Below are positions 1 to 64,000 of a DNA stretch of 64,000 nt, in pieces. The stretch is from a virus: IMG/VR virus record IMGVR_UViG_3300025317_000002, positions 1 through 64,000 of that record; one strand, written 5' to 3'. A program made the position numbers and the translations under genes. Under the pieces are notes generated by a model. It searched no databases and was not told the origin of the DNA. It worked only from the letters and a program-made list of their open reading frames with translations. Every line of letters begins with the position of its first letter. Position 1 is the first letter of the stretch.

Positions 1-73
1 CCAGCCATGCGGCCTGCCTCTGCAGCTCCCAGCCCAGCCACCTCACTTCTCTTTTCTTCATTTTTACCTCCGG

Positions 74-1395
74 GCCTTTTAGTGCCATGCCCAGGGCGTT
101 CGAATTACTAAAGGGCGCCTGGAGGGACTCGCACCCTCCGTATGCCTGGGGGCGACTTGCCCCCCCGCATACAAGCGCCTTTAGCCATGCAAGCTTATAC
201 TCCCGCATGGCTGGGGGAGTCGTTGGGGCACCGGGATATTATATATTTCCCCCCCGGCAAGGGAACTTCAAGAGAAGAAGCGGAGGGGACCTTATGCTGC
301 TAAGGCCCCTCTCCCTTTCCTCCTGTCGGCTACCCATTGCGGGCGCCTATGGCCGGGGACAACACCGGCCGGTGCTTTCCTCGAATGAGGAAGCATGGTG
401 GGGCGGGTATTCCCAGGGAGATCTCACTATCCCCCATGTCCTCTGACCCCCCCTCAAACCCCTGATTCTACTCGCTTCCAGGATAGGCCACAGACTTCTA
501 GCCTATCCCTTTCAATCAGGGCCAGCCCACAACCACGCTCTACCTAGCACGGCTAGGAGAGCGAAAGCTAAAGAAACACATATAATCCGCCTTTTCCGGA
601 CTCAGACCCACACGGGCCAACCGGCAAGGCATAGCGTTTCCTCTGTTGCCTCTCCTTTCCGAAGGGAGAGACGCAAGGAATATTAGGGAGCATTCGCCAC
701 AGCTACTTAGCGATCCGACTGATCCTAAGCCTGATGGCTTCTGGCTCCCTGGCTTGTGCCTTGATATTTACCCGTGGTCAATTTCAGCTTTCACGGGCCG
801 GCGATGCCATGATTCCATTTGTCTGGAAGCATCGCCTCTCTTGATCCCCTCGCAATGTCGGGCACTTCCGCCTATAGATATAGCTCGCGCTATATCGCAG
901 CGTCCATTAGCCGAAGGAACCATCATATGATCCCCTCGCGGCACATTCCGATCAGCAATCCTTTAGCTATGATGGTCTCCTACCATCCCAGAGCGCCCTA
1001 CATTATCAGGCACTCATCGCTTCCCCGGCAATTACGCCGTGCCCGCTACACCCCGTGACCTATGGATTACCCCCCGCACTCTTTCCCTTTTCCACTCAAT
1101 CCTATGGCCTCCTCACGCGGTATATCGATCATGAGAGGACTGCTAGCATTGCCAGAGATTGCGAGAATCACCTCGCAATCCCCCAGATCAAGCCTCAAGC
1201 TTTTATTGGTTGGTGTGGGGGGGCGAGTCTTCCACCCCTCGGGACCTTGAAAATATGACAGGTCCCCCCACACCAACAGCGGTTTTCAGGCCGCCTTTTC
1301 CCCCCTAAGAGCAGCGCGTGGGGTATCATCCCTAGCGAGGGAGCAGTCCGCTTCCTCGCGCGCATCAGAGGAGTCCCTGGGACAACCCAGGTAAA
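74..1395 (+). ncRNA. Candidate giant structured noncoding RNA (about 1.3 kb)
   Basis: No ORF here looks like a real protein, but consecutive, mutually compatible stems cover the whole stretch. Seen directly: 111-118/175-182 (one G-U) enclosing 121-126/134-139 and 140-145/167-172 plus 148-153/159-164; 183-190/205-212; 259-264/312-317 around 283-288/306-311 plus 290-294/301-305; 331-335/405-409 around 351-356/365-370 and 373-382/387-395; 460-467/514-521 around 481-488/501-508; 536-541/558-563 plus 543-548/552-557; 685-691/744-750 around 706-715/721-729; 771-776/792-797; 800-807/829-836 plus 813-817/824-828; 877-884/889-896; 919-926/969-976; 1157-1165/1172-1180; 1209-1222/1264-1277; 1335-1344/1350-1359; 1376-1381/1386-1391. 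The two internal wobble pairs (113-180 and 1341-1353) are G-U on the plus strand and would be A-C on the minus strand, so plus is favoured. Size and phage setting recall GOLLD and ROOL RNAs; homology is not shown. The 5' end may lie outside the window. Confidence 0.72.
1209..1277 (+). repeat. 14-bp perfect inverted repeat with 41-nt loop
   Basis: Positions 1209-1222 and 1264-1277 are exact reverse complements over 14 bases, a GT-rich arm ending in six G pairing with six C. The loop holds a second possible helix, GGGACCT pairing with AGGTCCC near 1240-1266, which overlaps the outer arm, so the two pairings compete. It is the longest single stem of the structured region and lies in its 3' third. 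Confidence 0.75.
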
Positions 1396-1556
1396 GAGAT
1401 AGTTATTACTGGCTGGCGAGAATAGGTAATGCATAGGCCATGCCAATATGCGATATGCACATGTCGATATGGGCTAAGTTATTGAAATCATTCACGATAT
1501 TCCTATTCCTCTTCTTATTCCCATCTCCCAGGATAGAGATAGGCTACTCCCCAAAA

Positions 1557-1585
1557 TGCCAGGTTTTTGGCACCCTAATTTTTCC
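1557..1585. terminator. Weak terminator-like hairpin downstream of the structured RNA
   Basis: TGCCA (1557-1561) pairs with TGGCA (1568-1572) over a T-rich loop and a run of five T follows a few bases later (1579-1583). The stem is short and the spacing to the T-run is not ideal. On the minus strand the same hairpin is followed directly by four T. It is the only terminator-like element seen between the structured RNA and the first protein gene. Confidence 0.25.
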
Positions 1586-1626
1586 ATTTCGCCTGAAACG
1601 CTCCCACCTATCAGCTCCTTCCGTTT

Positions 1627-1687
1627 TGTCAATCATTTGACTACAAGTGTCAAGCAAATGTGTAGTGTTGTCAAGTAATGATTGACA
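1627..1687. promoter_or_regulatory. Phased TGTCAA box array (operator or iteron-like)
   Basis: TGTCAA occurs at 1627-1632, 1648-1653 and 1669-1674, exactly 21 bp apart each time, which is about two helical turns. Inverted copies TTGAC and TTGACA occur at 1637-1641 and 1682-1687, so the last box forms a TGTCAA-N7-TTGACA palindrome. The array lies between the structured RNA and the first protein gene. The phasing suggests a repeated protein-binding site, such as an operator or replication iteron. The reverse complement TTGACA resembles a -35 box, but no matching -10 sequences were found at 17 bp. Confidence 0.5.
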
Positions 1688-1860
1688 CGCCCAATCCTGT
1701 AAGTGCTACAGAACAGCATAATCTCCATTCTAGTATCTACCCCCCCCTACATCTACTCCCCTATACGTATGACACCCTACACCTATTACCTTATCCGGAC
1801 TTTACTTTAAGGTGGTATTGCAGCACGACCCCCGCCCCACCTCAAAAAGCTGGAAGTATG

Positions 1861-2245
1861 TCTGACAAAATCCGAGGAAGACCTCCCAACCAATAAAACA
1901 AAGAAACAACAGAGATAATGAGAAACAACAGAGATAATGAGAAACAACAGAGATAATGAGAAACAACAGAGATAATGAGAAACAACAGAGATAATGAGAA
2001 ACAACAGAGATAATGAGAAATCAAGGAAAGCCGGGTAATGGTTTGACCAAATCTGAGAATAACCTCCCAAGGGAGGAAGAAGATGGGGGGATAGAAGGTA
2101 GATCAATAAGGAAATCTAAATACCGACTTGATAAATCTTTTGGAGACCTATCCCAAAAAGACTGGACACGTATTCAATGAAATCCTAGGCTAGACATCCC
2201 AGACAATAAAATAAAGAATAATGAGGGATAATGAGAAATCTAGGA
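1861..2245. repeat. Imperfect segmental duplication around the tandem repeats
   Basis: The stretch 1861-1890 (GACAAAATCCGAG, then CCTCCCAA) reappears in altered form at 2043-2072 (GACCAAATCTGAG, then CCTCCCAA). The stretch CAATAAAACAAAGAAA near 1891 reappears near 2203 as CAATAAAATAAAGAAT. The AATGAGAAATC-AGGAAAG element near 2013 recurs near 2233. This suggests an older duplication of roughly 180-200 bp within which the 19-bp unit later expanded. No coding potential was seen in it. Confidence 0.45.
1904..2017. repeat. Six perfect 19-bp tandem repeats
   Basis: The unit AAACAACAGAGATAATGAG is repeated head to tail six times without interruption from 1904 to 2017, and a partial AAA follows. 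The copies are identical, which points to recent expansion or active homogenisation. There are no spacers, so this is not a CRISPR array. Degenerate relatives (AATGAGGGATAATGAGAAATC) occur at 2219-2240. The repeat sits in the noncoding leader upstream of the plus-strand gene block and could be an origin or protein-binding region. Confidence 0.9.
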
Positions 2246-2310
2246 AAGAAAGCTAGACAAGAACAACAGGAAGTTTATGATAGTATGTCACCCAATTCAA
2301 TTGATACTAC

Positions 2311-2334
2311 TTGACAAGAAAGAATTGCTATAAT
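2311..2334 (+). promoter_or_regulatory. Extended -10 promoter candidate
   Basis: TGCTATAAT (2326-2334) is a perfect extended -10 element (TGnTATAAT). A TTGACA lies at 2311-2316, but the spacer is only 12 bp, too short for a standard sigma-70 pair, so activity would rest on the extended -10. It lies about 50 bp upstream of the first plus-strand protein gene, which starts a tightly coupled gene series. The same nine bases recur at 2376-2384 overlapping that gene's start. Confidence 0.45.
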
Positions 2335-2382
2335 AGTAAGAGGGGAGGGGGAGAAAGAGAAGGAAGAAAGGAGAATGCTATA

Positions 2383-2556
2383 ATGTCTCGAGCAAGAAAG
2401 AAGATCAGAGTAATCCAGCTCCGGATGGATGAAGAAATGTATGAACTCTTGGTTGAGGAATCTAGGATGGCTAGGCTTCCTCCTTCTACCTATGACCGCG
2501 CTGAAATAGAGAAAGTGATTCTGGAGAGTCGGAGAAAGAGAGGAAAAGAAAGATGA
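2383..2556 (+). CDS. Small ribbon-helix-helix-like protein
   Basis: A 57-residue, strongly charged protein. I chose the ATG at 2383 because AAAGGAG lies about ten bases upstream; an upstream in-frame start at 2311 would overlap the promoter. Residues 8-30 (RVIQLRMDEEMYELLVEES) show a short basic strand followed by a helix, as in CopG/Arc/MetJ-type DNA-binding proteins. The C-terminus is basic. It overlaps the following gene by ATGA. A DNA-binding regulator is plausible, and it may be autoregulatory given the adjacent promoter. The family assignment rests on pattern only. Confidence 0.55.
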   Translation: MSRARKKIRVIQLRMDEEMYELLVEESRMARLPPSTYDRAEIEKVILESRRKRGKER

Positions 2557-3146
2557 ACGATAAGAAGGCAAAAGCAGAAAAAATGAAAGTTGTCTCAACT
2601 GTGTTCGAGAAATGTTCAGTTCGTGTAATCTTGGATAAGAATGGGAATCCTTGGTGGGTGGCAAGAGATTTAGCGGAACCATTGGACTACAAGAATATTG
2701 AGGTTCTTCTTGCTATTCGCAGAATTGGTAAATACTCTGTGATGGGAGAGAGTAACAAGTTTCTTGAGAATATGTTGAGGACTGTCCAAGTTCAGCATTC
2801 CAAAGATGTTGCAGGGAAGTTCTATGAAGCCGTGGGAAGAGAGGGGTTGCAACACTACTTTGGTAGGTCTCACCGTGCAGCTACGGGTTGTTCTTTGAGG
2901 GAGCGTCAAGCTTGGGCTAGGGGGGAAAAGCTACCTTCTAGGAAGAGGACGTCTGGTGGGGAAATTTCCAGGCACCTGATGCTAGAGACGGTTTGTGCCA
3001 TGAGTTTTGAGGATGATTTGGTGTTGGGAAACGTGAGGGAAGAGGACGCCTTGGAGATGGTTCCTGCTGCCAGGGACCTCTACAAGAGAGCAATTGGTGC
3101 GGGTTATAGGCCTCCTGAGCTTGATATGCCTTATCCTCTATCATGA
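2553..3146 (+). CDS. Bro-N domain protein (phage antirepressor-like)
   Basis: A 197-residue protein. Residues 23-40 (VRVILDKNGNPWWVARDL) match the start of Bro-N domains, where a strand, a turn and the W-V-A-x-D-x-A helix are typical of phage antirepressors and baculovirus BRO proteins. The usual continuation is recognisable up to about residue 100 (LRTVQVQHSKDVAGKFY). The C-terminal half has no family I recognise. It is coupled by 4-bp overlaps to the small regulator upstream and to the acidic protein downstream. The role is probably DNA binding or regulation rather than structure. Confidence 0.65.
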   Translation: MNDKKAKAEKMKVVSTVFEKCSVRVILDKNGNPWWVARDLAEPLDYKNIEVLLAIRRIGKYSVMGESNKFLENMLRTVQVQHSKDVAGKFYEAVGREGLQHYFGRSHRAATGCSLRERQAWARGEKLPSRKRTSGGEISRHLMLETVCAMSFEDDLVLGNVREEDALEMVPAARDLYKRAIGAGYRPPELDMPYPLS

Positions 3147-3367
3147 ACGAAACAGAACTCGAGAATCTGAAATATCTCATTGAGCGCACTCTGGATCTCC
3201 ATATTCTCTCAGAAGAAGGAAAAGAAGATACAGAGGAGGCAGACAGAATCCGAGACCAGATGGAGCATCCTTGGTATGCCCTCACAAAGGAATCCCAAAA
3301 TTGGCTCTCTAGATTCTCAGAGAGGCTCTATGCCTTAGCTGAGAAGAAAGGAAAGGAATTATCATGA
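3143..3367 (+). CDS. Small acidic phage protein, unknown function
   Basis: 74 residues, helical and acidic, with a central pattern DRIRDQMEHPWYALT followed by a helix ending LYALAEKKG. Similar short proteins with IRD-x-M-x-x-PW occur in many phage genomes, but I know of no assigned function. The start overlaps the previous stop as ATGA, and the stop in turn overlaps the next (amber-interrupted) reading frame as ATGA, so it belongs to the same transcript. Confidence 0.6.
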   Translation: MNETELENLKYLIERTLDLHILSEEGKEDTEEADRIRDQMEHPWYALTKESQNWLSRFSERLYALAEKKGKELS

Positions 3368-3558
3368 GTTTCTATATCTCTTTGAGGTAGAACCGACTCC
3401 TCAAAACCCCAATTCCCTTTCGTCTCTCCATAGGAAATCTCGTTAGCATTGACAACACAACCTACAAAGTGAGAGGGATCTTCTCCTCGAAAAGAAATGA
3501 TATTGACAAGCTTATTCTTCAGGTTTCACGCCATAATTACTATTCCTTTCCTCTTTGA
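3364..3558 (+). pseudogene. Short gene interrupted by one in-frame amber codon
   Basis: From ATG 3364, which overlaps the preceding stop as ATGA like its neighbours, the frame reads MSFYISLR, then TAG at 3388-3390, then 55 codons that look protein-like: NRLLKTPIPFRLSIGNLV and later SIDNTTYKVRGIF, ending NYYSFPL at TGA 3556-3558. The part after the TAG alternates strands as in a small beta-barrel. There is no ATG, GTG or TTG just after the TAG that would restore most of it. It is either a gene killed by one nonsense mutation or one read through by amber suppression. TAG is a normal stop for many other genes here, so general reassignment is unlikely. Confidence 0.5.
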
Positions 3559-3729
3559 CCTGTGTTAGATGTCCCAATAGAATTCCCAACACCTCGATAA
3601 ATACATAAGAGGACACATCTCCCTTCAATATTCCCCTTCTCTTCTCAATTCATCTCCTTTTCCTAATAGGCTCCTTGAGTCATCTTTCATGTCCTGTGTT
3701 AAGCTATGAGAGAGAAAGGTCATATTTTC
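3559..3729 (+). other. Noncoding gap with CCTGTGTTA direct repeat
   Basis: No coding frame seen. CCTGTGTTA occurs at about 3559-3567 and again at about 3694-3702, just before the next gene. GATAAATA near 3595-3602 is one base away from the T4 late promoter element TATAAATA, but I found no second example at other late genes, so this is only a weak hint that the head-gene block begins with its own promoter. Confidence 0.3.
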
Positions 3730-4260
3730 ATGAGAGACTCTCTCAGAGACATCATTGAAGAAGTTGTAAGAGGTCTCTCTCCAGACCAGGCAGCGATATT
3801 TATCCTGAATGAAGACAAAGATACGTCCCTTACCATGTCTCAAAGACAAGAGCACTTAACGGGGAGAGAAGAGTTAAGATTAAAGCGAGCCGAAGTCAGA
3901 CGCCAAATTGGAAGAGAAACTGGGAAGCGTCAGAAAAGACAAAGGACGCATCAGTTGCGTCTCGTAACGATTCACCAAAAGGAAAAAGAACAAACGGCAT
4001 CCGAACGAGAAGCAGCCAAGAGAGAAAAAGAAGCTGAGAAAGCCCAAAAGGCAAAAGAAAAGGCCAAGGCAAAGCCTAAACCCGAACGAGAAAAGAAACC
4101 TGAAAAACCAGGCGTAACAACCAAGAGGACAAAGACATCTTACGTCATTTCTCCTGCAGCAAAGTTAAAGACAAATATCCAAGCTCTCTCTCGGAGTCGT
4201 TCGGCAGATTATGATCCAGGGGGCGTAATTCCGCCAAGACCAAAAGCTGGAACGTCATAG
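3730..4260 (+). CDS. Lysine/arginine-rich protein with N-terminal helical tag
   Basis: 176 residues from ATG 3730; an alternative ATG at 3706 lacks a ribosome site. Residues 7-26 (DIIEEVVRGLSPDQAAIFIL) carry a short amphipathic tag that recurs in about ten proteins of this window. The rest, residues 40-150, is extremely basic with long EKA and KPK-type stretches, as expected for a nucleic-acid-binding or disordered protein. It is the first of six tagged proteins upstream of the prohead protease and capsid genes. I infer an internal head protein that could be packaged with the DNA; no family is recognised. Confidence 0.6.
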   Translation: MRDSLRDIIEEVVRGLSPDQAAIFILNEDKDTSLTMSQRQEHLTGREELRLKRAEVRRQIGRETGKRQKRQRTHQLRLVTIHQKEKEQTASEREAAKREKEAEKAQKAKEKAKAKPKPEREKKPEKPGVTTKRTKTSYVISPAAKLKTNIQALSRSRSADYDPGGVIPPRPKAGTS

Positions 4261-4271
4261 GAGCCCATTAG

Positions 4272-4883
4272 ATGAAGATTCAAGCGTATGCCACTGGACA
4301 TGGAAACTACTTTCATTTTCTGGATCAGGACCAAAACGATCTTGGATACATGTCGATTGAAGAATTTATTCAAAAGGCTCCCTCTCTTGGAATCAAAGAC
4401 GTAACCAAGGCCGAGACCGCTCTTCGTGCTTTTGCCATGCAATCCTCTAAACCAGGGGTATGGCCCTTGGATATTGATACCGACTCACCCGACCTTGCAG
4501 CCAACGATTTACTTTCTACTGGCTCTGGCTCAGATGGTGCAACCGCCGTCAAGATTGCGCTTCAGAACATGCCAATTCCTTCCAGGGTGGGAGACCAATC
4601 TACTACGAAGGGGTTTGTTCCCGAGTCAAGGGAATGGACAGTATTTGATTTGATTCAAGAGGCGGCAAAAAAGAACCTCTCTCCCGACCAAGCTGCTTTC
4701 ATCCTTTTGGAACGAGAAAGTGAGGATGAAGAGAAGAAGAAATGGAAAGAGACTTACCGGAAAGCCAGGGTTGACTACAGAGTAGAGTCTGATCGGATGC
4801 GGCATGGTATGGAACCTATGCGTGTGGGAATTGAGCGGAAGAGCGCTGTGGACACAGCAAAGGCAGCATCCAGAAAACAATAA
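4272..4883 (+). CDS. Tagged head-region protein, unknown function
   Basis: 203 residues. AGGAG lies 8 bases upstream of the start. The N-terminal 120 residues are of mixed composition with an acidic, serine and glycine-rich segment (residues 70-90). The recurring helical tag appears internally at about 124-147 (DLIQEAAKKNLSPDQAAFIL), nearly identical to the tag of the preceding gene, and a basic helical tail follows. The internal position suggests that two proteins were fused, or that the tag is a module rather than a leader peptide. Its stop overlaps the next start as TAATG. Confidence 0.6.
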   Translation: MKIQAYATGHGNYFHFLDQDQNDLGYMSIEEFIQKAPSLGIKDVTKAETALRAFAMQSSKPGVWPLDIDTDSPDLAANDLLSTGSGSDGATAVKIALQNMPIPSRVGDQSTTKGFVPESREWTVFDLIQEAAKKNLSPDQAAFILLERESEDEEKKKWKETYRKARVDYRVESDRMRHGMEPMRVGIERKSAVDTAKAASRKQ

Positions 4884-5266
4884 TGCAAGAAGAGATAAGA
4901 CAGATGATTGAGGCAGTAGCAGAAGGTAGAGTTCTCTACAGAGATGCGGCGAGCTATCTATTGTCTCTTGGTTTTACGAAAATCCAGATGCAGCCAAGTG
5001 TTGATCTTAATCAGCTTCTCAATGCCACAAATGAATCCGAGTTCGAGAGAAAAACTCCCCTCTCCAATAAAGAACTCAAGCGTGCTATGCGAGATGTGAG
5101 AAGAGAGATTACAGTTGCCAAAACGAAGTCCTCCCCCGCAAAGTGGGGTTCTCACATCAAAGCCTGGTGGGAGAAATCCAAAGGCAATCAACCAAGTCAT
5201 CCCAAGCTTTCCAAGAAGGCCAAGCACTCGGATGATAGCGAGCTAGACATTACAAAGACGATGTAG
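4883..5266 (+). CDS. Small basic protein with N-terminal helical tag
   Basis: 127 residues. Residues 5-30 form the recurring tag (RQMIEAVAEGRVLYRDAASY, then LLSLG). The C-terminal half is basic (KHSDDSELDITKTM end) with a WGSHIKAWWEKSKG segment. It starts one base inside the stop of the preceding gene. No known family is recognised. Position and composition fit the group of putative internal head or scaffold-associated proteins. Confidence 0.6.
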   Translation: MQEEIRQMIEAVAEGRVLYRDAASYLLSLGFTKIQMQPSVDLNQLLNATNESEFERKTPLSNKELKRAMRDVRREITVAKTKSSPAKWGSHIKAWWEKSKGNQPSHPKLSKKAKHSDDSELDITKTM

Positions 5267-5268
5267 CC

Positions 5269-5742
5269 ATGCCAGCTTTTATCAAGACTGCCCAGGATGA
5301 AGCACTCTGGCAAAGGGCAAAAGAGAAAGCCAAGAAATCCGGCTACTCAGAGAAAGACAAAGACAAGTTCTGGGGTGTTGTAACAACGATCTGGAAGAAG
5401 CTTCAGGAAGAGGTAAGTCAAGTGGACTTTAATTCAATGCTTGATAATATCTGGCAGGGCACTGTAAGCCCTCAGGAAGCAGCCCAAGCTCTCATCGAAG
5501 GGGGAAACAGATGGGAAGATCTGACTCTAGAGCAAAAAGCAGAGAGGCGAAGGAATAACCAAACCCAGGACAAGGATTTTTATGATTGGTGGTCTAAAGT
5601 TCCCCCTGAAAAGAGGAGGGAAGTTGAGCAGCAATTGTCCAAGCCTAAACAACCAGATTCGGAATATCAACAGAAGGCAAAAGCTTCAGAACCAAAAGCG
5701 CTACCTGTTACCCACACGAGAAAGAAAAAGGTAAGTGCATGA
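5269..5742 (+). CDS. Basic phage protein with DEALW-RAK motif and helical tag
   Basis: 157 residues. Residues 1-46 contain MPAFIKTAQDEALWQRAKEK followed by KFWGVVTTIWKKL, a pattern common near the termini of phage-associated structural proteins, including baseplate and scaffold-region proteins, though its exact role is unsettled. Residues 54-77 carry the recurring tag (MLDNIWQGTVSPQEAAQALI). The remainder is charged and probably disordered. It overlaps the next gene as ATGA. Probably a virion-associated protein. Confidence 0.6.
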   Translation: MPAFIKTAQDEALWQRAKEKAKKSGYSEKDKDKFWGVVTTIWKKLQEEVSQVDFNSMLDNIWQGTVSPQEAAQALIEGGNRWEDLTLEQKAERRRNNQTQDKDFYDWWSKVPPEKRREVEQQLSKPKQPDSEYQQKAKASEPKALPVTHTRKKKVSA

Positions 5743-6824
5743 ATCCCCAGATCCAAAAGCTCATTCAAGAAGTTGCTCTCGGCATGGTAGATACTGGTAA
5801 AGCTGCCAAGCTTCTTATGTCCCCTCACATGGGGGATGACTCCAGCTTTCCCAAGGTCGAGTATTACTGCTCGCAGTGTGACATGTGCTTTACCACCAAT
5901 CCAAATTCCCCAGATACCTTTGCAACGGCATGCCCCTATTGCAGGCAGTCTGGCACGATGCTTCTCCAGGATGCCAAAGCCAAAGATACCGTCGTCAAAG
6001 AATCTAAATCTTCTGCCCGAGGTTGGGCCAGAGCCAGGAAGTCCGTCCAGACTGACATTGAGCAACATAAAGGCAAAGCCTGGACAGAGGACTCTTCTCC
6101 TAAGTGGGACCCCGCGACAGGAGAGAAAGTTCCACCTGGAAAGGGATTAAAGGTCAATCGTCCCGATGAACCTCATCCTAAGAACCCACCAAAAGTCGAA
6201 ACAAAGCCTAAGCCTAAGAGTCCTGAAGGAAGCATGGCTACTATTCGCCGGAAGGGAAAAGGGAAATCGAAGGGAAAATCCGAAGTTGAGGAAGCCAAGC
6301 GTGGTACCATGCAAGCCAAGGCTCTCCGAATGAAGATGAAGGGAAGCGGAGAATCTGCCTACAAGGATTTTGGTAAAACTGGAGAAGGTTACCGGATTCA
6401 TGACGAGACGCCTGAAGAAAAGGAAAGACGCAAAGCTATGGGTGCCGAGCGTAAGAAAGGTGAGAAACAACAAGGGATCAGTTTGAAGCAATCCAGAGCT
6501 GAGCAGGAGAAGTTAAAGAGTAAAGTTGCCCAAAAGGCTCGTCAAAGCGAAGAGAAAAGAGCAGAGCGAAGTTCCAAACCTCATATTGATGTGCGTCGCA
6601 AGAATGAGAAGCCTGTTCCGGTTTTCACAAAGAAGGCTCCTCCGAGGGAAACCACTTCATTCAAAAAGGATACTTCTGAATCCTTCTTGGATGAAGCCTT
6701 GGCAGCATTTACCTCAAAGAGCTTAGCTCAGAACATGAAGACAGCACTTGGCCCTCTCCAAGCAGGACCCTTAGATGACCTCAAGGCTGTTCTTACTTCA
6801 ACGCTCTATGAGGACATCAGATGA
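5739..6824 (+). CDS. Long lysine-rich protein with tag and zinc ribbon
   Basis: 361 residues. Residues 4-27 are the recurring tag (IQKLIQEVALGMVDTGKAAK). Residues 43-69 form a Cys4-type zinc ribbon (CSQC at 44-47 and CPYC at 65-68, with an extra Cys50). Residues 90-330 are very rich in Lys, Arg, Glu and Gly and look disordered. The C-terminus (SFLDEALAAFTSKSLAQNMK) is helical. Tag plus zinc ribbon plus polybasic body suggests a DNA-condensing internal protein, but this is inference. It overlaps both neighbours by 4 bp. Confidence 0.6.
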   Translation: MNPQIQKLIQEVALGMVDTGKAAKLLMSPHMGDDSSFPKVEYYCSQCDMCFTTNPNSPDTFATACPYCRQSGTMLLQDAKAKDTVVKESKSSARGWARARKSVQTDIEQHKGKAWTEDSSPKWDPATGEKVPPGKGLKVNRPDEPHPKNPPKVETKPKPKSPEGSMATIRRKGKGKSKGKSEVEEAKRGTMQAKALRMKMKGSGESAYKDFGKTGEGYRIHDETPEEKERRKAMGAERKKGEKQQGISLKQSRAEQEKLKSKVAQKARQSEEKRAERSSKPHIDVRRKNEKPVPVFTKKAPPRETTSFKKDTSESFLDEALAAFTSKSLAQNMKTALGPLQAGPLDDLKAVLTSTLYEDIR

Positions 6825-7573
6825 CCAGCATCCAAGTTCGCGGCCATAACTCTCTTTCTCCAATCCTCTATCAGATGATTCAGGAAGAGGTATCTGCTCA
6901 GGATGCAGCCCAATACATTCTCGAACATGGACTCTCCCCGAATCTGGATGAGGGACTAAGAGATTGGCTTTCCAAGAAAATGGTAGGTGCAGGAGAGAAA
7001 CTCCAGAAAGTAGGGGAGAAGATTAAACCCTCTCCCCCTCAAAGGCCAAACTCCTATAGCTTCATATCAAGAAATAAGCCCGGTCCCCGAGCGACGGATA
7101 TGAAGACACCTTCTCTTGATGCCATGAGATCAAGAAGCCTAGATCAGATGAAGGCAGAAAGAGACAGGGCAATCGGCAAATTCAAGCCGACTTATTCATC
7201 TTCCTATAAACCGATACCTGCAAAACCAGAATCACCTAAGGTTAATTCTTCTCCCCAAGCGAAAGATGGGGAGCAGTCTCAAAGTGCAAACGATAGACTG
7301 AGGGATCTGGCGAGGAGGCAACGGGAGAAGCAAACAGCAGAGAGAGAAAAAGACTCAAAGTTATTTACATCGATAGAAAAAGTTACTTCTGGAAAATACA
7401 AACCAGTTGTAAGTCAGAGACTTTCAAGAAAGATTTCTCAGGGCGCCAAAGAAATTCTTTCTCCCTCTATTAAAGTGGGGAGTAGTGAAGCAGTTCCGAG
7501 GACGAAAACAAGTTCAACCGCGTCAAAGAGCAAAAGCTTAAAGACGAAATCTCAAGCCACAAAGCCGGCTTAA
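6821..7573 (+). CDS. Basic protein with helical tag
   Basis: 250 residues. Residues 14-38 are the recurring tag (ILYQMIQEEVSAQDAAQYIL). The rest is Ser, Lys and Pro-rich, low complexity and basic to the end (KSKSLKTKSQATKPA). It resembles the two preceding long basic proteins in composition and in carrying the tag near the N-terminus. Its start overlaps the previous stop. No family is recognised. Confidence 0.6.
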   Translation: MTSIQVRGHNSLSPILYQMIQEEVSAQDAAQYILEHGLSPNLDEGLRDWLSKKMVGAGEKLQKVGEKIKPSPPQRPNSYSFISRNKPGPRATDMKTPSLDAMRSRSLDQMKAERDRAIGKFKPTYSSSYKPIPAKPESPKVNSSPQAKDGEQSQSANDRLRDLARRQREKQTAEREKDSKLFTSIEKVTSGKYKPVVSQRLSRKISQGAKEILSPSIKVGSSEAVPRTKTSSTASKSKSLKTKSQATKPA

Positions 7574-7582
7574 GGAAATCTA

Positions 7583-8311
7583 TTGACCGACCCAGAAACC
7601 CATATTCCTCTTGGTGAATCTCATGCGGAGCTTCAGCAGGTTCTTCTGGAGTACCTTTATCAGCAGTCTTATCCCTACCACCAGTCTCTGTATGCAACAG
7701 GTAAGACCGGTTACGATAGAGCTACATCCAGGCAAGGAGTAAGAACGGGAGCACCGGATGATCTCAAGCAGGTCCCTTTAGCCTGGGATGATGACGATCC
7801 AGACTATGCCTTTCAGCAGGCAGGTAAAGTCAAGGAAAAAGGTTACAGGTACTCTTTCGGTCATCATCTTGGAGGTTTGAAAGATCCTTCTGAGAAGATT
7901 CAGGATGTTGACGTAATTCCAGGAGCGGTCAAAGACGAGACACCTCCTGTTGAAGGAAAAAGAACTGGCACAAACAAAGAGAGAATCGGACAGAAGTTCG
8001 ACCCCAATTACAAGAGATCTCCTGAGAAACCTGGAATCAGATTGAAGCGAATTACCAAGGAGAGCACCACGACCTCTCCTAACTCCAAGCCAAATCTCGA
8101 GGAGAATCAGGCTTGGATGCTCTACCATTACTTTGGGCCCCAGTACGATGAGATGAAGGAAATGACCTCTGCTGCCTCTGTGGGGTCTTATTCGAAGCCA
8201 ATGTGGTTTTGCTCGACTCCAAATTGTGGCTACCAGGCCCCACATGGAATGTATTCCTATGAAGGGATGCTCTGCCCTTATTGCAGATCCCCCTTAGCAA
8301 AAAGAGAATGA
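7583..8311 (+). CDS. Virion-region protein with C-terminal zinc ribbon
   Basis: 242 residues starting at a TTG with AAGGAAA a few bases upstream; no ATG fits better. The middle is basic and probably flexible. The last 30 residues form a zinc ribbon (FCSTPNCGY then MLCPYCRSP). The helical tag of the five preceding proteins is not evident, although the N-terminus is helical. It overlaps the next gene as ATGA. Confidence 0.55.
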   Translation: MTDPETHIPLGESHAELQQVLLEYLYQQSYPYHQSLYATGKTGYDRATSRQGVRTGAPDDLKQVPLAWDDDDPDYAFQQAGKVKEKGYRYSFGHHLGGLKDPSEKIQDVDVIPGAVKDETPPVEGKRTGTNKERIGQKFDPNYKRSPEKPGIRLKRITKESTTTSPNSKPNLEENQAWMLYHYFGPQYDEMKEMTSAASVGSYSKPMWFCSTPNCGYQAPHGMYSYEGMLCPYCRSPLAKRE

Positions 8312-8640
8312 ATACGCTTCACAAAAAAGATATTGAATATACGCTTCCCCAGAAACCAATAGAGGAAGCTGTAACAGTAAAACTTGGTTCCTTTGCCTCA
8401 CTAGATGAGCTTCAGGATTTGACTTACTTTGTCGTTTATTCAGACAAGGTGAGAAGAATCGAGTATGAATTTACGAGAGAAGAACTGGAAAAAGAACTCA
8501 TGGAAGAGATGAATTTCCCTAAAGACAAGGTAGACCTCATCTTGAGCTACCTCATGAACTTTAGAGAAATTCAGCTTGATGTTGCAACCAAGAGGCTTAT
8601 ACCAGTCAAAAGACGGTATGACCTTCGACTTATGAGTTAA
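8308..8640 (+). CDS. Small protein of unknown function
   Basis: 110 residues. I chose the ATG at 8308 because it overlaps the preceding stop as ATGA; an earlier ATG at 8281 would overlap by 31 bases. Mixed alpha/beta composition with an acidic helix (REELEKELMEEMNFPKDKVD) and a C-terminal strand-rich segment (IQLDVATKRLIPVKRRYDLR). No known domain is recognised. It is the last gene before the FN3-like virion proteins. Confidence 0.5.
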   Translation: MNTLHKKDIEYTLPQKPIEEAVTVKLGSFASLDELQDLTYFVVYSDKVRRIEYEFTREELEKELMEEMNFPKDKVDLILSYLMNFREIQLDVATKRLIPVKRRYDLRLMS

Positions 8641-8650
8641 GGAGATTACT

Positions 8651-9211
8651 ATGGCTTTCCCGACCGAAACTGATATGAGAACAATTGGTTGGCAGCTTGT
8701 CCAACTTCTCAAGGCTCCGCCTGCGCCCACTGTAAAGCCTGGTAGTGGCTCCAATACTACTGGTGATGGTACTGATGTTGAGGTGGGCGCCCATGTTTAT
8801 GCTTACACATGGGTAACAGCTCAAGGAGAGTCCCAACTTAGCCCAATCCATGTTGTGAGAGTGCTTGATACTACCAATGACGTAGTGCCTCTCACAGGTA
8901 TTGCTGTGGGGCCTGATGGGACGACTGCGCGTAAAGTCTATCGAACTGCAGCCGATGGCTCAGCATTCAAGCTCCTTACTACCATCAGTAACAATACAGC
9001 GACGACTTTTACGGATGATAAACCAGACACTGATCTTGGAGCAGCTCCTCTCGCTTCTCCGATTGTGCCGGATCTGGGGTATTCGACTCAGGTCAATGAT
9101 GCTTCGAGAGATGGAACGCTGCGACTTAAAAGTGCAGGTGGTACGATGATTTCTGTGAATATCACGGAGAGTGTCGTAACTGTTCGTTCCGCTCCTCCAT
9201 ATCCTAGCTAA
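8651..9211 (+). CDS. FN3-like domain virion protein A
   Basis: 186 residues with an AAGGAG site. Residues 46-125 form a beta-sandwich-like domain whose conserved words (YAYTWVTAQGES, GPDGTTARKVYRT, FKLLTTISNNTATTFTDD) recur in at least five other places in this window, including the sheath and fibre. A C-terminal 40-residue strand segment is shared in style with the next gene. Such Ig/FN3-like domains commonly decorate phage capsids and tails and bind surface sugars weakly; that role is inferred. It is a paralogue of the next gene. Confidence 0.65.
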   Translation: MAFPTETDMRTIGWQLVQLLKAPPAPTVKPGSGSNTTGDGTDVEVGAHVYAYTWVTAQGESQLSPIHVVRVLDTTNDVVPLTGIAVGPDGTTARKVYRTAADGSAFKLLTTISNNTATTFTDDKPDTDLGAAPLASPIVPDLGYSTQVNDASRDGTLRLKSAGGTMISVNITESVVTVRSAPPYPS

Positions 9212-9228
9212 GCTAAAGGAGCTTTGAG

Positions 9229-9828
9229 ATGGCATTTACGGACCAGCAGCTCACAGATATTCAAAGCGACTTTATCAAGATGCGAGATGCCCTTGTAAAG
9301 TTGCTTACAAAGGTTCCTCCTCCTGCTGCTTTAACAGTCGGGACTCCTACCTCTGGAGGAAACGTAGATGCTGGATTTCATGCTTATGCTTACTCTTTTG
9401 TAGGACCAGCAGGGGAATCTGTCCTTAGTCCTCTTGCAGGAGTGAACATCGCAACCAACAAGACTGTGCCTCTTACAGCCATTGCTCTTGGTCCCACTGG
9501 AACGACAGCAAGAAATCTCTACCGTACCACAGCAGATACGGTTACTTTTAAGCTTGTTCCAACCGGAACAAGTCTTGCGGACAATACGTCAACGACCTTC
9601 ACAGATGACAAGATAGACACGGACTTGACTACCTCCCCTCCTACAGATCCGGCTTTAGCTGTTACAGATCAGTATACTTTGAAATCTGATTTGGATTATT
9701 CAGGAGGTCAGGTGTTGGAGCATTGGGTTTATGAAAATGCTGGGAAAGGCATAACTCTTTCTATTTCAAAGAACAGAAACTTTGGTCTGGATATTCGGAT
9801 CTCTCAAGATCCAAACCGGCCAAACTAG
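9229..9828 (+). CDS. FN3-like domain virion protein B
   Basis: 199 residues with an AAAGGAG site. It is paralogous to the preceding gene: a similar N-terminal helix ending in a proline-rich linker (LLTKVPPPAA), then the same FN3-like domain at about 42-125 (YAYSFVGPAGES, GPTGTTARNLYRT), then a different C-terminal strand region. Tandem duplication followed by C-terminal divergence is the simplest reading. Likely a head decoration or structural protein because of its place just upstream of the capsid genes. Confidence 0.65.
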   Translation: MAFTDQQLTDIQSDFIKMRDALVKLLTKVPPPAALTVGTPTSGGNVDAGFHAYAYSFVGPAGESVLSPLAGVNIATNKTVPLTAIALGPTGTTARNLYRTTADTVTFKLVPTGTSLADNTSTTFTDDKIDTDLTTSPPTDPALAVTDQYTLKSDLDYSGGQVLEHWVYENAGKGITLSISKNRNFGLDIRISQDPNRPN

Positions 9829-9842
9829 AAAAGAGACTGTAG

Positions 9843-10406
9843 ATGGACGCGACGGATGTGATTCAGGAATTCTCAGGGTTTGGGGGAATCTCTATGACAG
9901 AAGAACCCAAGTCCATTCGGGAAACTCTTCCAAACCATCTTTTCCTTTATGAAGGGAAAGGAGAAGTTCCTATCTTTCCACAAGCTCCGTCTGCACAGTC
10001 TGTGCTTCAGAGTCCAGTCGAAACTTACCCTCAGTTTCAATGGGATCAGGAGACTGAGTCTACCTCGAAGTCAGTTACTCACGAGGCTTATGTCCCTCCC
10101 CAGCCCTTGACCGAGGCTCAGATAATTGATGAGCTGACCAACATTCTAAGAACTCTCTATGCACGAACGAACCCTATGACGGAAGGAAGACAATTTCTGG
10201 ATCGCTTTATTCAGAAGATGTCTTGTCTAAACGAGAGCAAGAACCCTCAAGGAAAGGTGAGATCAAAGCAAGCTGCTTTACCCCTACCCTCCCAGCAGGT
10301 CCCCTTACAAGAAGCTTGGATTCCAATGCCTCGTTCGGTAGTTCCCCTCATGAGGGCATCTCCCGAGTTTATTGTGCAAGGTCTTCTTGAAAGGGGATGG
10401 AGGTAG
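9843..10406 (+). CDS. Unknown protein upstream of the prohead protease
   Basis: 187 residues. The N-terminal half is Pro, Glu and Ser-rich and likely flexible. Residues 95-130 form helices (DELTNILRTLYARTNPMTEG). The C-terminus ends EFIVQGLLERGWR. It lies directly before the protease-scaffold gene and its 3' end carries that gene's ribosome site (GGATGGAGG). A scaffold or core protein role is possible from position only. Confidence 0.5.
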   Translation: MDATDVIQEFSGFGGISMTEEPKSIRETLPNHLFLYEGKGEVPIFPQAPSAQSVLQSPVETYPQFQWDQETESTSKSVTHEAYVPPQPLTEAQIIDELTNILRTLYARTNPMTEGRQFLDRFIQKMSCLNESKNPQGKVRSKQAALPLPSQQVPLQEAWIPMPRSVVPLMRASPEFIVQGLLERGWR

Positions 10407-10407
10407 C

Positions 10408-11823
10408 GTGGAAAAGACTACGCTCATAGATACAATTTCCTTTGTTCCTAGAACCTTGGATGAAGGAGTGAACGCTCAGGGAGAGAAAGTTCTTCTTGTC
10501 TCAGGCCATGGCCAAAAGGTAGAGTCCCGGAATAAAAATGGTCGGATCTATCCAAGAGCGATCTGGGAACGGATTCCACGAGATCCCCAGGTTCTTGTTA
10601 GGCTAGAGGAAAGAGGGATGTATAGTGAGTTCCCTCATCCGAAAGAGGGGGTTGCTACTCCCCTCAAAGACAAGATCTGCGGAATTATCACAGAAATCAA
10701 GCCCCCGGATGAAGAAGGGTGGGTTGACATTGTAGCAGAAGTTGGTCGAAACACTCCAGCCGGGGAGTTTGTGGCAGCGTGCTTCGAGAATAAGTGGAAG
10801 ATGGGGATTTCCTCAAGAGGAAGAGGAACAGTAAGAACCACGCCCGACGGCGGAATCGTTGAAGACGATTACGAATTCATTACGTTTGACTTTGTCTTGG
10901 ATGAAAGCACACCTGGGGCTAACCCTAGGCCTGCTGTGTCCGAGTCAACAGATGAACTCACGGAGAATACAATCATGGATAAAATCGCCCAGTTGACGGG
11001 AATCAAACAACTGGTAGAGTCTCTTGACAATATTACCGCCATGACCGACTTCGGGAAAGTCCAGGAGGTTTTGGTTCGACAGGAGATCGAGATCTCCAGG
11101 CTTAGCAAAGAGGACTCTGCCTCTCTTGATCCTTTGATCCGTCCCATCAAAGAGAGCATCGAAAAGATTCGAGACAAGATGCACGCCGCCAAGGTAGCAA
11201 GCAACCCTCTCGTCACAAATCTCAGACGAGAGTGTCAAGATCTTCGCTCACAAAATGAAAGTCTTCAAGCCAATCTCGAAGCAGCGGGAGAGATCATCGA
11301 ATCGATGCGGCTTCCCTATCATGCTGCTCGCTCTTTGGCTGAGGAACTTGCCATCCGAGCCCTCGAGCTCAAGGAATCCCAGGCCCCCACCCCCGAAGTT
11401 GTAGAGAGTGTGGTAAAGCGTGCTATTAGGGACAACCAAGATAGTGGTTTGCTCAAAGAGAATGTGCTCCTCAAAAAGAGACTCCAGGCTGCCAATGCTC
11501 TCTTTGAGGCACTACTTGATAAGCACACGGAAGATATTGTCGAGTCCTACATCGATTCTGTTGTTGCCGAGAAGCCTCACCTTCTTGGGGTAAAGTCAAT
11601 TCTTGAATCTTGCAAGACAAGAGAAGATGTGGCTGAACGAGTTGCTATTCTCGAGAAAGCCATCTCCGAAGAGGGGTTTCCGGAGGATCTTCCCCAAGGT
11701 CCTCAGGTTCCGACTCTCGTGGAATCCACGCTCCAGACCCGAGTTCCCCTCTATGAGAGTAATCAGGGGAACGATTTTACGTCGATGCTCACAAGGGAAC
11801 TCGTAGGCCGAATGGGCCGATAA
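10408..11823 (+). CDS. Prohead core protease (gp21-like) with scaffold-like coiled-coil tail
   Basis: 471 residues from GTG 10408, preceded by GGAGG at 10399-10403; an earlier TTG at 10372 is less likely. Residues 30-165 match T4 gp21-type prohead proteases (peptidase U9): RNKNGRIYP at 41-49, a likely catalytic His77 in EFPHPKEG, and Ser135/136 in MGISSRGRG, followed by the acidic region around 153-161. Residues 190-460 are long helices typical of a scaffold or core protein. T4 gp21 is about 210 residues and its scaffold gp22 is a separate gene, so this looks like a protease-scaffold fusion. It lies immediately upstream of the capsid gene. Confidence 0.85.
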   Translation: MEKTTLIDTISFVPRTLDEGVNAQGEKVLLVSGHGQKVESRNKNGRIYPRAIWERIPRDPQVLVRLEERGMYSEFPHPKEGVATPLKDKICGIITEIKPPDEEGWVDIVAEVGRNTPAGEFVAACFENKWKMGISSRGRGTVRTTPDGGIVEDDYEFITFDFVLDESTPGANPRPAVSESTDELTENTIMDKIAQLTGIKQLVESLDNITAMTDFGKVQEVLVRQEIEISRLSKEDSASLDPLIRPIKESIEKIRDKMHAAKVASNPLVTNLRRECQDLRSQNESLQANLEAAGEIIESMRLPYHAARSLAEELAIRALELKESQAPTPEVVESVVKRAIRDNQDSGLLKENVLLKKRLQAANALFEALLDKHTEDIVESYIDSVVAEKPHLLGVKSILESCKTREDVAERVAILEKAISEEGFPEDLPQGPQVPTLVESTLQTRVPLYESNQGNDFTSMLTRELVGRMGR

Positions 11824-11875
11824 GGACAGACTCCCTAAGTTCCCGTTTTTTTCAACTCTTCGAAAGGAGATCTAA

Positions 11876-13444
11876 ATGCTTACTACGATTGCCCAGCCTA
11901 TTACCGAGAAGAACTTGCAGCAATCCGTGCAGCATGGCTTCGAGCTGGCAAACGGGAAATGGAGCCCTCTGGTTAAGGGTCTCGATCCTTATAGGAAGAT
12001 GCTGACGGCCCTTATCATGGAGAGCACCAGAAATTTCATCGATAACCTCGATGAGACGACCCGAATCACCAGCATTGGTGCTTACGACAAGTATAACTTT
12101 CCCATGATCCGTGCAGTGGTTCCAAACCTCATTGCAACCGAGATCGCAACCGTCCAGCCTCTTAACGGACCTGCGGCACTTATTTTCTTCATGGAGTTCC
12201 TTTATGGAACGAGCAAGGGTGCCATTACAGCCGGGACTAAGATGTTCGATGTTCTCACTGGGCCGGATGCTACTGTGGATTATACCAGCGAGAAGGTCAG
12301 CAAGGAAAACGTTCTGAAAACGGACGGAACTGCTTTCTGGCCCACAACTGCGGCTGCTGGAACCTACTCAGGATACCTCAACAAGAAATGGCGTCCGATT
12401 CGTCCTGGCACCATGAAGATCTTCGAAGTTCTGACTACTGGTGCGGGTGCTATCACGAAGGTTCAAATTGCGCATGATAATGGATCTGGAAAGCTCATTG
12501 CAGATACTGCCATGTCGGCTGGGACGGTCGATGTGACCAGCTCCTCGGTTCACTACTCCGCAGTGGAAGACGCCAACAATCCCAACGTCAAGATCGTGAC
12601 TTTGACCAGCTCCCCGGATTCCAATGCCGATCCTGCTGCTACACTCGAGGTAGATTATGAGTTTATCTCGGAGGCCATGGTTGGGGACAACATTCCGGAT
12701 GTGGATATTCTCCTCACTTCGGCTCCGGTTACGGTCAAATCCAGGAAGATGAAGGCCCGCTGGTCTCTCGAAGCCGCCAACAACATGCGCTCTCAATATG
12801 GGGCGTTGGCAGATGTCGAGGTGACGGCTGCAATGGCCGAGAAGGTCAAGTTCGAGATTGACCGTGAGGTGATTAACACCATTCACTCGATCGCTCCTGC
12901 TGCTCATGTAGAGGAATTTGATCGGGTGAGCGCATCTTCCAACCCGAACATCTCCTATACCGAGCACAAGCTCAGGATGTATGATACCCTGGCAATGCTT
13001 TCCGGCAAGATCCTTAAAACCACAAAGAGAGTCCGTCCAAACTTCATTGTGGGAGATATAGAGTCTTGCAACATCTACAGGACAATGCCTGGGTTCAAGG
13101 CGTATCCTGCGGCTTCGACTGTGGGTGCTCAGAAGATCGGAGTTCTCAATAACCAGTATGTGGTCTTTGAGGACCCTTTCCTAACTCCTTCTCTTGCCAA
13201 TGGAGACACGCTTGCTGGAGGTGGGGGATTGGCAGCCGGAGTTTCAATTGTTGGATACAAGGGAGCTTCATTCCTCGAAGCTGGATTTGCCTATTGTCCT
13301 TATGTGCCCCTCCTCTTGACCCCCATTGTCACGTTGGATGACTTTGTGGGTCGGATTGGAGTGCTCACGCAGTACGCCACTAAGGTGATCAACCCCAACA
13401 TGTATGGGAAGGTCCTCTTGAAGAGCGCTGTGCCCGTTGCGTAA
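11876..13444 (+). CDS. Major capsid protein (T4 gp23-like)
   Basis: 522 residues, the same size class as T4 gp23 (521). A GAAAGGAG site precedes it. Typical words include NFPMIRAVVPNLIATEIATV, then QPLNGPAALIFFMEFLYG, the characteristic gp23 N-terminal domain after the delta region, and the C-terminal VGPQ-like fold segments (QKIGVLNNQYVVFEDPF). The N-terminal 60 residues may be removed by the adjacent protease, as in T4. This is the most confident assignment in the window and fixes the type of phage. Confidence 0.95.
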   Translation: MLTTIAQPITEKNLQQSVQHGFELANGKWSPLVKGLDPYRKMLTALIMESTRNFIDNLDETTRITSIGAYDKYNFPMIRAVVPNLIATEIATVQPLNGPAALIFFMEFLYGTSKGAITAGTKMFDVLTGPDATVDYTSEKVSKENVLKTDGTAFWPTTAAAGTYSGYLNKKWRPIRPGTMKIFEVLTTGAGAITKVQIAHDNGSGKLIADTAMSAGTVDVTSSSVHYSAVEDANNPNVKIVTLTSSPDSNADPAATLEVDYEFISEAMVGDNIPDVDILLTSAPVTVKSRKMKARWSLEAANNMRSQYGALADVEVTAAMAEKVKFEIDREVINTIHSIAPAAHVEEFDRVSASSNPNISYTEHKLRMYDTLAMLSGKILKTTKRVRPNFIVGDIESCNIYRTMPGFKAYPAASTVGAQKIGVLNNQYVVFEDPFLTPSLANGDTLAGGGGLAAGVSIVGYKGASFLEAGFAYCPYVPLLLTPIVTLDDFVGRIGVLTQYATKVINPNMYGKVLLKSAVPVA

Positions 13445-13532
13445 CGCAATCTCCATCTGGTGCCACGGGTCAGGAGGCTTTTTTGATTTGCTTCTCCTGG
13501 TCTCCTGGCCAACAGGCACCTTCGAGAATGTT

Positions 13533-14246
13533 ATGCCCTTTGATGCAATATATCTCAAAGCATACGCCAAGAGAAAGCTTGGATATTCCTCCACAGGCAT
13601 CGAAGTGGAGTTAGACGACGATCAGCTTCAAGATTCCATCGACGATGCTCTGGAGATCTATGGAAGATTCAAGCCCAAGCGTCTGAGAGGCATTATTACA
13701 GTCTCCATGGGAGTAGAAGCATATGACCTCGGCACACTCTTGATCCCACCTCCGAGAGGAGTTTTGGAGTTGCAATGGAGGCACATGGGAGCAAATGTAG
13801 AGGCAATGGAGTTTACGAATCTTCTTCTTCACATGCCTCAGTTTCCCTTTGGGGACTTTCAGCACCTCGCCAGTGCCAAACAATGGCTGAAGACTCTATC
13901 TCGAGTAATAGGTACAGAGTCCGATTGGGAGTTTGATGAAGCATCTAAAAAGCTCTTCATTGCAAACATTCCTATCGACGCTGATAAAGCCATGATTTAC
14001 TACATTGTAGATCCAGCACTCTCTGACATTCCGAATAGCGAGCAAAGATACATCAAAGACCTCGTCTTGGCTGAATCCATGCTCAACCTTGCTTTTGTTC
14101 GTGGAAAGCATAAAGGAATTCCTACCCCTGTAGGAAACATCTCCATGAATGCCAAAGAGCTAGAGGAAAGAGGAAGCTTCCTCAAAGCAACTACAGTCGA
14201 GAATATTCAGAGAACGAGCCTTGAGCCCGTTCCCATGATTGGGTAG
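13533..14246 (+). CDS. Neck protein (T4 gp13-like)
   Basis: 237 residues from ATG 13533. The frame is open back to 13437, but the upstream part (residues such as GSGGFFDLLLLVSWPT) is unlike the rest. Residues 15-45 (KLGYSSTGIEVELDDDQLQD, then a helix) match the N-terminus of gp13-type head-completion proteins. The gene order capsid, neck, tail completion, terminator, sheath and tube also fits. It forms part of the head-tail connector. Confidence 0.65.
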   Translation: MPFDAIYLKAYAKRKLGYSSTGIEVELDDDQLQDSIDDALEIYGRFKPKRLRGIITVSMGVEAYDLGTLLIPPPRGVLELQWRHMGANVEAMEFTNLLLHMPQFPFGDFQHLASAKQWLKTLSRVIGTESDWEFDEASKKLFIANIPIDADKAMIYYIVDPALSDIPNSEQRYIKDLVLAESMLNLAFVRGKHKGIPTPVGNISMNAKELEERGSFLKATTVENIQRTSLEPVPMIG

Positions 14247-14248
14247 GT

Positions 14249-14818
14249 ATGATTGAATTTACTGGAGAGATGCGCCTAAACGGTAAAGCTCCGAAATCCT
14301 TTCCAAGGGGATCTGAGGTCTTCGGGTCCCTCTTTGATAGTGCCCTCAAGGCCAAGCAAAACGTCTCAAAGAGGATAGCTGAGAGGGTAGCTGAGCTTGC
14401 AAAAGAAGTTCTTGAGAAGCAAGTTTATCGTTCTCAATGGGAAGACCTCTCCGAGACATACTCTGATTGGAAAGAGAGACAAAACCTTGACCCAAGAACC
14501 TTGATCTCAACTGGAGAATACTTGGACTCGATCAAGGCCAGAGTCAGGCATTATCCCACAAGATACTTTGTGGGACCAGATCCTGAGGCTACGCATAAAG
14601 ATTCGGGTCTACCTTTCAAGAAGCTCATGCGAATGCATGAGTATGGTTTCGAGGACCCTGCGCGCGGTGTCAGGATTCCAGCTCGACCTTTCTGGAGGCC
14701 CTTTGCGGAAGAGGTCAGAATTTGGATCGAAGATGAAATTACAACCAACTTCAAGTTAGAAGTCATGGCTAACATGAAACGAGACTACCCAGGTGGGCCC
14801 TGGGTCAAAGACATTTAG
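14249..14818 (+). CDS. Tail completion / neck protein (HK97 gp10-like or Mu gpG-like)
   Basis: 189 residues, beginning two bases after the preceding stop. A helical N-terminus is followed by ISTGEYLDSIKARV, then the characteristic HEYGFEDPARGVRIPARPFW segment seen in HK97 gp10-like and phage virion-morphogenesis proteins that join tail to head. The C-terminus is a helix. Location between the gp13-like and gp15-like genes supports a connector role. Confidence 0.65.
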   Translation: MIEFTGEMRLNGKAPKSFPRGSEVFGSLFDSALKAKQNVSKRIAERVAELAKEVLEKQVYRSQWEDLSETYSDWKERQNLDPRTLISTGEYLDSIKARVRHYPTRYFVGPDPEATHKDSGLPFKKLMRMHEYGFEDPARGVRIPARPFWRPFAEEVRIWIEDEITTNFKLEVMANMKRDYPGGPWVKDI

Positions 14819-14819
14819 A

Positions 14820-15134
14820 ATGACACCGATAGAGTATGGTATACATCTTCTGGAAAGTGGTAAGACACCTAAAGAAACGATCAAGGATCTCATCGAGATC
14901 TACGCGTCTGGTGCAGGGACACTCACCGGCAAGATGGTGAAATGTCACAGAGATGGTTGTAACAGGATGCTCCACTTAGGAGATGCTTCCTGGCGAATTG
15001 GGGCGCACAACTATTGCCCGGAGCATGCAAGAAAACACAAAGGGGAGCTTGAGAAAGTAAGACGGGTAGATCTTCTAAGAGCTAAGGACGGAACGACATG
15101 GCCGTTATCAAATCCAGAGCAGCTCTTGTTTTGA
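14820..15134 (+). CDS. Small zinc-binding protein with helical tag
   Basis: 104 residues from ATG 14820, just after the preceding stop. Residues 4-31 resemble the recurring tag (YGIHLLESGKTPKETIKDLI). Residues 40-70 hold a zinc site (CHRDGC then NYCPEH). A charged C-terminus follows. It overlaps the next gene by 37 bases. Unknown function; one of the tagged proteins located outside the pre-capsid cluster. Confidence 0.55.
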   Translation: MTPIEYGIHLLESGKTPKETIKDLIEIYASGAGTLTGKMVKCHRDGCNRMLHLGDASWRIGAHNYCPEHARKHKGELEKVRRVDLLRAKDGTTWPLSNPEQLLF

Positions 15135-15769
15135 GGGCACACGATGAAGCTCTGGTAAGGTATCTTGGCTCTCTCACAACGGATAGTGGAAACCCACTTC
15201 GAGTGATTTATGCGGCACCTCATCAAGCCTTCTCCCAGATGAAGGATCGCTATGGCACAATGGATAGGGTTCCACTTCCAATTGCAAGTATCTTTAGAGT
15301 GATAGACCCCTCTGTGGATTATTCCAGATGGACTAGGTCTCATGGAGCAATGCTCAGGCATCTGGCATATGCAGATTCTGAGAATAAGCTGATGAAAACA
15401 TCAGCGCTTCCGATTCCGATTTACATGCTCTACCACGCTGATCTCTGGGCCAGTGCAGACTGGGATATAAGTTCAATTCTGTTCCAGATCTCTATGGCAG
15501 AAGGTATCTCAGGTAGAGTCTATAGGCAAGTGGATATGGGAGATATTTGGGGAAAGAAATATGTTCCTTTTTATCCCAAGACTCCCATAAACAACTCAGA
15601 TTTGATTGGGGGAATAGACACAAGTATCACACTTAGGAAAACCATTCCCTTCGAGTGTCGAGGTTGGCTATCTCCTGACGTTATCAACTTAAGGACAGTT
15701 CTTACAGGGGAAACTCAGGTTCTTGATCTTGAGACTGAGACTGAACTCGATGTTTGGACAGAGACCTGA
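15098..15769 (+). CDS. Tail sheath stabiliser / tail terminator (gp15-like)
   Basis: 223 residues, with AAGGA about 10 bases upstream of the ATG. The pattern of T4 gp15 can be followed: an N-terminal strand with VIYAAPHQAFSQM, VPLPIASIFRVIDPSVDYSR, a helix-strand pair around PIPIYMLYHADLWASADWDI, and a C-terminal strand pair ITLRKTIPFECRGWLSPDVI. gp15 caps the tail tube and sheath and joins them to the neck. Position just before the sheath gene fits. Confidence 0.62.
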   Translation: MAVIKSRAALVLRAHDEALVRYLGSLTTDSGNPLRVIYAAPHQAFSQMKDRYGTMDRVPLPIASIFRVIDPSVDYSRWTRSHGAMLRHLAYADSENKLMKTSALPIPIYMLYHADLWASADWDISSILFQISMAEGISGRVYRQVDMGDIWGKKYVPFYPKTPINNSDLIGGIDTSITLRKTIPFECRGWLSPDVINLRTVLTGETQVLDLETETELDVWTET

Positions 15770-15792
15770 TCCAAACCTTAAAGGAGCTTACT

Positions 15793-16152
15793 ATGAGCGC
15801 GATTGACCAGTATCTCAATATGATCCTCGTTGAGGGTTACAGTCCCTCTGATGTAGCAAACCTCATTTTGGAGGGAACTGACCCCGAGGAGTTTTCATTT
15901 GAGGGAGAAGTGGAAGACCGAACCAATCACCCCGCCGAAGGCGGCGTGGAAGATGTGCCGTATGAGTCTATTGCTTCGATTGATGTCCTCAAGGAAGATG
16001 GGGTATGGATGGTGCGCACATTTGACGCAGAGGGCAACTCCACAGGTGAAACGGTTCACGGAGCAGGTCCCGCAGGATGGGCGGCAGCCTACAAAGACTG
16101 CATGAGTCGTGGAGCCGCTAATGTGCGTCTCCCTGGCGCAGATGAAATGTAA
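15793..16152 (+). CDS. Small tagged acidic protein
   Basis: 119 residues. I chose ATG 15793 because AAAGGAG precedes it by 8 bases. Residues 4-28 are a clear copy of the recurring tag (YLNMILVEGYSPSDVANLIL, then EG). The rest is acidic with a compact C-terminal region (AAYKDCMSRGAANVRLPGAD). No family is recognised. It lies between the tail terminator and sheath, and shows that the tag is not confined to the pre-capsid cluster. Confidence 0.6.
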   Translation: MSAIDQYLNMILVEGYSPSDVANLILEGTDPEEFSFEGEVEDRTNHPAEGGVEDVPYESIASIDVLKEDGVWMVRTFDAEGNSTGETVHGAGPAGWAAAYKDCMSRGAANVRLPGADEM

Positions 16153-16164
16153 GAGGGTTTTACG

Positions 16165-16437
16165 ATGCCCAAGAAATCTAACGAGACCCATGAGGAGGAG
16201 ATCACTTCCACTCAGGAAGAATTTACCTCTCTTCCGGAAGCTCCTCCGACACTTCAGTTTAGAATTACGAATGTGGCCCCTATTCCTGTAAGCCTCCCTT
16301 TGGCACTTCCGGGAAAACGGGAATTCATGACTTACTTTCTGGATGTAAAGACAAGTCTCATTGTCGAGGAATCTCAGATTACAGAGGGAACTAAAACCTT
16401 TGAGCGAAATGGATACATCTCCATTATTACTTTGTAA
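16165..16437 (+). CDS. Small strand-rich protein of unknown function
   Basis: 90 residues with a GAGGG site. The N-terminal 30 residues are Glu, Thr and Ser-rich and flexible; residues 32-90 are predicted strands (RITNVAPIPVSLPL, then SIITL end). The pattern resembles small beta-rich head or tail accessory proteins, but no specific family is recognised. It sits immediately before the sheath gene. Confidence 0.5.
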   Translation: MPKKSNETHEEEITSTQEEFTSLPEAPPTLQFRITNVAPIPVSLPLALPGKREFMTYFLDVKTSLIVEESQITEGTKTFERNGYISIITL

Positions 16438-16464
16438 TTTGGGTTAGGAAGACAGGAGGGCTAT

Positions 16465-18720
16465 ATGGCAGCAGGATTTGTAATACCAGGAACTCCCTTC
16501 ATAGAGAATGATATTTCTCTCTATGCCCCTTCGCTCTCTCCGACTGTCATGGCCTATGTTGGGGTAGCATCAAAGGGAGATTTGAACAAGGTTTTGGATC
16601 TCGTTTCGATTGATGACGAGCTTTACCAGCTTGGCCGCCCCAAAATTAACCACCTTGCTTGGTTTGGTGGAAGGGAAACTTTCAGACAAGCCAGTCTCGT
16701 AAAATTCATTCGAATTGCTGAGGCTGTTTCTCCTCCTACAAATGCGCTGACACTCGCCAATGCCACTGCAGGCGGAAGTCTCACTGTAAGCAAGGCATAT
16801 CAGTATAAGTATACGGCTGTCCATGCTGCTGGTGAGTCTGCCCCATCTTCCGCAGTTACGGCAGCAGGAGGACAGATTCCAAATGGAAGCAATCTCACCA
16901 TTCCGGTTACGATTCCCGCTGGGCCGACCGGCACGCTCTCCCGCAAGCTCTATAGATCGGGAGATAGTGGAGTTACCTTTACATTGGTTGTGACGATTTC
17001 TCACAATAACTCCATCACCCACAGCGATGGTGCTTCAGATACCTCTATTGCCTCCAATGCCAATCCCCCACTTATTGGAGCACCTAATGTAGTTAAGGCT
17101 ACCGTATCTGTTCAGGTAGATCCCCTTACGAACGTAGATGTGCCTTCTACGGCCTTAACTGTTGTCGCTGGAGGAACTGGAGGCAATCTTGGGACTGGAC
17201 TATATCAATATAAATGGAGCTTCGTCTATCCGGAAGGAGAGTCCGATCTCAATGCAGCCGCAGCTACTGTAACGCCCACTTCTGGTCAAGTTGTAACTAT
17301 CTCTGACATCGTGGCGGGAACTGGAGCCATTGCCAGAAAGATCTATCGCACAACTTCTGGCGGCTCAACCTTCAAGTTCTTGGTCTACATCGATGACAAT
17401 ACTACTACCTCTTTCGTGGATGGTTTTGCAGATGCCTCTTTGGGAGCTGATTTCTCCTCAGCGGCAGCGAAGAAGGCTGCATTTCGGGTAAGAGCCCTGA
17501 CACCTGGAAGTGGACATAACAACACCAAGGCCAGAACCTCAGCAGGAACGACTTCTGGCAAATACAAGCTCACTGTGATCGAGCCCTATACTGGGACTAT
17601 TGTTGAGATTTGGGACAACTGGATGGTAGATTCAACCAAGACGGATCACATCACCTCTGTCATCAAGAATTCCCAGTATATCGAGATCATCAATGCCTCG
17701 ACCTCAGCCGTGAATCCAGTTCTCTCTTCTACTTCGGATGTAACGGATGGTTACAAACTAACAGGAGGCACCGATGGAGATACAGCACCTTCTGCCACGG
17801 ATTATACGGGTGGAGCAGATTCTACAAAGGGAGCCCAGCTTCTCAGGAACAAAGCGGAGGTCAAGATTAACCTCCTTTCTATCCCCGGTCAGTCTTCCGG
17901 AACTGTAGCAAGAGAAATTATAGACATAGCAAGTTCCAGGGGAGACTGCTTGGCTATTGTAGATCCTCCTCAAGGCTACACACATACCCAAGCTATTTCC
18001 TGGCACAATGACCCAGATGGAAATGGAAGCCAGGCACTTAATTCAAGCTATGGGGCTACGTTTTGGCCTTGGCTTGGAATGAACGATCCTTACTCCCAAA
18101 CGGAGCTTGCAGTTCCCCCTTCCGTCTTTATGGGAGCCGTCTTTGCCTACAATGATTTCATTGCTGCTCCTTGGTTTGCAGCGGCAGGCCCCAATCGGGG
18201 CAAGATTCCCAATGCTGTTGGGCTTGAGAAGCTCGCTTCAGGAGTAAGAAGGCAATCCCCCAACGAAGGACAAATCACCCTCCTCTATAGTGGCGGTAAC
18301 TCTATAAATGCCATCGTGAACGTGGCTGGAGAGGGACTCATGGTGGATGGCAACCGAACTCTCCTTCGGACTCCTAAAGCAACAGATCGTATCAATGTGA
18401 GGAGACTCCTTGCTGCTATCAAGATCCAGTTTGCTAAGGTCATTAAGTTTCTTCAGTATGACCCGGCTGACCCAATTACTTGGAGAACCTATACTCGGAT
18501 GGCGGATTCTATCCTTCGGCCTATTAAGGAGAAGCGAGGACTAAGAGATTACAAGATCGTCTGTGACCGCTCCACAAATACGGATGATGTAATCAACAAC
18601 AACATAGTTAAAGGCAAGATATTTCTAAAGCCTACCAAATCAGCCGAAATTATTCTGACTGAATTTGTCATTGCCGAACAGGGAACAGATTTTACCGAGC
18701 TCTTTGACATTGCTGCATAA
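16465..18720 (+). CDS. Tail sheath protein with two inserted FN3-like domains
   Basis: 751 residues. The N-terminus (PGTPFIENDISLYAPSLSPT) and the C-terminal domain (about 470-751: ALNSSYGATFWPWLGM, PPSVFMGAVFAYN, then LLAAIKIQFAKVIKFL and the terminal TEFVIAEQGTDFTELF strand) are typical of contractile sheath proteins. Between them lie two tandem FN3-like domains at about 95-205 and 228-331, each with the GES, GPTGT or GTGAIARKIYR and FKF signatures seen in other virion proteins here. These would project from the sheath surface. Tube gene follows at 19407. Confidence 0.88.
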   Translation: MAAGFVIPGTPFIENDISLYAPSLSPTVMAYVGVASKGDLNKVLDLVSIDDELYQLGRPKINHLAWFGGRETFRQASLVKFIRIAEAVSPPTNALTLANATAGGSLTVSKAYQYKYTAVHAAGESAPSSAVTAAGGQIPNGSNLTIPVTIPAGPTGTLSRKLYRSGDSGVTFTLVVTISHNNSITHSDGASDTSIASNANPPLIGAPNVVKATVSVQVDPLTNVDVPSTALTVVAGGTGGNLGTGLYQYKWSFVYPEGESDLNAAAATVTPTSGQVVTISDIVAGTGAIARKIYRTTSGGSTFKFLVYIDDNTTTSFVDGFADASLGADFSSAAAKKAAFRVRALTPGSGHNNTKARTSAGTTSGKYKLTVIEPYTGTIVEIWDNWMVDSTKTDHITSVIKNSQYIEIINASTSAVNPVLSSTSDVTDGYKLTGGTDGDTAPSATDYTGGADSTKGAQLLRNKAEVKINLLSIPGQSSGTVAREIIDIASSRGDCLAIVDPPQGYTHTQAISWHNDPDGNGSQALNSSYGATFWPWLGMNDPYSQTELAVPPSVFMGAVFAYNDFIAAPWFAAAGPNRGKIPNAVGLEKLASGVRRQSPNEGQITLLYSGGNSINAIVNVAGEGLMVDGNRTLLRTPKATDRINVRRLLAAIKIQFAKVIKFLQYDPADPITWRTYTRMADSILRPIKEKRGLRDYKIVCDRSTNTDDVINNNIVKGKIFLKPTKSAEIILTEFVIAEQGTDFTELFDIAA

Positions 18721-18732
18721 GGAGAATCCTCA

Positions 18733-19089
18733 ATGAAGCGCAAACAAGACACCCAGTCGCTCGCGACTTATCTGAAGCCAGAAGCTTCAAGAGGATTCTT
18801 TACTCCTATGTCATGGAGCCCAGAAGACCTCTTGAACGAAGCCAGGCAATTCGACGGACCGACAGAATCTCTAAACAACCTGGATGAAGCTATGGAATTC
18901 CTGAAGCTCCAGGACCCAAACGAGCTTCTTGAAGTAAGAGTGCACGCAGGACCCTTTTCTCCGATTGCTACTTTCAGGGGGAAATCAAGTGAACTTCTCA
19001 GCCAACTTGGAAATATTACTCCTGAGCTTTTTCTTCGTGGTCTCTACCCAAGGGATGTGCATCGGGTGGATGTTACAGGTAAGGAATGA
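18733..19089 (+). CDS. Unknown protein between sheath and tube
   Basis: 118 residues with a GGAG site. Helical N-terminus with an acidic middle (DGPTESLNNLDEAMEFLKLQ) and a C-terminal part containing LEVRVHAGPFSPIATF. No known family is recognised. It overlaps the next gene as ATGA, and the two are probably produced together. Confidence 0.5.
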   Translation: MKRKQDTQSLATYLKPEASRGFFTPMSWSPEDLLNEARQFDGPTESLNNLDEAMEFLKLQDPNELLEVRVHAGPFSPIATFRGKSSELLSQLGNITPELFLRGLYPRDVHRVDVTGKE

Positions 19090-19397
19090 AAGCAAGGCGT
19101 GTTTTCGTTGAGAGGTTCCTCCAGGGAGAACCTATCTCCCAAGTGCTCGACGCAATTCTTCTCGAAGACGGAGCCAAAGTTGATTTCAGGGTAGTAAGAG
19201 AAGACGACTCCTCCTGGAAGGTTTACAGAGTCAGTATCCTCCCTGGAAGATCCAGACCTAAATCCGAGGAGCTTGGAACATTTACCTCGGAAGAAGAAGC
19301 CAATACATTCGCGATTTCTATGACAAAGGGAGTAGGTAAAGCCTACTTCCAGACCAAATTCGGCTCCGGTGCCGTCAGAACCCTAGACATAGATTAG
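19086..19397 (+). CDS. Small tagged protein between sheath and tube
   Basis: 103 residues. The N-terminus (RRVFVERFLQGEPISQVLDA, then ILLEDG) is a divergent copy of the helical tag. The remainder is an alternating strand-helix fold (KVDFRVVREDDSSWKVYRVS) of a size seen in small DNA- or protein-binding domains, ending in a FGSGAVRTLDID segment. Function unknown. Confidence 0.5.
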   Translation: MKARRVFVERFLQGEPISQVLDAILLEDGAKVDFRVVREDDSSWKVYRVSILPGRSRPKSEELGTFTSEEEANTFAISMTKGVGKAYFQTKFGSGAVRTLDID

Positions 19398-19406
19398 GAG
19401 AATCAT

Positions 19407-19970
19407 ATGGCTGTTGATAACATGTCGGCTCTCCACATTGCTCAAGGTGGCGACAACGGAGAGTATGAACCACAGCGAGCAAATAACTACAGAGTCGAAC
19501 TCTACTTGGACGATATTCCAGGGGCACAAGAGGTGATCACGCTCTCTATAATCGCTGGATTTCTTCCTACAGAGTCAAATGAGATTATCCGGATCGATTA
19601 TCTGAATGAGTATGTGAAGGTCGCAGGTAAGGCTGCTTGGGAGAACGGCCAGCTTGAGCTTGTGGATTATGCTGATCGGCCTACAGCCAACTCTATCCGA
19701 GCCTGGCGGCAGAAGGTCTACGATCCCCAAAACGGTAGAATCGGACTTGCCAAGGCCTACAAGAAACCAGGCTCCATCATTCTCATAGCTCCAGATGAAT
19801 CAACTACAAGAGAGTGGCAGCTTATTGGCTGCTGGCCTGCTCAGGTCAACTGGGGCAAGCTCGATATGGCGGCAAGAGACGCTTTAGTTCGAATGGTCAT
19901 TATGCTTTCTTTCGACAAGGCTATTTTCGTCCAACCTCTTCCCGCCAAGAACTTTAGCCTCTCGGCTTAA
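19407..19970 (+). CDS. Tail tube protein (T4 gp19-like)
   Basis: 187 residues with a GGAG site. NNYRVELYLDD at the N-terminus, then VITLSIIAGFLPTES and NEYVKVAGKAAWENGQLELV, and near the C-terminus REWQLIGCWPAQVNWGKLD followed by a strand, are the tube fold seen in gp19 and related contractile-system tubes. It forms the hexameric rings inside the sheath encoded upstream. Confidence 0.85.
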   Translation: MAVDNMSALHIAQGGDNGEYEPQRANNYRVELYLDDIPGAQEVITLSIIAGFLPTESNEIIRIDYLNEYVKVAGKAAWENGQLELVDYADRPTANSIRAWRQKVYDPQNGRIGLAKAYKKPGSIILIAPDESTTREWQLIGCWPAQVNWGKLDMAARDALVRMVIMLSFDKAIFVQPLPAKNFSLSA

Positions 19971-20008
19971 CATCTAACCTGACACCTCTTCCTACAAGGA
20001 GAAGCACC

Positions 20009-20818
20009 ATGGAAGAAACAGTGGAGTTCCAGGAATTGGAATCCAAACCTATCCCTTTACCTACCGTTACCCTCCCCTCTCGAGGCATTCTTTACGGGGA
20101 GAGTGCCCCGGATGGAGTTGTAACGGTGTTTCCAACAGGCACAAAAGAGGACAAACTATTTGCCTCGATTACCAGAACTTCTGGAGAAGAGATCTACAAT
20201 CGAATTTTTAGCTCCTGCATCCAGCCAGCCATAAACCCAACTGAGCTTATTGCAGGAGATAGAACATTTCTCATGCTTTGTATTCGAGCCATCTCCCACA
20301 TCTACCCTTATCAGTTTCCTACGAGATGCATAATGTGTGGCTGGCAGGACAAGTTCGAGATCTCAATTCATAAGGATCTTCTCACAGAAGAAAGAATCAA
20401 GTATCTTCTAGAAGGCTTTACAGAACCCTTTGAGGTCGAGCTTCCTTATTCCAAGACGTCTGTGCAATGCAAGCACCTTCGTGGTACTGATCTTCAGGCC
20501 ATTGCTTCCTATGGAGAAAATAGAGTTAAGTTAGGTCAAGATGCAGAAGAAGCCAAATACATCTATCGCTTCGTCAAGCATATTGTCTCGATCGAGGGGA
20601 AACCCAAAGTATCCCTATCGGATAAGCTCAGCTTCGTGGAGGGCCTAAAATCAATTGACACGGATGCGCTCCGAATGGGAATCAACAAGAACTACTGTGG
20701 CGTAAATACCACACTTCGCCCGACTTGTAAGCGGTGTGGCTACATAGACGAAATTCGGCTTCCGATCTTGCCGGAGTTTTTTCGTCCTACCCTCCGAGGT
20801 GTATTCGGCGATTCTTGA
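20009..20818 (+). CDS. Tail assembly chaperone / baseplate hub assembly protein (gp26-like)
   Basis: 269 residues with an AAGGAG site. LPSRGILYGESAPDGVVTVF and TKEDKLFASITRTSGEEIYN are typical of T4 gp26-type proteins. Two zinc knuckles are visible (CIMCGW near residue 109 and CKRCGY near 240). The gene lies between tube and tape measure, the usual place for a tail assembly chaperone. Near its 3' end the run GAGTTTTTTCGT is followed in another frame by 50 well-formed codons (next entry), so a frameshifted longer product is likely. Confidence 0.7.
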   Translation: MEETVEFQELESKPIPLPTVTLPSRGILYGESAPDGVVTVFPTGTKEDKLFASITRTSGEEIYNRIFSSCIQPAINPTELIAGDRTFLMLCIRAISHIYPYQFPTRCIMCGWQDKFEISIHKDLLTEERIKYLLEGFTEPFEVELPYSKTSVQCKHLRGTDLQAIASYGENRVKLGQDAEEAKYIYRFVKHIVSIEGKPKVSLSDKLSFVEGLKSIDTDALRMGINKNYCGVNTTLRPTCKRCGYIDEIRLPILPEFFRPTLRGVFGDS

Positions 20819-20954
20819 TCGAGAGTACGCCCTCGCACGTCACACAAGCTTTACCTACGCGGACATGGAGGGGATGACGTTTCAAGAGCTAGATGCTTTC
20901 TATAAGAGGCTCGCCAGGGAAATGGAAGAGCGCAAGAAGAAAATGAAGGGCTAA
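20799..20954 (+). CDS. Frameshift extension or overlapping small gene (GT/gp51-like)
   Basis: In the +1 (equivalently -2) frame relative to the preceding gene, an uninterrupted reading frame crosses that gene's TGA and ends at TAA 20952-20954, encoding VYSAILDREYALARHTSFTY then ADMEGMTFQELDAFYKRLAR and a Lys/Glu-rich end. It could be joined to the upstream protein by slippage on six T (within GAGTTTTTTCGT, about 20775-20781), as in chaperone GT products, or start at GTG 20799 or ATG 20865. There is no good ribosome site for either start. The tape measure begins one base after the stop. Confidence 0.6.
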   Translation: MYSAILDREYALARHTSFTYADMEGMTFQELDAFYKRLAREMEERKKKMKG

Positions 20955-20955
20955 G

Positions 20956-23142
20956 ATGGCCGTTGAAGAGACCGCAGATTTCATGGGCATGAACATCGAT
21001 TTCAACCTGAGCACTTCAGGTTCCTTCGAGCACATGCATCAAGCTGTAGATCTCTGGGACGGAATGCTTGATACCTTCTCAGACGTAACCAGACGTGCTG
21101 GCTTCACCAAGGACTCCATCAACAGCCTCACAAATTCTTTCGGCGACCTCTTAGACGACCTTCCTACCGTTGCTGAGATGCTAAAGGGCGTAAAGGACGT
21201 CCTTCCTGACATAGGGGTTGGCTTATTTGGACTGTTGCATCCGAAGATAGTGGAAGCTGCTGCAACGCTCCAGGAGCAGATCATCAACCTCAAAAACACT
21301 GCCCAAGGCATGGAGGAAGTAGCTGATTCCTTAGCCAAGGCAGCGAGAGATCTGGCAGCGGAAACAAAGGGAGTCTTTGACCCCGTTGCTACCCTCCAGG
21401 TGGCTCAGTTTTGGGCCAATCAAGGAGAGCAGATCGATGAGGTCATTCTTAAGCTTGTCAAATACGGAGAGGTCTTCAGCCAGGTTACGCACCAGAATAG
21501 ATTTGCCACAGCCGACTTTATGAGGGAACTCAAAACTACGCTCGGTATGTCCGAGACTGAGCTTGTAACTCTCCTTGCAAGCATCAACGCAGTCAAGAGT
21601 CTGAAGGGAATTCCAGGTTTCATGCCAGAAGACATTCAGCAGATCCTAAGAGCTAATGTTGGGGCACTGGGCATCATCAATCCTGAAGCCAGGACGAAAG
21701 CGATGGGAGACATTATCGGTATGGCGGGAGCACTCAAGGCCGCAGGATTTACTGGGGATGTAGGGGGCATCTTCAACCAACTCTTAGTCGGTCTTCAGGC
21801 CCCATCAGAAAGTGCGGGATTCCAACGCATTGCGAAGCCACTTTCAATTGCTGGAGTGCCAATTGAGCCTATGCAGCGAGCAATGGATCGAGGAGACGTA
21901 AGAGAAGTCCTTGAACTCTTTATCACAGGCCTTCGGGATTTGCTAAACACCACTGGAGGTGCTGGAAAACTTGCCGGCCTCACTAATGTAATGGGGATGA
22001 GCCCAGAAGAGGCTGCTAAGTTCGCAATGGTTCTTCCCCGCTTCGATCCAAAAGAAGCAGACAGAGTAATTGAAGTTTGGCAAAATATCAGCAAGAACAT
22101 GCAACTTATGCTCGAGCAGTTTGACAGAACTCAAACAGGTTTCAATAAGGCTGTAGAGAGAAACAGAAATCTCATGACTCTCATCCGTCAGGATCTTGGA
22201 GTCGAGACTTTGAATCCCCTTACTTACGGACTAAATACCATAAATGAGCTTCTCGTCAAACTCCACACCTGGCTTGAGAAGCAAGATGAAGCAACTAAGA
22301 AAAACATTATAAGCTTCATTGGTTGGGGTGAAGCCATCTTAGGTCTCGTGGCTTCAGGCGGAGCACTTCGCATTCTGACTGGAGTTCTTGGAGGAGGAGC
22401 TGCTGCAGGTGGAATCTTTAGCCTTGGAGTTCTTGGGATGCTTATCGCTATTACGGCTGCCTTGACTGCAGGATACCTGGTTTGGAAGAACTGGGAGACA
22501 ATCCTTCCTGTTATTACAGCTCTACTTGGAAAGTTTAATGACAAAGCACTTGAAAACCCAGACTTTAATCCGCTTGGCCTCGGTGCAGTCTCTAGGAGTA
22601 TGGATAAGTATATTCGAGAACAGATTGCTGCTGGAAACAAAGATCCTAATATGTGGGGTTGGGTTTGGGACACTCTCAAAGAATACTCCAATGTTAGGCC
22701 AGAAAATTCTCAAGAAGCCAGGATAAGAGGAGAACAAGAGAGAGCTTATCAACTAGAACTGGACAAGAGATACGGAGAAAAGCATGGCACAGGAGATTAC
22801 TTTGATGAGCAAGGTTATCATGCTCCTACAATTGAGGTCAAAATTGAGCCTGTAATACCAGATCCATTTCATCCTGGAAGAGTTGTAACCCCCTCAGAGC
22901 TGGCACCAGGAATCTTTGAAGACCTCAAATCTCTCCTTCAAGGAAACAATGTTTCCAAAGAGACAATCCAGAAGTTCGAAAAAGCCATCTCGGAAAATGC
23001 TGCTGCTTCCAAGGAACACACTGAAGCAGTAAAAGCTGTTCGCCAGGCTCTTTTGGAAGAGGGAATTCTAATCAAGAGCAATCAGACAGATATACTCTTT
23101 CATTACGCTAGTATGCCCTCAAGACCCTATGTTCCATTCTAG
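20956..23142 (+). CDS. Tape measure protein
   Basis: 728 residues. Long helical N-terminal half with periodic hydrophobics (LLDDLPTVAEMLKGVKDVLP), a tape-measure-like middle (GAGKLAGLTNVMGMSPEEAA), and a glycine-rich hydrophobic segment at about 450-515 (ILGLVASGGALRILTGVLGG, then a second membrane-like helix) that could cross the host membrane. Length and placement after the chaperone fit the protein that sets tail length. By the usual rule of about 0.15 nm per residue the tail would be near 110 nm. Confidence 0.8.
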   Translation: MAVEETADFMGMNIDFNLSTSGSFEHMHQAVDLWDGMLDTFSDVTRRAGFTKDSINSLTNSFGDLLDDLPTVAEMLKGVKDVLPDIGVGLFGLLHPKIVEAAATLQEQIINLKNTAQGMEEVADSLAKAARDLAAETKGVFDPVATLQVAQFWANQGEQIDEVILKLVKYGEVFSQVTHQNRFATADFMRELKTTLGMSETELVTLLASINAVKSLKGIPGFMPEDIQQILRANVGALGIINPEARTKAMGDIIGMAGALKAAGFTGDVGGIFNQLLVGLQAPSESAGFQRIAKPLSIAGVPIEPMQRAMDRGDVREVLELFITGLRDLLNTTGGAGKLAGLTNVMGMSPEEAAKFAMVLPRFDPKEADRVIEVWQNISKNMQLMLEQFDRTQTGFNKAVERNRNLMTLIRQDLGVETLNPLTYGLNTINELLVKLHTWLEKQDEATKKNIISFIGWGEAILGLVASGGALRILTGVLGGGAAAGGIFSLGVLGMLIAITAALTAGYLVWKNWETILPVITALLGKFNDKALENPDFNPLGLGAVSRSMDKYIREQIAAGNKDPNMWGWVWDTLKEYSNVRPENSQEARIRGEQERAYQLELDKRYGEKHGTGDYFDEQGYHAPTIEVKIEPVIPDPFHPGRVVTPSELAPGIFEDLKSLLQGNNVSKETIQKFEKAISENAAASKEHTEAVKAVRQALLEEGILIKSNQTDILFHYASMPSRPYVPF

Positions 23143-23172
23143 GGAAATGGAACATACTTAGAGGAATAGGGA

Positions 23173-23730
23173 ATGCCAAATCTCACTTCTGCATACATTG
23201 TCGATCTCGACAATCCTCAGGACAAGCTGGAGTTCCAGTTCATGCCTCCTGAGATCGAAGAAGACAAGATTGCAGATTGGGAACACTTTACCATCATCGG
23301 GAGATCTGAACCTGTCCAAGGTTGGGGCTCGAGTGGACCCAGAACATTCAACTTGACTTTGAGATTCATTGCAGGTGACTTAACTCCTGAGGAAGTCAAA
23401 CAAAAGGTTGACTTTTGCAGGTCACTCGTTTATCCTGATTATGCGGCAAACCTTACCCCGCCTCCTGACCTTCTCTTGATTGTGGGTAAGCTATTCTCGT
23501 CTCAAGTGATCTGCAAGAGCTACCGAACCAAGTATATGTCTCCTTGGGATACGATAACTCTTCTTCCCTATCAAGCTGAGGTTACTTTCACCTTCGAGGA
23601 AGTCAACCAGTTCCCATTTGGAAAGAAGGAAGTGAGATCAGGTAGAGACATATCGAGACAACCTGTAATCCAAAAGGACGAACCTATTAAAAACGTTGAT
23701 TTCGCAATTTCAACAGAAAATCTGGCTTAG
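23173..23730 (+). CDS. Baseplate hub / tube-initiator protein (CIS-tube-like)
   Basis: 185 residues. DKLEFQFMPPEIEEDKIADW, then IIGRSEPVQGWGSSGPRTFN and LTLRFIAGD, matches the strand pattern of contractile-injection-system tube-like proteins (Afp7 class, related to gp48/gp54 tube initiators). The LysM domain that often follows in this family is absent; a separate LysM-like protein is encoded at 37882. It probably sits at the top of the baseplate where tube assembly starts. Confidence 0.55.
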   Translation: MPNLTSAYIVDLDNPQDKLEFQFMPPEIEEDKIADWEHFTIIGRSEPVQGWGSSGPRTFNLTLRFIAGDLTPEEVKQKVDFCRSLVYPDYAANLTPPPDLLLIVGKLFSSQVICKSYRTKYMSPWDTITLLPYQAEVTFTFEEVNQFPFGKKEVRSGRDISRQPVIQKDEPIKNVDFAISTENLA

Positions 23731-23732
23731 AC

Positions 23733-24299
23733 ATGATCATTGCACTAGACATTCAACATCTAAATAAACCTCCTTCGGCTTCTAACCCCAAGAGTTCTAA
23801 AGATAGAGGGGTAGCTTACGGCACTTTGACCGAGGTAGACATTTCGACCGTCTATGCCAACCTCGCAAGGCAGCTTCTCGATAAAGCAGGTCATACTGTC
23901 TACATGGGATTTACTGGAGAATACTCAGAGAGACAGTCTCTGGCGGTCAGGATGAAAACAGATGTCTACATCGCCTGTCATGTCAATGCTGGAAAGGGAT
24001 CTTATTCTCTTATCGAGATCAAGAAGAAGTCCTCTGGAAAAGATCTTCCCTATGCTCAGATTCTTCTTGACGCACTTCTATCCAAGCTCGGAACAAAGAA
24101 AGCTTCAACTCCCATCTGGGAACTCCAGGAAGGGGATAGGGGGTTTAGTTGTATCTCAAACACACAGATGGTTTCCTTGCTCCTCGAACCCTTCTTCATT
24201 GATAATGATGAATACTACAAGAAGGTGCTCACAGGTGAACTCCAAGAACAAATTGCCCAAGCGATATTGGAGGCCGTAACAAAATGGAGCCAAAAGTAG
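23733..24299 (+). CDS. N-acetylmuramoyl-L-alanine amidase (Amidase_3 fold)
   Basis: 188 residues, no signal peptide. Zinc-ligand and catalytic positions of the Amidase_3 fold are in place: H9 (ALDIQH), E34 (LTEVD), H83 (YIACHVNAG) and E152 (LLEPFF). It cleaves the bond between MurNAc and the peptide stem. With no transmembrane part it could be the endolysin or a tail-borne entry lysin; its position between baseplate and fibre genes supports either. It overlaps the next gene by 16 bases. Confidence 0.8.
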   Translation: MIIALDIQHLNKPPSASNPKSSKDRGVAYGTLTEVDISTVYANLARQLLDKAGHTVYMGFTGEYSERQSLAVRMKTDVYIACHVNAGKGSYSLIEIKKKSSGKDLPYAQILLDALLSKLGTKKASTPIWELQEGDRGFSCISNTQMVSLLLEPFFIDNDEYYKKVLTGELQEQIAQAILEAVTKWSQK

Positions 24300-24661
24300 A
24301 ATTCCCGAATGAAACCAAAGCAGAGATCCTCAAATCTCTTGAGGATGCACTTTTAAATTCTGCTTCTCAGTATAATCTTTCTCTTCATGAAGTAAAGAAT
24401 CTCTTTTTCACAGGGTTAGGGGAAGCTGAAAAGCTTGAAGATCTCTATTCTAAAGAAGAAGGAGACCTGAAATCCCTAGAGTGGCATAGGGCCATGAAAA
24501 GTAAACTCTCCCCTGAGCCGTGGTATGAAAAAATTCCGGGTTGGATCATTGACCTAGTTAAAGTCGTTGCAGTAGGAGCAGTAAAAGGCTACCTCCTAAG
24601 AGACCACTACTCTTTCTTCGAAGAGGCAAAGCGTCATGAGCACACCAAGAAGACTTCATAG
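24284..24661 (+). CDS. Small protein with one hydrophobic segment (holin candidate)
   Basis: 125 residues. An acidic helical N-terminus is followed by a hydrophobic stretch at about 85-105 (GWIIDLVKVVAVGAVKGYLL) and a charged end. It overlaps the amidase gene, and an amidase next to a single-membrane-segment protein is a common lysis arrangement. The segment is interrupted by lysines, so it may instead be an amphipathic helix. Function unproven. Confidence 0.5.
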   Translation: MEPKVEFPNETKAEILKSLEDALLNSASQYNLSLHEVKNLFFTGLGEAEKLEDLYSKEEGDLKSLEWHRAMKSKLSPEPWYEKIPGWIIDLVKVVAVGAVKGYLLRDHYSFFEEAKRHEHTKKTS

Positions 24662-25028
24662 ATTCGGTAAGGAAGAAACAACCTTCCTACGAACCGTAAC
24701 AGCGGATGATACTATCCCTCCAATTGAAGGTATGTTTCAAGCTGAAGCAGAGGGATACGAAGAGACCAATTATTATCTCAAGTTTGCCAGCACTGACTTT
24801 GTCGTAACGGCTCATATCTATATTTGGGTGGAACCGGAAGCCTTCGTAACGGGTAGTAAAGCAAGTCATCCTGATTTTCCGATTCTCTTTGTGGACCCTA
24901 TTCCTGGGATCAAAGACTCGACGCTTCTCACAGTAAATTCCAGAGGAAAGAAAACCGCGCTTCTTCTTACAAAGGACTCTGGGACGAACATGAGCGTCAA
25001 CATCTATTTCGATGGTAACAACTATTAG
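24636..25028 (+). CDS. Small beta-rich virion protein candidate
   Basis: 130 residues. Strand-rich throughout (NYYLKFASTDFVVTAHIYIW, then VDPIPGIKDSTLLTV). No known domain is recognised. It sits directly upstream of the giant fibre gene and overlaps the preceding gene by 26 bases. Possibly a fibre-attachment or tail accessory protein by position. Confidence 0.45.
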   Translation: MSTPRRLHRFGKEETTFLRTVTADDTIPPIEGMFQAEAEGYEETNYYLKFASTDFVVTAHIYIWVEPEAFVTGSKASHPDFPILFVDPIPGIKDSTLLTVNSRGKKTALLLTKDSGTNMSVNIYFDGNNY

Positions 25029-25045
25029 AAAGTCTGGAGTATCTT

Positions 25046-28000
25046 ATGTGGCCGCTTGTAGGATTCATCTCGAATTATCTCACAACTCCTGAGGGAGACA
25101 AGAGATACACCAAGCTTGTCTCTTTTGCCGTTTCCAAGTCCGATATCCCTTCCCTTAAAGCTGTTCCGGCAGCGGAAGCTACTCCTGTAGGGGACGTTTA
25201 CATTGACCACCAGTCTAGGTGGGTGGAAAATGTTACTGGAATGACGACCCCTACTATCCCAACGATTGCACAGCAAGGAACTCCAGGAAGTGCAACTTAT
25301 GGCTACCAGGTTGCTGCTGTTAGTGCGAATGGGGAGACTCCTCTTTCTCCGGAAAGAGAAACTACAACAGGGCCTACCACTCTCAACGGAACAGATTTCA
25401 ATAGAATTACTTGGTCCGCAGTGACAGGAGCCACATCCTACAAAGTTTACCGAACCACGTCGTCTGGTTCAGGCGACCAGACCACACTTGGTTTGATTGG
25501 AACCATCTCTGCCCCCACAACTCAGTTTGACGACCAGGGAGGAGTCTCCACCGCAGCTATTCCTCTTGGCCGTGGTTCCCATTATGTCTTTGATGCTCAA
25601 GCCACAGCAGTTTCAGATGGCATTCTTGCAGTTAGGCCGGATGATATTGCAAATGATACCATCCCAGGCCGCTGGATTCAAACTCCCTTTGAAGTAACAA
25701 TTGATCATAATCTTCTTGATAATCTCGATCAAGGAGACAAGCATACCCAATATACTCTTCTTGCGGGTCGTTCCGGTACAGCCAACGACATAATTCTTTC
25801 GACCACGGCTTCTGGCAAACTTTCTGGTTCTTCTGCTTCTGGTCAAGGGCTTACGCTCCAATCTACAATACATGGAACTAAAGGCCCAATCTCATTTGGG
25901 GCCAGTTCTTACAATGAAGTAAATGACTATGTGATATTTGGTGGATCTGCATCCCTTGCTAACGTATTTAGTATAAAGACATCTGGTACTCTTGATTCTG
26001 CTACTGCCCTTTCTATTGCAGGTCTTAATATTGAGCAAGCTTTAGCTGCTGGCTCAAATAACAATGAACGCGTCTATGCTATGCGTGTGGTGCCGTCATT
26101 TCTTGATCTTACTAGAACAGGAATGGCCCACTATGGGTTTGTATGCTCAGATGGACTTTCGGGGTTCCAGACTCTTACTCCTACAGCAATTCTAGAAATA
26201 GTATCTAGTCAAGTATCAGGAACCCAAAATGCGATTACTTCTGGATCAAGTACAACTGTAACTACAACTGCCAATGCTTTTGCGAACGTCCATGTAGGTG
26301 CCCTTATTACAGCTAACTCTCTTACAAGAATGGTGGTGGCAAAGGCGTCTACTACATCTCTTACAGTAGACACAGCAGTAGATTGGGATAACACCGGAGC
26401 GGGGTATGCATTTACCTTCAAAAACCCCATACTCAATCTGACCGATACCTCAACAGTTCTTGCCTTTCTTGCAACAGATGGCGGATTGGCTATTCGAGAA
26501 ACAAGTGCGGTCTATAAAATAGCAAATCATGGGCGTGTCTACACAAAGGATGTTTCTGGCATTACCGAGTTGTTCTACATGGATAGTGCGGGGGCAGAAG
26601 AACAAATTTCTTCTGGGGCAGGAGGGCCGGTAGAAGGTTCTGGCACGTTAAATTTCCTTTCCAAGTGGACTCCGGATGGAAATACTATCGGCGATTCTCA
26701 GATAGCTGATAACGGGACAATTGTTTCCATTACAAAGAGTGGAGCAGGAACTCTCGATCTCTTCCGATTTGCTTCTTCCCAAACTGCTGCAAATAATAGT
26801 GGCACAAATATTTTATTCAATGCACTCCGGACCACTTCTGGAACTACGGATGTAGCAAGCGTAGCAGGACTTATCACCGACATTACAGATAATGCCTACA
26901 AGGGAGCCCTCCTTTTCAAAACATCCAATAATACTGCTCCTGCTGAAGTTGCCAGATTCGATTATCTGGGCAATCTTCTATTTGCTGCTGGAGAGACGGG
27001 AAATATAGGAGCGGTCGGAGCGACAAGACCGGATAATGTTTATGTCAAAACCTCAGTCGTAATTGGTTCAACTACAACAGTCACTACCGATACTGTAGCA
27101 TTTTCGGCTGGTGGCACTGTATCTACAGTAGGAGCAAATCTTCTTGTTAATCCTGGAAACTCTATTGTCTCATTTGGAGGAAATACAGCTTCCTTTCCTG
27201 CCTTAAAAAGAAATGCGACTGCTCTTAACTTTCGTCTTGCAGATGACTCTGCTGATGCTCCTTTTACTTCTGGATCTGGAACTCTATCTGGCCTTCTCTC
27301 ATTTTCAGGTACTACTCACGCTGGATTACGGCTCAATACTCTTACTACTACACAGAGAGATGCCATCTCTCCTATTGCTGGGGATCTCATCTATAACTCT
27401 ACGACCGCCCAGTACGAGAAGTATGAGGGAGCAGCTTGGAAGTCTCTCGGTCCTACTGGAATTGCAAGTGGAGTTGGAGTTTTAAATTCACCAGCTTATT
27501 GGAATGGCACAGACACGCTGGCAGGAAACTCTAATTGGGTATGGGATAATACTAATGTTAGGATGGGGGTTGGAAAATCGGTTCCATTAGCACCTCTTCA
27601 CACTTTAAAATCCGCTGCACCTTCAACACAAACTTTTAATTTTGAAGATGGGACTGTTCAGGGTTGGACCGGGGATTTTGTTCCTGGTAATACAGACCCA
27701 CATGGTGGATCATGGATGATTGAAACGGGTACGTCATCATCCAATACTTATAATGCATCATATGCATCCATTACTGTAGGTCAATCATCTACGTTTTCTG
27801 CATGGGTGAAGGGGGGTAGCACCGGAAATTGGTATTTAGTTGTGGATGGGGTGCAGCAGGCAAGTACAGGATCTCATGGTGAATGGGATCAAATAAGTGT
27901 TGCTTTGTCTGAAGGAACTCATTCGTTAGGGGTAAGAATTATCCGATCTGGAGGTGGAACAGCGAATGCGCGGATTGATGATATAACAGTAACGAATACT

Positions 28001-31000
28001 ACTCCTCCTGACTACACAGCGGTTAACGCTTTATTTGAAGGGTGGGTAGGAATAGGTGGCACCACATCCCCGGATGGAATACTAGAAATCGCTCCTCCGG
28101 CACAATCGAGGTCAGTGGAAACTCCGTTTTTAATTGTGGATGGGGCGGAGAATCTTCTTACTCTGACTGACAATATCACAGATCAGAGATGGCTATCGAT
28201 TCCTGCCCCTACTATCTCCATTTCAAGTGCAAAGACTGTAACAAGAGGAACATCTCTTTACATTGGGGGTGCTCCTTCTAATTCTGGTGCGGGAACTCTT
28301 TCTGCTGCATATTCCATATTTTCGGATAATGGACTTGTCCGATTCGATAGAGAGTCTATTGGGGCTACACCAACCGATGGAATTCAACTCCTAAACAATA
28401 CCGCTGCTGCGGACGGAGCCCAGCAGTATGGACCAGCCCTTCACCAAGGGGGGTATGGCTGGAAGACAGATGCCACTGCTGCTTCTCAAGCAGTAGATTG
28501 GATGCTATATCCTACTGCTGTTCAAGCCGCGGCGAATCCTACATCTGTCTATAATTGGGATTTCTCAGTAAATGGTGGGGCCTATGCTACCAAGCTGTCC
28601 CTATCATCGGCGGGTCTCTTGACTTTAACCCAAGTTAAGATTACTGGGGGGACCCCCGGCATTGATAAGATTCTTACAGATTCAGATGGAACTGGCTTAG
28701 CAGTATGGAAAACTCTAGGAGAGTTAGGAACGGCAGTAGATAAAGTAGGGACTCCGGTAGATGAGCAGGTAGCAATCTGGACTGATGCTAATACTATTGA
28801 GGGCAAAACACTTACTCAAACGGCCAATCAAGTACTTATTGTTCAAGATGCAACAACCGTTACTTTTTCTACTCCTCAAAGTATTCATACTGCTGCTACT
28901 CCTCAATTTGCTAAATTAGGGCTTGGGCTGGCGGCTGGATCTGAAGCATTAGATATACTAGGTAGAATAAAGTTTGGGATGAGTCGAGCTGATGCAACTC
29001 AGAAGGATGCTTATTTGCTTGTTCCTCATTATACTAATGTTGAAGAGGAGCTTCTAGCATTCTATGGAACATCTTCTGCTACTGGTAATACTCTGGTATT
29101 TGGGGGTGGCGGATCGGCTTTTAATGCCGCAACTGTAATATTATTCAAGACAGCAGCAAATACTACTACTCTCAATGGAACAGAACGATTGAGAATTGAT
29201 AGTACTGGATTACTAAAATTTTCTGCCTATTCTACAGGCATTCTCCATTCTGACGCAGATGGAGATATTACCTCGTCAGCTACTAACCTAGCAAGCGCAG
29301 ATGTGACTGGGCTTCTTCCCCTGGCGAATGGGGGATTGAATGCTAACTTAACAGCTTCTAACGGTGGAATTTTCTATTCTACTGCAACTGCCGGAGCTAT
29401 TTTAGCAGGAACTGCTACGGCTAACAAAATTCTCCTCTCCGGCTCTAGTGCGGCTCCTGCATGGTCAACAGCTACGTATCCCACTACGACTACAATCAAC
29501 CAAATTCTTTATTCTTCAGCAGCTAATACAGTGGTAGGACTGGCTTCCACTGCCAGTTCCATTTTAGTGACCGATGGAAGTAGTGTTCCTTCTCTAGCAA
29601 CCGATATACCCACTGCTATAACGATTGGGGGAGCTTATATTTACAGAGCAAGTGGAACGGATGTTTCTCTAGCTGATGGAGGTACTAACGCTTCCCTAAC
29701 TGCTGTAGCTGGGGCAGTAGCCTACTCTGGGGCCTCCGCAATAGTTTTTAATGCTGCTGGCAATAGTGGTGAGTTTCTAAGAAGTGGAGGTACTGGTTCA
29801 CCCACATGGTTTGATCTTTTCACTACTGCTAATACATTTACAGCAGCACAGACAATAAACAACGGAACAACTCCAGCAGATAATCTCATTCTTACAATTG
29901 CGGCAATAGGCGTTGCTGGAACAAGGGATTCTCATTCCATTAGGTTTACTGGGGCATCCGATGATGGATTTGCTCATATTGTAGATTGGAAGCTCTTCAA
30001 TGACGTTACATCTAATGCCGGAGCTTCTACTTTTACATTTCAATCAAGAGTGGACGTAGCAAGTCTTACAACGAGATTTTCCTGTACCGATGCTGGTATA
30101 TTTAATCTTATGTCGGGAGGTGTTTACCAAGTCAACGGCATAGCAATAAAAGATCTTGCAGAGACATTCCAGAACAAGACCCTTGACAATACCAACACCG
30201 TCAACCTTAAAGACACTCTTTTTACACTTGAGGATGATGGTGATTCCACCAAGAAGCTTCAGTTCCAGCTCTCCGGAATCACAACAGGAAACACAAGAAC
30301 ACTCACAGTCCCGAATGCAAGCGACGTTATCGCAGTTCTTGGGCTTATTCAAACGTTCCAGAATAAGACGCTGGACAATTCGAACACTTTCAATGCGAAG
30401 GATACGCTTTTCACCCTGGAAGACGACGGGGATGCAACCAAGAAGCTCCAATTCCAATGTTCGGGGATTACTGGCGGACAAACTAGAACTCTTACTGCCC
30501 CTGATGCTTCAGGAACCTTAGCCCTCTTGGGTTTAGCCCAAACATTCTCTGCCGCGCAGACATTTTCTTCGGATGTTTCGTTTGGTGGAAATATTCTCTT
30601 TACTGGAACAGCCAAGGCATTTGAGATAAAGACCAGCTCTGTTCTTGTAGAGGATAACCATATCTACTTGAACTCTGGGTATACTGCTGATACAGCGCAG
30701 ACAGGTGGTTTTGTGATCAATTATGACCCGACTACAACCACTGATACGGTAGCTGCAACAGGATTTGTCGCAGGAGTAGCTTCTACCAGTAATCCTACCG
30801 TGATTACAACTGGATCTGCAACTTTTTCGGCGCATGATTTGATTCAAATATCTGGGGCAGAGAACCCAAATAATAATGGACTCTTTGAAGTTCTGACGCA
30901 TACTGTAACAACACTTACCATAAAAGGTATTGGAACAACTGCGACTACTCAAGATTGGGTTCAGAATCAGTTTGTAACTGATACGACGGTTGCGGGATCA

Positions 31001-32593
31001 ATTTACAAAGTTAATGTTTCTGTTCTTCGATGTGGGTCTGATGGAGTATGGGAGGTAGTAAAGGGTTCATCTACGTCTGGGATGTCTTTCGTAGACCTAG
31101 TGGATCTTTCTTCATCTCAAACTTTGTCTTCTAAAGTATTGACTGCTCCAGACATCAACGCAGGCACAGCAGATTCACTCACCAGTCTTTCTATTCGGGA
31201 TACATCAGCGGCATTTGATGTTACCTTCGCTGCAACGTCTTCTTCCGCTCTTACTGCTGGAAGAACAGTGACCTGGGATGTAATAAATGCAGCAAGATCT
31301 ATTAAGCTTGCTGGCGACATTGACATTGCCCATAATTTTATTACATCAGGGGCTTACGCCCTGACTTTGACTACTACAGGGACTACTGGAGTCACGCTTC
31401 CTACTACAGGAACTCTTGCAACACTCATTGGAATAGAATCGCTTCAGAACAAAACCCTAGATAACACCAATACTCTTGAACTAAAAGACACACTTTTTAC
31501 ACTCCAGGACGATGGAGACGCTAACAAGAAAGCCAAGTTTCAATGCTTTTCTATTACATCCGGTCAGACAAGAACCTATACTCTTCCTGATGCGTCTGAT
31601 GATATTGTTGTAAGAACTCTTGCCCAGACTATTGCTACAAAGACTTTCGATAATACTAATACTTACAATGTGAAAGATACTCTCTTTACTCTTCAAGATG
31701 ATGGGGATGCAACAAAGTTGGCTGCATTCCAATGTTCCACGATTGGGACTGGAGTGACCAGGACATTTACTTTCCCTAATGCTTCTGGAATCTTTGCACT
31801 TTCTCAAGCAGCGGAGACATTCATTTCGCTTAACCTTTCCGCTAACTCTAATCAGATAGTTTTTGATTCTGATGGTGCCGCTTCAGGAACTCTAACTTGG
31901 TCCCCCACAACATCTGGAAAGACTCTTACACTTCCAGATATTACAGATACAGTGGTTACAAAGACATCCTCTGATACGCTGACCAATAAGGTTCTAAGTG
32001 ATGCAACTTGTAAGTTCGGAGACGATGGAGATATTACTAAAGCATTGGTATTCTCCTTGGGTGGAGCGACTACAGCCAAAACCCTAACTCTGATCTCGTC
32101 TCATACAGATAATCGATCGATTACCTATCCGGATGCCACAGATACGCTGGTCGGAAAAGCCACTTCAGATACCCTCACAAATAAGTCCTTCGACTGTGAC
32201 GGAACCGGAAATGCTCTTACTAATGTGAATGGAAATGAGCTAGATCCCAGTGCTGCAACCACCGGAGCTTACGGGATTCCTATCATAGTCCCCATCGTCA
32301 ATTCTGGTTCTACAGACATCAATGTCTTCGGTGGCAACGTACCATTCAAGTTCCGTATCATTGATGTTTGGGCGGTCAACACAAAAGCTGGAAATGCGGG
32401 GAACTGGAAATTGACTGATGGCACAAATGACATCACCGGCGCCGTTACTTATGGTGCTAGTGACAAAGCTCTTACAAGAACAGCAGAAATCGACGACGCC
32501 CAGCATGACATGACAGGTGAAGCCCTACACCTTATCAATTCAGATGGCACAGATACCGCGATTGTTTACGTATCCGTATTGAGAGTTGACTGA
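25046..32593 (+). CDS. Giant tail fibre / adhesin, 2515 residues
   Basis: Modular and highly Thr, Ser, Gly and Asn-rich, typical of long fibres. Residues about 75-185 are the FN3-like domain found elsewhere here (YGYQVAAVSANGETPLSPE). Residues about 865-985 resemble a carbohydrate-binding jelly-roll (GWTGDFVPGN, then HSLGVRIIRSGGGTANARID). From residue 1706, 63-residue repeats occur (QNKTLDNTNT, KDTLFTLEDDGD, TRTLTVPNAS), at nt 30161, 30350, 31439 and 31628, with degenerate copies after. The C-terminus (VFGGNVPFKFRIIDVWAVNT) is a compact head-type domain. It probably contacts the host surface. Start supported by a GGAG site. Confidence 0.8.
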   Translation: MWPLVGFISNYLTTPEGDKRYTKLVSFAVSKSDIPSLKAVPAAEATPVGDVYIDHQSRWVENVTGMTTPTIPTIAQQGTPGSATYGYQVAAVSANGETPLSPERETTTGPTTLNGTDFNRITWSAVTGATSYKVYRTTSSGSGDQTTLGLIGTISAPTTQFDDQGGVSTAAIPLGRGSHYVFDAQATAVSDGILAVRPDDIANDTIPGRWIQTPFEVTIDHNLLDNLDQGDKHTQYTLLAGRSGTANDIILSTTASGKLSGSSASGQGLTLQSTIHGTKGPISFGASSYNEVNDYVIFGGSASLANVFSIKTSGTLDSATALSIAGLNIEQALAAGSNNNERVYAMRVVPSFLDLTRTGMAHYGFVCSDGLSGFQTLTPTAILEIVSSQVSGTQNAITSGSSTTVTTTANAFANVHVGALITANSLTRMVVAKASTTSLTVDTAVDWDNTGAGYAFTFKNPILNLTDTSTVLAFLATDGGLAIRETSAVYKIANHGRVYTKDVSGITELFYMDSAGAEEQISSGAGGPVEGSGTLNFLSKWTPDGNTIGDSQIADNGTIVSITKSGAGTLDLFRFASSQTAANNSGTNILFNALRTTSGTTDVASVAGLITDITDNAYKGALLFKTSNNTAPAEVARFDYLGNLLFAAGETGNIGAVGATRPDNVYVKTSVVIGSTTTVTTDTVAFSAGGTVSTVGANLLVNPGNSIVSFGGNTASFPALKRNATALNFRLADDSADAPFTSGSGTLSGLLSFSGTTHAGLRLNTLTTTQRDAISPIAGDLIYNSTTAQYEKYEGAAWKSLGPTGIASGVGVLNSPAYWNGTDTLAGNSNWVWDNTNVRMGVGKSVPLAPLHTLKSAAPSTQTFNFEDGTVQGWTGDFVPGNTDPHGGSWMIETGTSSSNTYNASYASITVGQSSTFSAWVKGGSTGNWYLVVDGVQQASTGSHGEWDQISVALSEGTHSLGVRIIRSGGGTANARIDDITVTNTTPPDYTAVNALFEGWVGIGGTTSPDGILEIAPPAQSRSVETPFLIVDGAENLLTLTDNITDQRWLSIPAPTISISSAKTVTRGTSLYIGGAPSNSGAGTLSAAYSIFSDNGLVRFDRESIGATPTDGIQLLNNTAAADGAQQYGPALHQGGYGWKTDATAASQAVDWMLYPTAVQAAANPTSVYNWDFSVNGGAYATKLSLSSAGLLTLTQVKITGGTPGIDKILTDSDGTGLAVWKTLGELGTAVDKVGTPVDEQVAIWTDANTIEGKTLTQTANQVLIVQDATTVTFSTPQSIHTAATPQFAKLGLGLAAGSEALDILGRIKFGMSRADATQKDAYLLVPHYTNVEEELLAFYGTSSATGNTLVFGGGGSAFNAATVILFKTAANTTTLNGTERLRIDSTGLLKFSAYSTGILHSDADGDITSSATNLASADVTGLLPLANGGLNANLTASNGGIFYSTATAGAILAGTATANKILLSGSSAAPAWSTATYPTTTTINQILYSSAANTVVGLASTASSILVTDGSSVPSLATDIPTAITIGGAYIYRASGTDVSLADGGTNASLTAVAGAVAYSGASAIVFNAAGNSGEFLRSGGTGSPTWFDLFTTANTFTAAQTINNGTTPADNLILTIAAIGVAGTRDSHSIRFTGASDDGFAHIVDWKLFNDVTSNAGASTFTFQSRVDVASLTTRFSCTDAGIFNLMSGGVYQVNGIAIKDLAETFQNKTLDNTNTVNLKDTLFTLEDDGDSTKKLQFQLSGITTGNTRTLTVPNASDVIAVLGLIQTFQNKTLDNSNTFNAKDTLFTLEDDGDATKKLQFQCSGITGGQTRTLTAPDASGTLALLGLAQTFSAAQTFSSDVSFGGNILFTGTAKAFEIKTSSVLVEDNHIYLNSGYTADTAQTGGFVINYDPTTTTDTVAATGFVAGVASTSNPTVITTGSATFSAHDLIQISGAENPNNNGLFEVLTHTVTTLTIKGIGTTATTQDWVQNQFVTDTTVAGSIYKVNVSVLRCGSDGVWEVVKGSSTSGMSFVDLVDLSSSQTLSSKVLTAPDINAGTADSLTSLSIRDTSAAFDVTFAATSSSALTAGRTVTWDVINAARSIKLAGDIDIAHNFITSGAYALTLTTTGTTGVTLPTTGTLATLIGIESLQNKTLDNTNTLELKDTLFTLQDDGDANKKAKFQCFSITSGQTRTYTLPDASDDIVVRTLAQTIATKTFDNTNTYNVKDTLFTLQDDGDATKLAAFQCSTIGTGVTRTFTFPNASGIFALSQAAETFISLNLSANSNQIVFDSDGAASGTLTWSPTTSGKTLTLPDITDTVVTKTSSDTLTNKVLSDATCKFGDDGDITKALVFSLGGATTAKTLTLISSHTDNRSITYPDATDTLVGKATSDTLTNKSFDCDGTGNALTNVNGNELDPSAATTGAYGIPIIVPIVNSGSTDINVFGGNVPFKFRIIDVWAVNTKAGNAGNWKLTDGTNDITGAVTYGASDKALTRTAEIDDAQHDMTGEALHLINSDGTDTAIVYVSVLRVD

Positions 32594-32594
32594 G

Positions 32595-32735
32595 ATGGGG
32601 ATGTGGGAGGGGACTATTGGTTTTGAGACTTCCACCGCAGGAACATTTCTTCTGCAGTGGGCTCAGAACGCATCAGATGCTAATAATTTGATGATTCAAC
32701 GTGGATCATCTCTCATTACTAAGAAATTGGCGTAA
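32595..32735 (+). CDS. Orphan 46-residue fibre C-terminal segment
   Basis: ATG 32595 lies one base after the fibre stop. The product WEGTIGFETSTAGTFLLQWA then QNASDANNLMIQRGS ending TKKLA is exactly the kind of last segment found at the C-terminus of many phage fibre and receptor proteins (G-T-L-x-x-QWAQN...GSxLxxKxL). It has no GGAG-type ribosome site of its own beyond the fibre's 3' end. It may be a separate small subunit, or the tip of an earlier fibre left after a stop or a replacement of the upstream part. Confidence 0.55.
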   Translation: MGMWEGTIGFETSTAGTFLLQWAQNASDANNLMIQRGSSLITKKLA

Positions 32736-32856
32736 TCCATGTTCGTCTAGATATACGATCAGATTCCGTTCTATCAAGAACCTTAGAAAGCGATCTAACA
32801 TAAGCTCAATTGAGCTTCATGACAAGTTACATGATTGATAAAAAGAGGGACTGGTC
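32736..32856 (+). promoter_or_regulatory. Intergenic gap with a 16-bp perfect palindrome
   Basis: AAGCTCAATTGAGCTT at 32802-32817 is a perfect palindrome, about 40 bp upstream of the response regulator start. It is not followed by a T-run, so it is a better operator candidate than terminator. The remainder of the gap shows no coding frame. Confidence 0.4.
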
Positions 32857-33309
32857 TTGAATCCAAATATCCTCGTTGTGGAGGATGATCAAGTATTTGT
32901 GCTCCTAATTCAGAATTATCTGAGCAAAAACAGCTACAGATTTGACCATGAGTCTACTTTTGCCGGAGCTTTAAAAAGATTAGGCCAGAATGTCTATGAG
33001 GCTATCCTCTTAGATCTCGTTCTTCCCGACTCATTTGGATTAGAAGTCATTAGGGGGATAATGGAACTATGTCAAACAACTCCTATCATTGTAATAACGG
33101 GGATAGAAGACTACAACCTTGCTTCCGAAGCAATCAAGATCGGCGTTGAGGATTGCTTGTTTAAGACAAACAGTCTTTTCTCGGGACATATTTTAGATGG
33201 AATTATCAAGAATTCTATCACAAGGTTTGAGAGGCACAAAAGAATGACCCAAGAATTCAACAAGCTAAAGAGTTTAGCAAATATTATTGAAACAAAGATG
33301 AATTGTTAA
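32857..33309 (+). CDS. Stand-alone response regulator receiver protein
   Basis: 150 residues from TTG 32857 with GAGGGA upstream. A complete receiver domain: acidic pair E9/D10/D11 (ILVVEDD), phosphoacceptor D53 (ILLDLVLPD), T81 (IIVITGIED) and K103 (LFKTN). A 40-residue helical tail follows with no DNA-binding output domain. Such single-domain regulators act by protein contact. Placed between the giant fibre and small membrane proteins, its role in a phage is unclear. It was probably acquired from a bacterial host. Confidence 0.85.
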   Translation: MNPNILVVEDDQVFVLLIQNYLSKNSYRFDHESTFAGALKRLGQNVYEAILLDLVLPDSFGLEVIRGIMELCQTTPIIVITGIEDYNLASEAIKIGVEDCLFKTNSLFSGHILDGIIKNSITRFERHKRMTQEFNKLKSLANIIETKMNC

Positions 33310-33326
33310 TTATCACGGAGCTTTGG

Positions 33327-33722
33327 GTGGAAAGACAACAAATAGTGGATCAAGAAACGCTCAACAATCTAGCTTCAGCGTTGTCTTCAGCGTGCAATCT
33401 TATTCAGGATCTCGGAGAAGAGATAAAGAAAGGAAGAGAAGATAACCGGGAGAGTGCTATCCAGATAGCCCTCATCAATCACAATGTCAAGGACATGACC
33501 GAAACTATAGCTTCGGTCTTAAAGTATGTTCGAGATGGAAATGGTAAACCTTCTCTTCTCTCCAGAGTAGAGTTCTTGGAATCAAAAGAAATAGTCGGGA
33601 GAGAAAAGATCAGAGGACTTTGGATATTTCTAGCGGCAACAGTTGGAGGACTGTTTGGATTCATAGGACAAATTATTTCAAGTTGGTTTTCCTCTTATAG
33701 TGGAAAACCTCCTATTCCATAA
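33327..33722 (+). CDS. Coiled-coil plus membrane anchor protein (XhlA-like, holin candidate)
   Basis: 131 residues from GTG 33327, which has ACGGAG at good spacing; a TTG at 33303 overlapping the previous gene is less likely. The N-terminal 85 residues are a soluble coiled coil (NNLASALSSACNLIQDLGEE) and residues 98-120 a membrane helix (GLWIFLAATVGGLFGFIGQI) with a short tail. This layout is that of XhlA-type and small holin-associated proteins. Lysis or membrane role inferred. Confidence 0.6.
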   Translation: MERQQIVDQETLNNLASALSSACNLIQDLGEEIKKGREDNRESAIQIALINHNVKDMTETIASVLKYVRDGNGKPSLLSRVEFLESKEIVGREKIRGLWIFLAATVGGLFGFIGQIISSWFSSYSGKPPIP

Positions 33723-33732
33723 GGTAAATATA

Positions 33733-34071
33733 ATGCCCAAAGAAGAAAGTACTGGGATCAACGTCTCGATATCGATTAAACAACTTATCATGATTCTTAC
33801 GATTTTTACAGGGGTAAGTATTGGAGGAAATAGCTTCCTTTCTACCTTTGGAGAGAAAGCTCAAACAATACACTCTTTTTTGGAGAAAGATCTTACTAAC
33901 CTCGAAGTCAAAGTAGATACACTTAGTAAAGATTTCAAAACCCTAACGGCTAAAGTCGAGGAGATCTCTTTTCTAAACCAGAATCTCCTCATAGAAAACA
34001 ACAAAGTTCTGGAGAAAAACATTGACCTTACTGAAAGGATATGTGCTACCTCCAGAAGGCAAACAAAATAA
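33733..34071 (+). CDS. N-terminally anchored coiled-coil protein (spanin- or holin-like)
   Basis: 112 residues from ATG 33733 with AAGG upstream. A membrane helix near residues 14-36 (ISIKQLIMILTIFTGVSIGG) is followed by a long heptad-rich coiled coil (LTNLEVKVDTLSKDFKTLTA) to the end. An N-anchored periplasmic coiled coil is the shape of an i-spanin, but no partner lipoprotein was seen. It overlaps the start region of the following gene only outside that gene's chosen start. Confidence 0.5.
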   Translation: MPKEESTGINVSISIKQLIMILTIFTGVSIGGNSFLSTFGEKAQTIHSFLEKDLTNLEVKVDTLSKDFKTLTAKVEEISFLNQNLLIENNKVLEKNIDLTERICATSRRQTK

Positions 34072-34082
34072 GGAGAAGTATT

Positions 34083-34358
34083 ATGGTTGATAACAACACA
34101 CTTCAGGAACAGGAAACCAAAACTCGCTCTGAATTCGATGATCTTTCAAAAGCTTATCAGGATCTTATGAATCAAGCTCACTCTCATCAGGTTCAAGCTC
34201 AGAATTTCCAAAAGAGAGCAGAAGGATTCGTGCCAAGAATTCAGCAGCTCGCGGGCAAGTTGGAAACCTATGCTGAGATTAAGCTCCTAAATAGCGCTGA
34301 GACCAAAGAGACGCAAGAGCACAAAGACGTTCCTGCATCTCCGGAGTCCATTCACTAA
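34083..34358 (+). CDS. Small soluble coiled-coil protein
   Basis: 91 residues from ATG 34083 preceded by AAGGAG. Entirely helical and charged (ETKTRSEFDDLSKAYQDLMN), with no membrane segment. It follows two membrane coiled-coil proteins and could interact with them. No known family is recognised. Confidence 0.5.
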   Translation: MVDNNTLQEQETKTRSEFDDLSKAYQDLMNQAHSHQVQAQNFQKRAEGFVPRIQQLAGKLETYAEIKLLNSAETKETQEHKDVPASPESIH

Positions 34359-34402
34359 GTTTCAATCTGGGCCGGATACCTCGACGGAGGGAAAAGTCAG
34401 AA

Positions 34403-34435
34403 CCCTACTGGCCTTTCGGCCCTAAAAACATAGGG
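34403..34435 (+). promoter_or_regulatory. Stem-loop upstream of the homing endonuclease
   Basis: GGCC-TTTC-GGCC (34410-34421) is enclosed by CCCTA/TAGGG (34403-34407 with 34431-34435), ending about 20 bases before the endonuclease start. There is no T-run after it, so terminator function is unlikely. Hairpins in front of homing endonuclease genes can restrict translation, as in T4 I-TevI; here that is only a possibility. Confidence 0.4.
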
Positions 34436-34455
34436 CTCATCAAAGGGAGATGAAA

Positions 34456-35547
34456 ATGCAGCAGATATATCTATACGCACTAAGTGATGATTTAGAACCT
34501 GAGAATTACAGATACATCGGAATAACGAAAAATCCCCATCAAAGGCTCCAGAAACATCTCTTGGAAGTGAAAAGGGACTTGAAGACTTATAAGACAGATT
34601 GGATACGAAAGACCATTACAAATGGTTCAAACTTAAAAATGACTATTATCGAAGCACATACTGACTCTGATCAGGCAAAGCAACGTGAGCGTGAACTAAT
34701 TGCTCTATACAAAGAAAGAGGCTATCGTCTTACGAATGCTACTGAAGGAGGAGATGGAATTTCAAATCCCTCTATGGAAATCCGCAAAAAGATAGGAGAT
34801 GGAAATAGAGGAAAGGTTATGTCTCCAGAAGCTCGCTTAAAGATTGGTTTGGCTAGTATAGGAAGAAAACGCACTCCTGAAGCAAACGCAAGAATAGGCT
34901 TAGCTCATAGAGGAAAAACTATTTCTCTAGAAGCAAGAAAGAAAATGAGCGAAGCTCATAAAGGGAAGTCTCTATCTGAGGAACACAAGCGACACATCCG
35001 AGAAGCTCGAGAAAACATGTCTCCGGAGATGAAAGAGAAAATACGACTTAAACAGGTAGAGGCATTAAAAAATAGAGTCATAACTCAGGAAACCAGAGAA
35101 AAAATGAGACAGGCTCGTTTAGGCAGAAAATTCTCTGAGGAGACTAGAACTAAACTATCGAGAGCTAAGCAGGGTCGAAAACTTTCTGAAGAGACAAGAA
35201 AGAAAATGAGTGAGGTCCAAAGGAAAATTCAATCTCCTGAACGTAGCTTACGAATAAGCTCAAAGCTTAAAGGACAAAAGCGGTCTTCAGAATTTTGTCA
35301 ACGGATGAGCCAAGCTCGTAGAGGTAAAATAAAAGTTGACTTAACAGGTCAAACGTTTACTCGTCTAACTGTGATTAAGTTGGACTCAATAACTAAAGAT
35401 GGGCATACTCGTTGGTTATGTCAATGCAGTTGCGGAAATCAGAAAGTGGTTTGCCGTTGTAATTTACTCAAGGGAGGTATAAAAGGATGCGGATGCTTAT
35501 TGAAGGAAACTAACGAAAATCGTAGGAAGGTGAAAAATGAGCAATAG
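34456..35547 (+). CDS. GIY-YIG homing endonuclease with NUMOD3 repeats
   Basis: 363 residues from ATG 34456, the better-spaced of two ATGs after GGGAG. Residues 1-90 are the GIY-YIG nuclease (IYLYALSDD, then YRYIGITKNPHQRLQKHL, E in the ERELIALY helix). Residues 105-280 are repeated NUMOD3-type DNA-binding units (S-x-E-x-R-K-K-x-S-E-A-x-x-G). Residues 285-350 are a zinc-type domain (WLCQCSCGN, then GCGCL) seen in other phage homing enzymes. A free-standing selfish element inserted among tail genes; its 3' end overlaps the next gene's start. Confidence 0.88.
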   Translation: MQQIYLYALSDDLEPENYRYIGITKNPHQRLQKHLLEVKRDLKTYKTDWIRKTITNGSNLKMTIIEAHTDSDQAKQRERELIALYKERGYRLTNATEGGDGISNPSMEIRKKIGDGNRGKVMSPEARLKIGLASIGRKRTPEANARIGLAHRGKTISLEARKKMSEAHKGKSLSEEHKRHIREARENMSPEMKEKIRLKQVEALKNRVITQETREKMRQARLGRKFSEETRTKLSRAKQGRKLSEETRKKMSEVQRKIQSPERSLRISSKLKGQKRSSEFCQRMSQARRGKIKVDLTGQTFTRLTVIKLDSITKDGHTRWLCQCSCGNQKVVCRCNLLKGGIKGCGCLLKETNENRRKVKNEQ

Positions 35548-36154
35548 AATTATCAGTGTGCATCGCGCATGCGTGGACGTGATCGAGTATTTCGACTTTG
35601 ATGGCACCACACTTCTCCAAGGTAAAAGCGACTTTACCACTCTAGTCTTAAAAGATGGAGTCAAAGTCACAAGCCCAACCCCTATCATAAATGAGCTTGG
35701 AGTTGCCCCTAATCCCGTGGATGCTACACTCCGTGGTCTCTACAAGTTTGCGCTTACCCCAGACTCCAAAGGAAACTGGTTCGTCCGTGTAGTGCTTGGA
35801 ACTACGGGAAGAGTATGGACACTTGGCTTAGAGGTCACAGGAGAAAGCATTGCGACCGTAGTCTATGAAGGAACGGTTTCCGAGAACTCGGGAAGCGGAA
35901 CAAGCTTCAAAGACACCAATGCAGGAAGTGTGGGTAACCTCTATAAAGGCTGCGTGGCAGTTGTCATGACTGGAAGCACTCTTAGATACATCGGCCAGGT
36001 CATTGCCTACAGCGAATCTAACACTACCTTCACTGTAAATCCTGCTGCTCCAGGAAGCTATACCTTCATGCAAAACGATACCTTCTATCTTCTCTCCAAT
36101 CTCGTGGCTGCTGTCACAGGGCAGGTATTTCGGTCTCCTGGAGGCCCCACTTAA
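35537..36154 (+). CDS. Virion-type beta protein, unknown
   Basis: 205 residues with AAGGTG upstream of the ATG. Strand-rich, with a central segment VVYEGTVSENSGSGTSFKDT and a later one CVAVVMTGSTLRYIGQVIAY, the style of tail accessory or fibre-associated proteins. It starts 11 bases inside the end of the homing endonuclease, which suggests that the latter inserted precisely in the gap before this gene. No family is recognised. Confidence 0.5.
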   Translation: MSNRIISVHRACVDVIEYFDFDGTTLLQGKSDFTTLVLKDGVKVTSPTPIINELGVAPNPVDATLRGLYKFALTPDSKGNWFVRVVLGTTGRVWTLGLEVTGESIATVVYEGTVSENSGSGTSFKDTNAGSVGNLYKGCVAVVMTGSTLRYIGQVIAYSESNTTFTVNPAAPGSYTFMQNDTFYLLSNLVAAVTGQVFRSPGGPT

Positions 36155-36163
36155 GGAGCGTCT

Positions 36164-36697
36164 ATGCGCTACACATTCGATATAGGAGAGCCTGTTCCTA
36201 TCGTGGTGGAGGTCAAGGACCTGAATACTGGTCTTCGCCTGGAAGACCTCTCCGACGGAAATCCAGGAGTCACAGTCAAGGTCTTGAGTCCTGCCAGGGC
36301 AGTCATTGTCTCTGCGGCTAAAATGGTAGAGATTGAGAACATGAAGGGCCACTATGAATATGTTGTCCCTGGAACATCCATCACTGAAGCTGGGCTTTGG
36401 GTTTACGACGTGACTGGAAACAACGTGAACGTGGAAAACAAATCTGGTTCTTTCCTTGTGGCTCCTATTTGGATCACAACGCTCAAGAAGATATTCGGAC
36501 TTGCACATGGCAATATTCACGAGGACAGTCTAACTTATGACCCCCTCGTTCCGAACAGAAAAACAGGTTCCCGTATTCGAATCTACTCTCAGGCCGCTTC
36601 CGTAGGCACAGACAACGATGTGCTCGCAACTTATACGTTTATTGCCACCTACTCTGAAGATGGCCTTGTAAAGACATTCAGTTGTAAGGAAACCTAG
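36164..36697 (+). CDS. Tail-associated protein, paralogue 1
   Basis: 177 residues with AAGGAG. The N-terminal half is an Ig-like strand domain (VPIVVEVKDLNTGLRLEDLS). The C-terminal 70 residues (ITTLKKIFGLAHGNIHEDSL, IRIYSQAASVGTDNDVLATY) match those of the following gene almost position by position. Probably part of a structural complex in the tail. Unknown family. Confidence 0.55.
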   Translation: MRYTFDIGEPVPIVVEVKDLNTGLRLEDLSDGNPGVTVKVLSPARAVIVSAAKMVEIENMKGHYEYVVPGTSITEAGLWVYDVTGNNVNVENKSGSFLVAPIWITTLKKIFGLAHGNIHEDSLTYDPLVPNRKTGSRIRIYSQAASVGTDNDVLATYTFIATYSEDGLVKTFSCKET

Positions 36698-36699
36698 TC

Positions 36700-37260
36700 A
36701 TGGCAGCATCTAGAATCTATTTTCCTCGTCAGGTCAAGAAAAGTGAGTCCTCAAAGTTTAGAGTATTCATCTCGAATAGCTCAGATGATTCTGCTAAGAC
36801 AGGTATGCTTTACACAGATGCTACAATCTACTACGCCAAGGCTTCAGGAGCTGCTATCCAAAAGGTAATTCAAGCTTCAGAGTGGGCTGAGATTGGAAAC
36901 AACATGCAGGGCTGGTATGACATTATCTTCTCTGCATCAGATCTTAATACCCTGGGCCAATTTATCTTTCGGATCACAGGAACCGGAATCAACATGGTCG
37001 AAGTAGGGGGAATCGAAGTAACAGATGCACACTTAAGCGACCTTGCTAGGATCTTAGGGTTGTCTCATCATAATTGGAAAGAGCTTTCAGTAGTTTATGA
37101 TGCAGTAAATCCTCAACGTAAGCTGTCTTCTACGATCAAGCTCTACCCAACTGCGGCAGATGTGGATACAGATACAAATGCATTTGCTTCGTATACATTC
37201 ACCGCTACCTATGGAAATGATGGGCTGCCTTCTGGATTCTCTTTCAAGAAGGTAACTTAA
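36700..37260 (+). CDS. Tail-associated protein, paralogue 2
   Basis: 186 residues with AAGGAAA. The C-terminal 70 residues (LARILGLSHHNWKELSVVYD, IKLYPTAADVDTDTNAFASY) correspond to those of the preceding gene, while the N-terminal halves have diverged more. This is a tandem duplication. The N-terminal half again reads as a strand-rich domain. Function unknown. Confidence 0.55.
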   Translation: MAASRIYFPRQVKKSESSKFRVFISNSSDDSAKTGMLYTDATIYYAKASGAAIQKVIQASEWAEIGNNMQGWYDIIFSASDLNTLGQFIFRITGTGINMVEVGGIEVTDAHLSDLARILGLSHHNWKELSVVYDAVNPQRKLSSTIKLYPTAADVDTDTNAFASYTFTATYGNDGLPSGFSFKKVT

Positions 37261-37261
37261 T

Positions 37262-37885
37262 ATGTCTTCTGCCCACACCCTCACAACAGGAATTTGGCAC
37301 CACAATGCTAATATCTATTCTTCGGGTGGGCACTTCATCGATGCCGAATATGCAGATGACACGCTAAAGCTAAATCCACCCCCCCTTCCTCCTGGAGTAG
37401 ATATATCTCACTCCAGAAATCTCTACGGAATCACGGATCTCTCTTTCCTCCGAAGTGTGGTTTCCGAGATGGCATTCTTATACTGGCCGATTGTAAAATA
37501 CTATAGGCTAAATCGGTCTCAAACAATGACAGATTCTCTTTATGGCAAGGCCAAGGAGTATATATTTCTTCCCTCGCTTTCTATCAACATGTTTGTTATT
37601 TATGAGGAATTACCAGATCCACATACCAAGTTCGGAACAGACGCAACAGAGAAGGTTGAAGCCTGGATTCCGTGGAAAGCCCTAATTGACCAAGACTTCG
37701 TTCCCGATAAGGGAGATAGATTTAGTTATGCAGGATATGAGTTCCTGGTTACGGGAGTTTCTGCCCAGGCAAAATCTGAATATATGACCTCAAATGCCTT
37801 CACCTACTTTACCATATTTGCGGAGATGGCTCATCCTGGATATATCTCCGAGGATGCTACAAACGTTGGGCGAATTAAAGCATGA
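37262..37885 (+). CDS. Tail or connector protein, unknown
   Basis: 207 residues. Residues 60-95 (FLRSVVSEMAFLYWPIVKYY) are helical, then DSLYGKAKEYIFLPSLSINM and a beta part with KGDRFSYAGYEFLVTGVSAQ. The DSLYG word followed by a small beta-barrel region recalls neck and baseplate proteins of large myophages, but I cannot assign a family. It overlaps the gp53-like gene as ATGA. Confidence 0.5.
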   Translation: MSSAHTLTTGIWHHNANIYSSGGHFIDAEYADDTLKLNPPPLPPGVDISHSRNLYGITDLSFLRSVVSEMAFLYWPIVKYYRLNRSQTMTDSLYGKAKEYIFLPSLSINMFVIYEELPDPHTKFGTDATEKVEAWIPWKALIDQDFVPDKGDRFSYAGYEFLVTGVSAQAKSEYMTSNAFTYFTIFAEMAHPGYISEDATNVGRIKA

Positions 37886-38358
37886 GCACCTGGAAACCCA
37901 AACAAGGAGACCACTTCACAAGCAGAGGCTACGTGACAAATGACGAGCAGGTCTATACCTCGTGGTTTCATATCCCAAGTACCTCAAATATTGTAACTCC
38001 AGCTAGGGCCAGCTTTGTCTCTGAAAGCTTGGGGGAGCTTATTCAGGTCCTTGATCCTGTGGACATTCCGGTAGATTCAACTTTTAGAACTACAGATCTT
38101 TATGACGAGGAGGGAAGACGGTTCTTTGACCATTTGTCGATTCTAGATATTCTCCCTCACCCAACAGATTTACTTGTCTCTGTTTTATCTGGTGAGGAAA
38201 ATAGACTTGATCTCTTTGCGTTCAGGGTATACCAAAACGACAACCTTTGGCCAATTATTGCCATCGCCAATGACATCTATGACCCATTTTATCTGAAACC
38301 TCGGACGATTCTGAGGGTGCCTTCACTCTCTAGAATCTACTCGGAGATTCTACCTTGA
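37882..38358 (+). CDS. Baseplate wedge protein with LysM-like C-terminus (gp53-like)
   Basis: 158 residues. The C-terminal 50 residues (DLFAFRVYQNDNLWPIIAIA, NDIYDPFYLKPRTILRVPSL) are a LysM-like fold typical of T4 gp53-type wedge proteins and XkdP-like proteins, which contact the tube end or sheath. It overlaps both neighbours by 4 bases and begins the baseplate block. Confidence 0.65.
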   Translation: MSTWKPKQGDHFTSRGYVTNDEQVYTSWFHIPSTSNIVTPARASFVSESLGELIQVLDPVDIPVDSTFRTTDLYDEEGRRFFDHLSILDILPHPTDLLVSVLSGEENRLDLFAFRVYQNDNLWPIIAIANDIYDPFYLKPRTILRVPSLSRIYSEILP

Positions 38359-39725
38359 GTAACGAAATTCGAGATTTCGTTCTTCCTTTACACCTTACTC
38401 CCATAGTCTACATGACGCTGGGAGAAAAGAATCTCATGACAGTTCCCCCTCAATGGATTCAGTCTCTCGAGTATGAAGACAACATGGGAGAAGGTGGAGG
38501 GGACACTTGGTCTGCAACAATCCTAGACCAGACCTTTAACGAGGTAGAACGGGCTATCATTTCCTCAGGGGGGATAGGCTCACTTTCCTGGGGTTACTTG
38601 AATGGGCCCATTACTCCCCTTCGCAAGATTCAAGTTATCGACTGGATGCCGCGGCTAACGACAAAGGGAAGGCTTCTTACAATCCGAGGATTTGATCTAT
38701 CGTGTCAGATGCGTTGGTTCTCTGCTTTTGAGGATGATGGTACTACTCCAAAGAACAAGCAAGAGTTCTCTGGAATAGGTTATCATGGCAAACCTTCGGA
38801 AGTTGTGGCTAGAATTGCAAGCGAATACCAGGAAGAAGGGATTCTCTCAGATTCCAACCCTGAGATAGAGGATACGCAGTCTATACTGGTAGATGACTAC
38901 ACCAAAGAAGAAGGTGACAAGAAACCAATGGACTTTGTCCAGGAAAGAGATATGACAGACGAAGCTTTCATAAAGAGTCTCATTCCTCTTTCCAGATCCG
39001 TGGATTACGATCCAGAAGATAAAAATGCCAAGCTCATAAATACATACTATCTCTACTTTACGCCAGACAAAGTAGGAAAGCCAATCCTGCACTTCCACCC
39101 CCCGAGGTTTGATGCCCCTGTTCACAGGCGCTACAACTTTCGAGGTCAAATTGGCTCCATAAAGAGCTTCGAGCCAAACATAAATGGAATGCTAATCGGC
39201 ATGCTCGCAGGAAACATTACCTTCTCTGGTATGGATTCTTATACTGGAGCTTTCTACGAGGTTTCTGTCACATCAGAAGGTCTGACTGTAAGAGAAGATG
39301 GAAAAGTGAAGCGACAATCCACAAGAAGACTTGCCATAGGAAGTATGGCTCTGAATAATCCCTACAGAAAGAGAGGAGGAATCTCTGCACTTTATCCATC
39401 TCATTTTAGCACTTCCGAGGAAGCGGAAAGAGCGGCTATAGCTTTATGGGAAGCTTGGAATATCCGAACCTTTCAAGCCAAAGCTACAATCATGGGAGAC
39501 CCAGAGCTAATTGCAGGAGACATGGTTTATCTCAATATTCTTCTTCCCAATGGAATTCCAGATTATACTTCTGGAAAATATCTAGTCATGAAAGCGATCC
39601 ATCATGTGCGAAAGGCGTTTACCATGTCTTTGGATTGTCTGTCCTCTCATGCGAGATCAGGTAACCAAGTAGCAACAGGACCAGATTTCAAGGTTGTAAC
39701 TGGGCCAAGGAGAGTCTCCAGGTGA
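38355..39725 (+). CDS. Baseplate hub protein (gp27 / gpD-like)
   Basis: 456 residues from TTG 38355, coupled to the previous stop as TTGA. The order of segments matches gpD/gp27-type hubs: an N-terminal tube-like domain, a middle with EAFIKSLIPLSRSVDYDPED, and a C-terminal domain with RAAIALWEAWNIRTFQAKAT, then GDPELIAGDMVYLNI and KYLVMKAIHHV. It would form the trimeric hub carrying the spike encoded next. Confidence 0.72.
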   Translation: MSNEIRDFVLPLHLTPIVYMTLGEKNLMTVPPQWIQSLEYEDNMGEGGGDTWSATILDQTFNEVERAIISSGGIGSLSWGYLNGPITPLRKIQVIDWMPRLTTKGRLLTIRGFDLSCQMRWFSAFEDDGTTPKNKQEFSGIGYHGKPSEVVARIASEYQEEGILSDSNPEIEDTQSILVDDYTKEEGDKKPMDFVQERDMTDEAFIKSLIPLSRSVDYDPEDKNAKLINTYYLYFTPDKVGKPILHFHPPRFDAPVHRRYNFRGQIGSIKSFEPNINGMLIGMLAGNITFSGMDSYTGAFYEVSVTSEGLTVREDGKVKRQSTRRLAIGSMALNNPYRKRGGISALYPSHFSTSEEAERAAIALWEAWNIRTFQAKATIMGDPELIAGDMVYLNILLPNGIPDYTSGKYLVMKAIHHVRKAFTMSLDCLSSHARSGNQVATGPDFKVVTGPRRVSR

Positions 39726-40855
39726 CTGATCCTACTTCTCAAAAGAGATACTACTTTGGGTTTTTCAAAGGGAGAATCGAAGACAACGTCGATCCGAGAA
39801 ATCTGGGAAGACTAAAAGTCAGAGTCCCGGAAATTCATGGCCCTGAAGTTCAAATTCCCAACGATCAGCTTCCTTGGGCAAGACCAGCCTTCAAAGGGCA
39901 ATATGCTTATGATGTGCCTGATCCTGATGGAGTCGTCTGGGTAGGATTTGAGCATGGCTTAGCAGATAAGCCCGTCTGGTTTGGGTGCCTTCCTCTTGAA
40001 TATGAACCAGAATTTGAGCCAGTTCCTCCTCCTGTTATAGGGCCCGTTGCAACAGCAGAGACAGAAACAACAGGCACACAAACAAGCCAGGCCCAAACAA
40101 ATACTGGAACCCCAACTTTAAATGGAGTAATAGCTAAGAGCTCCTATGACTATATCATAGACACCGGTGTTACGAGTTTTCAATTTGGACCTATTATTGC
40201 CTTTCTCCTCAAATGGACAACGAACAAAGAGACCAGTTCTCCTCTTTGTCTAGCCGATACAGAAAACGGCCCAAAGCCAGGTATGACAATTGAATTTGAA
40301 GGAGGTAAAGCAGACGGATTCCAATCCGTCATTACACAAGCTATAGGGAACAAAGTGGAGTTTGAATCCATCCAATATGCACCAGATATAGGAAGTGTCT
40401 ACAAGATCTATAACAAAGGAAATCCCCCAATCCCGAAGAGACTAAGGACTTATGACGGAACGGGCGACAAGTCAGGAGTACTCCCAGTTGGAAAGTTTGT
40501 GACTCCAACCCGACATGCTCCTTACAGTAAGGTGAACGGAACTGTCAACAAGGAAACCAAGGTCGTTCAAACCCAAGCAATAAGCAAGGAGCCTGGGGGG
40601 GAAACACAAGTCTTTGAGAACAACCAAGGTGGTAGGATCGAACTGAATGCCACAGAACAAAGCGCAGAAGTGAGTTCAGCTCAAGATGTAATGATTAGAG
40701 CTGGAAAGAATACGGAAATAACAGCAAACGATATTCTTCTTATAGACGGAGGAGACGGCACCATCATCATTCATGCTAATAAGGCAATTTCCATTGTCGC
40801 TCCAAGCGTTACAATCAACAAGAGAAAAGTAAGAAACGATACTACGGATATATAA
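39722..40855 (+). CDS. Baseplate spike with OB-fold (gp5 / gpV-like)
   Basis: 377 residues from GTG 39722 (GTGA overlap). Residues 10-100 (YYFGFFKGRIEDNVDPRNLG, RLKVRVPEIHG, then LPWARPAFKG and GVVWVGFEHGLADKPVWFGC) are the OB-fold of gp5/VgrG/gpV spikes. After a flexible linker and a middle domain, the last 80 residues form a beta-helix-like needle (GGRIELNATEQSAEVSSAQD). No lysozyme domain is present. Confidence 0.78.
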   Translation: MTDPTSQKRYYFGFFKGRIEDNVDPRNLGRLKVRVPEIHGPEVQIPNDQLPWARPAFKGQYAYDVPDPDGVVWVGFEHGLADKPVWFGCLPLEYEPEFEPVPPPVIGPVATAETETTGTQTSQAQTNTGTPTLNGVIAKSSYDYIIDTGVTSFQFGPIIAFLLKWTTNKETSSPLCLADTENGPKPGMTIEFEGGKADGFQSVITQAIGNKVEFESIQYAPDIGSVYKIYNKGNPPIPKRLRTYDGTGDKSGVLPVGKFVTPTRHAPYSKVNGTVNKETKVVQTQAISKEPGGETQVFENNQGGRIELNATEQSAEVSSAQDVMIRAGKNTEITANDILLIDGGDGTIIIHANKAISIVAPSVTINKRKVRNDTTDI

Positions 40856-41769
40856 TGGCAGATACATTTGATAAGATAGTTCAAGTTTCAGTCCCATTGG
40901 GGGCTGATTTTAATCTCAATACTGAAACTGGGTCCCTAGATCCTGAGTGTCCTTCTATAGCTGATTTTGAGGAATTTCTCATTAGAAAGATCAAGTTTCC
41001 TGGAGGGTTTGATATCGACCCTATTACCGATTTTACGGACAAACACTTTACGAAATGCACCTATGTCATCGATCTCACAAAACAAATTCAGCCCATTTTG
41101 GTTGCACTCCAGCCAATCTTCAAGATTATGGAGTGCATTGTTAAAGTGCTAGATTGCATAAAGGCTATCAAAAAGGCTGTTAAGCCTCCAAATCCAAGGA
41201 AGATTACAAGTGCCCTCAAAAATCTGGCAGAATGTATCAGCGTCTTAGAAATATTCTTTCCGCTTCTCTCAGTGCCTCCTATGCTTTTATCCTTGATTGA
41301 TACTTTCATTTTGGTCATGCAATGTTTGCAGGAATACATAACAAACACCTTGACATTTCATGTAGATTTTTCTAAGATGGCTCAAGACGCCCACAAATGC
41401 TCTAACGTTTCCACAGAAGAAAATCCAGTTCTCCAGGCTCTTCTTTGTTCTTGGAATGAGATTGTTCATGGTTTCAACAATCAGATGCTCTCCATGCAGA
41501 TGCTAAATACTCTCGTTGTTCTCTTGAATACCATGATTGATGTAATTTCGCAGATGGTGGATAAAGAACCCAAAGCACATTTCCCCTCTTTCGATGCTTT
41601 TGGTAATATTGGAAGCGGTGATATTCTAGATCTTATCGATTCGGATAAAGTCAAGGCTTTTCAGGATAAGCTGGTAGATATTGTAAGAGAAATTGACAAA
41701 ATCATTGTTGTGCTCTCTACTCTCAAGGACTTTATCTTGACATTTAGTGTTGTAAAGGAGGAATCCTAA
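40855..41769 (+). CDS. Hydrophobic helical baseplate-region protein
   Basis: 304 residues, starting one base inside the previous stop. Nearly all helix with many hydrophobic stretches and about ten Cys residues (KIMECIVKVLDCIKAIKKAV, VPPMLLSLIDTFILVMQCLQ). These are amphipathic more than clearly membrane-spanning. Its location between spike and gp25 suggests a baseplate or hub-associated protein, perhaps gp29-like or a membrane-interacting plug. I do not recognise the family. Confidence 0.5.
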   Translation: MADTFDKIVQVSVPLGADFNLNTETGSLDPECPSIADFEEFLIRKIKFPGGFDIDPITDFTDKHFTKCTYVIDLTKQIQPILVALQPIFKIMECIVKVLDCIKAIKKAVKPPNPRKITSALKNLAECISVLEIFFPLLSVPPMLLSLIDTFILVMQCLQEYITNTLTFHVDFSKMAQDAHKCSNVSTEENPVLQALLCSWNEIVHGFNNQMLSMQMLNTLVVLLNTMIDVISQMVDKEPKAHFPSFDAFGNIGSGDILDLIDSDKVKAFQDKLVDIVREIDKIIVVLSTLKDFILTFSVVKEES

Positions 41770-42149
41770 TGGCTGCTCCAATTGGTCCAGGGTTTCCTTT
41801 TAAATATGGACAGGGGGGATACTTTAACGTCCAAAAGAGGTCAAGCCTTATCAAGGCATCCCTCAAGCAGATTTTTGGCACCAAAAGAGGAGAACGAGTT
41901 AGAAATCCAAGGTTTGGATCGAGAATCTATCTTCTCGAGTTCGAACCAAACGATGACATCTTCATCGCTCTGGCAAGTTTCTACGCCTGGGAGGCTGCTT
42001 CACAAGAACTGAGAATCATTACAGATGACATTCAAATCATTCCGGATACCGGAGTTACAGGTCATGAAGGAAGAATTGTGATCAATTTCACAGAGAAAGA
42101 GACAGGTATTCCTGATGATTTTATCTACACAGTAGCTCGAGGTATATGA
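41769..42149 (+). CDS. Baseplate wedge protein gp25-like
   Basis: 126 residues with a strong AAAGGAGG site. GTKRGERVRNPRFGSRIYLL, then EFEPNDDIFIALASFYAWEA and a C-terminal strand (RIVINFTEKETGIPD), are the gp25/TssE fold that initiates sheath assembly on the baseplate. The conserved E-P-R-type motif appears as RNPRFGSRIY. Size fits the family. Confidence 0.85.
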   Translation: MAAPIGPGFPFKYGQGGYFNVQKRSSLIKASLKQIFGTKRGERVRNPRFGSRIYLLEFEPNDDIFIALASFYAWEAASQELRIITDDIQIIPDTGVTGHEGRIVINFTEKETGIPDDFIYTVARGI

Positions 42150-43630
42150 TGAGCGCAAAACCTATTGTATATCTGGCAAAAGACTTTGACGCCATCTTGA
42201 ACGACCTCCAGATTCAGGCTCAGGCAATCTTCCAGAAATATGGACTCAAAACCTGGAATGATTACCTTCCTAGTAATCATGGCGTGGTCAACCTCGAGGC
42301 ATTTGCTCGAGCAATGGAGTTTCTTCTCTATTATCAGGATAGGCAAGCCAACGAATGCTTTGGAAGTAGAGCTAAAATTCGAAAGAATATTATTGCGCTT
42401 CTCAAATGGATTGCCTACCAGATGCATACTCAAAAGAGCGCAACAGTCACAGCTACGATCACTCGCCCCACACCTCACACGAAAAACATCTTGATGATCG
42501 ACTCTGATGGTGTTTCCCCTATCTTAGCTAAAACTGAGACAGACGGAGCTATCTTTCGGGCAACAGATACGACCAAAGTTCTAGTTGCAGGTGCAAATTC
42601 TATTGATATCCCCTTTAAGCATTCTCGTTCTGAGGCAGAGGCATTCATCTCGAATGGCACGGCCAAGCAGACCATCAAGCTTTCTCAGACTCCCTTCCTT
42701 CACGACAACACAACTGTCGTTACGGTAAATGGTAAGACCTGGACTCTAAAAGAACACTGGCTCGCTTCCAAACCGGAGGACAAACATTATCTTATTTCCA
42801 TCAATGGAAAAGGAGAGGGTATTGCTGAGTTCGGAGATAATGTCAACGGAATCATCCCTCCTCTAGGGTCTACAATCGAAATCGTCTATGAGTATGGAGG
42901 GGGCTCTCTTGGTAACATTCAAGTAGGAGAACTAACCAAGATCATCTCTTCCATTAAAGATATAGATGGGGCCGTTCAAACCCTCACGATTACAAACAAA
43001 GTAGAGGCTACCCCTGGTTCGGATGAAGAGACCATTTCCCATGCACGAATCTCTGGGCCGGCTACTCTTCGCACAAATTTCAGGTCTATTTGTAACGACG
43101 ATTATATCACAAATGCACAATCTGTGGCCGGAGTAGCCAGAGCATTTGTCGTCACTTCCAAAACTGACCCAACTGTCTTGGAAAATACTGTCTTGGTCCT
43201 CGTGTTGCCTACAACTTCTTCCATCAAACCATCAGATGACCTTCTCACTCTCGTGAGAGCCACGCTTCTCACTACCTATCCTGGAAGAGCAACAGGAGAG
43301 ATCATCATCTTGGGATTTACTGAACTCTTTGCTAACCTGAGTTTCTCTATTACCCTGGACAGCAGTGCCAATACACCCGTCAAAAAGTCAATTGTCGAGG
43401 CACAGATTCGAGCCGCCATTGCCGGACTCGTAGATTACAAGGCTCAAGATGAAGATGGAAATTTCAAGCGTCCTATGGGACAAACGCTCTATCTTGATGA
43501 GATAGAATGCGCGGCAAGAGTAACAGGAGTTAAAAGTGCAACGCTCACAAACCCAACAGTACCTATCACGCCAAAGCAGACAGAGCTTATCTCCATTCCT
43601 GCTTCAGCGGTATCGCTCAGCTTCGTATAG
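42146..43630 (+). CDS. Baseplate wedge protein gp6 / gpJ-like
   Basis: 494 residues. The N-terminus (YLAKDFDAILNDLQIQAQAI) and the helix with LEAFARAMEFLLYYQDRQAN are typical of the gp6/J family, followed by a beta domain and a C-terminal region with VKKSIVEAQIRAAIAGLVDY. Partner of gp25 and gpI in the wedge. It starts at ATGATG overlapping the gp25 stop. Confidence 0.82.
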   Translation: MMSAKPIVYLAKDFDAILNDLQIQAQAIFQKYGLKTWNDYLPSNHGVVNLEAFARAMEFLLYYQDRQANECFGSRAKIRKNIIALLKWIAYQMHTQKSATVTATITRPTPHTKNILMIDSDGVSPILAKTETDGAIFRATDTTKVLVAGANSIDIPFKHSRSEAEAFISNGTAKQTIKLSQTPFLHDNTTVVTVNGKTWTLKEHWLASKPEDKHYLISINGKGEGIAEFGDNVNGIIPPLGSTIEIVYEYGGGSLGNIQVGELTKIISSIKDIDGAVQTLTITNKVEATPGSDEETISHARISGPATLRTNFRSICNDDYITNAQSVAGVARAFVVTSKTDPTVLENTVLVLVLPTTSSIKPSDDLLTLVRATLLTTYPGRATGEIIILGFTELFANLSFSITLDSSANTPVKKSIVEAQIRAAIAGLVDYKAQDEDGNFKRPMGQTLYLDEIECAARVTGVKSATLTNPTVPITPKQTELISIPASAVSLSFV

Positions 43631-43639
43631 GAGGCTATC

Positions 43640-45742
43640 ATGGCTATTAACTTAGACAGGTTCCATCAACTTGCACATCGTTTTACCAATGCCTTTGGGA
43701 GCGATGCACTCTTCATCTGCGATCTCATGGTTCAAGTTGTTGACCCTCTTCTAGATGGAAGAGATTACCTGATAAGGCCACTTGCCACATCCATCACAAA
43801 TGTCGCAAACATGTGGGACGGAAATGAAGGCACCTATGCCACATTTACAGATGGGGGAATGTTTGCTCGTCTTTTCAAGCGAATTCTTCTCATAGATGGG
43901 GTGGGCCTAGCCAAAACGGGAGGAACTCCTTATTTCAATGCAAATTACTCTCTCTATTACCTAAACCCTCAAAGCAATGGCGATCCAGACGTAGAAGCCA
44001 ACTGGGTTTTGATTAGTATTTCTCCTGGAAATATTTCAACTTCAGGAGGAGTTTATCATTCATTTGGACCCTTTTTCACCAGAGGAATCAGATTAAAGAG
44101 AACAGGAGGCATCTCTGGCACAAATGACGGTGTTGGGGAATTTCATATCTATAATTCTTCCCTTGGCCCAGGAGGATTCGTCTCTATAGGAAATGCAGAG
44201 AATAGTGCCGACAGCGACTTTGAGGCAGATCTCTATCTCCCTGCCCCTAATGCAACTATGATGACAAACGCCCCTCCCCTCTCTAACTCTCTGGCAGAAT
44301 CCTATATGGATCTTGGAGCAGAAACCCGAGTTCAGGAGCTAAGAGCCTATTATGAATCTCCATCGAATACGATCCTCTCTGCCCACGTTCGAGCAACCGC
44401 AAGTGACCCTTGGGCAGCCCTTACCTTCTCAGACCATCTTATACAGGTCAATGCAGACATTCAAGGACTCACAAGTTTTTCTCTGAATAACGTTGTTCCG
44501 GATTCCAGCAATTGTATTCAGCTTACTGCGGGACAAGTTGCCCTTATTCCCATTCTCAATCCAGAAGCAAGCAGCACATTCTCTTTGATTTCTGGAAGAC
44601 ATACTATTCCAGGTCAACTAACAAAGATAGAACTCTGTCTTTATGCAAATTTCGTCGGAGCCCAAGGAAGAGCATCTACACAAATTTACGTCGTTCGGAG
44701 ATCTGTTGATGGAAAATATTATCGAATTACTCAAGGAAACAATCTACCCCTTGCTACAATCGGAGTAGCAAATAATGTTGACGCTTTTGATCTATATACC
44801 TTTGCTACAACCGGCTCGGGCTCATTGGGATCTAAGTATGTGTTTGCTACCAATGGAACTGTAATTACAGGTGTGAGACCAACAGATTATATTGCAATCT
44901 ATAATCATGCAACTTATGATGGAAACTCCGGACAACCTTTAAGTATTGCAGTTCCTTCCGCAGCAGGGAAATCATTTGTTGCAATTGGGACATGGAGCGT
45001 TCATGATACTCGTGTAGCTCCGAGTGGGCTAACAGCAGAAGACGCAACCGCCAACCCCCAAATCAAGATCTATGGAATTTCTTACAGAAAGGCAACTCTC
45101 TCGGCCAAAAATATTCGCTACCTCAAGATTTCTCACGGACAGCTTCAAAATGGTGAATACCAAGGGCTCTATGCGATCAAGCCTATGAACAAGGACTCAA
45201 CCACCTCACCAGATGCCTCCGGCAATCCTGACCTCATCGATTACTTCACAAGTGCGGATGTGGAGATTACAAGCCCCCTTGTCGTCCCAGTATCCAATTT
45301 TGGAGATGGCTCTCCCGTTGAGATCAAGGTCAAAAACCAAGGCACGATCAGTAAAACTGGTATTGTCGTTTCCATTGACCCAGATGGTACAGAGGGCTCT
45401 TTCTACTCCAAGATTGCCACCCAAGATGTTACAGGTCCTTACATTGGGCATTGTAAGAATAATGGATTCACATCTTGCACAAAGGGAAATACAAATTTCC
45501 AGAAGGTCATGGATATGAGCAAGGGAATTGTTGGATGTAGCAGATTCTGCACACAACAAAACGGTGGAGGAACTGGGGGATTTGAGGTCGATACTTCTTC
45601 TCCCACTTCTATGAGCCCAGTCACACAAGGAAACACAAAATCGATCTGGGTAAGATCTCATATCCCGAACAATGGCTCCAGTCTTGGGGGAACCAGAAAG
45701 GCCAAAATCAGAACGTCTTGGATATCGAGTTCCTTGGATTAA
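43640..45742 (+). CDS. Large baseplate-region structural protein
   Basis: 700 residues with a strong AGGAGG site. Strand-rich with many Ser, Gly and Asn residues. Discoidin-like stretches are visible at about 45-180 (VANMWDGNEGTYATFTDGGM, then FGPFFTRGIRLKRTGG) and a Cys cluster near the C-terminus (HCKNNGFTSCTKG, GCSRFC). It could form the outer wedge (gp7/gp10 position) or hold fibres. No specific family is assigned. Confidence 0.55.
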   Translation: MAINLDRFHQLAHRFTNAFGSDALFICDLMVQVVDPLLDGRDYLIRPLATSITNVANMWDGNEGTYATFTDGGMFARLFKRILLIDGVGLAKTGGTPYFNANYSLYYLNPQSNGDPDVEANWVLISISPGNISTSGGVYHSFGPFFTRGIRLKRTGGISGTNDGVGEFHIYNSSLGPGGFVSIGNAENSADSDFEADLYLPAPNATMMTNAPPLSNSLAESYMDLGAETRVQELRAYYESPSNTILSAHVRATASDPWAALTFSDHLIQVNADIQGLTSFSLNNVVPDSSNCIQLTAGQVALIPILNPEASSTFSLISGRHTIPGQLTKIELCLYANFVGAQGRASTQIYVVRRSVDGKYYRITQGNNLPLATIGVANNVDAFDLYTFATTGSGSLGSKYVFATNGTVITGVRPTDYIAIYNHATYDGNSGQPLSIAVPSAAGKSFVAIGTWSVHDTRVAPSGLTAEDATANPQIKIYGISYRKATLSAKNIRYLKISHGQLQNGEYQGLYAIKPMNKDSTTSPDASGNPDLIDYFTSADVEITSPLVVPVSNFGDGSPVEIKVKNQGTISKTGIVVSIDPDGTEGSFYSKIATQDVTGPYIGHCKNNGFTSCTKGNTNFQKVMDMSKGIVGCSRFCTQQNGGGTGGFEVDTSSPTSMSPVTQGNTKSIWVRSHIPNNGSSLGGTRKAKIRTSWISSSLD

Positions 45743-45756
45743 GATAGAAAGCAAGG

Positions 45757-46317
45757 ATGTCAATTCAAACGACAGACTATGTCGAATATGGGTTCTCGAT
45801 TGTTGAGACGCAGGATGTTCTCAACGCTGAGTTTTCTTGTGTTGAAACAGGAGATGCCCAAGAATTCATATTCTCTGGAATTGAGACTGCGGATGTTTTG
45901 GACCTTACCTTCTTTGGGGCCGAGACGACAGATGTTCTGGAAGCATCCTTGGGTTGTTCGGAGGATATTGAGCCTCCCTTGGTTTTAAATGAAATTCCAC
46001 TTCGAGGCTCAATCAACAATTCTCCAACAACAAACATTGCGCTTTCCATTAGGGACCTTGGAGATTGTCCTACTGGGGTAAACATCAAAACTGTCAAAAT
46101 CTATGTCAATGACCTCTTGGCTTTTGATGGAACCGTCTCAGATGTTACGGAAGGCACCGTGTCTAGCTGGGTGAAGGGAATTCAAAGCGGCTTCGATGGC
46201 CCAGCCAAGGATGCCTATGCAGATGGAAATGGAATTCGGGTTGTGCTCGACCCTCTTGGACCATTTCCTCCTGCCAGTATCGTCACAGTTAGAGTTATTG
46301 CCTCAGATAAGGGATAA
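45757..46317 (+). CDS. Structural protein with N-terminal ET-DVL repeats
   Basis: 186 residues. The first 70 residues hold four copies of a 15-residue unit (VETQDVLNAEFSCVE, IETADVLDLTFFG, AETTDVLEASL), probably a short stacked beta structure. Residues 80-186 read as an Ig-like domain (IPLRGSINNSPTTNIALSIR, then VSDVTEGTVSSW). Likely virion surface or wedge-associated. Confidence 0.55.
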   Translation: MSIQTTDYVEYGFSIVETQDVLNAEFSCVETGDAQEFIFSGIETADVLDLTFFGAETTDVLEASLGCSEDIEPPLVLNEIPLRGSINNSPTTNIALSIRDLGDCPTGVNIKTVKIYVNDLLAFDGTVSDVTEGTVSSWVKGIQSGFDGPAKDAYADGNGIRVVLDPLGPFPPASIVTVRVIASDKG

Positions 46318-46319
46318 CA

Positions 46320-46433
46320 TTGGAAGAAACAAACTCATTTGAGCTTACAGTTGAAGAATTTCTGAAAGGGTTTTATTAGAGAATTTCCCGAAGACATCTC
46401 ATCGAAGACTTAAAGAGGCTTTTGGAAGAATAG
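46320..46433 (+). pseudogene. Micro-ORF with in-frame amber codon and tag-like helix
   Basis: A frame starting at TTG 46320 with AAGGG upstream reads LEETNSFELTVEEFLKGFY, then TAG (46377-46379), then RISRRHLIEDLKRLLEE and TAG (46431-46433). Read through, it forms a helical segment similar to the recurring tag (FLKG, then S-x-x-x-L-I-x-D-L). It fills the whole gap between two structural genes. It could be a decayed tagged gene or amber-suppressed; chance cannot be excluded at this length. Confidence 0.3.
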
Positions 46434-46442
46434 AGAACCATA

Positions 46443-47282
46443 ATGGCTGTGAACATCCTTGACTACGTATACCAATTTTCCATTATTGGAGTTCCTGAAG
46501 AGGAAAATGTTGACGATTGTCCAAAGGGTGCTTTCGGAGATTGTGGCGAAATCGACTACCCAGGAAGACTTCTTTACGACCTCTATCCCCAACTCTACAA
46601 AGATGCAGATGAAAAGGAAGGTTCCCCTCTTCGCGCTCTCTTGGATGCAATTGACTATGCTTTCGCCCTGGCTTACAAATCCGTAGCAGCTTTTACCTGC
46701 ATCATTGATCCTGACGCTGCCCCCGCTCAGTTTCTGGAGCACTTTCTATTATCTCTAGGAGATCCGTTCGGATATGTTACCCAAAGTGCAGATTGCACCA
46801 GAAAGAGGAAGATTGTCAAATCCCTCACTAGACTCTACAAGTATAAGGGCACAGTTCAAGGAGTAGAATATGCCCTGAATCTTCTTCTTGGGCTCAGAGC
46901 CAAAGTCAAATCATTCTGGAGGGACTGCTGGAAGGTAGGAGAAACAGAAATGGGAAACGAAGACTTTGTTCTAGCTCCGGCTTCAACTACATGGCTCCTT
47001 GGAAGAGGGAAACTTGGCACAACTACTAAACTTAGAAGCAGAATTGCTAGAAAGTTTATCTACACCGCCCAGATCTTTGTAGATGCAACCAAGAATAATG
47101 AGACAGATGGCTATATAAGGAAGATCATCGAATTCATGCTTCCTGCAGACGACAGATATCTCCTCACATATTCTCTAGGTTCAGTTTCACCTGGAATTGA
47201 GACATTTGAGGATTACTATGAGCTTCAGGTTGTGCCAGAGACGCTGCTTAGCGCAACCGAAACTTACGCGAATTATACCTAA
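46443..47282 (+). CDS. Baseplate tail protein gpI-like (wedge, gp7 region)
   Basis: 279 residues. RLLYDLYPQLYKDADEKEGS, a helix pair, then DPDAAPAQFLEHFLLSLGDP and the signature KIVKSLTRLYKYKGTVQGVE YAL-type segment are typical of P2 gpI-family tail proteins found after gpJ/gp6. It forms the wedge with gp6 and gp25. The stop overlaps the next start as TAATG. Confidence 0.75.
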   Translation: MAVNILDYVYQFSIIGVPEEENVDDCPKGAFGDCGEIDYPGRLLYDLYPQLYKDADEKEGSPLRALLDAIDYAFALAYKSVAAFTCIIDPDAAPAQFLEHFLLSLGDPFGYVTQSADCTRKRKIVKSLTRLYKYKGTVQGVEYALNLLLGLRAKVKSFWRDCWKVGETEMGNEDFVLAPASTTWLLGRGKLGTTTKLRSRIARKFIYTAQIFVDATKNNETDGYIRKIIEFMLPADDRYLLTYSLGSVSPGIETFEDYYELQVVPETLLSATETYANYT

Positions 47283-48262
47283 TGGCAAACACATATTGGC
47301 ATGGCGCAAAAACTTCATTTGTAGGAGTAGTTCCAAAGACTACCACCCTCCAATTCCTTCATCGAGAATTCACTGCTGAGCTATCTCTTGCTTTAGCTGC
47401 AGGAACCGAGCTTGGAATTGGAAAGTATCGTTACAAGATCTCTTATGCCAATTCCCTTGGAGAATCGAAACCGAGCTTTGCTTCTACCGAGCTTAAGACC
47501 AAGACCAAGCAACAACGAATTTCGATTTCCAATATTCCGCTCGGCCCAAGCGGCACACAATCCAGGAAGCTCTACCGCACGGAAGTGGATGGGAAAGTTT
47601 ACAAGTATTTAGCTACAATCGGAGACAATACCACTACCACTTATTCAGATCAAACAGCAGACTCCACACTTGGTGGAAACCTGTCTGACCCTATTCCTGG
47701 TGAGAATCGGGCAATAGAAGTTAGACATGGACTAGGCGCAAACATTATCATTTCCTACAGGAAAAACGAATATTTACGTACCTGGCAGTTAAGCAGCAAG
47801 ATATTTGTCTCCGCTTGGATAAAGGATTTGGAAGGTGCTGGGCTCTATCTTTGCATCCAAGGAGGAGGAGCGGACAGCCCTCTTCCAGGATACCCGTCTT
47901 ACTACATTATTCGAGAAGCCTCTGATTGGAAGCTCAAGAAGGGAAACTTTCCAGCTTACACTCCAGCAGCGACAACACTTCTTAGCTTGGTACCTTCTTT
48001 ATCTCTAACAGATGGCTATTACAATTTTGGGCTGGCAGTTGAGACAAGAAATTCCACGGTATTTCTAGCTCTCTACGAAACGAAGATTCTAACACCAGAG
48101 TCTTTCTATGACTACAAGGAGATGCCAGATATGCGCTATGAGGATGCAAGTTCCCCTTACCTTTCTTCCGTAGGAGCAGGAATTGTGTCTTACAGCGCAT
48201 CGGGAAACGTCAGTCACATATTCGACCACATTCTCCACACGGAGAATTTTGAGATAAGGTAA
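47282..48262 (+). CDS. FN3-like domain protein with lectin-like C-terminus
   Basis: 326 residues. Residues about 36-140 are the shared FN3-like domain (YRYKISYANSLGESKPSFAS, GPSGTQSRKLYRT, YKYLATIGDNTTTTYSD). The C-terminal 180 residues look like a jelly-roll or sugar-binding fold (GLYLCIQGGGADSPLPGYPS, YYNFGLAVETRNSTVFLALY). It immediately follows gpI, the usual place for receptor-binding proteins. Confidence 0.6.
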   Translation: MANTYWHGAKTSFVGVVPKTTTLQFLHREFTAELSLALAAGTELGIGKYRYKISYANSLGESKPSFASTELKTKTKQQRISISNIPLGPSGTQSRKLYRTEVDGKVYKYLATIGDNTTTTYSDQTADSTLGGNLSDPIPGENRAIEVRHGLGANIIISYRKNEYLRTWQLSSKIFVSAWIKDLEGAGLYLCIQGGGADSPLPGYPSYYIIREASDWKLKKGNFPAYTPAATTLLSLVPSLSLTDGYYNFGLAVETRNSTVFLALYETKILTPESFYDYKEMPDMRYEDASSPYLSSVGAGIVSYSASGNVSHIFDHILHTENFEIR

Positions 48263-48266
48263 TTAA

Positions 48267-48923
48267 ATGGCTCTCGTTGATCTTATAGAACTTTCCTCTG
48301 GTTCAACTCGGGCAATCGAGGCAGGAGTTGGCCCAGGAGGTATCGATGTAATCAAATGGACTCATGAGCCAACGAGCCCTGAAGGAGGAGGCAGAGCCCT
48401 TGTGGTTCGAAAATCGACTTCTCTTGTTTCCTGGGAAAATATGACAAGTGGCCTTATTGGGTCCTGGATTCAAGACACAAATGGAGGAGGACTTATAGGG
48501 AGACTCCTCCCAGTTTCCATCTCCGCTCAGGGCTACTACCTCCTTCGCTCAGATGATCTCGCAATCAAGGGGGACAAATCTTACAGGTGGGGTTTGGTTC
48601 GAGGTTACCCAAAGCGAGACGTCTCTTCAGAGAAAGTTCTAGCGGTCTTTGATACAATTCCTACTTTGGCAGTAGAAGGCTATGTAAACTTAGGGCTAGA
48701 AATCTGGAATGATACTTATCTGAGAGTAAATATCACCGTCAAGCAAACGAACGTAACTAACCCCATATATAGTGACTATAGGAACGTGATCTGTGAGTTC
48801 CAGGATATAGAAGGGGTTAGGCTTACCCGAGGGGGAGTCTGGGGAATCTTGGGAGTATCTTCCTCCACCTCTGCTCAAACTACAACAAGACATGGAAACA
48901 CCGTTTGGTTTCTGTCAAGCTGA
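48267..48923 (+). CDS. Fibre-region beta protein
   Basis: 218 residues with AAGG upstream. The layout resembles the C-terminal half of the preceding gene (GLIGSWIQDTNGGGLIGRLL, then GYVNLGLEIWNDTYLRVNIT), suggesting a second jelly-roll subunit without the FN3 part. Possibly a partner receptor-binding protein. Confidence 0.5.
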   Translation: MALVDLIELSSGSTRAIEAGVGPGGIDVIKWTHEPTSPEGGGRALVVRKSTSLVSWENMTSGLIGSWIQDTNGGGLIGRLLPVSISAQGYYLLRSDDLAIKGDKSYRWGLVRGYPKRDVSSEKVLAVFDTIPTLAVEGYVNLGLEIWNDTYLRVNITVKQTNVTNPIYSDYRNVICEFQDIEGVRLTRGGVWGILGVSSSTSAQTTTRHGNTVWFLSS

Positions 48924-48932
48924 GAGTCCACC

Positions 48933-50606
48933 ATGCAAAGACAAAAATACTACCACGATCTCGAAGTCGATGAATTTATCTTAAACGAGTTTCAGGACAA
49001 CATCGAGAAAACCACCCACGATAGGACCAAGTATTTAACGGGCTTTGGTCTTGTAGTAAAGAGCGCCACTTCTGAAGTTCTTCCTTATGCGGATACCCCT
49101 CCTGATTTCGGGGTGAAAATTCCCGCTCTTCAGGGATGCGACATCTTAGGTAGACTCACCCAGCTTGGTGCTATCTCCGATCTTTCTCTCGCTAAAGTAG
49201 GCTTTACTGAAATTGGAGCCTTCGTGGGAATCGGAACAGGGACTACTGTTACCTTCCCGGAGACCGGAAAAACCAAGTGGCTAACTATTCTCATTCACTA
49301 CACTACAAAAGAATCTGACAAGAAGTATGATGGATTTGGTCAACCAGTCTACTTCAAGCAAGAAGAGTCTTTTCGTTTCGAGATTCGAGAAGGTGCCAGC
49401 GCTGCAAATGATGTAAACGGAGCATCCCAAGCCGTAAGACCCACTCTAAATACTTCTACGGAAACTGGACTTTTCTTGGCAGATGTTCTCATGGTTCCTG
49501 GAGAATCGACGATCACGAATACCAGAATTGACGTAACAAGGCAGAGCTACCTATATCGTCAAAGTGCCCTTTCGCTTGAGCATAGCCCAACTGGAATCCA
49601 TGACGATGCGAAGCTCGGGCAGAGATTCTTGAGGCTCGCAGGGACACTCACTGGTTACCCTGTGACTGGAAACGTCGAGATCTCTTCCGGTATTACATTC
49701 GACGGCTACGACATTTCGAATTTGACCAAGGAGCATAATGCAGACGGCACGCACAAAGGTAGCATCACCTTTGCTAAGAACACTCATGATGGAATCGATG
49801 GAGGACCTAAACTTCTTCAGGCCAACACGCACGAAGATCCAGACACAAATACCACAGGAGCTATCCATCATACAATTGGGCCACTCTCTTCTCAGGTCTG
49901 CTCCGGAGATGGCACCTACAACAACGTTTTCAAGCTCGATCGAGATGGCTCTAGCGCAACTGCTCCTGATCAATACGTAGAATTTCGCTCCGGGGGCCAA
50001 ACATGGGGCCACCATCTGTGGTATCGAAGCGCATCCGGTGTGCTCTACGTCAAGGATAGGGATAGTGGGAACGAGCCCTGGAGACTTGGAAGGTGGAGAG
50101 AAGGGGAGCGGCTCTATATTGTTCCTCTTACTTCTGTAATCAAGAACGTAAATTCCACAGCGGATTTTACTTACATTGAGGGAGGGGGAATAGGTGCAAC
50201 AGGCTCCGGAACTGGATTTGCTAATCCACAAGGAGGAATTGGACCATTTTTCTTCCCAGATGGCTTTAAGCTTGTTTCTGTTTCCATCCAAACCAGAATT
50301 GTAGAAGATGGTGCAGGTGGCCCTGGAACTCCAACAGCTAGATTTATCATGCAAAGGCATACCAAGACAAATGATGTTACCACATGGGGAGTGACAACCA
50401 TCTTGGATGTTTCTCATACCATCACTCAAAATACGAGCGGAGCGGTAAGATATTCCCTCTTGACTGGAGAAGAGTTAGTAGATAATTTCAACAAGCAATA
50501 TTCCATGAAAATTGAAATATCAGGACTTAGTATAGTTAGTAGTGACTTAGTTCAGATCATGATCATTGCACTTGGTGTCATTCCCAATTCCTCTTCCACC
50601 GTTTAA
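48933..50606 (+). CDS. Tail fibre-like protein, paralogue 1
   Basis: 557 residues. The N-terminus (QKYYHDLEVDEFILNEFQDN) then LTGFGLVVKSATSEVLPYAD is shared in pattern with the next gene and probably anchors it to the baseplate. The centre has HH-rich, DG-rich segments (HEDPDTNTTGAIHHTIGPLS) typical of fibre shafts. The C-terminus is a beta domain (GPFFFPDGFKLVSVSIQTRI). Host recognition is inferred. Confidence 0.6.
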   Translation: MQRQKYYHDLEVDEFILNEFQDNIEKTTHDRTKYLTGFGLVVKSATSEVLPYADTPPDFGVKIPALQGCDILGRLTQLGAISDLSLAKVGFTEIGAFVGIGTGTTVTFPETGKTKWLTILIHYTTKESDKKYDGFGQPVYFKQEESFRFEIREGASAANDVNGASQAVRPTLNTSTETGLFLADVLMVPGESTITNTRIDVTRQSYLYRQSALSLEHSPTGIHDDAKLGQRFLRLAGTLTGYPVTGNVEISSGITFDGYDISNLTKEHNADGTHKGSITFAKNTHDGIDGGPKLLQANTHEDPDTNTTGAIHHTIGPLSSQVCSGDGTYNNVFKLDRDGSSATAPDQYVEFRSGGQTWGHHLWYRSASGVLYVKDRDSGNEPWRLGRWREGERLYIVPLTSVIKNVNSTADFTYIEGGGIGATGSGTGFANPQGGIGPFFFPDGFKLVSVSIQTRIVEDGAGGPGTPTARFIMQRHTKTNDVTTWGVTTILDVSHTITQNTSGAVRYSLLTGEELVDNFNKQYSMKIEISGLSIVSSDLVQIMIIALGVIPNSSSTV

Positions 50607-50616
50607 GGATTAAGCC

Positions 50617-52104
50617 ATGAATAGGCAACAATATTATCTTGACAGGAAACCCTCCCCTGAAGATCTCAAGGAACTTCAGACTTATACTGAAAATGCTATG
50701 AACCAGCGTGCGGCTGACATCTCAGGCTACGGTCTCAGGGTAAAGAGCGTTGTCTCAGAAGTTGCACCGGAGGGCAACCCAGATACAACTATGAGCATAA
50801 AGTTCGCCACCCAAGGCGAAGTAGTTGCTCTTGATTATCAGGGAAGACGGATCACCATCCCAGCTCTTGCCACAATCTCCATCGCCAAGCCAGGTAGTAC
50901 TCCTACTGGACAGCTCAATGCCTCCGTCACCACAGCCGGGGTTGGAGACATCACAATTCCTCTTACTGGCCTCTACAAGTATATTACGGTTCTTATGCAC
51001 TATGATACTTTGGGGACCGGGACGAAGAAGGATAAAGACGGAGTGGATGTGAACTTCAATTTGCTGGAGTCCTTCTACTTCGAGATCAGAGAAGGTGCAG
51101 AGGGAGCTTCGCCCAGCCCAGTTATCTATGATCCTAAGGTGGATGGCATTCTTCTTGGAGATGTTCTCATTGGAAACAGTACTCTAGGATCTCCTCAGCA
51201 AATCACAACTTCTATGATCTCAACCTCCAGGCAAAAGCACATCTACCCTGCCAACACTTATCCTATAGGCCACAATCCAGATGGCTCACACAAGGACCCC
51301 TTCAACATTTCTTATTCCACGAATACACATAAAGGAGGAATAACAGGTCCCATACTTGATCAAGTCGATACTCATCAGAATGCAGATACCAACACAAGCG
51401 CGTCTTCCATTCATCACACTATTGGGCCTTCTTCCACCCAAGCATGCTCTGGAGCCGGTACACACGCCCAAACATTCAGCACGGACCTTATTGGTACATC
51501 AGAGCCAGGTCCAGATCAGTTTCTTCGAGCAAGAAAGGGCTACAACAGCCTAACAGAGATTCCAACGTGGTCCTATATTCAGTTTGAAGGGACTACCGGT
51601 TACTGGAAGGTTCTGGAAAATTCTCTATCGTGGAGACTGGGAAAATGGAAAGATGGAGTGAGGAGCTATACGGTCCCTCTTGTTTCAGGAAAAACTAGAC
51701 TAGCACCAGGTAGTCCTATCTTTATCTCAGCAGCGGGAGGAAGGCTCCAAGCCCAATCAAGCTTTGGGGCATCTCCTTATGATCCTCAAGAGATCATAGG
51801 GCCCCTATTCTTTCCAGATGGATTCAAGCTTGCGACCTTGGATATGAATGTGACGATTGTTGGGTCTGGAACGGCAACAGCGAAGCTCATGAGGACGGCT
51901 AAATCTGATTTTACTTCCACTCAGATTGGAATCTGTACGGCCAGTGCTTCAGGAAATGCAGCTCAGGACGATTTTGCGGACCACACGGTTGATAACGTAA
52001 CTTACCTCTATTCTATCGATGTGCTTACCACTAATAATAACGGTACGATCACTTTCAACTGGGTTTCTATCGGAATTGAAGCCAACTCGAGCAGCACGAT
52101 CTGA
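50617..52104 (+). CDS. Tail fibre-like protein, paralogue 2
   Basis: 495 residues. It corresponds to the preceding gene from end to end: QQYYLDRKPSPEDLKELQTY, ISGYGLRVKSVVSEVAP, a central SSIHHTIGPSSTQACSGAGT and a C-terminal GPLFFPDGFKLATLDMNVTI. Middle regions differ, as expected for duplicated and diversifying receptor proteins. It is the last plus-strand gene; its stop abuts the end of the convergent minus-strand gene with no visible terminator. Confidence 0.6.
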   Translation: MNRQQYYLDRKPSPEDLKELQTYTENAMNQRAADISGYGLRVKSVVSEVAPEGNPDTTMSIKFATQGEVVALDYQGRRITIPALATISIAKPGSTPTGQLNASVTTAGVGDITIPLTGLYKYITVLMHYDTLGTGTKKDKDGVDVNFNLLESFYFEIREGAEGASPSPVIYDPKVDGILLGDVLIGNSTLGSPQQITTSMISTSRQKHIYPANTYPIGHNPDGSHKDPFNISYSTNTHKGGITGPILDQVDTHQNADTNTSASSIHHTIGPSSTQACSGAGTHAQTFSTDLIGTSEPGPDQFLRARKGYNSLTEIPTWSYIQFEGTTGYWKVLENSLSWRLGKWKDGVRSYTVPLVSGKTRLAPGSPIFISAAGGRLQAQSSFGASPYDPQEIIGPLFFPDGFKLATLDMNVTIVGSGTATAKLMRTAKSDFTSTQIGICTASASGNAAQDDFADHTVDNVTYLYSIDVLTTNNNGTITFNWVSIGIEANSSSTI

Positions 52105-52341
52105 TCATTTCTCAATCCAATGGCATGTCTTGTAAATGCTTCTTCTTAGTTTTCCATCCTTATCGATCTTTCTTACCACCACAAAAGGAACCCCTCGTTC
52201 GAAGAAATGCTGTGCCCAGTTTCGGATGATCCATTCTTCGTTGGCATCGCAATCCTGAATGAGTCGATTCTGATCCCACATTCTCACTTCGTTTATTGTA
52301 TTATGGCAATTGATGTCCTTCGCATCGATTTCTTCATACAT
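52105..52341 (-). CDS. Small protein of unknown function
   Basis: 78 residues on the minus strand, overlapping the kinase gene end by 8 bases. Acidic N-terminus and a mixed fold (IIRNWAQHFFERGVPFVVVR, then KIDKDGKLRRSIYKTC). No known family is recognised. Its end is immediately adjacent to the last plus-strand gene. Confidence 0.5.
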   Translation of the reverse strand: MYEEIDAKDINCHNTINEVRMWDQNRLIQDCDANEEWIIRNWAQHFFERGVPFVVVRKIDKDGKLRRSIYKTCHWIEK

Positions 52342-53227
52342 GGTGGAACAACCTCCATTCTTGCACAGCCGAAAGCATTTCTCTCACGGACTTGATTCCC
52401 ACTCCTTTTACTTTTAGAAGCTCATCTCGAGAGAATTTGCTTAACTCTTCCCAGGATTTGATTTTAGCATTCTGAAGAAAAGCACAAGTTCGTGTGCTCC
52501 AATAACTCCAGTTTGCTACATCAGGTTTAGCATTCTCTTTGAGCGATTTCAAGGCAACGTCTTTGAATTTCGTATGATGTCCCCAATCATCCTTACGAGA
52601 AATTTTCTCTTCAATTATAGAAAGAATCTTGCCAAGATCAGACTCCTCATTCCAATCTACCTTCACGAGCTCCGTGACTGAGCCCATATAGCTTACGTAG
52701 CCTTGATAGGCATCTTCCAATCCCTGAAGGTAATCCAGAGTCAATCCAGCTTCCATGCTCCGCCCTCGCTTTCTGGCCCTGGCCAGAGCAACTTCTGGCC
52801 TCACATCCAGATAGATGACAAGATCAGGAAGTGCGACCTTATCTCGAAGCAAAGTCAGAACCTGCTGATAGATTTCCATGTCGGAATCAGAGATATGCCC
52901 ATCCCTCGCAAGGAGGAGCGAGAAACAGAAGTCTTCACAAGGGGTTCTATCCACAATAATTCCTGGATGGTAGAGCTTCATGGTTCGAGCAATGTTGCTT
53001 AGCTCAAATCTGGCAGCTAGAAAAGCCATCTGAAGAATGAAGGCGCTTCTGGTCTTGGTGCAGGTTCCAGCTTGGAGATCCTGGTAAAATTCCTCCAGGT
53101 GTGGCCGAAGCGCATCTACCGGCTCAGGAAGCATAGGCCAGCCAAGGTGCCTTTGAAGCTCCTCACAGAGGCTCGATTTTCCCGAACCCAAAAGGCCAGC
53201 AATTCCGACATAGAGCCCTTCAGACAT
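52334..53227 (-). CDS. Deoxynucleoside kinase with C-terminal alpha-CTD-like domain
   Basis: 297 residues. Residues 5-200 are a deoxynucleoside kinase: Walker A GLLGSGKSSL at 11-20, the EPVD motif at 35-38, DRTPCEDF near 93, and a LID region RARKRGRSME near 150. It phosphorylates deoxynucleosides for dNTP supply. Residues about 245-292 (TRTCAFLQNAKIKSWEELSK, then DELLKVKGVGIKSVREML) read like the helix-hairpin-helix fold of the RNA polymerase alpha C-terminal domain. That extra domain is unusual for a kinase; it could bind DNA or a polymerase partner. Confidence 0.8.
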   Translation of the reverse strand: MSEGLYVGIAGLLGSGKSSLCEELQRHLGWPMLPEPVDALRPHLEEFYQDLQAGTCTKTRSAFILQMAFLAARFELSNIARTMKLYHPGIIVDRTPCEDFCFSLLLARDGHISDSDMEIYQQVLTLLRDKVALPDLVIYLDVRPEVALARARKRGRSMEAGLTLDYLQGLEDAYQGYVSYMGSVTELVKVDWNEESDLGKILSIIEEKISRKDDWGHHTKFKDVALKSLKENAKPDVANWSYWSTRTCAFLQNAKIKSWEELSKFSRDELLKVKGVGIKSVREMLSAVQEWRLFHHV

Positions 53228-53248
53228 ATCTATTTCCCCCTCAATAAA

Positions 53249-54235
53249 TCAGAATGCAATAATAGTTTCAGAGGCAACCAGAAACTGAAACAACCTCGCC
53301 ATACCAAGCCCAGCTCCGGATCTTGGATAATATCCCTGCTCAAAAAGCTCGAGATAGGGCTCAAAGTAACAAAGCACACGATCAGGATTAAAGCCCTTCT
53401 CTGATGCCAAATCTTTTAAGTGCAAGAGCATTGGAGAATCAAGAAGCTTCTCTCTCAAGATCCTTGAATCTGGTTCTCGCTCCGACCCACCAATTGTCTC
53501 TCCAGGTCCAACCTTATCTGTTTCTGCTTCTCCAGGGAGGAGCAGATCGACGCAATCCACTTCACCTTTGTGCTCAAGAGATCTAGAACGCCTCATATTC
53601 CAGAACTTGATGCTTTCCGGGTAATGTGTGACCTGAACGATGCCATAAGTCTGAGTAAGAATGTTTTCCGCTTTGGCGTCGAGATCATCTCCATATTCAA
53701 GTTCAAAGCACTTGTCTTTCAGAGTTTGGATCGCCTCCTTGTAAGTGATTCTGGAAAATCCTCTTCTCCAGTGAGTATAGAGGGACCAATGCTGCCTTCT
53801 ATTCAGAAGCTTGGATCTTAGCACTCCTTGAATCACATAAGCAAGAAGATCTTCGTTGTAGTTCAGAAGATGTTCCAGATTTCCATCCAGGAATTCATAC
53901 TCAATGAGTTCAAACTCCGTTTTATGGCGCCCGTCATCCCATTTACGCTCCTTCCTGAAGGATCTCCCTATGATATAGGCTCTGGATAAGCCACTACTCA
54001 CCAGAAAATGTTCCATATCGAGCTGGCCAGTCTGACGTAGAATAGAAAATTCAGAACCACTCTCCACATAGAACAAATTAGCTACTACCTCGCACCCTCC
54101 AGAGATATTGACAATCTCGTTCAGGAATAGCTTCAGAAAGCCCTTGGAGTCCATCCACTCCTCAACCAGCTTCATGACATAGGCTTTAAGCTTTAGCTCA
54201 TCCATAAGCGTCAAACCAGAAAGCCCTACATTCAT
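53249..54235 (-). CDS. Class II AsnRS/AspRS-like enzyme without anticodon-binding domain
   Basis: 328 residues from ATG 54235, preceded by AAGGAGGAAGGAG on the minus strand; a longer start at 54289 would overlap the preceding gene. Motif 2 of class II synthetases is clear (IIGRSFRKERKW, then RHKTEFELIEYEF), as are VDLLLPGEAET with GETIGGSERE and motif 3 (GAGLGMARLFQFL). The usual N-terminal anticodon-binding OB-fold is missing, as in archaeal asparagine synthetase AS-AR, which evolved from AsnRS. It may make asparagine or charge or modify an unusual acceptor. Host or archaeal-like origin is possible. Confidence 0.75.
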   Translation of the reverse strand: MNVGLSGLTLMDELKLKAYVMKLVEEWMDSKGFLKLFLNEIVNISGGCEVVANLFYVESGSEFSILRQTGQLDMEHFLVSSGLSRAYIIGRSFRKERKWDDGRHKTEFELIEYEFLDGNLEHLLNYNEDLLAYVIQGVLRSKLLNRRQHWSLYTHWRRGFSRITYKEAIQTLKDKCFELEYGDDLDAKAENILTQTYGIVQVTHYPESIKFWNMRRSRSLEHKGEVDCVDLLLPGEAETDKVGPGETIGGSEREPDSRILREKLLDSPMLLHLKDLASEKGFNPDRVLCYFEPYLELFEQGYYPRSGAGLGMARLFQFLVASETIIAF

Positions 54236-54236
54236 A

Positions 54237-55346
54237 TTATTCTCCTTCCTCCTTGCAACGTTCCAACCAAATATAGCCACATCCTCCACATTTCCGGTGG
54301 AGATGCTCCCCCTTTACTCCAAATTGTAGAGCACAAAGAGAACTTTCATCTACTCCCGCACAGTAAACCGAGGTCTTGATTCCGTCCCACCCACATTTTC
54401 CGCATGGAGTCCAATTCGATAAAGGGGGGAGATCAAGATTGTTGAGAAATACCATTCTCCAAGATAAAAGCCTTCGCCTCTTCTCCTCGTAGGAATGCCC
54501 ATCCCATTTATCTGGATAATTGGGAAGAAACTCAAAGAGATCCATATTACTCTCTTCGATTAACCAGCTTACTTGCCCATTAGGAAGTTTCATGTAAAGG
54601 CTAGAATACAAACCAGAGTTGGAAAGTTGACTGGGTAGGATATAAGTCCCATCGGTATTAGCTGCTTCCAAGATAGCTTCCTTGTATGTCTGGTAAGCCG
54701 TATAAGCATCCTCTTCTTTCTCGAAAGTGCCAATTATTTTCTTCTTCCCGCCAATACTGGCATAAGCTCGGTATCTGCTCCCGTGCAACTCATAACCTTT
54801 CCCTTCAAAGGCTCGGTTTAGCATCTGCCCACGCTTCGTGGCAAGCCGAAGGTTCTGTCTCGTATTATTTAGCGGATTTCTGTCTATATGATCTACGGTA
54901 TAACCATCAGGAATGCCTCCAAACATTCGTTTGGCAATCTGCACATGAAGATACTCGTCTGTAGTATGGTTTCGCACATAGCCTTTGTGAATGACAAGAG
55001 GGGAGCAGATTCCTACATCACAAAGCGATACTTCAATCGAAACCTCTTCCTTTCCATCTGGGCTAACTACTCTAAGGGAGGTCGGAGTCCAATCTACCCC
55101 GCCTTCCTTTGTTCTTCTAGCTACTCCAGTCTCCCAGCCTAAAGATAAAACCAATCGGGACAAGAATGCCAGAATCGTATCTCGATCCCAGCTTAGCTCA
55201 CCTCGCAATGCCTGAAAACTTACAGCTTCCTCTTTTTCTTCAGGCTTGACTTCCAAGAAAATCTCCTTGGGATGTGTGACTTGGCACATCACACAAAGTC
55301 CATCTTCTACAGCTTGAGCCCCATGACACATCTTACAAATGTCCAT
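54237..55346 (-). CDS. Zinc-ribbon protein interrupted by an HNH-AP2 homing endonuclease
   Basis: 369 residues. The N-terminus has CKMCHG and CVMCQ (residues 4-21). Residues 118-180 are an HNH nuclease (GYTVDHIDRNPLNNTRQNLR) and 184-226 an AP2-like DNA-binding unit (YRAYASIGGKKKIIGTFEKE). Residues 230-310 resume a different domain (LPNGQVSWLIEESNMDLFEF, then WDGHSYEEKRRR), a pattern seen in uninterrupted phage proteins, and the C-terminus has CGKCGW and CGGCGY zinc sites. I infer an in-frame homing insertion inside a phage protein; no intein splice motifs were seen. Confidence 0.72.
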   Translation of the reverse strand: MDICKMCHGAQAVEDGLCVMCQVTHPKEIFLEVKPEEKEEAVSFQALRGELSWDRDTILAFLSRLVLSLGWETGVARRTKEGGVDWTPTSLRVVSPDGKEEVSIEVSLCDVGICSPLVIHKGYVRNHTTDEYLHVQIAKRMFGGIPDGYTVDHIDRNPLNNTRQNLRLATKRGQMLNRAFEGKGYELHGSRYRAYASIGGKKKIIGTFEKEEDAYTAYQTYKEAILEAANTDGTYILPSQLSNSGLYSSLYMKLPNGQVSWLIEESNMDLFEFLPNYPDKWDGHSYEEKRRRLLSWRMVFLNNLDLPPLSNWTPCGKCGWDGIKTSVYCAGVDESSLCALQFGVKGEHLHRKCGGCGYIWLERCKEEGE

Positions 55347-55369
55347 GAATTTCCCAGATGTCCGAAGCT

Positions 55370-55999
55370 TTACTTTAAATTTACATTCAGCTCGTATAGT
55401 CTGCCAGATTCAATAGTAAGAGAATTCTCGTATTTAGAATATCCAGATACCTCTACTACGAGAATGTAAGATCCAGGATCAACAGGAAATGAGTATTTAG
55501 ACCCAAGTATTCGAGACTGGCCTCTCGGAACCCTGGTTATAGGGTCCAATAAGCTAATAAGAGCATCTTTTACCAACCTACCATCAGATGTAGTAATAGC
55601 AAGTTTTACAGTTGCTCTATCGCCGGCATACGCAGAATTTACTAAACCAAAATCAAGTAAGCTTCTGTTTTCAACAGGATTCAGCATCTCGGACCCTAAA
55701 GAAGGTGTGGGTGTATAAGGCGTGCCAGCCATGAGTACACCCAATATTCCCATTCCCCTCATAAAGGATTGTTGTTGAGAAGATGGGATAAATACCAAAG
55801 CACTAATAGCGGTTATCAAGATGATCAAGAATATAGAATAAACCGGAGGAAAGTATATTTGGAGGTTCTCAGACACCTTCTGGGAAATTTGTACTATTGA
55901 ACTGGCAGGGCCCTTTTGAATTAGATCTATTATTGACATGACAAAAGCTCCACTACAAGCGCTGAGTAGTAACCACAGAGTTTTCACTTCATTTCCCAT
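55370..55999 (-). CDS. Membrane protein with carboxypeptidase-regulatory-like domain
   Basis: 209 residues. Two membrane helices at about 8-28 (LWLLLSACSGAFVMSIIDLI) and 53-72 (VYSIFLIILITAISALVFIP). Residues 128-209 form a small beta-sandwich (VKLAITTSDGRLVKDALISL, then PVDPGSYILVVEVSGY) as in carboxypeptidase regulatory-like or PEGA-type domains. It overlaps the preceding gene by 16 bases. Possibly a membrane-anchored surface or superinfection protein; function unknown. Confidence 0.55.
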   Translation of the reverse strand: MGNEVKTLWLLLSACSGAFVMSIIDLIQKGPASSIVQISQKVSENLQIYFPPVYSIFLIILITAISALVFIPSSQQQSFMRGMGILGVLMAGTPYTPTPSLGSEMLNPVENRSLLDFGLVNSAYAGDRATVKLAITTSDGRLVKDALISLLDPITRVPRGQSRILGSKYSFPVDPGSYILVVEVSGYSKYENSLTIESGRLYELNVNLK

Positions 56000-56697
56000 T
56001 TCGGCACAAGTTTTGGTTCAACAAGAGTAAAATCTTCGAAGCGGGTTACCTGGCTACAATCTGAGCAGGCTCCTTGGAGTAGCGACCCTTCCCCATTTCG
56101 AAGCCTAGTCAGCTTATCCCCGATATAGCCACCACAAACCGTGCAGCAGTAATAGTGAATCAACTCGGCTGACAGTTCAAAAGCTTCTTCCTGAAATTTA
56201 GGAGGAAGGATTGCTTCCTTTTCCTCAAGCTCTTCTTCCTTCTCTTTGGGAGCGAGAAGCCCCTCAGCCATGCTCCGCGAGACTTGAACTTCAAATCCTG
56301 GAGAAATACTAGAGGAAGTTGGAGTTACAGTAGTTCCAGAGATCTCGAGTAAAGTAGGAAGCACAGCTTGCTCGGAAGATATTGATTCAAGTTCTACCTC
56401 GGTTTTATTTTCCTCAGAAAGAAGAGTAGGTTCAGACGAGGCGTGGGGGGAAGCAAATGTCACTTCCTCTTTGGGATCTCCCTGTTCTAGCCCTATCTGA
56501 TTAGCCAAGGCATCTTCCACTTCCTTGGCACAAACATTCCAGATTTCTTGAGTAAGCCCCACCTTGGTAAAGAGGAAATGGGTAAGAACTCTCACCTGCC
56601 CATCCAAGGCAATATAGGCTCTGGCTAGTTCCTGGATGACCTCTTTTCGATTTGGCAGTTCTTTCCTCTTATTCAACGGTTTATTTCGATTTGCCAT
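55984..56697 (-). CDS. Acidic zinc-ribbon protein
   Basis: 237 residues. A basic N-terminus (ANRNKPLNKRKELPNRKEVI), a long Glu, Ser and Thr-rich flexible middle, and a zinc ribbon near the C-terminus (CCTVCGG at about 184-190, then CSDCSQ). No known family is recognised. One of five consecutive small proteins with Cys pairs on this strand. Confidence 0.5.
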   Translation of the reverse strand: MANRNKPLNKRKELPNRKEVIQELARAYIALDGQVRVLTHFLFTKVGLTQEIWNVCAKEVEDALANQIGLEQGDPKEEVTFASPHASSEPTLLSEENKTEVELESISSEQAVLPTLLEISGTTVTPTSSSISPGFEVQVSRSMAEGLLAPKEKEEELEEKEAILPPKFQEEAFELSAELIHYYCCTVCGGYIGDKLTRLRNGEGSLLQGACSDCSQVTRFEDFTLVEPKLVPKWEMK

Positions 56698-56709
56698 AGT
56701 GCTTCTCCT

Positions 56710-56916
56710 TCAGACAACTCTTGTGTACCCCCATCTATTCCCATTTCTTGAACAAGATTTACAGGATTTGGGTTTCGTGTTTTCATAGGCCCACTTATCG
56801 ATTGATCTCTCTCGCCCACACGCACAACGAATTACATATTGCTTCTTACCTTTTGGACTGAGTTTTGCCTCTACAACCTCATAGAGACCAGATTTCGACC
56901 CAACTACTTCTTCCAT
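56710..56916 (-). CDS. 68-residue zinc-binding protein
   Basis: Basic, with CACGRE and CKSCSR pairs spaced 20 residues apart, so a single zinc knuckle. The pattern YVIRCACGRERSIDKWAYEN is like small homing-endonuclease-associated or ribosomal-type zinc ribbons. Function unknown; GGAG-type site lies upstream on the minus strand. Confidence 0.5.
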   Translation of the reverse strand: MEEVVGSKSGLYEVVEAKLSPKGKKQYVIRCACGRERSIDKWAYENTKPKSCKSCSRNGNRWGYTRVV

Positions 56917-56935
56917 AGGACAGCTCCTCTAGAAA

Positions 56936-57250
56936 TTACAGGATAGGTTTTTCATACTTACAAATATGATGCCCCTGTCCACAAAGATAAGAGATTCTGA
57001 ATTGAAAGTTATCTATCCCAGACATCTTCTCTATCTCATAATTCATAACGCGAAGTCTGGAGGTTAAGCCTCTTTCCAAGCAAAGAGGACATTCTTTCTT
57101 GTGTTTGCAGCATGAGCCACAAATCGTAGCTCCATTTCCACAAATATCACAATCTATTCTCCAAGAATTTGGTTCCTCAAGAATACTACCGCACAGCCTA
57201 CAAGAAGCTTTAGTAGAATTTTCAAACTCAATAAAATCTATCTGGGACAT
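56936..57250 (-). CDS. Cys-rich double zinc-finger protein
   Basis: 104 residues with CRLCGS, CDICGN, CGSCC and CPLCLER in sequence (residues 17-60), a spacing that could hold two interleaved zinc ions as in treble-clef or RING-like folds. The C-terminal part has FRISYLCGQGHHICKYEKPI. No family is assigned. A protein-protein or nucleic-acid interaction role is plausible. Confidence 0.5.
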   Translation of the reverse strand: MSQIDFIEFENSTKASCRLCGSILEEPNSWRIDCDICGNGATICGSCCKHKKECPLCLERGLTSRLRVMNYEIEKMSGIDNFQFRISYLCGQGHHICKYEKPIL

Positions 57251-57258
57251 TGTTATCT

Positions 57259-57861
57259 CTAGGCATTTGGGATCATTGTCATATCTATTGAAGCTCGATT
57301 GGTTTGAGCTTCCTGAATCCAGGCCATCGTATAGGTGGCTAAAAGGGAGTCTCCTTCAAAGATTCCTCCTGTAGCCATATGGAATTCGTCTTGACTCTTC
57401 CGAAACTCCTGAATAACAAGCTCAAGTCTAAGAATATCCAGAGATCTCAAGATGTCTTCTAGGGAGATAAGAATAGAATGAATTCCTACTCGAGTAGAAG
57501 TCCAAGCTAAATAAGTTACTCCAAGTTGCATGTAGGTTTCATCAGGGGAAGCAGGATTGGTAAAAGTCAAAACTCTTCTTACATCCGGAGAATAATTTCT
57601 ACCATTTAGTTCATTTGGTTTGGACTTAAAAAGCCACTCTGAGAACTCCTGAATCCAAGCTATCTTGGATATCGACACGTTGTAAGTTGAGGCAGCATAG
57701 AGATCAGAGTGAACATCACCATTCCAGATCTCAGGAGTCGGGGAAAATAGTTTTATGATGTCTACAATTTGTACAAAGTCTAAAAGAGGACCTTTGTTCT
57801 CCATTGCTTCTTTCGCCAGGCTTTTCATAAGTTCTACCATTTCTTGAACATAGTTTTTCAA
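57259..57861 (-). CDS. Helical protein of unknown function
   Basis: 200 residues. The N-terminus is an amphipathic helix (MVELMKSLAKEAMENKGPLL). The rest is helical with ILISLEDILRSLDILRLELV near the C-terminus. It starts at an ATG overlapping the preceding stop as ATGA, so it is coupled to the LamG protein. No known domain is recognised. Confidence 0.5.
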   Translation of the reverse strand: MKNYVQEMVELMKSLAKEAMENKGPLLDFVQIVDIIKLFSPTPEIWNGDVHSDLYAASTYNVSISKIAWIQEFSEWLFKSKPNELNGRNYSPDVRRVLTFTNPASPDETYMQLGVTYLAWTSTRVGIHSILISLEDILRSLDILRLELVIQEFRKSQDEFHMATGGIFEGDSLLATYTMAWIQEAQTNRASIDMTMIPNA

Positions 57862-60800
57862 GAACCCTCCTCAAGTGGTGTTATTTTATATTTCAACAAG
57901 AAATGTGTATCATGTTTATCGAGCTCGACAAGAAGATTTTGGATCTCGACTCCATCTCGTGGGGCCCAAGCGAGCCTAAGAGGGCTCTTATCTATCGTAA
58001 CTGGAAATTCAAATGTAATCTCTACAGAGCCTTCTGCATAGGTAAGCCTCACCTTTGAAACACCTCGATTGATATTAGAAATTTCGGGGTCTTCCTTCCC
58101 ATCTACAAAGACAATATGAAGTTCATCCTGAACGGAAAGAAGTGGGATACACTCATAGACTACTTCTGGAATAATAGGCCCAGAAGGAGGCCTATCTAAC
58201 CAAATTTCAACAGCAATGGACTCGTCTTGACTAAGATCATAGACCCTTCTTTCTCTTGGCTTCTTATCCAAATTCAGTCCCGTGATACGATCCTGGTCGT
58301 TCCAAAAGGTAAGTGGACAGCTTAAAGACAAGAAGATCTTTGATTCTAGGTTAAACGAGACATCCCTCAATTCTGAGAAGGCTGAAGTTACAATCTCACC
58401 TTTATCCGTTCGTCCTACTAGATGGTTATTTGGAATTTCCTTCCAACCGGGAAGCGTGCAAACTCCGTCTGCTCCTTTTTGGATGGTTGGATTCTTGGAA
58501 CGATGAGTGTTGTTAATAAAGCGGGAAATGATAGAGGCATACCATACTCCACGCTTCACCTGGAGAGATAAGGAAGTAAGGCCTGCTCCTCGGTAACCTC
58601 TATAGATCGAATTCGTAGGGTTGGTGAATGTGCAAAAGACCGCAGAATACTTAGGTCTGTGAAAGACAAAGAAATCTTCTTCCCCTGGGTCACCAAAAAC
58701 ATGTTCGGATCGAAGCCCTAATGTTGCAGGAGGTTCCCATTCCTCCGAATTTGGATTTAGTTCCTCACTCTTCTGAATCAGAGTTTCCAGATGGTCATTG
58801 TAATGAAGAAATACTGAGAGTGGATTGAAGTGTATCCATTTGTGCCACTGATTTCCTTCAGATCTCTTTTGACCTATCTCTCCCTTGGAGATAAACATAT
58901 AGCCTGGACTAGCCAAGGTGCCTTCTATAGCTCGGGTAAGCCTTGATTTGAACTTCTCATAATCAGGATAGAGTTGTTCGAATCTTCTCTTAAGAAATGG
59001 CCAGGAATTTAGCTCAAATTCTGGAACGGAAAGATAGGGCACCGCAGCGGTTGAGCCATGCTCCTGCCAATAGGTGAAGCTATGAAGTGTGTTGGTCCGG
59101 TTGTCATAGCTATTTCCTGCAACATAGTTATTTCTCTGAAATCGCTTACTCCAATGTAAACCTTGAACTTGAGCTCGAAGGGAAGCAAGTTTCTGGATAG
59201 TTGCCCCAACTCTCTTTTGATAGACGGGATCTTCAATTTCTTCAGCAAGATTGAAAAGTTCAACTAGGTGGTCCATCATGAGCCCCATATAGGAACTATT
59301 AATCGTACCATCCATGAGCCCAACACCTGAAGAAGCAAATCCCTTAGTTCCTCCCGCAACACCAAAATTGGCTCTAGACTTTAGATCAACCAGAAGCTTC
59401 GTCCATTTTTCTCGAATATTTACTACTTGCTGTATGTCCCTAACGCCAAATTTATTGAGGAGCCCAAGAAGGCGGGTAACAAAGCAAACGGCAGCCAGAT
59501 CCATATCTGTTTCCATGTCCCCAATCGAGAGATAATTCGTCTCGCTTGACGGGGCATGAAGAACATAGCCCATCTTTTCCAGTGTTCGGAGCCAGGCCAT
59601 CTTCACTGGATCTGGAAGCGAAGAGTTACACATCCTCGTGAGAACAAAAGCGGAATAATTTAGATTGAAGCCAAGCGTCTTGAAAAGATAGAAACTCGAT
59701 AGAGAAACGGAGTTCGAGATAAAGAGAAGATCTAAAAGGGACACAACAAGAACTCGGTTCAGAAGCTCATCTTGATAAGAGATAACTGGATTTGCTTTAT
59801 CCTGCCAGGTACCAAAGTATGCTCCAATGGTTACAATATCTGGACGCACAGGAAGATGAATCGAACCTTCTTTGAAGACGCTCTCCCAAGTAAAAAGCTC
59901 AGGAGGAAGGAGCATGAAGTCTTTCAGGATTCCAAGGAGATTAGAGCCACCGTGAAGAGATCCTAGCATGTAAGCTGTCTTCCAGAGCCCAAATTGCTTA
60001 TACCAGATTTCTCGCTTTTCTAAAGAGAAATCAAGTGCATCCTCTAAAATCTCAAAATTCGCTTTGTCTGAGGTGAGTTTCTTGAGATAAGCAAACAAAA
60101 TTTCCTCATTCTCATCTTTCGGATAGAAATCTTTTGTATCTGGATCATACCGAAAGTAAACTTGATTTCCAAGAGTCTGAGTAACAGAGGAATTCTGAAT
60201 ATTAGGTTTGAAAGCATATCCTCCTACCACATCCTGAAGATAATTTTCCTTCTTGAGATCATAAAGATCCCCCCCTTTCTGATCAAAAGTCCATTGTGCT
60301 CGAAGCCCGACTCGAAGTGAATTTGCTTGAGCTAAAGATGGTACCCTCCGAGAATCAACATTTCTATCTTCTCCACTATAGAGCCTAGCAAATTCTTGCC
60401 CAGAAAGAGAACGCTCATAGATCCGCAGATCATCCATCCAGAATCCCACGGAACCATATTGGGTTTTGTTTGACCCACCACAACCAAGCATAATTGGAGT
60501 TGTAGGCTGGATAGTAGATGGAAAACTACTATTAGCTAGAGTTAAGATCAGATTTGATTTTCTACCATCTACGAAGAAGGCTAAGGAATCTTCCTCCCGA
60601 TTGAGAGAAATAGCTAAATGGTACCAAACATTAGGCAAAAGCATTATAGACCCGAAAGTTGAGTAAAATGGATCGGCCCAAAGATCAGGAGTAATTCCAC
60701 GATTTGCATCCGGGGCACGAAATCCCACCACAAAAGCTCCAAAACCGAGGGAGAAGATCTTACCAACCTCAGAACCTATTTTCTTGATTGGGATGCACTT

Positions 60801-61022
60801 TCCTGTATAAGAAAGCCAGAAGGCTACGGAAAAGCTTCCCTGGTTAGGGGAGAGTCCTCCTTCTTGAAAGGAAGCTAAGGCTTCCTTGGGGAGGAGAAGG
60901 TAATCTTCAACGATTCTGGTCTTAGGAAGGTGGACAGCGTAATTTCTCTCCAGAAGATTATCCACAGGTAACTTTCTAACCAAATTTCCCCCGATCAGGC
61001 TTTCATCCCGACTACCCGGCAA
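57858..61022 (-). CDS. Giant LamG-domain protein, 1054 residues
   Basis: Starts at TTG 61022 with GGAAGGGA close upstream. Residues about 62-215 are a concanavalin/LamG-like beta-sandwich (SFSVAFWLSYTGK, VWYHLAISLNREEDSLAFFV, then FWMDDLRIYERSLSGQEFAR), which usually binds sugars or proteins. The remaining 800 residues are a long mixed structure without a domain I recognise. It lies in the portal-HU operon, so it may be a head-associated or tail-attached virion protein. It overlaps the next gene by 4 bases. Confidence 0.6.
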   Translation of the reverse strand: MPGSRDESLIGGNLVRKLPVDNLLERNYAVHLPKTRIVEDYLLLPKEALASFQEGGLSPNQGSFSVAFWLSYTGKCIPIKKIGSEVGKIFSLGFGAFVVGFRAPDANRGITPDLWADPFYSTFGSIMLLPNVWYHLAISLNREEDSLAFFVDGRKSNLILTLANSSFPSTIQPTTPIMLGCGGSNKTQYGSVGFWMDDLRIYERSLSGQEFARLYSGEDRNVDSRRVPSLAQANSLRVGLRAQWTFDQKGGDLYDLKKENYLQDVVGGYAFKPNIQNSSVTQTLGNQVYFRYDPDTKDFYPKDENEEILFAYLKKLTSDKANFEILEDALDFSLEKREIWYKQFGLWKTAYMLGSLHGGSNLLGILKDFMLLPPELFTWESVFKEGSIHLPVRPDIVTIGAYFGTWQDKANPVISYQDELLNRVLVVSLLDLLFISNSVSLSSFYLFKTLGFNLNYSAFVLTRMCNSSLPDPVKMAWLRTLEKMGYVLHAPSSETNYLSIGDMETDMDLAAVCFVTRLLGLLNKFGVRDIQQVVNIREKWTKLLVDLKSRANFGVAGGTKGFASSGVGLMDGTINSSYMGLMMDHLVELFNLAEEIEDPVYQKRVGATIQKLASLRAQVQGLHWSKRFQRNNYVAGNSYDNRTNTLHSFTYWQEHGSTAAVPYLSVPEFELNSWPFLKRRFEQLYPDYEKFKSRLTRAIEGTLASPGYMFISKGEIGQKRSEGNQWHKWIHFNPLSVFLHYNDHLETLIQKSEELNPNSEEWEPPATLGLRSEHVFGDPGEEDFFVFHRPKYSAVFCTFTNPTNSIYRGYRGAGLTSLSLQVKRGVWYASIISRFINNTHRSKNPTIQKGADGVCTLPGWKEIPNNHLVGRTDKGEIVTSAFSELRDVSFNLESKIFLSLSCPLTFWNDQDRITGLNLDKKPRERRVYDLSQDESIAVEIWLDRPPSGPIIPEVVYECIPLLSVQDELHIVFVDGKEDPEISNINRGVSKVRLTYAEGSVEITFEFPVTIDKSPLRLAWAPRDGVEIQNLLVELDKHDTHFLLKYKITPLEEGS

Positions 61023-61204
61023 ATTCCCTTCCAGTCCTTAAGTCTAGCAATCTTGATTGCCTCTTTCCGGGCATCACAGATAGTACCTGAAACCTCAACC
61101 CGTTCTTTGCCAATTTCAAATACCCACACCCGGTGGGGACCAATATAGGCAAAGCCTCAAGGAGATTTACGAGGTTTCGATGATATCAATTGATCATTTC
61201 CCAT
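60995..61204 (-). pseudogene. Short gene interrupted by one in-frame opal codon
   Basis: From ATG 61204 the minus strand reads MGNDQLISSKPRKSP, then TGA (61159-61157), then 53 well-formed codons: GFAYIGPHRVWVFEIGKERV, EVSGTICDARKEAIKIARLK and DWKGICRVVGMKA, ending at TGA 60997-60995 inside the start of the LamG gene. The part after the stop has a strand-strand-helix pattern typical of small phage proteins. A GTG within it (about 61129) could give a shorter product without a good ribosome site. Either a nonsense-mutated gene or a shorter gene with an unusual start. Confidence 0.45.
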
Positions 61205-61220
61205 TATCTTTATCTAGACG

Positions 61221-61970
61221 CTAACTTTTTCTATTTGGGCCAAATGGCTTTTCGTAGTAGAGTGCACAGACACACTGGGGAAAACAACGTAGCGATAAGG
61301 AACCGGGCACAGTTCCTAGAGAATATGAATTATAGGGAGAATTTCTTTCCATTCTAAGACAATCAGGACAATAGAATTCAGCTTCCTCTCTTACCCAATG
61401 AAATCTTACTTCGCCGCCAAGCGCGTTGGTAATGGAAATTACCCTGAAGACAAGTGCGATTCCCTTGAAAGCCGACAAATAGAGATCTAGATCTGGGGAA
61501 GCTCTGCTCCCTAAAATCCGAGTAATTTCCTTGGACAATTTTGGAAGGGTAAGTTGAAGCTCCTCTTGAAATCTAGGATGTCTTACTAGGGAAGAAGAAG
61601 GCCTCTCCCCAAAGAGGGGAGGGATTGGGAAAAGGGGTTTGTCCTTGTCTACAAAGAGAGCCAAGGCCAAAAACACCCGGTTCAAGATTTTGAAGACATC
61701 CGAGCCTAGATTCGAGCGGCTTCCTATTATAGGATCTGATCCATAGACTTTCTCCTCCGCATCCACATTTACAAAAAGGAGATCTTGACTTGGAGAGAGA
61801 TTCCTTTCTTTATCTTCTAAGGGAATCCTGGAAGGACTGACTCCGAGAAACTTCACGCGAAGTTGAAGAAGAGAGGAAGCTACCCTCTTCAACTCTAAAT
61901 CCAAATTAGGAGGAACTAAGATTTTCTTCTTATCCAAGAAGGAGGAGTTTTTCTTTGCTTTCGTCTGCAT
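61221..61970 (-). CDS. Protein with C-terminal Cys cluster, unknown
   Basis: 249 residues. I chose ATG 61970 because GGGAGG lies upstream; an earlier ATG at 62018 overlaps more of the previous gene. Basic N-terminus, helical centre (LGSDVFKILNRVFLALALFV), and a C-terminal zinc-type site (FYCPDCLR, then CFPQCVCALYY). Located in the portal operon. No family is recognised. Confidence 0.5.
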   Translation of the reverse strand: MQTKAKKNSSFLDKKKILVPPNLDLELKRVASSLLQLRVKFLGVSPSRIPLEDKERNLSPSQDLLFVNVDAEEKVYGSDPIIGSRSNLGSDVFKILNRVFLALALFVDKDKPLFPIPPLFGERPSSSLVRHPRFQEELQLTLPKLSKEITRILGSRASPDLDLYLSAFKGIALVFRVISITNALGGEVRFHWVREEAEFYCPDCLRMERNSPYNSYSLGTVPGSLSLRCFPQCVCALYYEKPFGPNRKS

Positions 61971-62118
61971 TCTCAAATTTCCTCCCTGGTATTCTACATT
62001 GGCAGGAATATCGAACAACTTCCACAGGATCTACTTGCCCTTTGAAATTACGTGGCATATATACAGGTCCCCCGCAGTAAGGGCAGCTTGAAACTTGCTT
62101 TAACTCTTCATTCTTCAT
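61930..62118 (-). CDS. Small zinc-ribbon protein
   Basis: 62 residues from ATG 62118, overlapping the end of the HU-like gene. CPYCGG (residues 12-17) and CQC further on form a zinc ribbon with PVYMPRNFKGQVDPVEVVRY between. It overlaps the next gene's start by 41 bases. Role unknown. Confidence 0.5.
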   Translation of the reverse strand: MKNEELKQVSSCPYCGGPVYMPRNFKGQVDPVEVVRYSCQCRIPGRKFENADESKEKLLLLG

Positions 62119-62455
62119 TGTCTTTTTCCTCTTTCTTTTTCTCACACCTAATTTTTGGCCCCTCCTTCCAACCATAAACCAATCTTCCCTCTCGAACAAG
62201 TCGAGTTAGCTTTCGTCCCGGAATTATCTGAACTTTAACTCTCTCCCCAAGGTGGATGATTCCATTTGGGGTTGATTTGGTAATAGGCTTAGCAACAATC
62301 GGTCGAAACAAAAAGTCTCCACGTAGGAAAACGTAGTTACCTTGAGCCAGGGTTTCCATAATGACTTCCAGAGTCTTGTTGAGAACAGTCAAGACTTCTT
62401 CAAAGGGAATTGTGGTTTCCTTGGAAACTTGTTTGGCTAACTCACGTCTACGCAT
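62108..62455 (-). CDS. HU/IHF-family DNA-binding protein
   Basis: 115 residues from ATG 62455. RRELAKQVSKETTIPFEEVL, then LNKTLEVIMETLAQG, is the two-helix dimerisation part, followed by GNYVFLRGDFLFRPI and the beta arm (KPITKSTPNGIIHLGERVKV, QIIPGRKL) of HU/IHF proteins. A 25-residue acidic-basic tail is added. It would bend and compact DNA; coupled to the portal gene by overlap, so it may be produced late and act in replication, packaging or nucleoid remodelling. Confidence 0.8.
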   Translation of the reverse strand: MRRRELAKQVSKETTIPFEEVLTVLNKTLEVIMETLAQGNYVFLRGDFLFRPIVAKPITKSTPNGIIHLGERVKVQIIPGRKLTRLVREGRLVYGWKEGPKIRCEKKKEEKDNEE

Positions 62456-63995
62456 GAAGATCCGCCTTTTCGGGATCAAAGGAGTTAACGGAGCCTGGAG
62501 CAGGTAAAATATCCCGCCTCACATATTTTCCGCCACTGATCCTTCCCCTACAAGCTGCATCTAACTCTGTCAGATCTTTAAGGTGTCCAAGCCTTTGCAC
62601 AAAATCTGGATCTTCATCCAAAACATCCGCCACGATTTGGTTGGCCTTTTGCAGGTCCTCCATTGGCATATTCTTAGCAATATTGGAAGGGGCTCCAAGA
62701 ACTGCCTTCGGGTCTGGAAATACTCTTTTTATCATCTCGTCTTCCATTCCCAGAATATTGGAGAGAATATAGAGCGTCCAAGTTGCAGGATTTAACATAA
62801 GTTGTGTGCCAACATTGAAGAGACGTTCCGCCACTCCTACTTTGATCTGTAGAGTTTCTAGTCTCTGCGTCTCAGCGAGCTGGGAGACAACCGTCATCAT
62901 GAGCTGATAGATCAAGTGCTTTGGAATAAACCCTCGTGCAGCCATGTGAACGTCAATTGTTCTTCGAAGCCCGATTATGACTGCCTTTTGCACTTTGAGA
63001 ATCGTTCTGGCATAGCGAATATCCTGCTGGGCTAAGCTTAGCCTAGTTACAAATGCTGCTGGAAGATCTGATTCCTGAGAAAGATAAACACGAGGAACCT
63101 TGAGTCCAGCATACATACGAGACTTGAAGTAATCGATTCCTCCAAGATCCCTTCCTCCGACTGTTCCGGGAAGCTTGACTACATCCGAAGTTGAGCCTGA
63201 CATAACTGGCCACCAGATATCGTCATCATAAATGGAGGCCAGCCAGTTGCTTTTGAATTCTCCGGTAACCGGATCAATGTAATTTCGTTTCTTGTAAGCC
63301 GAACGCCATCTCTTAATAATACGCAGACGTTCTTCGGGAGTGGCGTTACCAGTATCGATCTTGTAGAGAAATCTGTCAGGTGCTCGAAGAATCTCGTAGA
63401 TGAAGACATTATCTTCTAACATCTTGACCCGCTTCCAGTTATCCCGAATTGGAAGAAAAAGAGAATCTCCGTAGATAGAATCTGGAGTTCGGGAGGGAAG
63501 GATATAGTGTGTAAACTCCCAGGGGTGAAGCTCCTTGTCAATTTTTGGCATAGGAACGGAAGAAACATCTCCCGAATTTATGATTTTGTAGCCTTTTGTA
63601 TTTCCCATGAAATCAACATTTTTCATTACATCTCTCGCTGGAAAATACTTAGCTCCGTAAACACCATCTCTGACAAAGAGCATGTCGAATACGTCCCCAA
63701 ACTTAGCAAGGGTCCTGCAAAGAGAAGGAAGCCGCGAATCGATATTAAGAGAAGCCAAAACCCTCTCCCCTTCCTTAAGTATTGTCTTCTCTTTGGCATC
63801 GATCCAAGCGGAGGATTGGTGTTGTGGGTCAATCTGAATAGCATCTTCCGCTACCAAATCCAAGAAAGCAGAAGTATCAGGATACTGATCCATGGCTTCA
63901 TAATCCCGATACATCTGCAATCTAGAGAAATCTGGTTGGAACTGAGATTGAAGCCACTCATAGACTCCTCCCTGATAGAGAGCACTTCCATCCAT
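62448..63995 (-). CDS. Portal protein (T4 gp20-like)
   Basis: At least 515 residues; the frame is open to the window edge, so the true start could lie beyond it. Typical gp20 words: the central FLYKIDTGNATPEERLRIIK, KKRNYIDPVTGEFKSNWLAS, DDIWWPVMSGSTSDVVKLPG and LSQESDLPAAFVTRLSLAQQ. It forms the dodecameric vertex ring through which DNA is packaged. It is on the strand opposite to capsid and protease, unlike in T4 where gp20 to gp23 are collinear. Confidence 0.85.
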   Translation of the reverse strand: MDGSALYQGGVYEWLQSQFQPDFSRLQMYRDYEAMDQYPDTSAFLDLVAEDAIQIDPQHQSSAWIDAKEKTILKEGERVLASLNIDSRLPSLCRTLAKFGDVFDMLFVRDGVYGAKYFPARDVMKNVDFMGNTKGYKIINSGDVSSVPMPKIDKELHPWEFTHYILPSRTPDSIYGDSLFLPIRDNWKRVKMLEDNVFIYEILRAPDRFLYKIDTGNATPEERLRIIKRWRSAYKKRNYIDPVTGEFKSNWLASIYDDDIWWPVMSGSTSDVVKLPGTVGGRDLGGIDYFKSRMYAGLKVPRVYLSQESDLPAAFVTRLSLAQQDIRYARTILKVQKAVIIGLRRTIDVHMAARGFIPKHLIYQLMMTVVSQLAETQRLETLQIKVGVAERLFNVGTQLMLNPATWTLYILSNILGMEDEMIKRVFPDPKAVLGAPSNIAKNMPMEDLQKANQIVADVLDEDPDFVQRLGHLKDLTELDAACRGRISGGKYVRRDILPAPGSVNSFDPEKADLHA

Positions 63996-64000
63996 ACTGG

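Follow-up and report, generated by a model that had tools for sequence, protein, structure and literature searches.

We propose that positions 74-1400, at the extreme left end of a phage contig, specify one large (~1.3 kb), unclassified, ornate non-coding RNA of the minus strand, with its 5' end near 1400, its 3' end near 74 or beyond and a putative function. We give this reading, which draws on fold z-scores and an rRNA-like composition, a probability of about 0.5. The contig is an 83,116-base IMG/VR virus record, and the window analysed here is its first 64 kb. The structure at 74-1395 is real and beyond chance. On the plus strand the MFE is -522, compared with -429 ± 11 for dinucleotide shuffles (z -8.2), and on the minus strand it is -593 compared with -501 ± 12 (z -7.7); none of 120 shuffles folded as low in either case. 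Sub-region 74-1010 gave z -6.2 (plus) and -9.7 (minus), and the values for the region overall range from about -7.6 to -10. With the same scoring, E. coli 16S rRNA reached z -4.6, two 23S rRNA pieces -1.7 and -2.1, and two coding stretches of the window -1.2 and -1.6. The z-score strengthens with the allowed pairing distance on both strands (on minus from -5.3 at a span of 40 to -6.8 at 100 and -7.8 at 500), and the signal therefore reflects more than local hairpins. In a scan of ~2.4 Mb of the phage's own and distantly related phage DNA, the segment at window position 121 ranked first of 20,459. The next three structured loci of that scan (L152, L099 and L011) were inspected and are all coding.

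Stem counts point the same way. Perfect Watson-Crick hairpins of at least 8 bp number four with loops of 3-12 nt (0.25 expected) and seven with loops of up to 40 nt (0.8 expected), and the MFE fold of either strand contains ~27 hairpins. The initial annotation had described a structured region with more than twenty stems, perfect ones of 9 and 14 bp among them. The shuffled-sequence control and the hairpin count bear this out, and the perfect stems were found exactly, at 1209-1222/1264-1277 (14 bp), 919-927/968-976 (9 bp) and 1157-1165/1172-1180 (9 bp). Its tally of at least eight perfect stems was right as to the excess over chance and slightly high as a number. The absence of a believable gene, also claimed there, agrees with our data: the region is non-coding, and no frame looks coding. 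Its longest ORF spans 119 aa, a length reached by 35% of mononucleotide shuffles; the codon scores of its frames resemble those of non-coding frames; and in searches with these frames, Pfam gave nothing at E <= 1 and the PHROG matches (E 0.07 and 0.46) stayed at the level of chance.

The host contig belongs to a tailed phage with a contractile tail, as judged from identified sheath, capsid and baseplate genes. Its open reading frames lie on the plus strand, structural genes included, from ~2.5 to 52 kb and on the minus strand from 52 to 83 kb. Among the former, a response-regulator receiver domain protein is encoded amid the late genes (32857-33306), and several neighbouring small proteins at 3706-8311 and 15754-16152 have in common, by eye, a short motif like 'SPDQAAxxIL', which may be a shared targeting tag close to the head genes. 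Among the latter is a deoxynucleoside kinase (52337-53227, minus) whose C-terminal stretch matches Pfam PF03118, the RNA polymerase alpha C-terminal domain, above the cut-off. The phage is an orphan. Relatives were sought through an antirepressor-like protein, the terminase and the major capsid protein in IMG/VR and through the terminase in GTDB; among the matches listed from INPHARED, IMG/VR and GTDB, the nearest are ~30-33% identical by protein, in collections that may omit close relatives by design. Because the region sits at a contig end and is richer in GC (56%, compared with ~45% in the remainder), this end may be chimeric or misassembled. The two contig ends do not overlap, and joining them directly continues no single reading frame. 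At the right end, a minus-strand ORF cut by the contig end (L002:18475-19116) is weakly sigma-factor-like (PHROG E 0.005) and, were the genome circular, might be the gene that follows the RNA. On its inner side the region adjoins a gap, at ~1.4-2.3 kb, that precedes the plus-strand block. This gap holds six copies of the perfect 19-bp tandem repeat AGAAACAACAGAGATAATG (1902-2020), an array that looks iteron- or operator-like, and a perfect 11-bp inverted repeat TGTCAATCATT/AATGATTGACA (1627-1687), between whose arms TTGACA words recur; TACTTGACAA occurs again at 2308-2317.

One observation against a large RNA is that both strands fold equally well, which is unusual for RNA (16S antisense, z -1.9). 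Equal folding of both strands, next to tandem and inverted repeats in the gap before the rightward genes, would suit a palindrome cluster structured only as DNA, such as a replication origin, a packaging site or a protein-binding region. We consider such an element rather unlikely, given that long-range nested pairing, bulges, helices with G-U pairs and strand-asymmetric purines are unexpected of DNA palindromes. Since both strands fold well, energy does not decide the strand of an RNA either; the values are nearly equal, and the plus-strand z equals or exceeds that of minus. At a purine content of 0.55, the minus strand has unpaired bases distributed as in rRNA sense strands (A.39, G.26, U.22, C.13), whereas those of plus (C.35, G.08) resemble rRNA antisense. 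Shuffles give equal unpaired A; the profile thus largely reflects composition, and its support for minus is not conclusive. G-U pairs make up 12-13% of all pairs on minus compared with 5% on plus, and three features exist on minus only: three G-U pairs in helix 938-927/923-912, one G-U in the helix P1 described below and a GNRA loop at 888-885. The initial annotation had argued from internal G-U pairs for the plus strand. Helices 1335-1344/1350-1359 and 74-83/107-116 do form G-U pairs on plus at positions that would be A-C on minus, but single interruptions flanked by helix amount to four G-U and four A-C, a balance that does not sustain the argument. A structured plus-strand RNA, which the plus z would also fit, is improbable in our view: its unpaired bases, rich in C and poor in G, and its low share of G-U pairs are unlike those of rRNA sense strands. 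If the region is an RNA at all, its strand is quite likely minus, and the earlier assignment to plus is probably wrong.

Read on the minus strand, the predicted fold ends in a contiguous, multi-branched 3' domain (459-98), as delineated by pair probabilities. It is closed by P1 (459-454/103-98, 0.95), on which P2 (453-445/221-213, 0.97) stacks without a gap; the hairpin P3 (212-202/193-183, 0.93) follows P2, again without a gap, and three bases separate it from a junction at 179-114. A long branched helix system occupies 269-370 and includes 325-318/276-269 (0.93) and 309-301/294-286 (0.96). Upstream, helix 521-514/467-460 (0.88) encloses the hairpin 509-499/490-480 (0.95). An 8-bp hairpin at 877-896 carries the GNRA tetraloop, GCGA. 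Further towards the 5' end lie a 13-bp hairpin (1183-1171/1166-1154, 0.95) and the perfect 14-bp stem, here 1277-1264/1222-1209, with further hairpins inside. A 12-nt direct repeat, GCGAGGGGATCA, is present at 939-928 and 853-842. Either copy can pair with 922-912 in a helix with three G-U pairs possible only on minus, and the local hairpin of this element (842-939) has a pair probability of 0.94; the alternative pairing is a possible switch.

The junction at 179-114 is predicted to be a tRNA-like three-way junction, in view of its fold, covariance-model matches and a pattern count. Its 7-bp acceptor-like stem (179-173/120-114) runs straight into a 6-bp T-arm-like hairpin (139-121), whose loop, UGCGAGU, is one base from UUCGAGU and has G where tRNAs have U55. 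One further long arm (172-140) completes the junction, in which neither a D arm nor an anticodon arm is predicted; ARAGORN, with introns allowed too, found no complete tRNA with an anticodon. In 54 phage records, a covariance model of 215-72 gave only two weak matches outside its own genome, on a tRNA-Leu and a tRNA-Asp gene. The Rfam mascRNA model aligned to the junction over its full length, albeit weakly (14.8 bits, E 0.98). Outside tRNAs, only about nine places in 2.58 Mb match the pattern of an acceptor stem with a T-arm, among them 179-114 and two more elsewhere in the same phage. Taken by itself, the tRNA-like score falls short of significance, and the junction is a plausible, not a proven, tRNA half-fold. 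In the mechanism that we propose, the RNA would be abundant and folded, its structure would be its function, as in giant ornate phage RNAs, and it would act either stand-alone or after processing. Close to its 3' end, the tRNA-like module might offer the host tRNA machinery a handle, and an RNase P cut near 180/179 could separate the RNA from a downstream message.

A pattern match within the phage, with the canonical loop TTCGAAT, led to a second region at 68.9-70.06 kb of the contig (L002:4897-6064). A 118-aa minus-strand ORF (L002:4860-5216) covers part of it; no ORF above 80 aa lies wholly inside L002:5280-6060 (contig 69,280-70,060). On the minus strand of this interval lie three T-arms, each with a TTCGANT loop and an acceptor-like stem: element A (L002:6027-5960), which ends in ACCA, element B (about L002:5744-5605) and element C (about L002:5474-5364), which ends in GCCA, so that CCA is encoded in two of the three. 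All 20 listed phage matches of the second region fall on annotated tRNA genes, every one at element A, and are individually weak (E 0.8). The interiors of the elements are aberrant, MFE folds do not reproduce a tRNA shape in all of them, and ARAGORN calls no standard tRNA in the phage, elements A-C included, even with introns allowed. The second region also holds perfect 12- and 14-bp stems. Such tRNA-like elements on the minus strand of this phage speak for the reading proposed for 74-1400. It is possible, though we hold this view only tentatively, that the phage has a new class of giant ornate RNA with its own tRNA-like processing or docking module, together with a set of tRNA-like RNAs that lack an anticodon or are rearranged. 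If true, this would be a viral RNA system founded on tRNA mimicry.

The sequence beyond the 3' end allows the main alternative interpretation, namely that of a very long structured 5' leader whose 3' end would mask or free the ribosome-binding site of a gene starting at 61. A Shine-Dalgarno-like GGAGGU (71-66) and an ATG (61-59) follow on the minus strand within 15 nt of the structure, and no terminator lies between. In folding, the Shine-Dalgarno region can pair either with 94-89 (probability 0.92) or with the 3' strand of the T-arm (124-116), and the repeat GCGAGGGGATCA would offer a switch. The ORF from this ATG, however, runs off the contig after only 20 codons with a poor codon score (-0.57) and may not be a gene, and to our knowledge the region is far larger than known leaders; a leader is thus unlikely. 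For the large RNA that we favour, no good promoter or terminator was found. A weak sigma-70-like promoter, TTGGCA-16-TATTCT, is situated at 1419-1446 on minus, ~20 nt before the proposed 5' end, and sigma-70-like sites are no more frequent than by chance (4 found, 3.1 expected).

The initial annotation had suggested a member of GOLLD, ROOL, OLE or HEARO or else a new class. That the region encodes a large structured RNA agrees with our preferred reading; membership does not, as none of the four models matched the region even at E <= 10. None of the 4227 Rfam families was significant for it, and lax thresholds gave chance matches only. Scans of its own and related phage records for GOLLD, and one scan for ROOL, gave no match, with the positive control silent in each. 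The region found no relative by blastn among phages and plasmids, three RNA motif patterns had 0 matches in IMG/VR, and the region is single-copy and known from one sequence. A new class is more likely than membership of a known family; because the covariance-model feature of GOLLD and ROOL fails, we place the region in the loose kind 'large ornate RNA' as a candidate for a new class. The giant ornate RNAs described from bacteria and phages are few; one more class, unrelated to these, would suggest repeated invention by phages. The link of such RNAs to tRNA loci has so far been mainly one of position, and a tRNA-like module built into the RNA would open it to testing.

Several known RNAs invite comparison. 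OLE is likewise a large ornate bacterial RNA and differs in that Rfam yields no match. In mascRNA-menRNA (RF01684), too, an acceptor-like stem stacks on a T-arm and the remaining arms are reduced, and RNase P and RNase Z release mascRNA from a long non-coding RNA; the family is vertebrate, and with its weak alignment to the junction it is an analogy, not a sign of membership. The giant ornate RNAs with cryo-EM structures are RNA-only cages or dimers whose function is unknown (PMC12286853). GOLLD and ROOL, phage RNAs found near tRNA islands, form nanocages, and their function is unknown (PMC12286853); in setting and in elaborateness the region is like them. A diverged GOLLD, ROOL or other known large RNA below detection is very improbable: the size class, phage location and tRNA-like surroundings are similar (PMC12286853), but no match emerged at E <= 10 in small search spaces. 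ROOL (RF03087) is likewise an ornate RNA, found in phages and prophages near tRNA islands (PMC12286853), and differs in the lack of a model match and in size, ROOL env-120 being 659 nt. GOLLD (RF02032), also from phages and prophages, is giant and multi-branched, and its linker sometimes contains a tRNA (PMC12286853). It assembles as a 14-mer nanocage. No model match links it to our region, which is longer (~1.3 kb, where many GOLLD members have more than 800 nt). GOLLD often lies near tRNA islands; the phage studied here is without an ordinary tRNA but has the aberrant tRNA-like elements at 69.3-70.1 kb.
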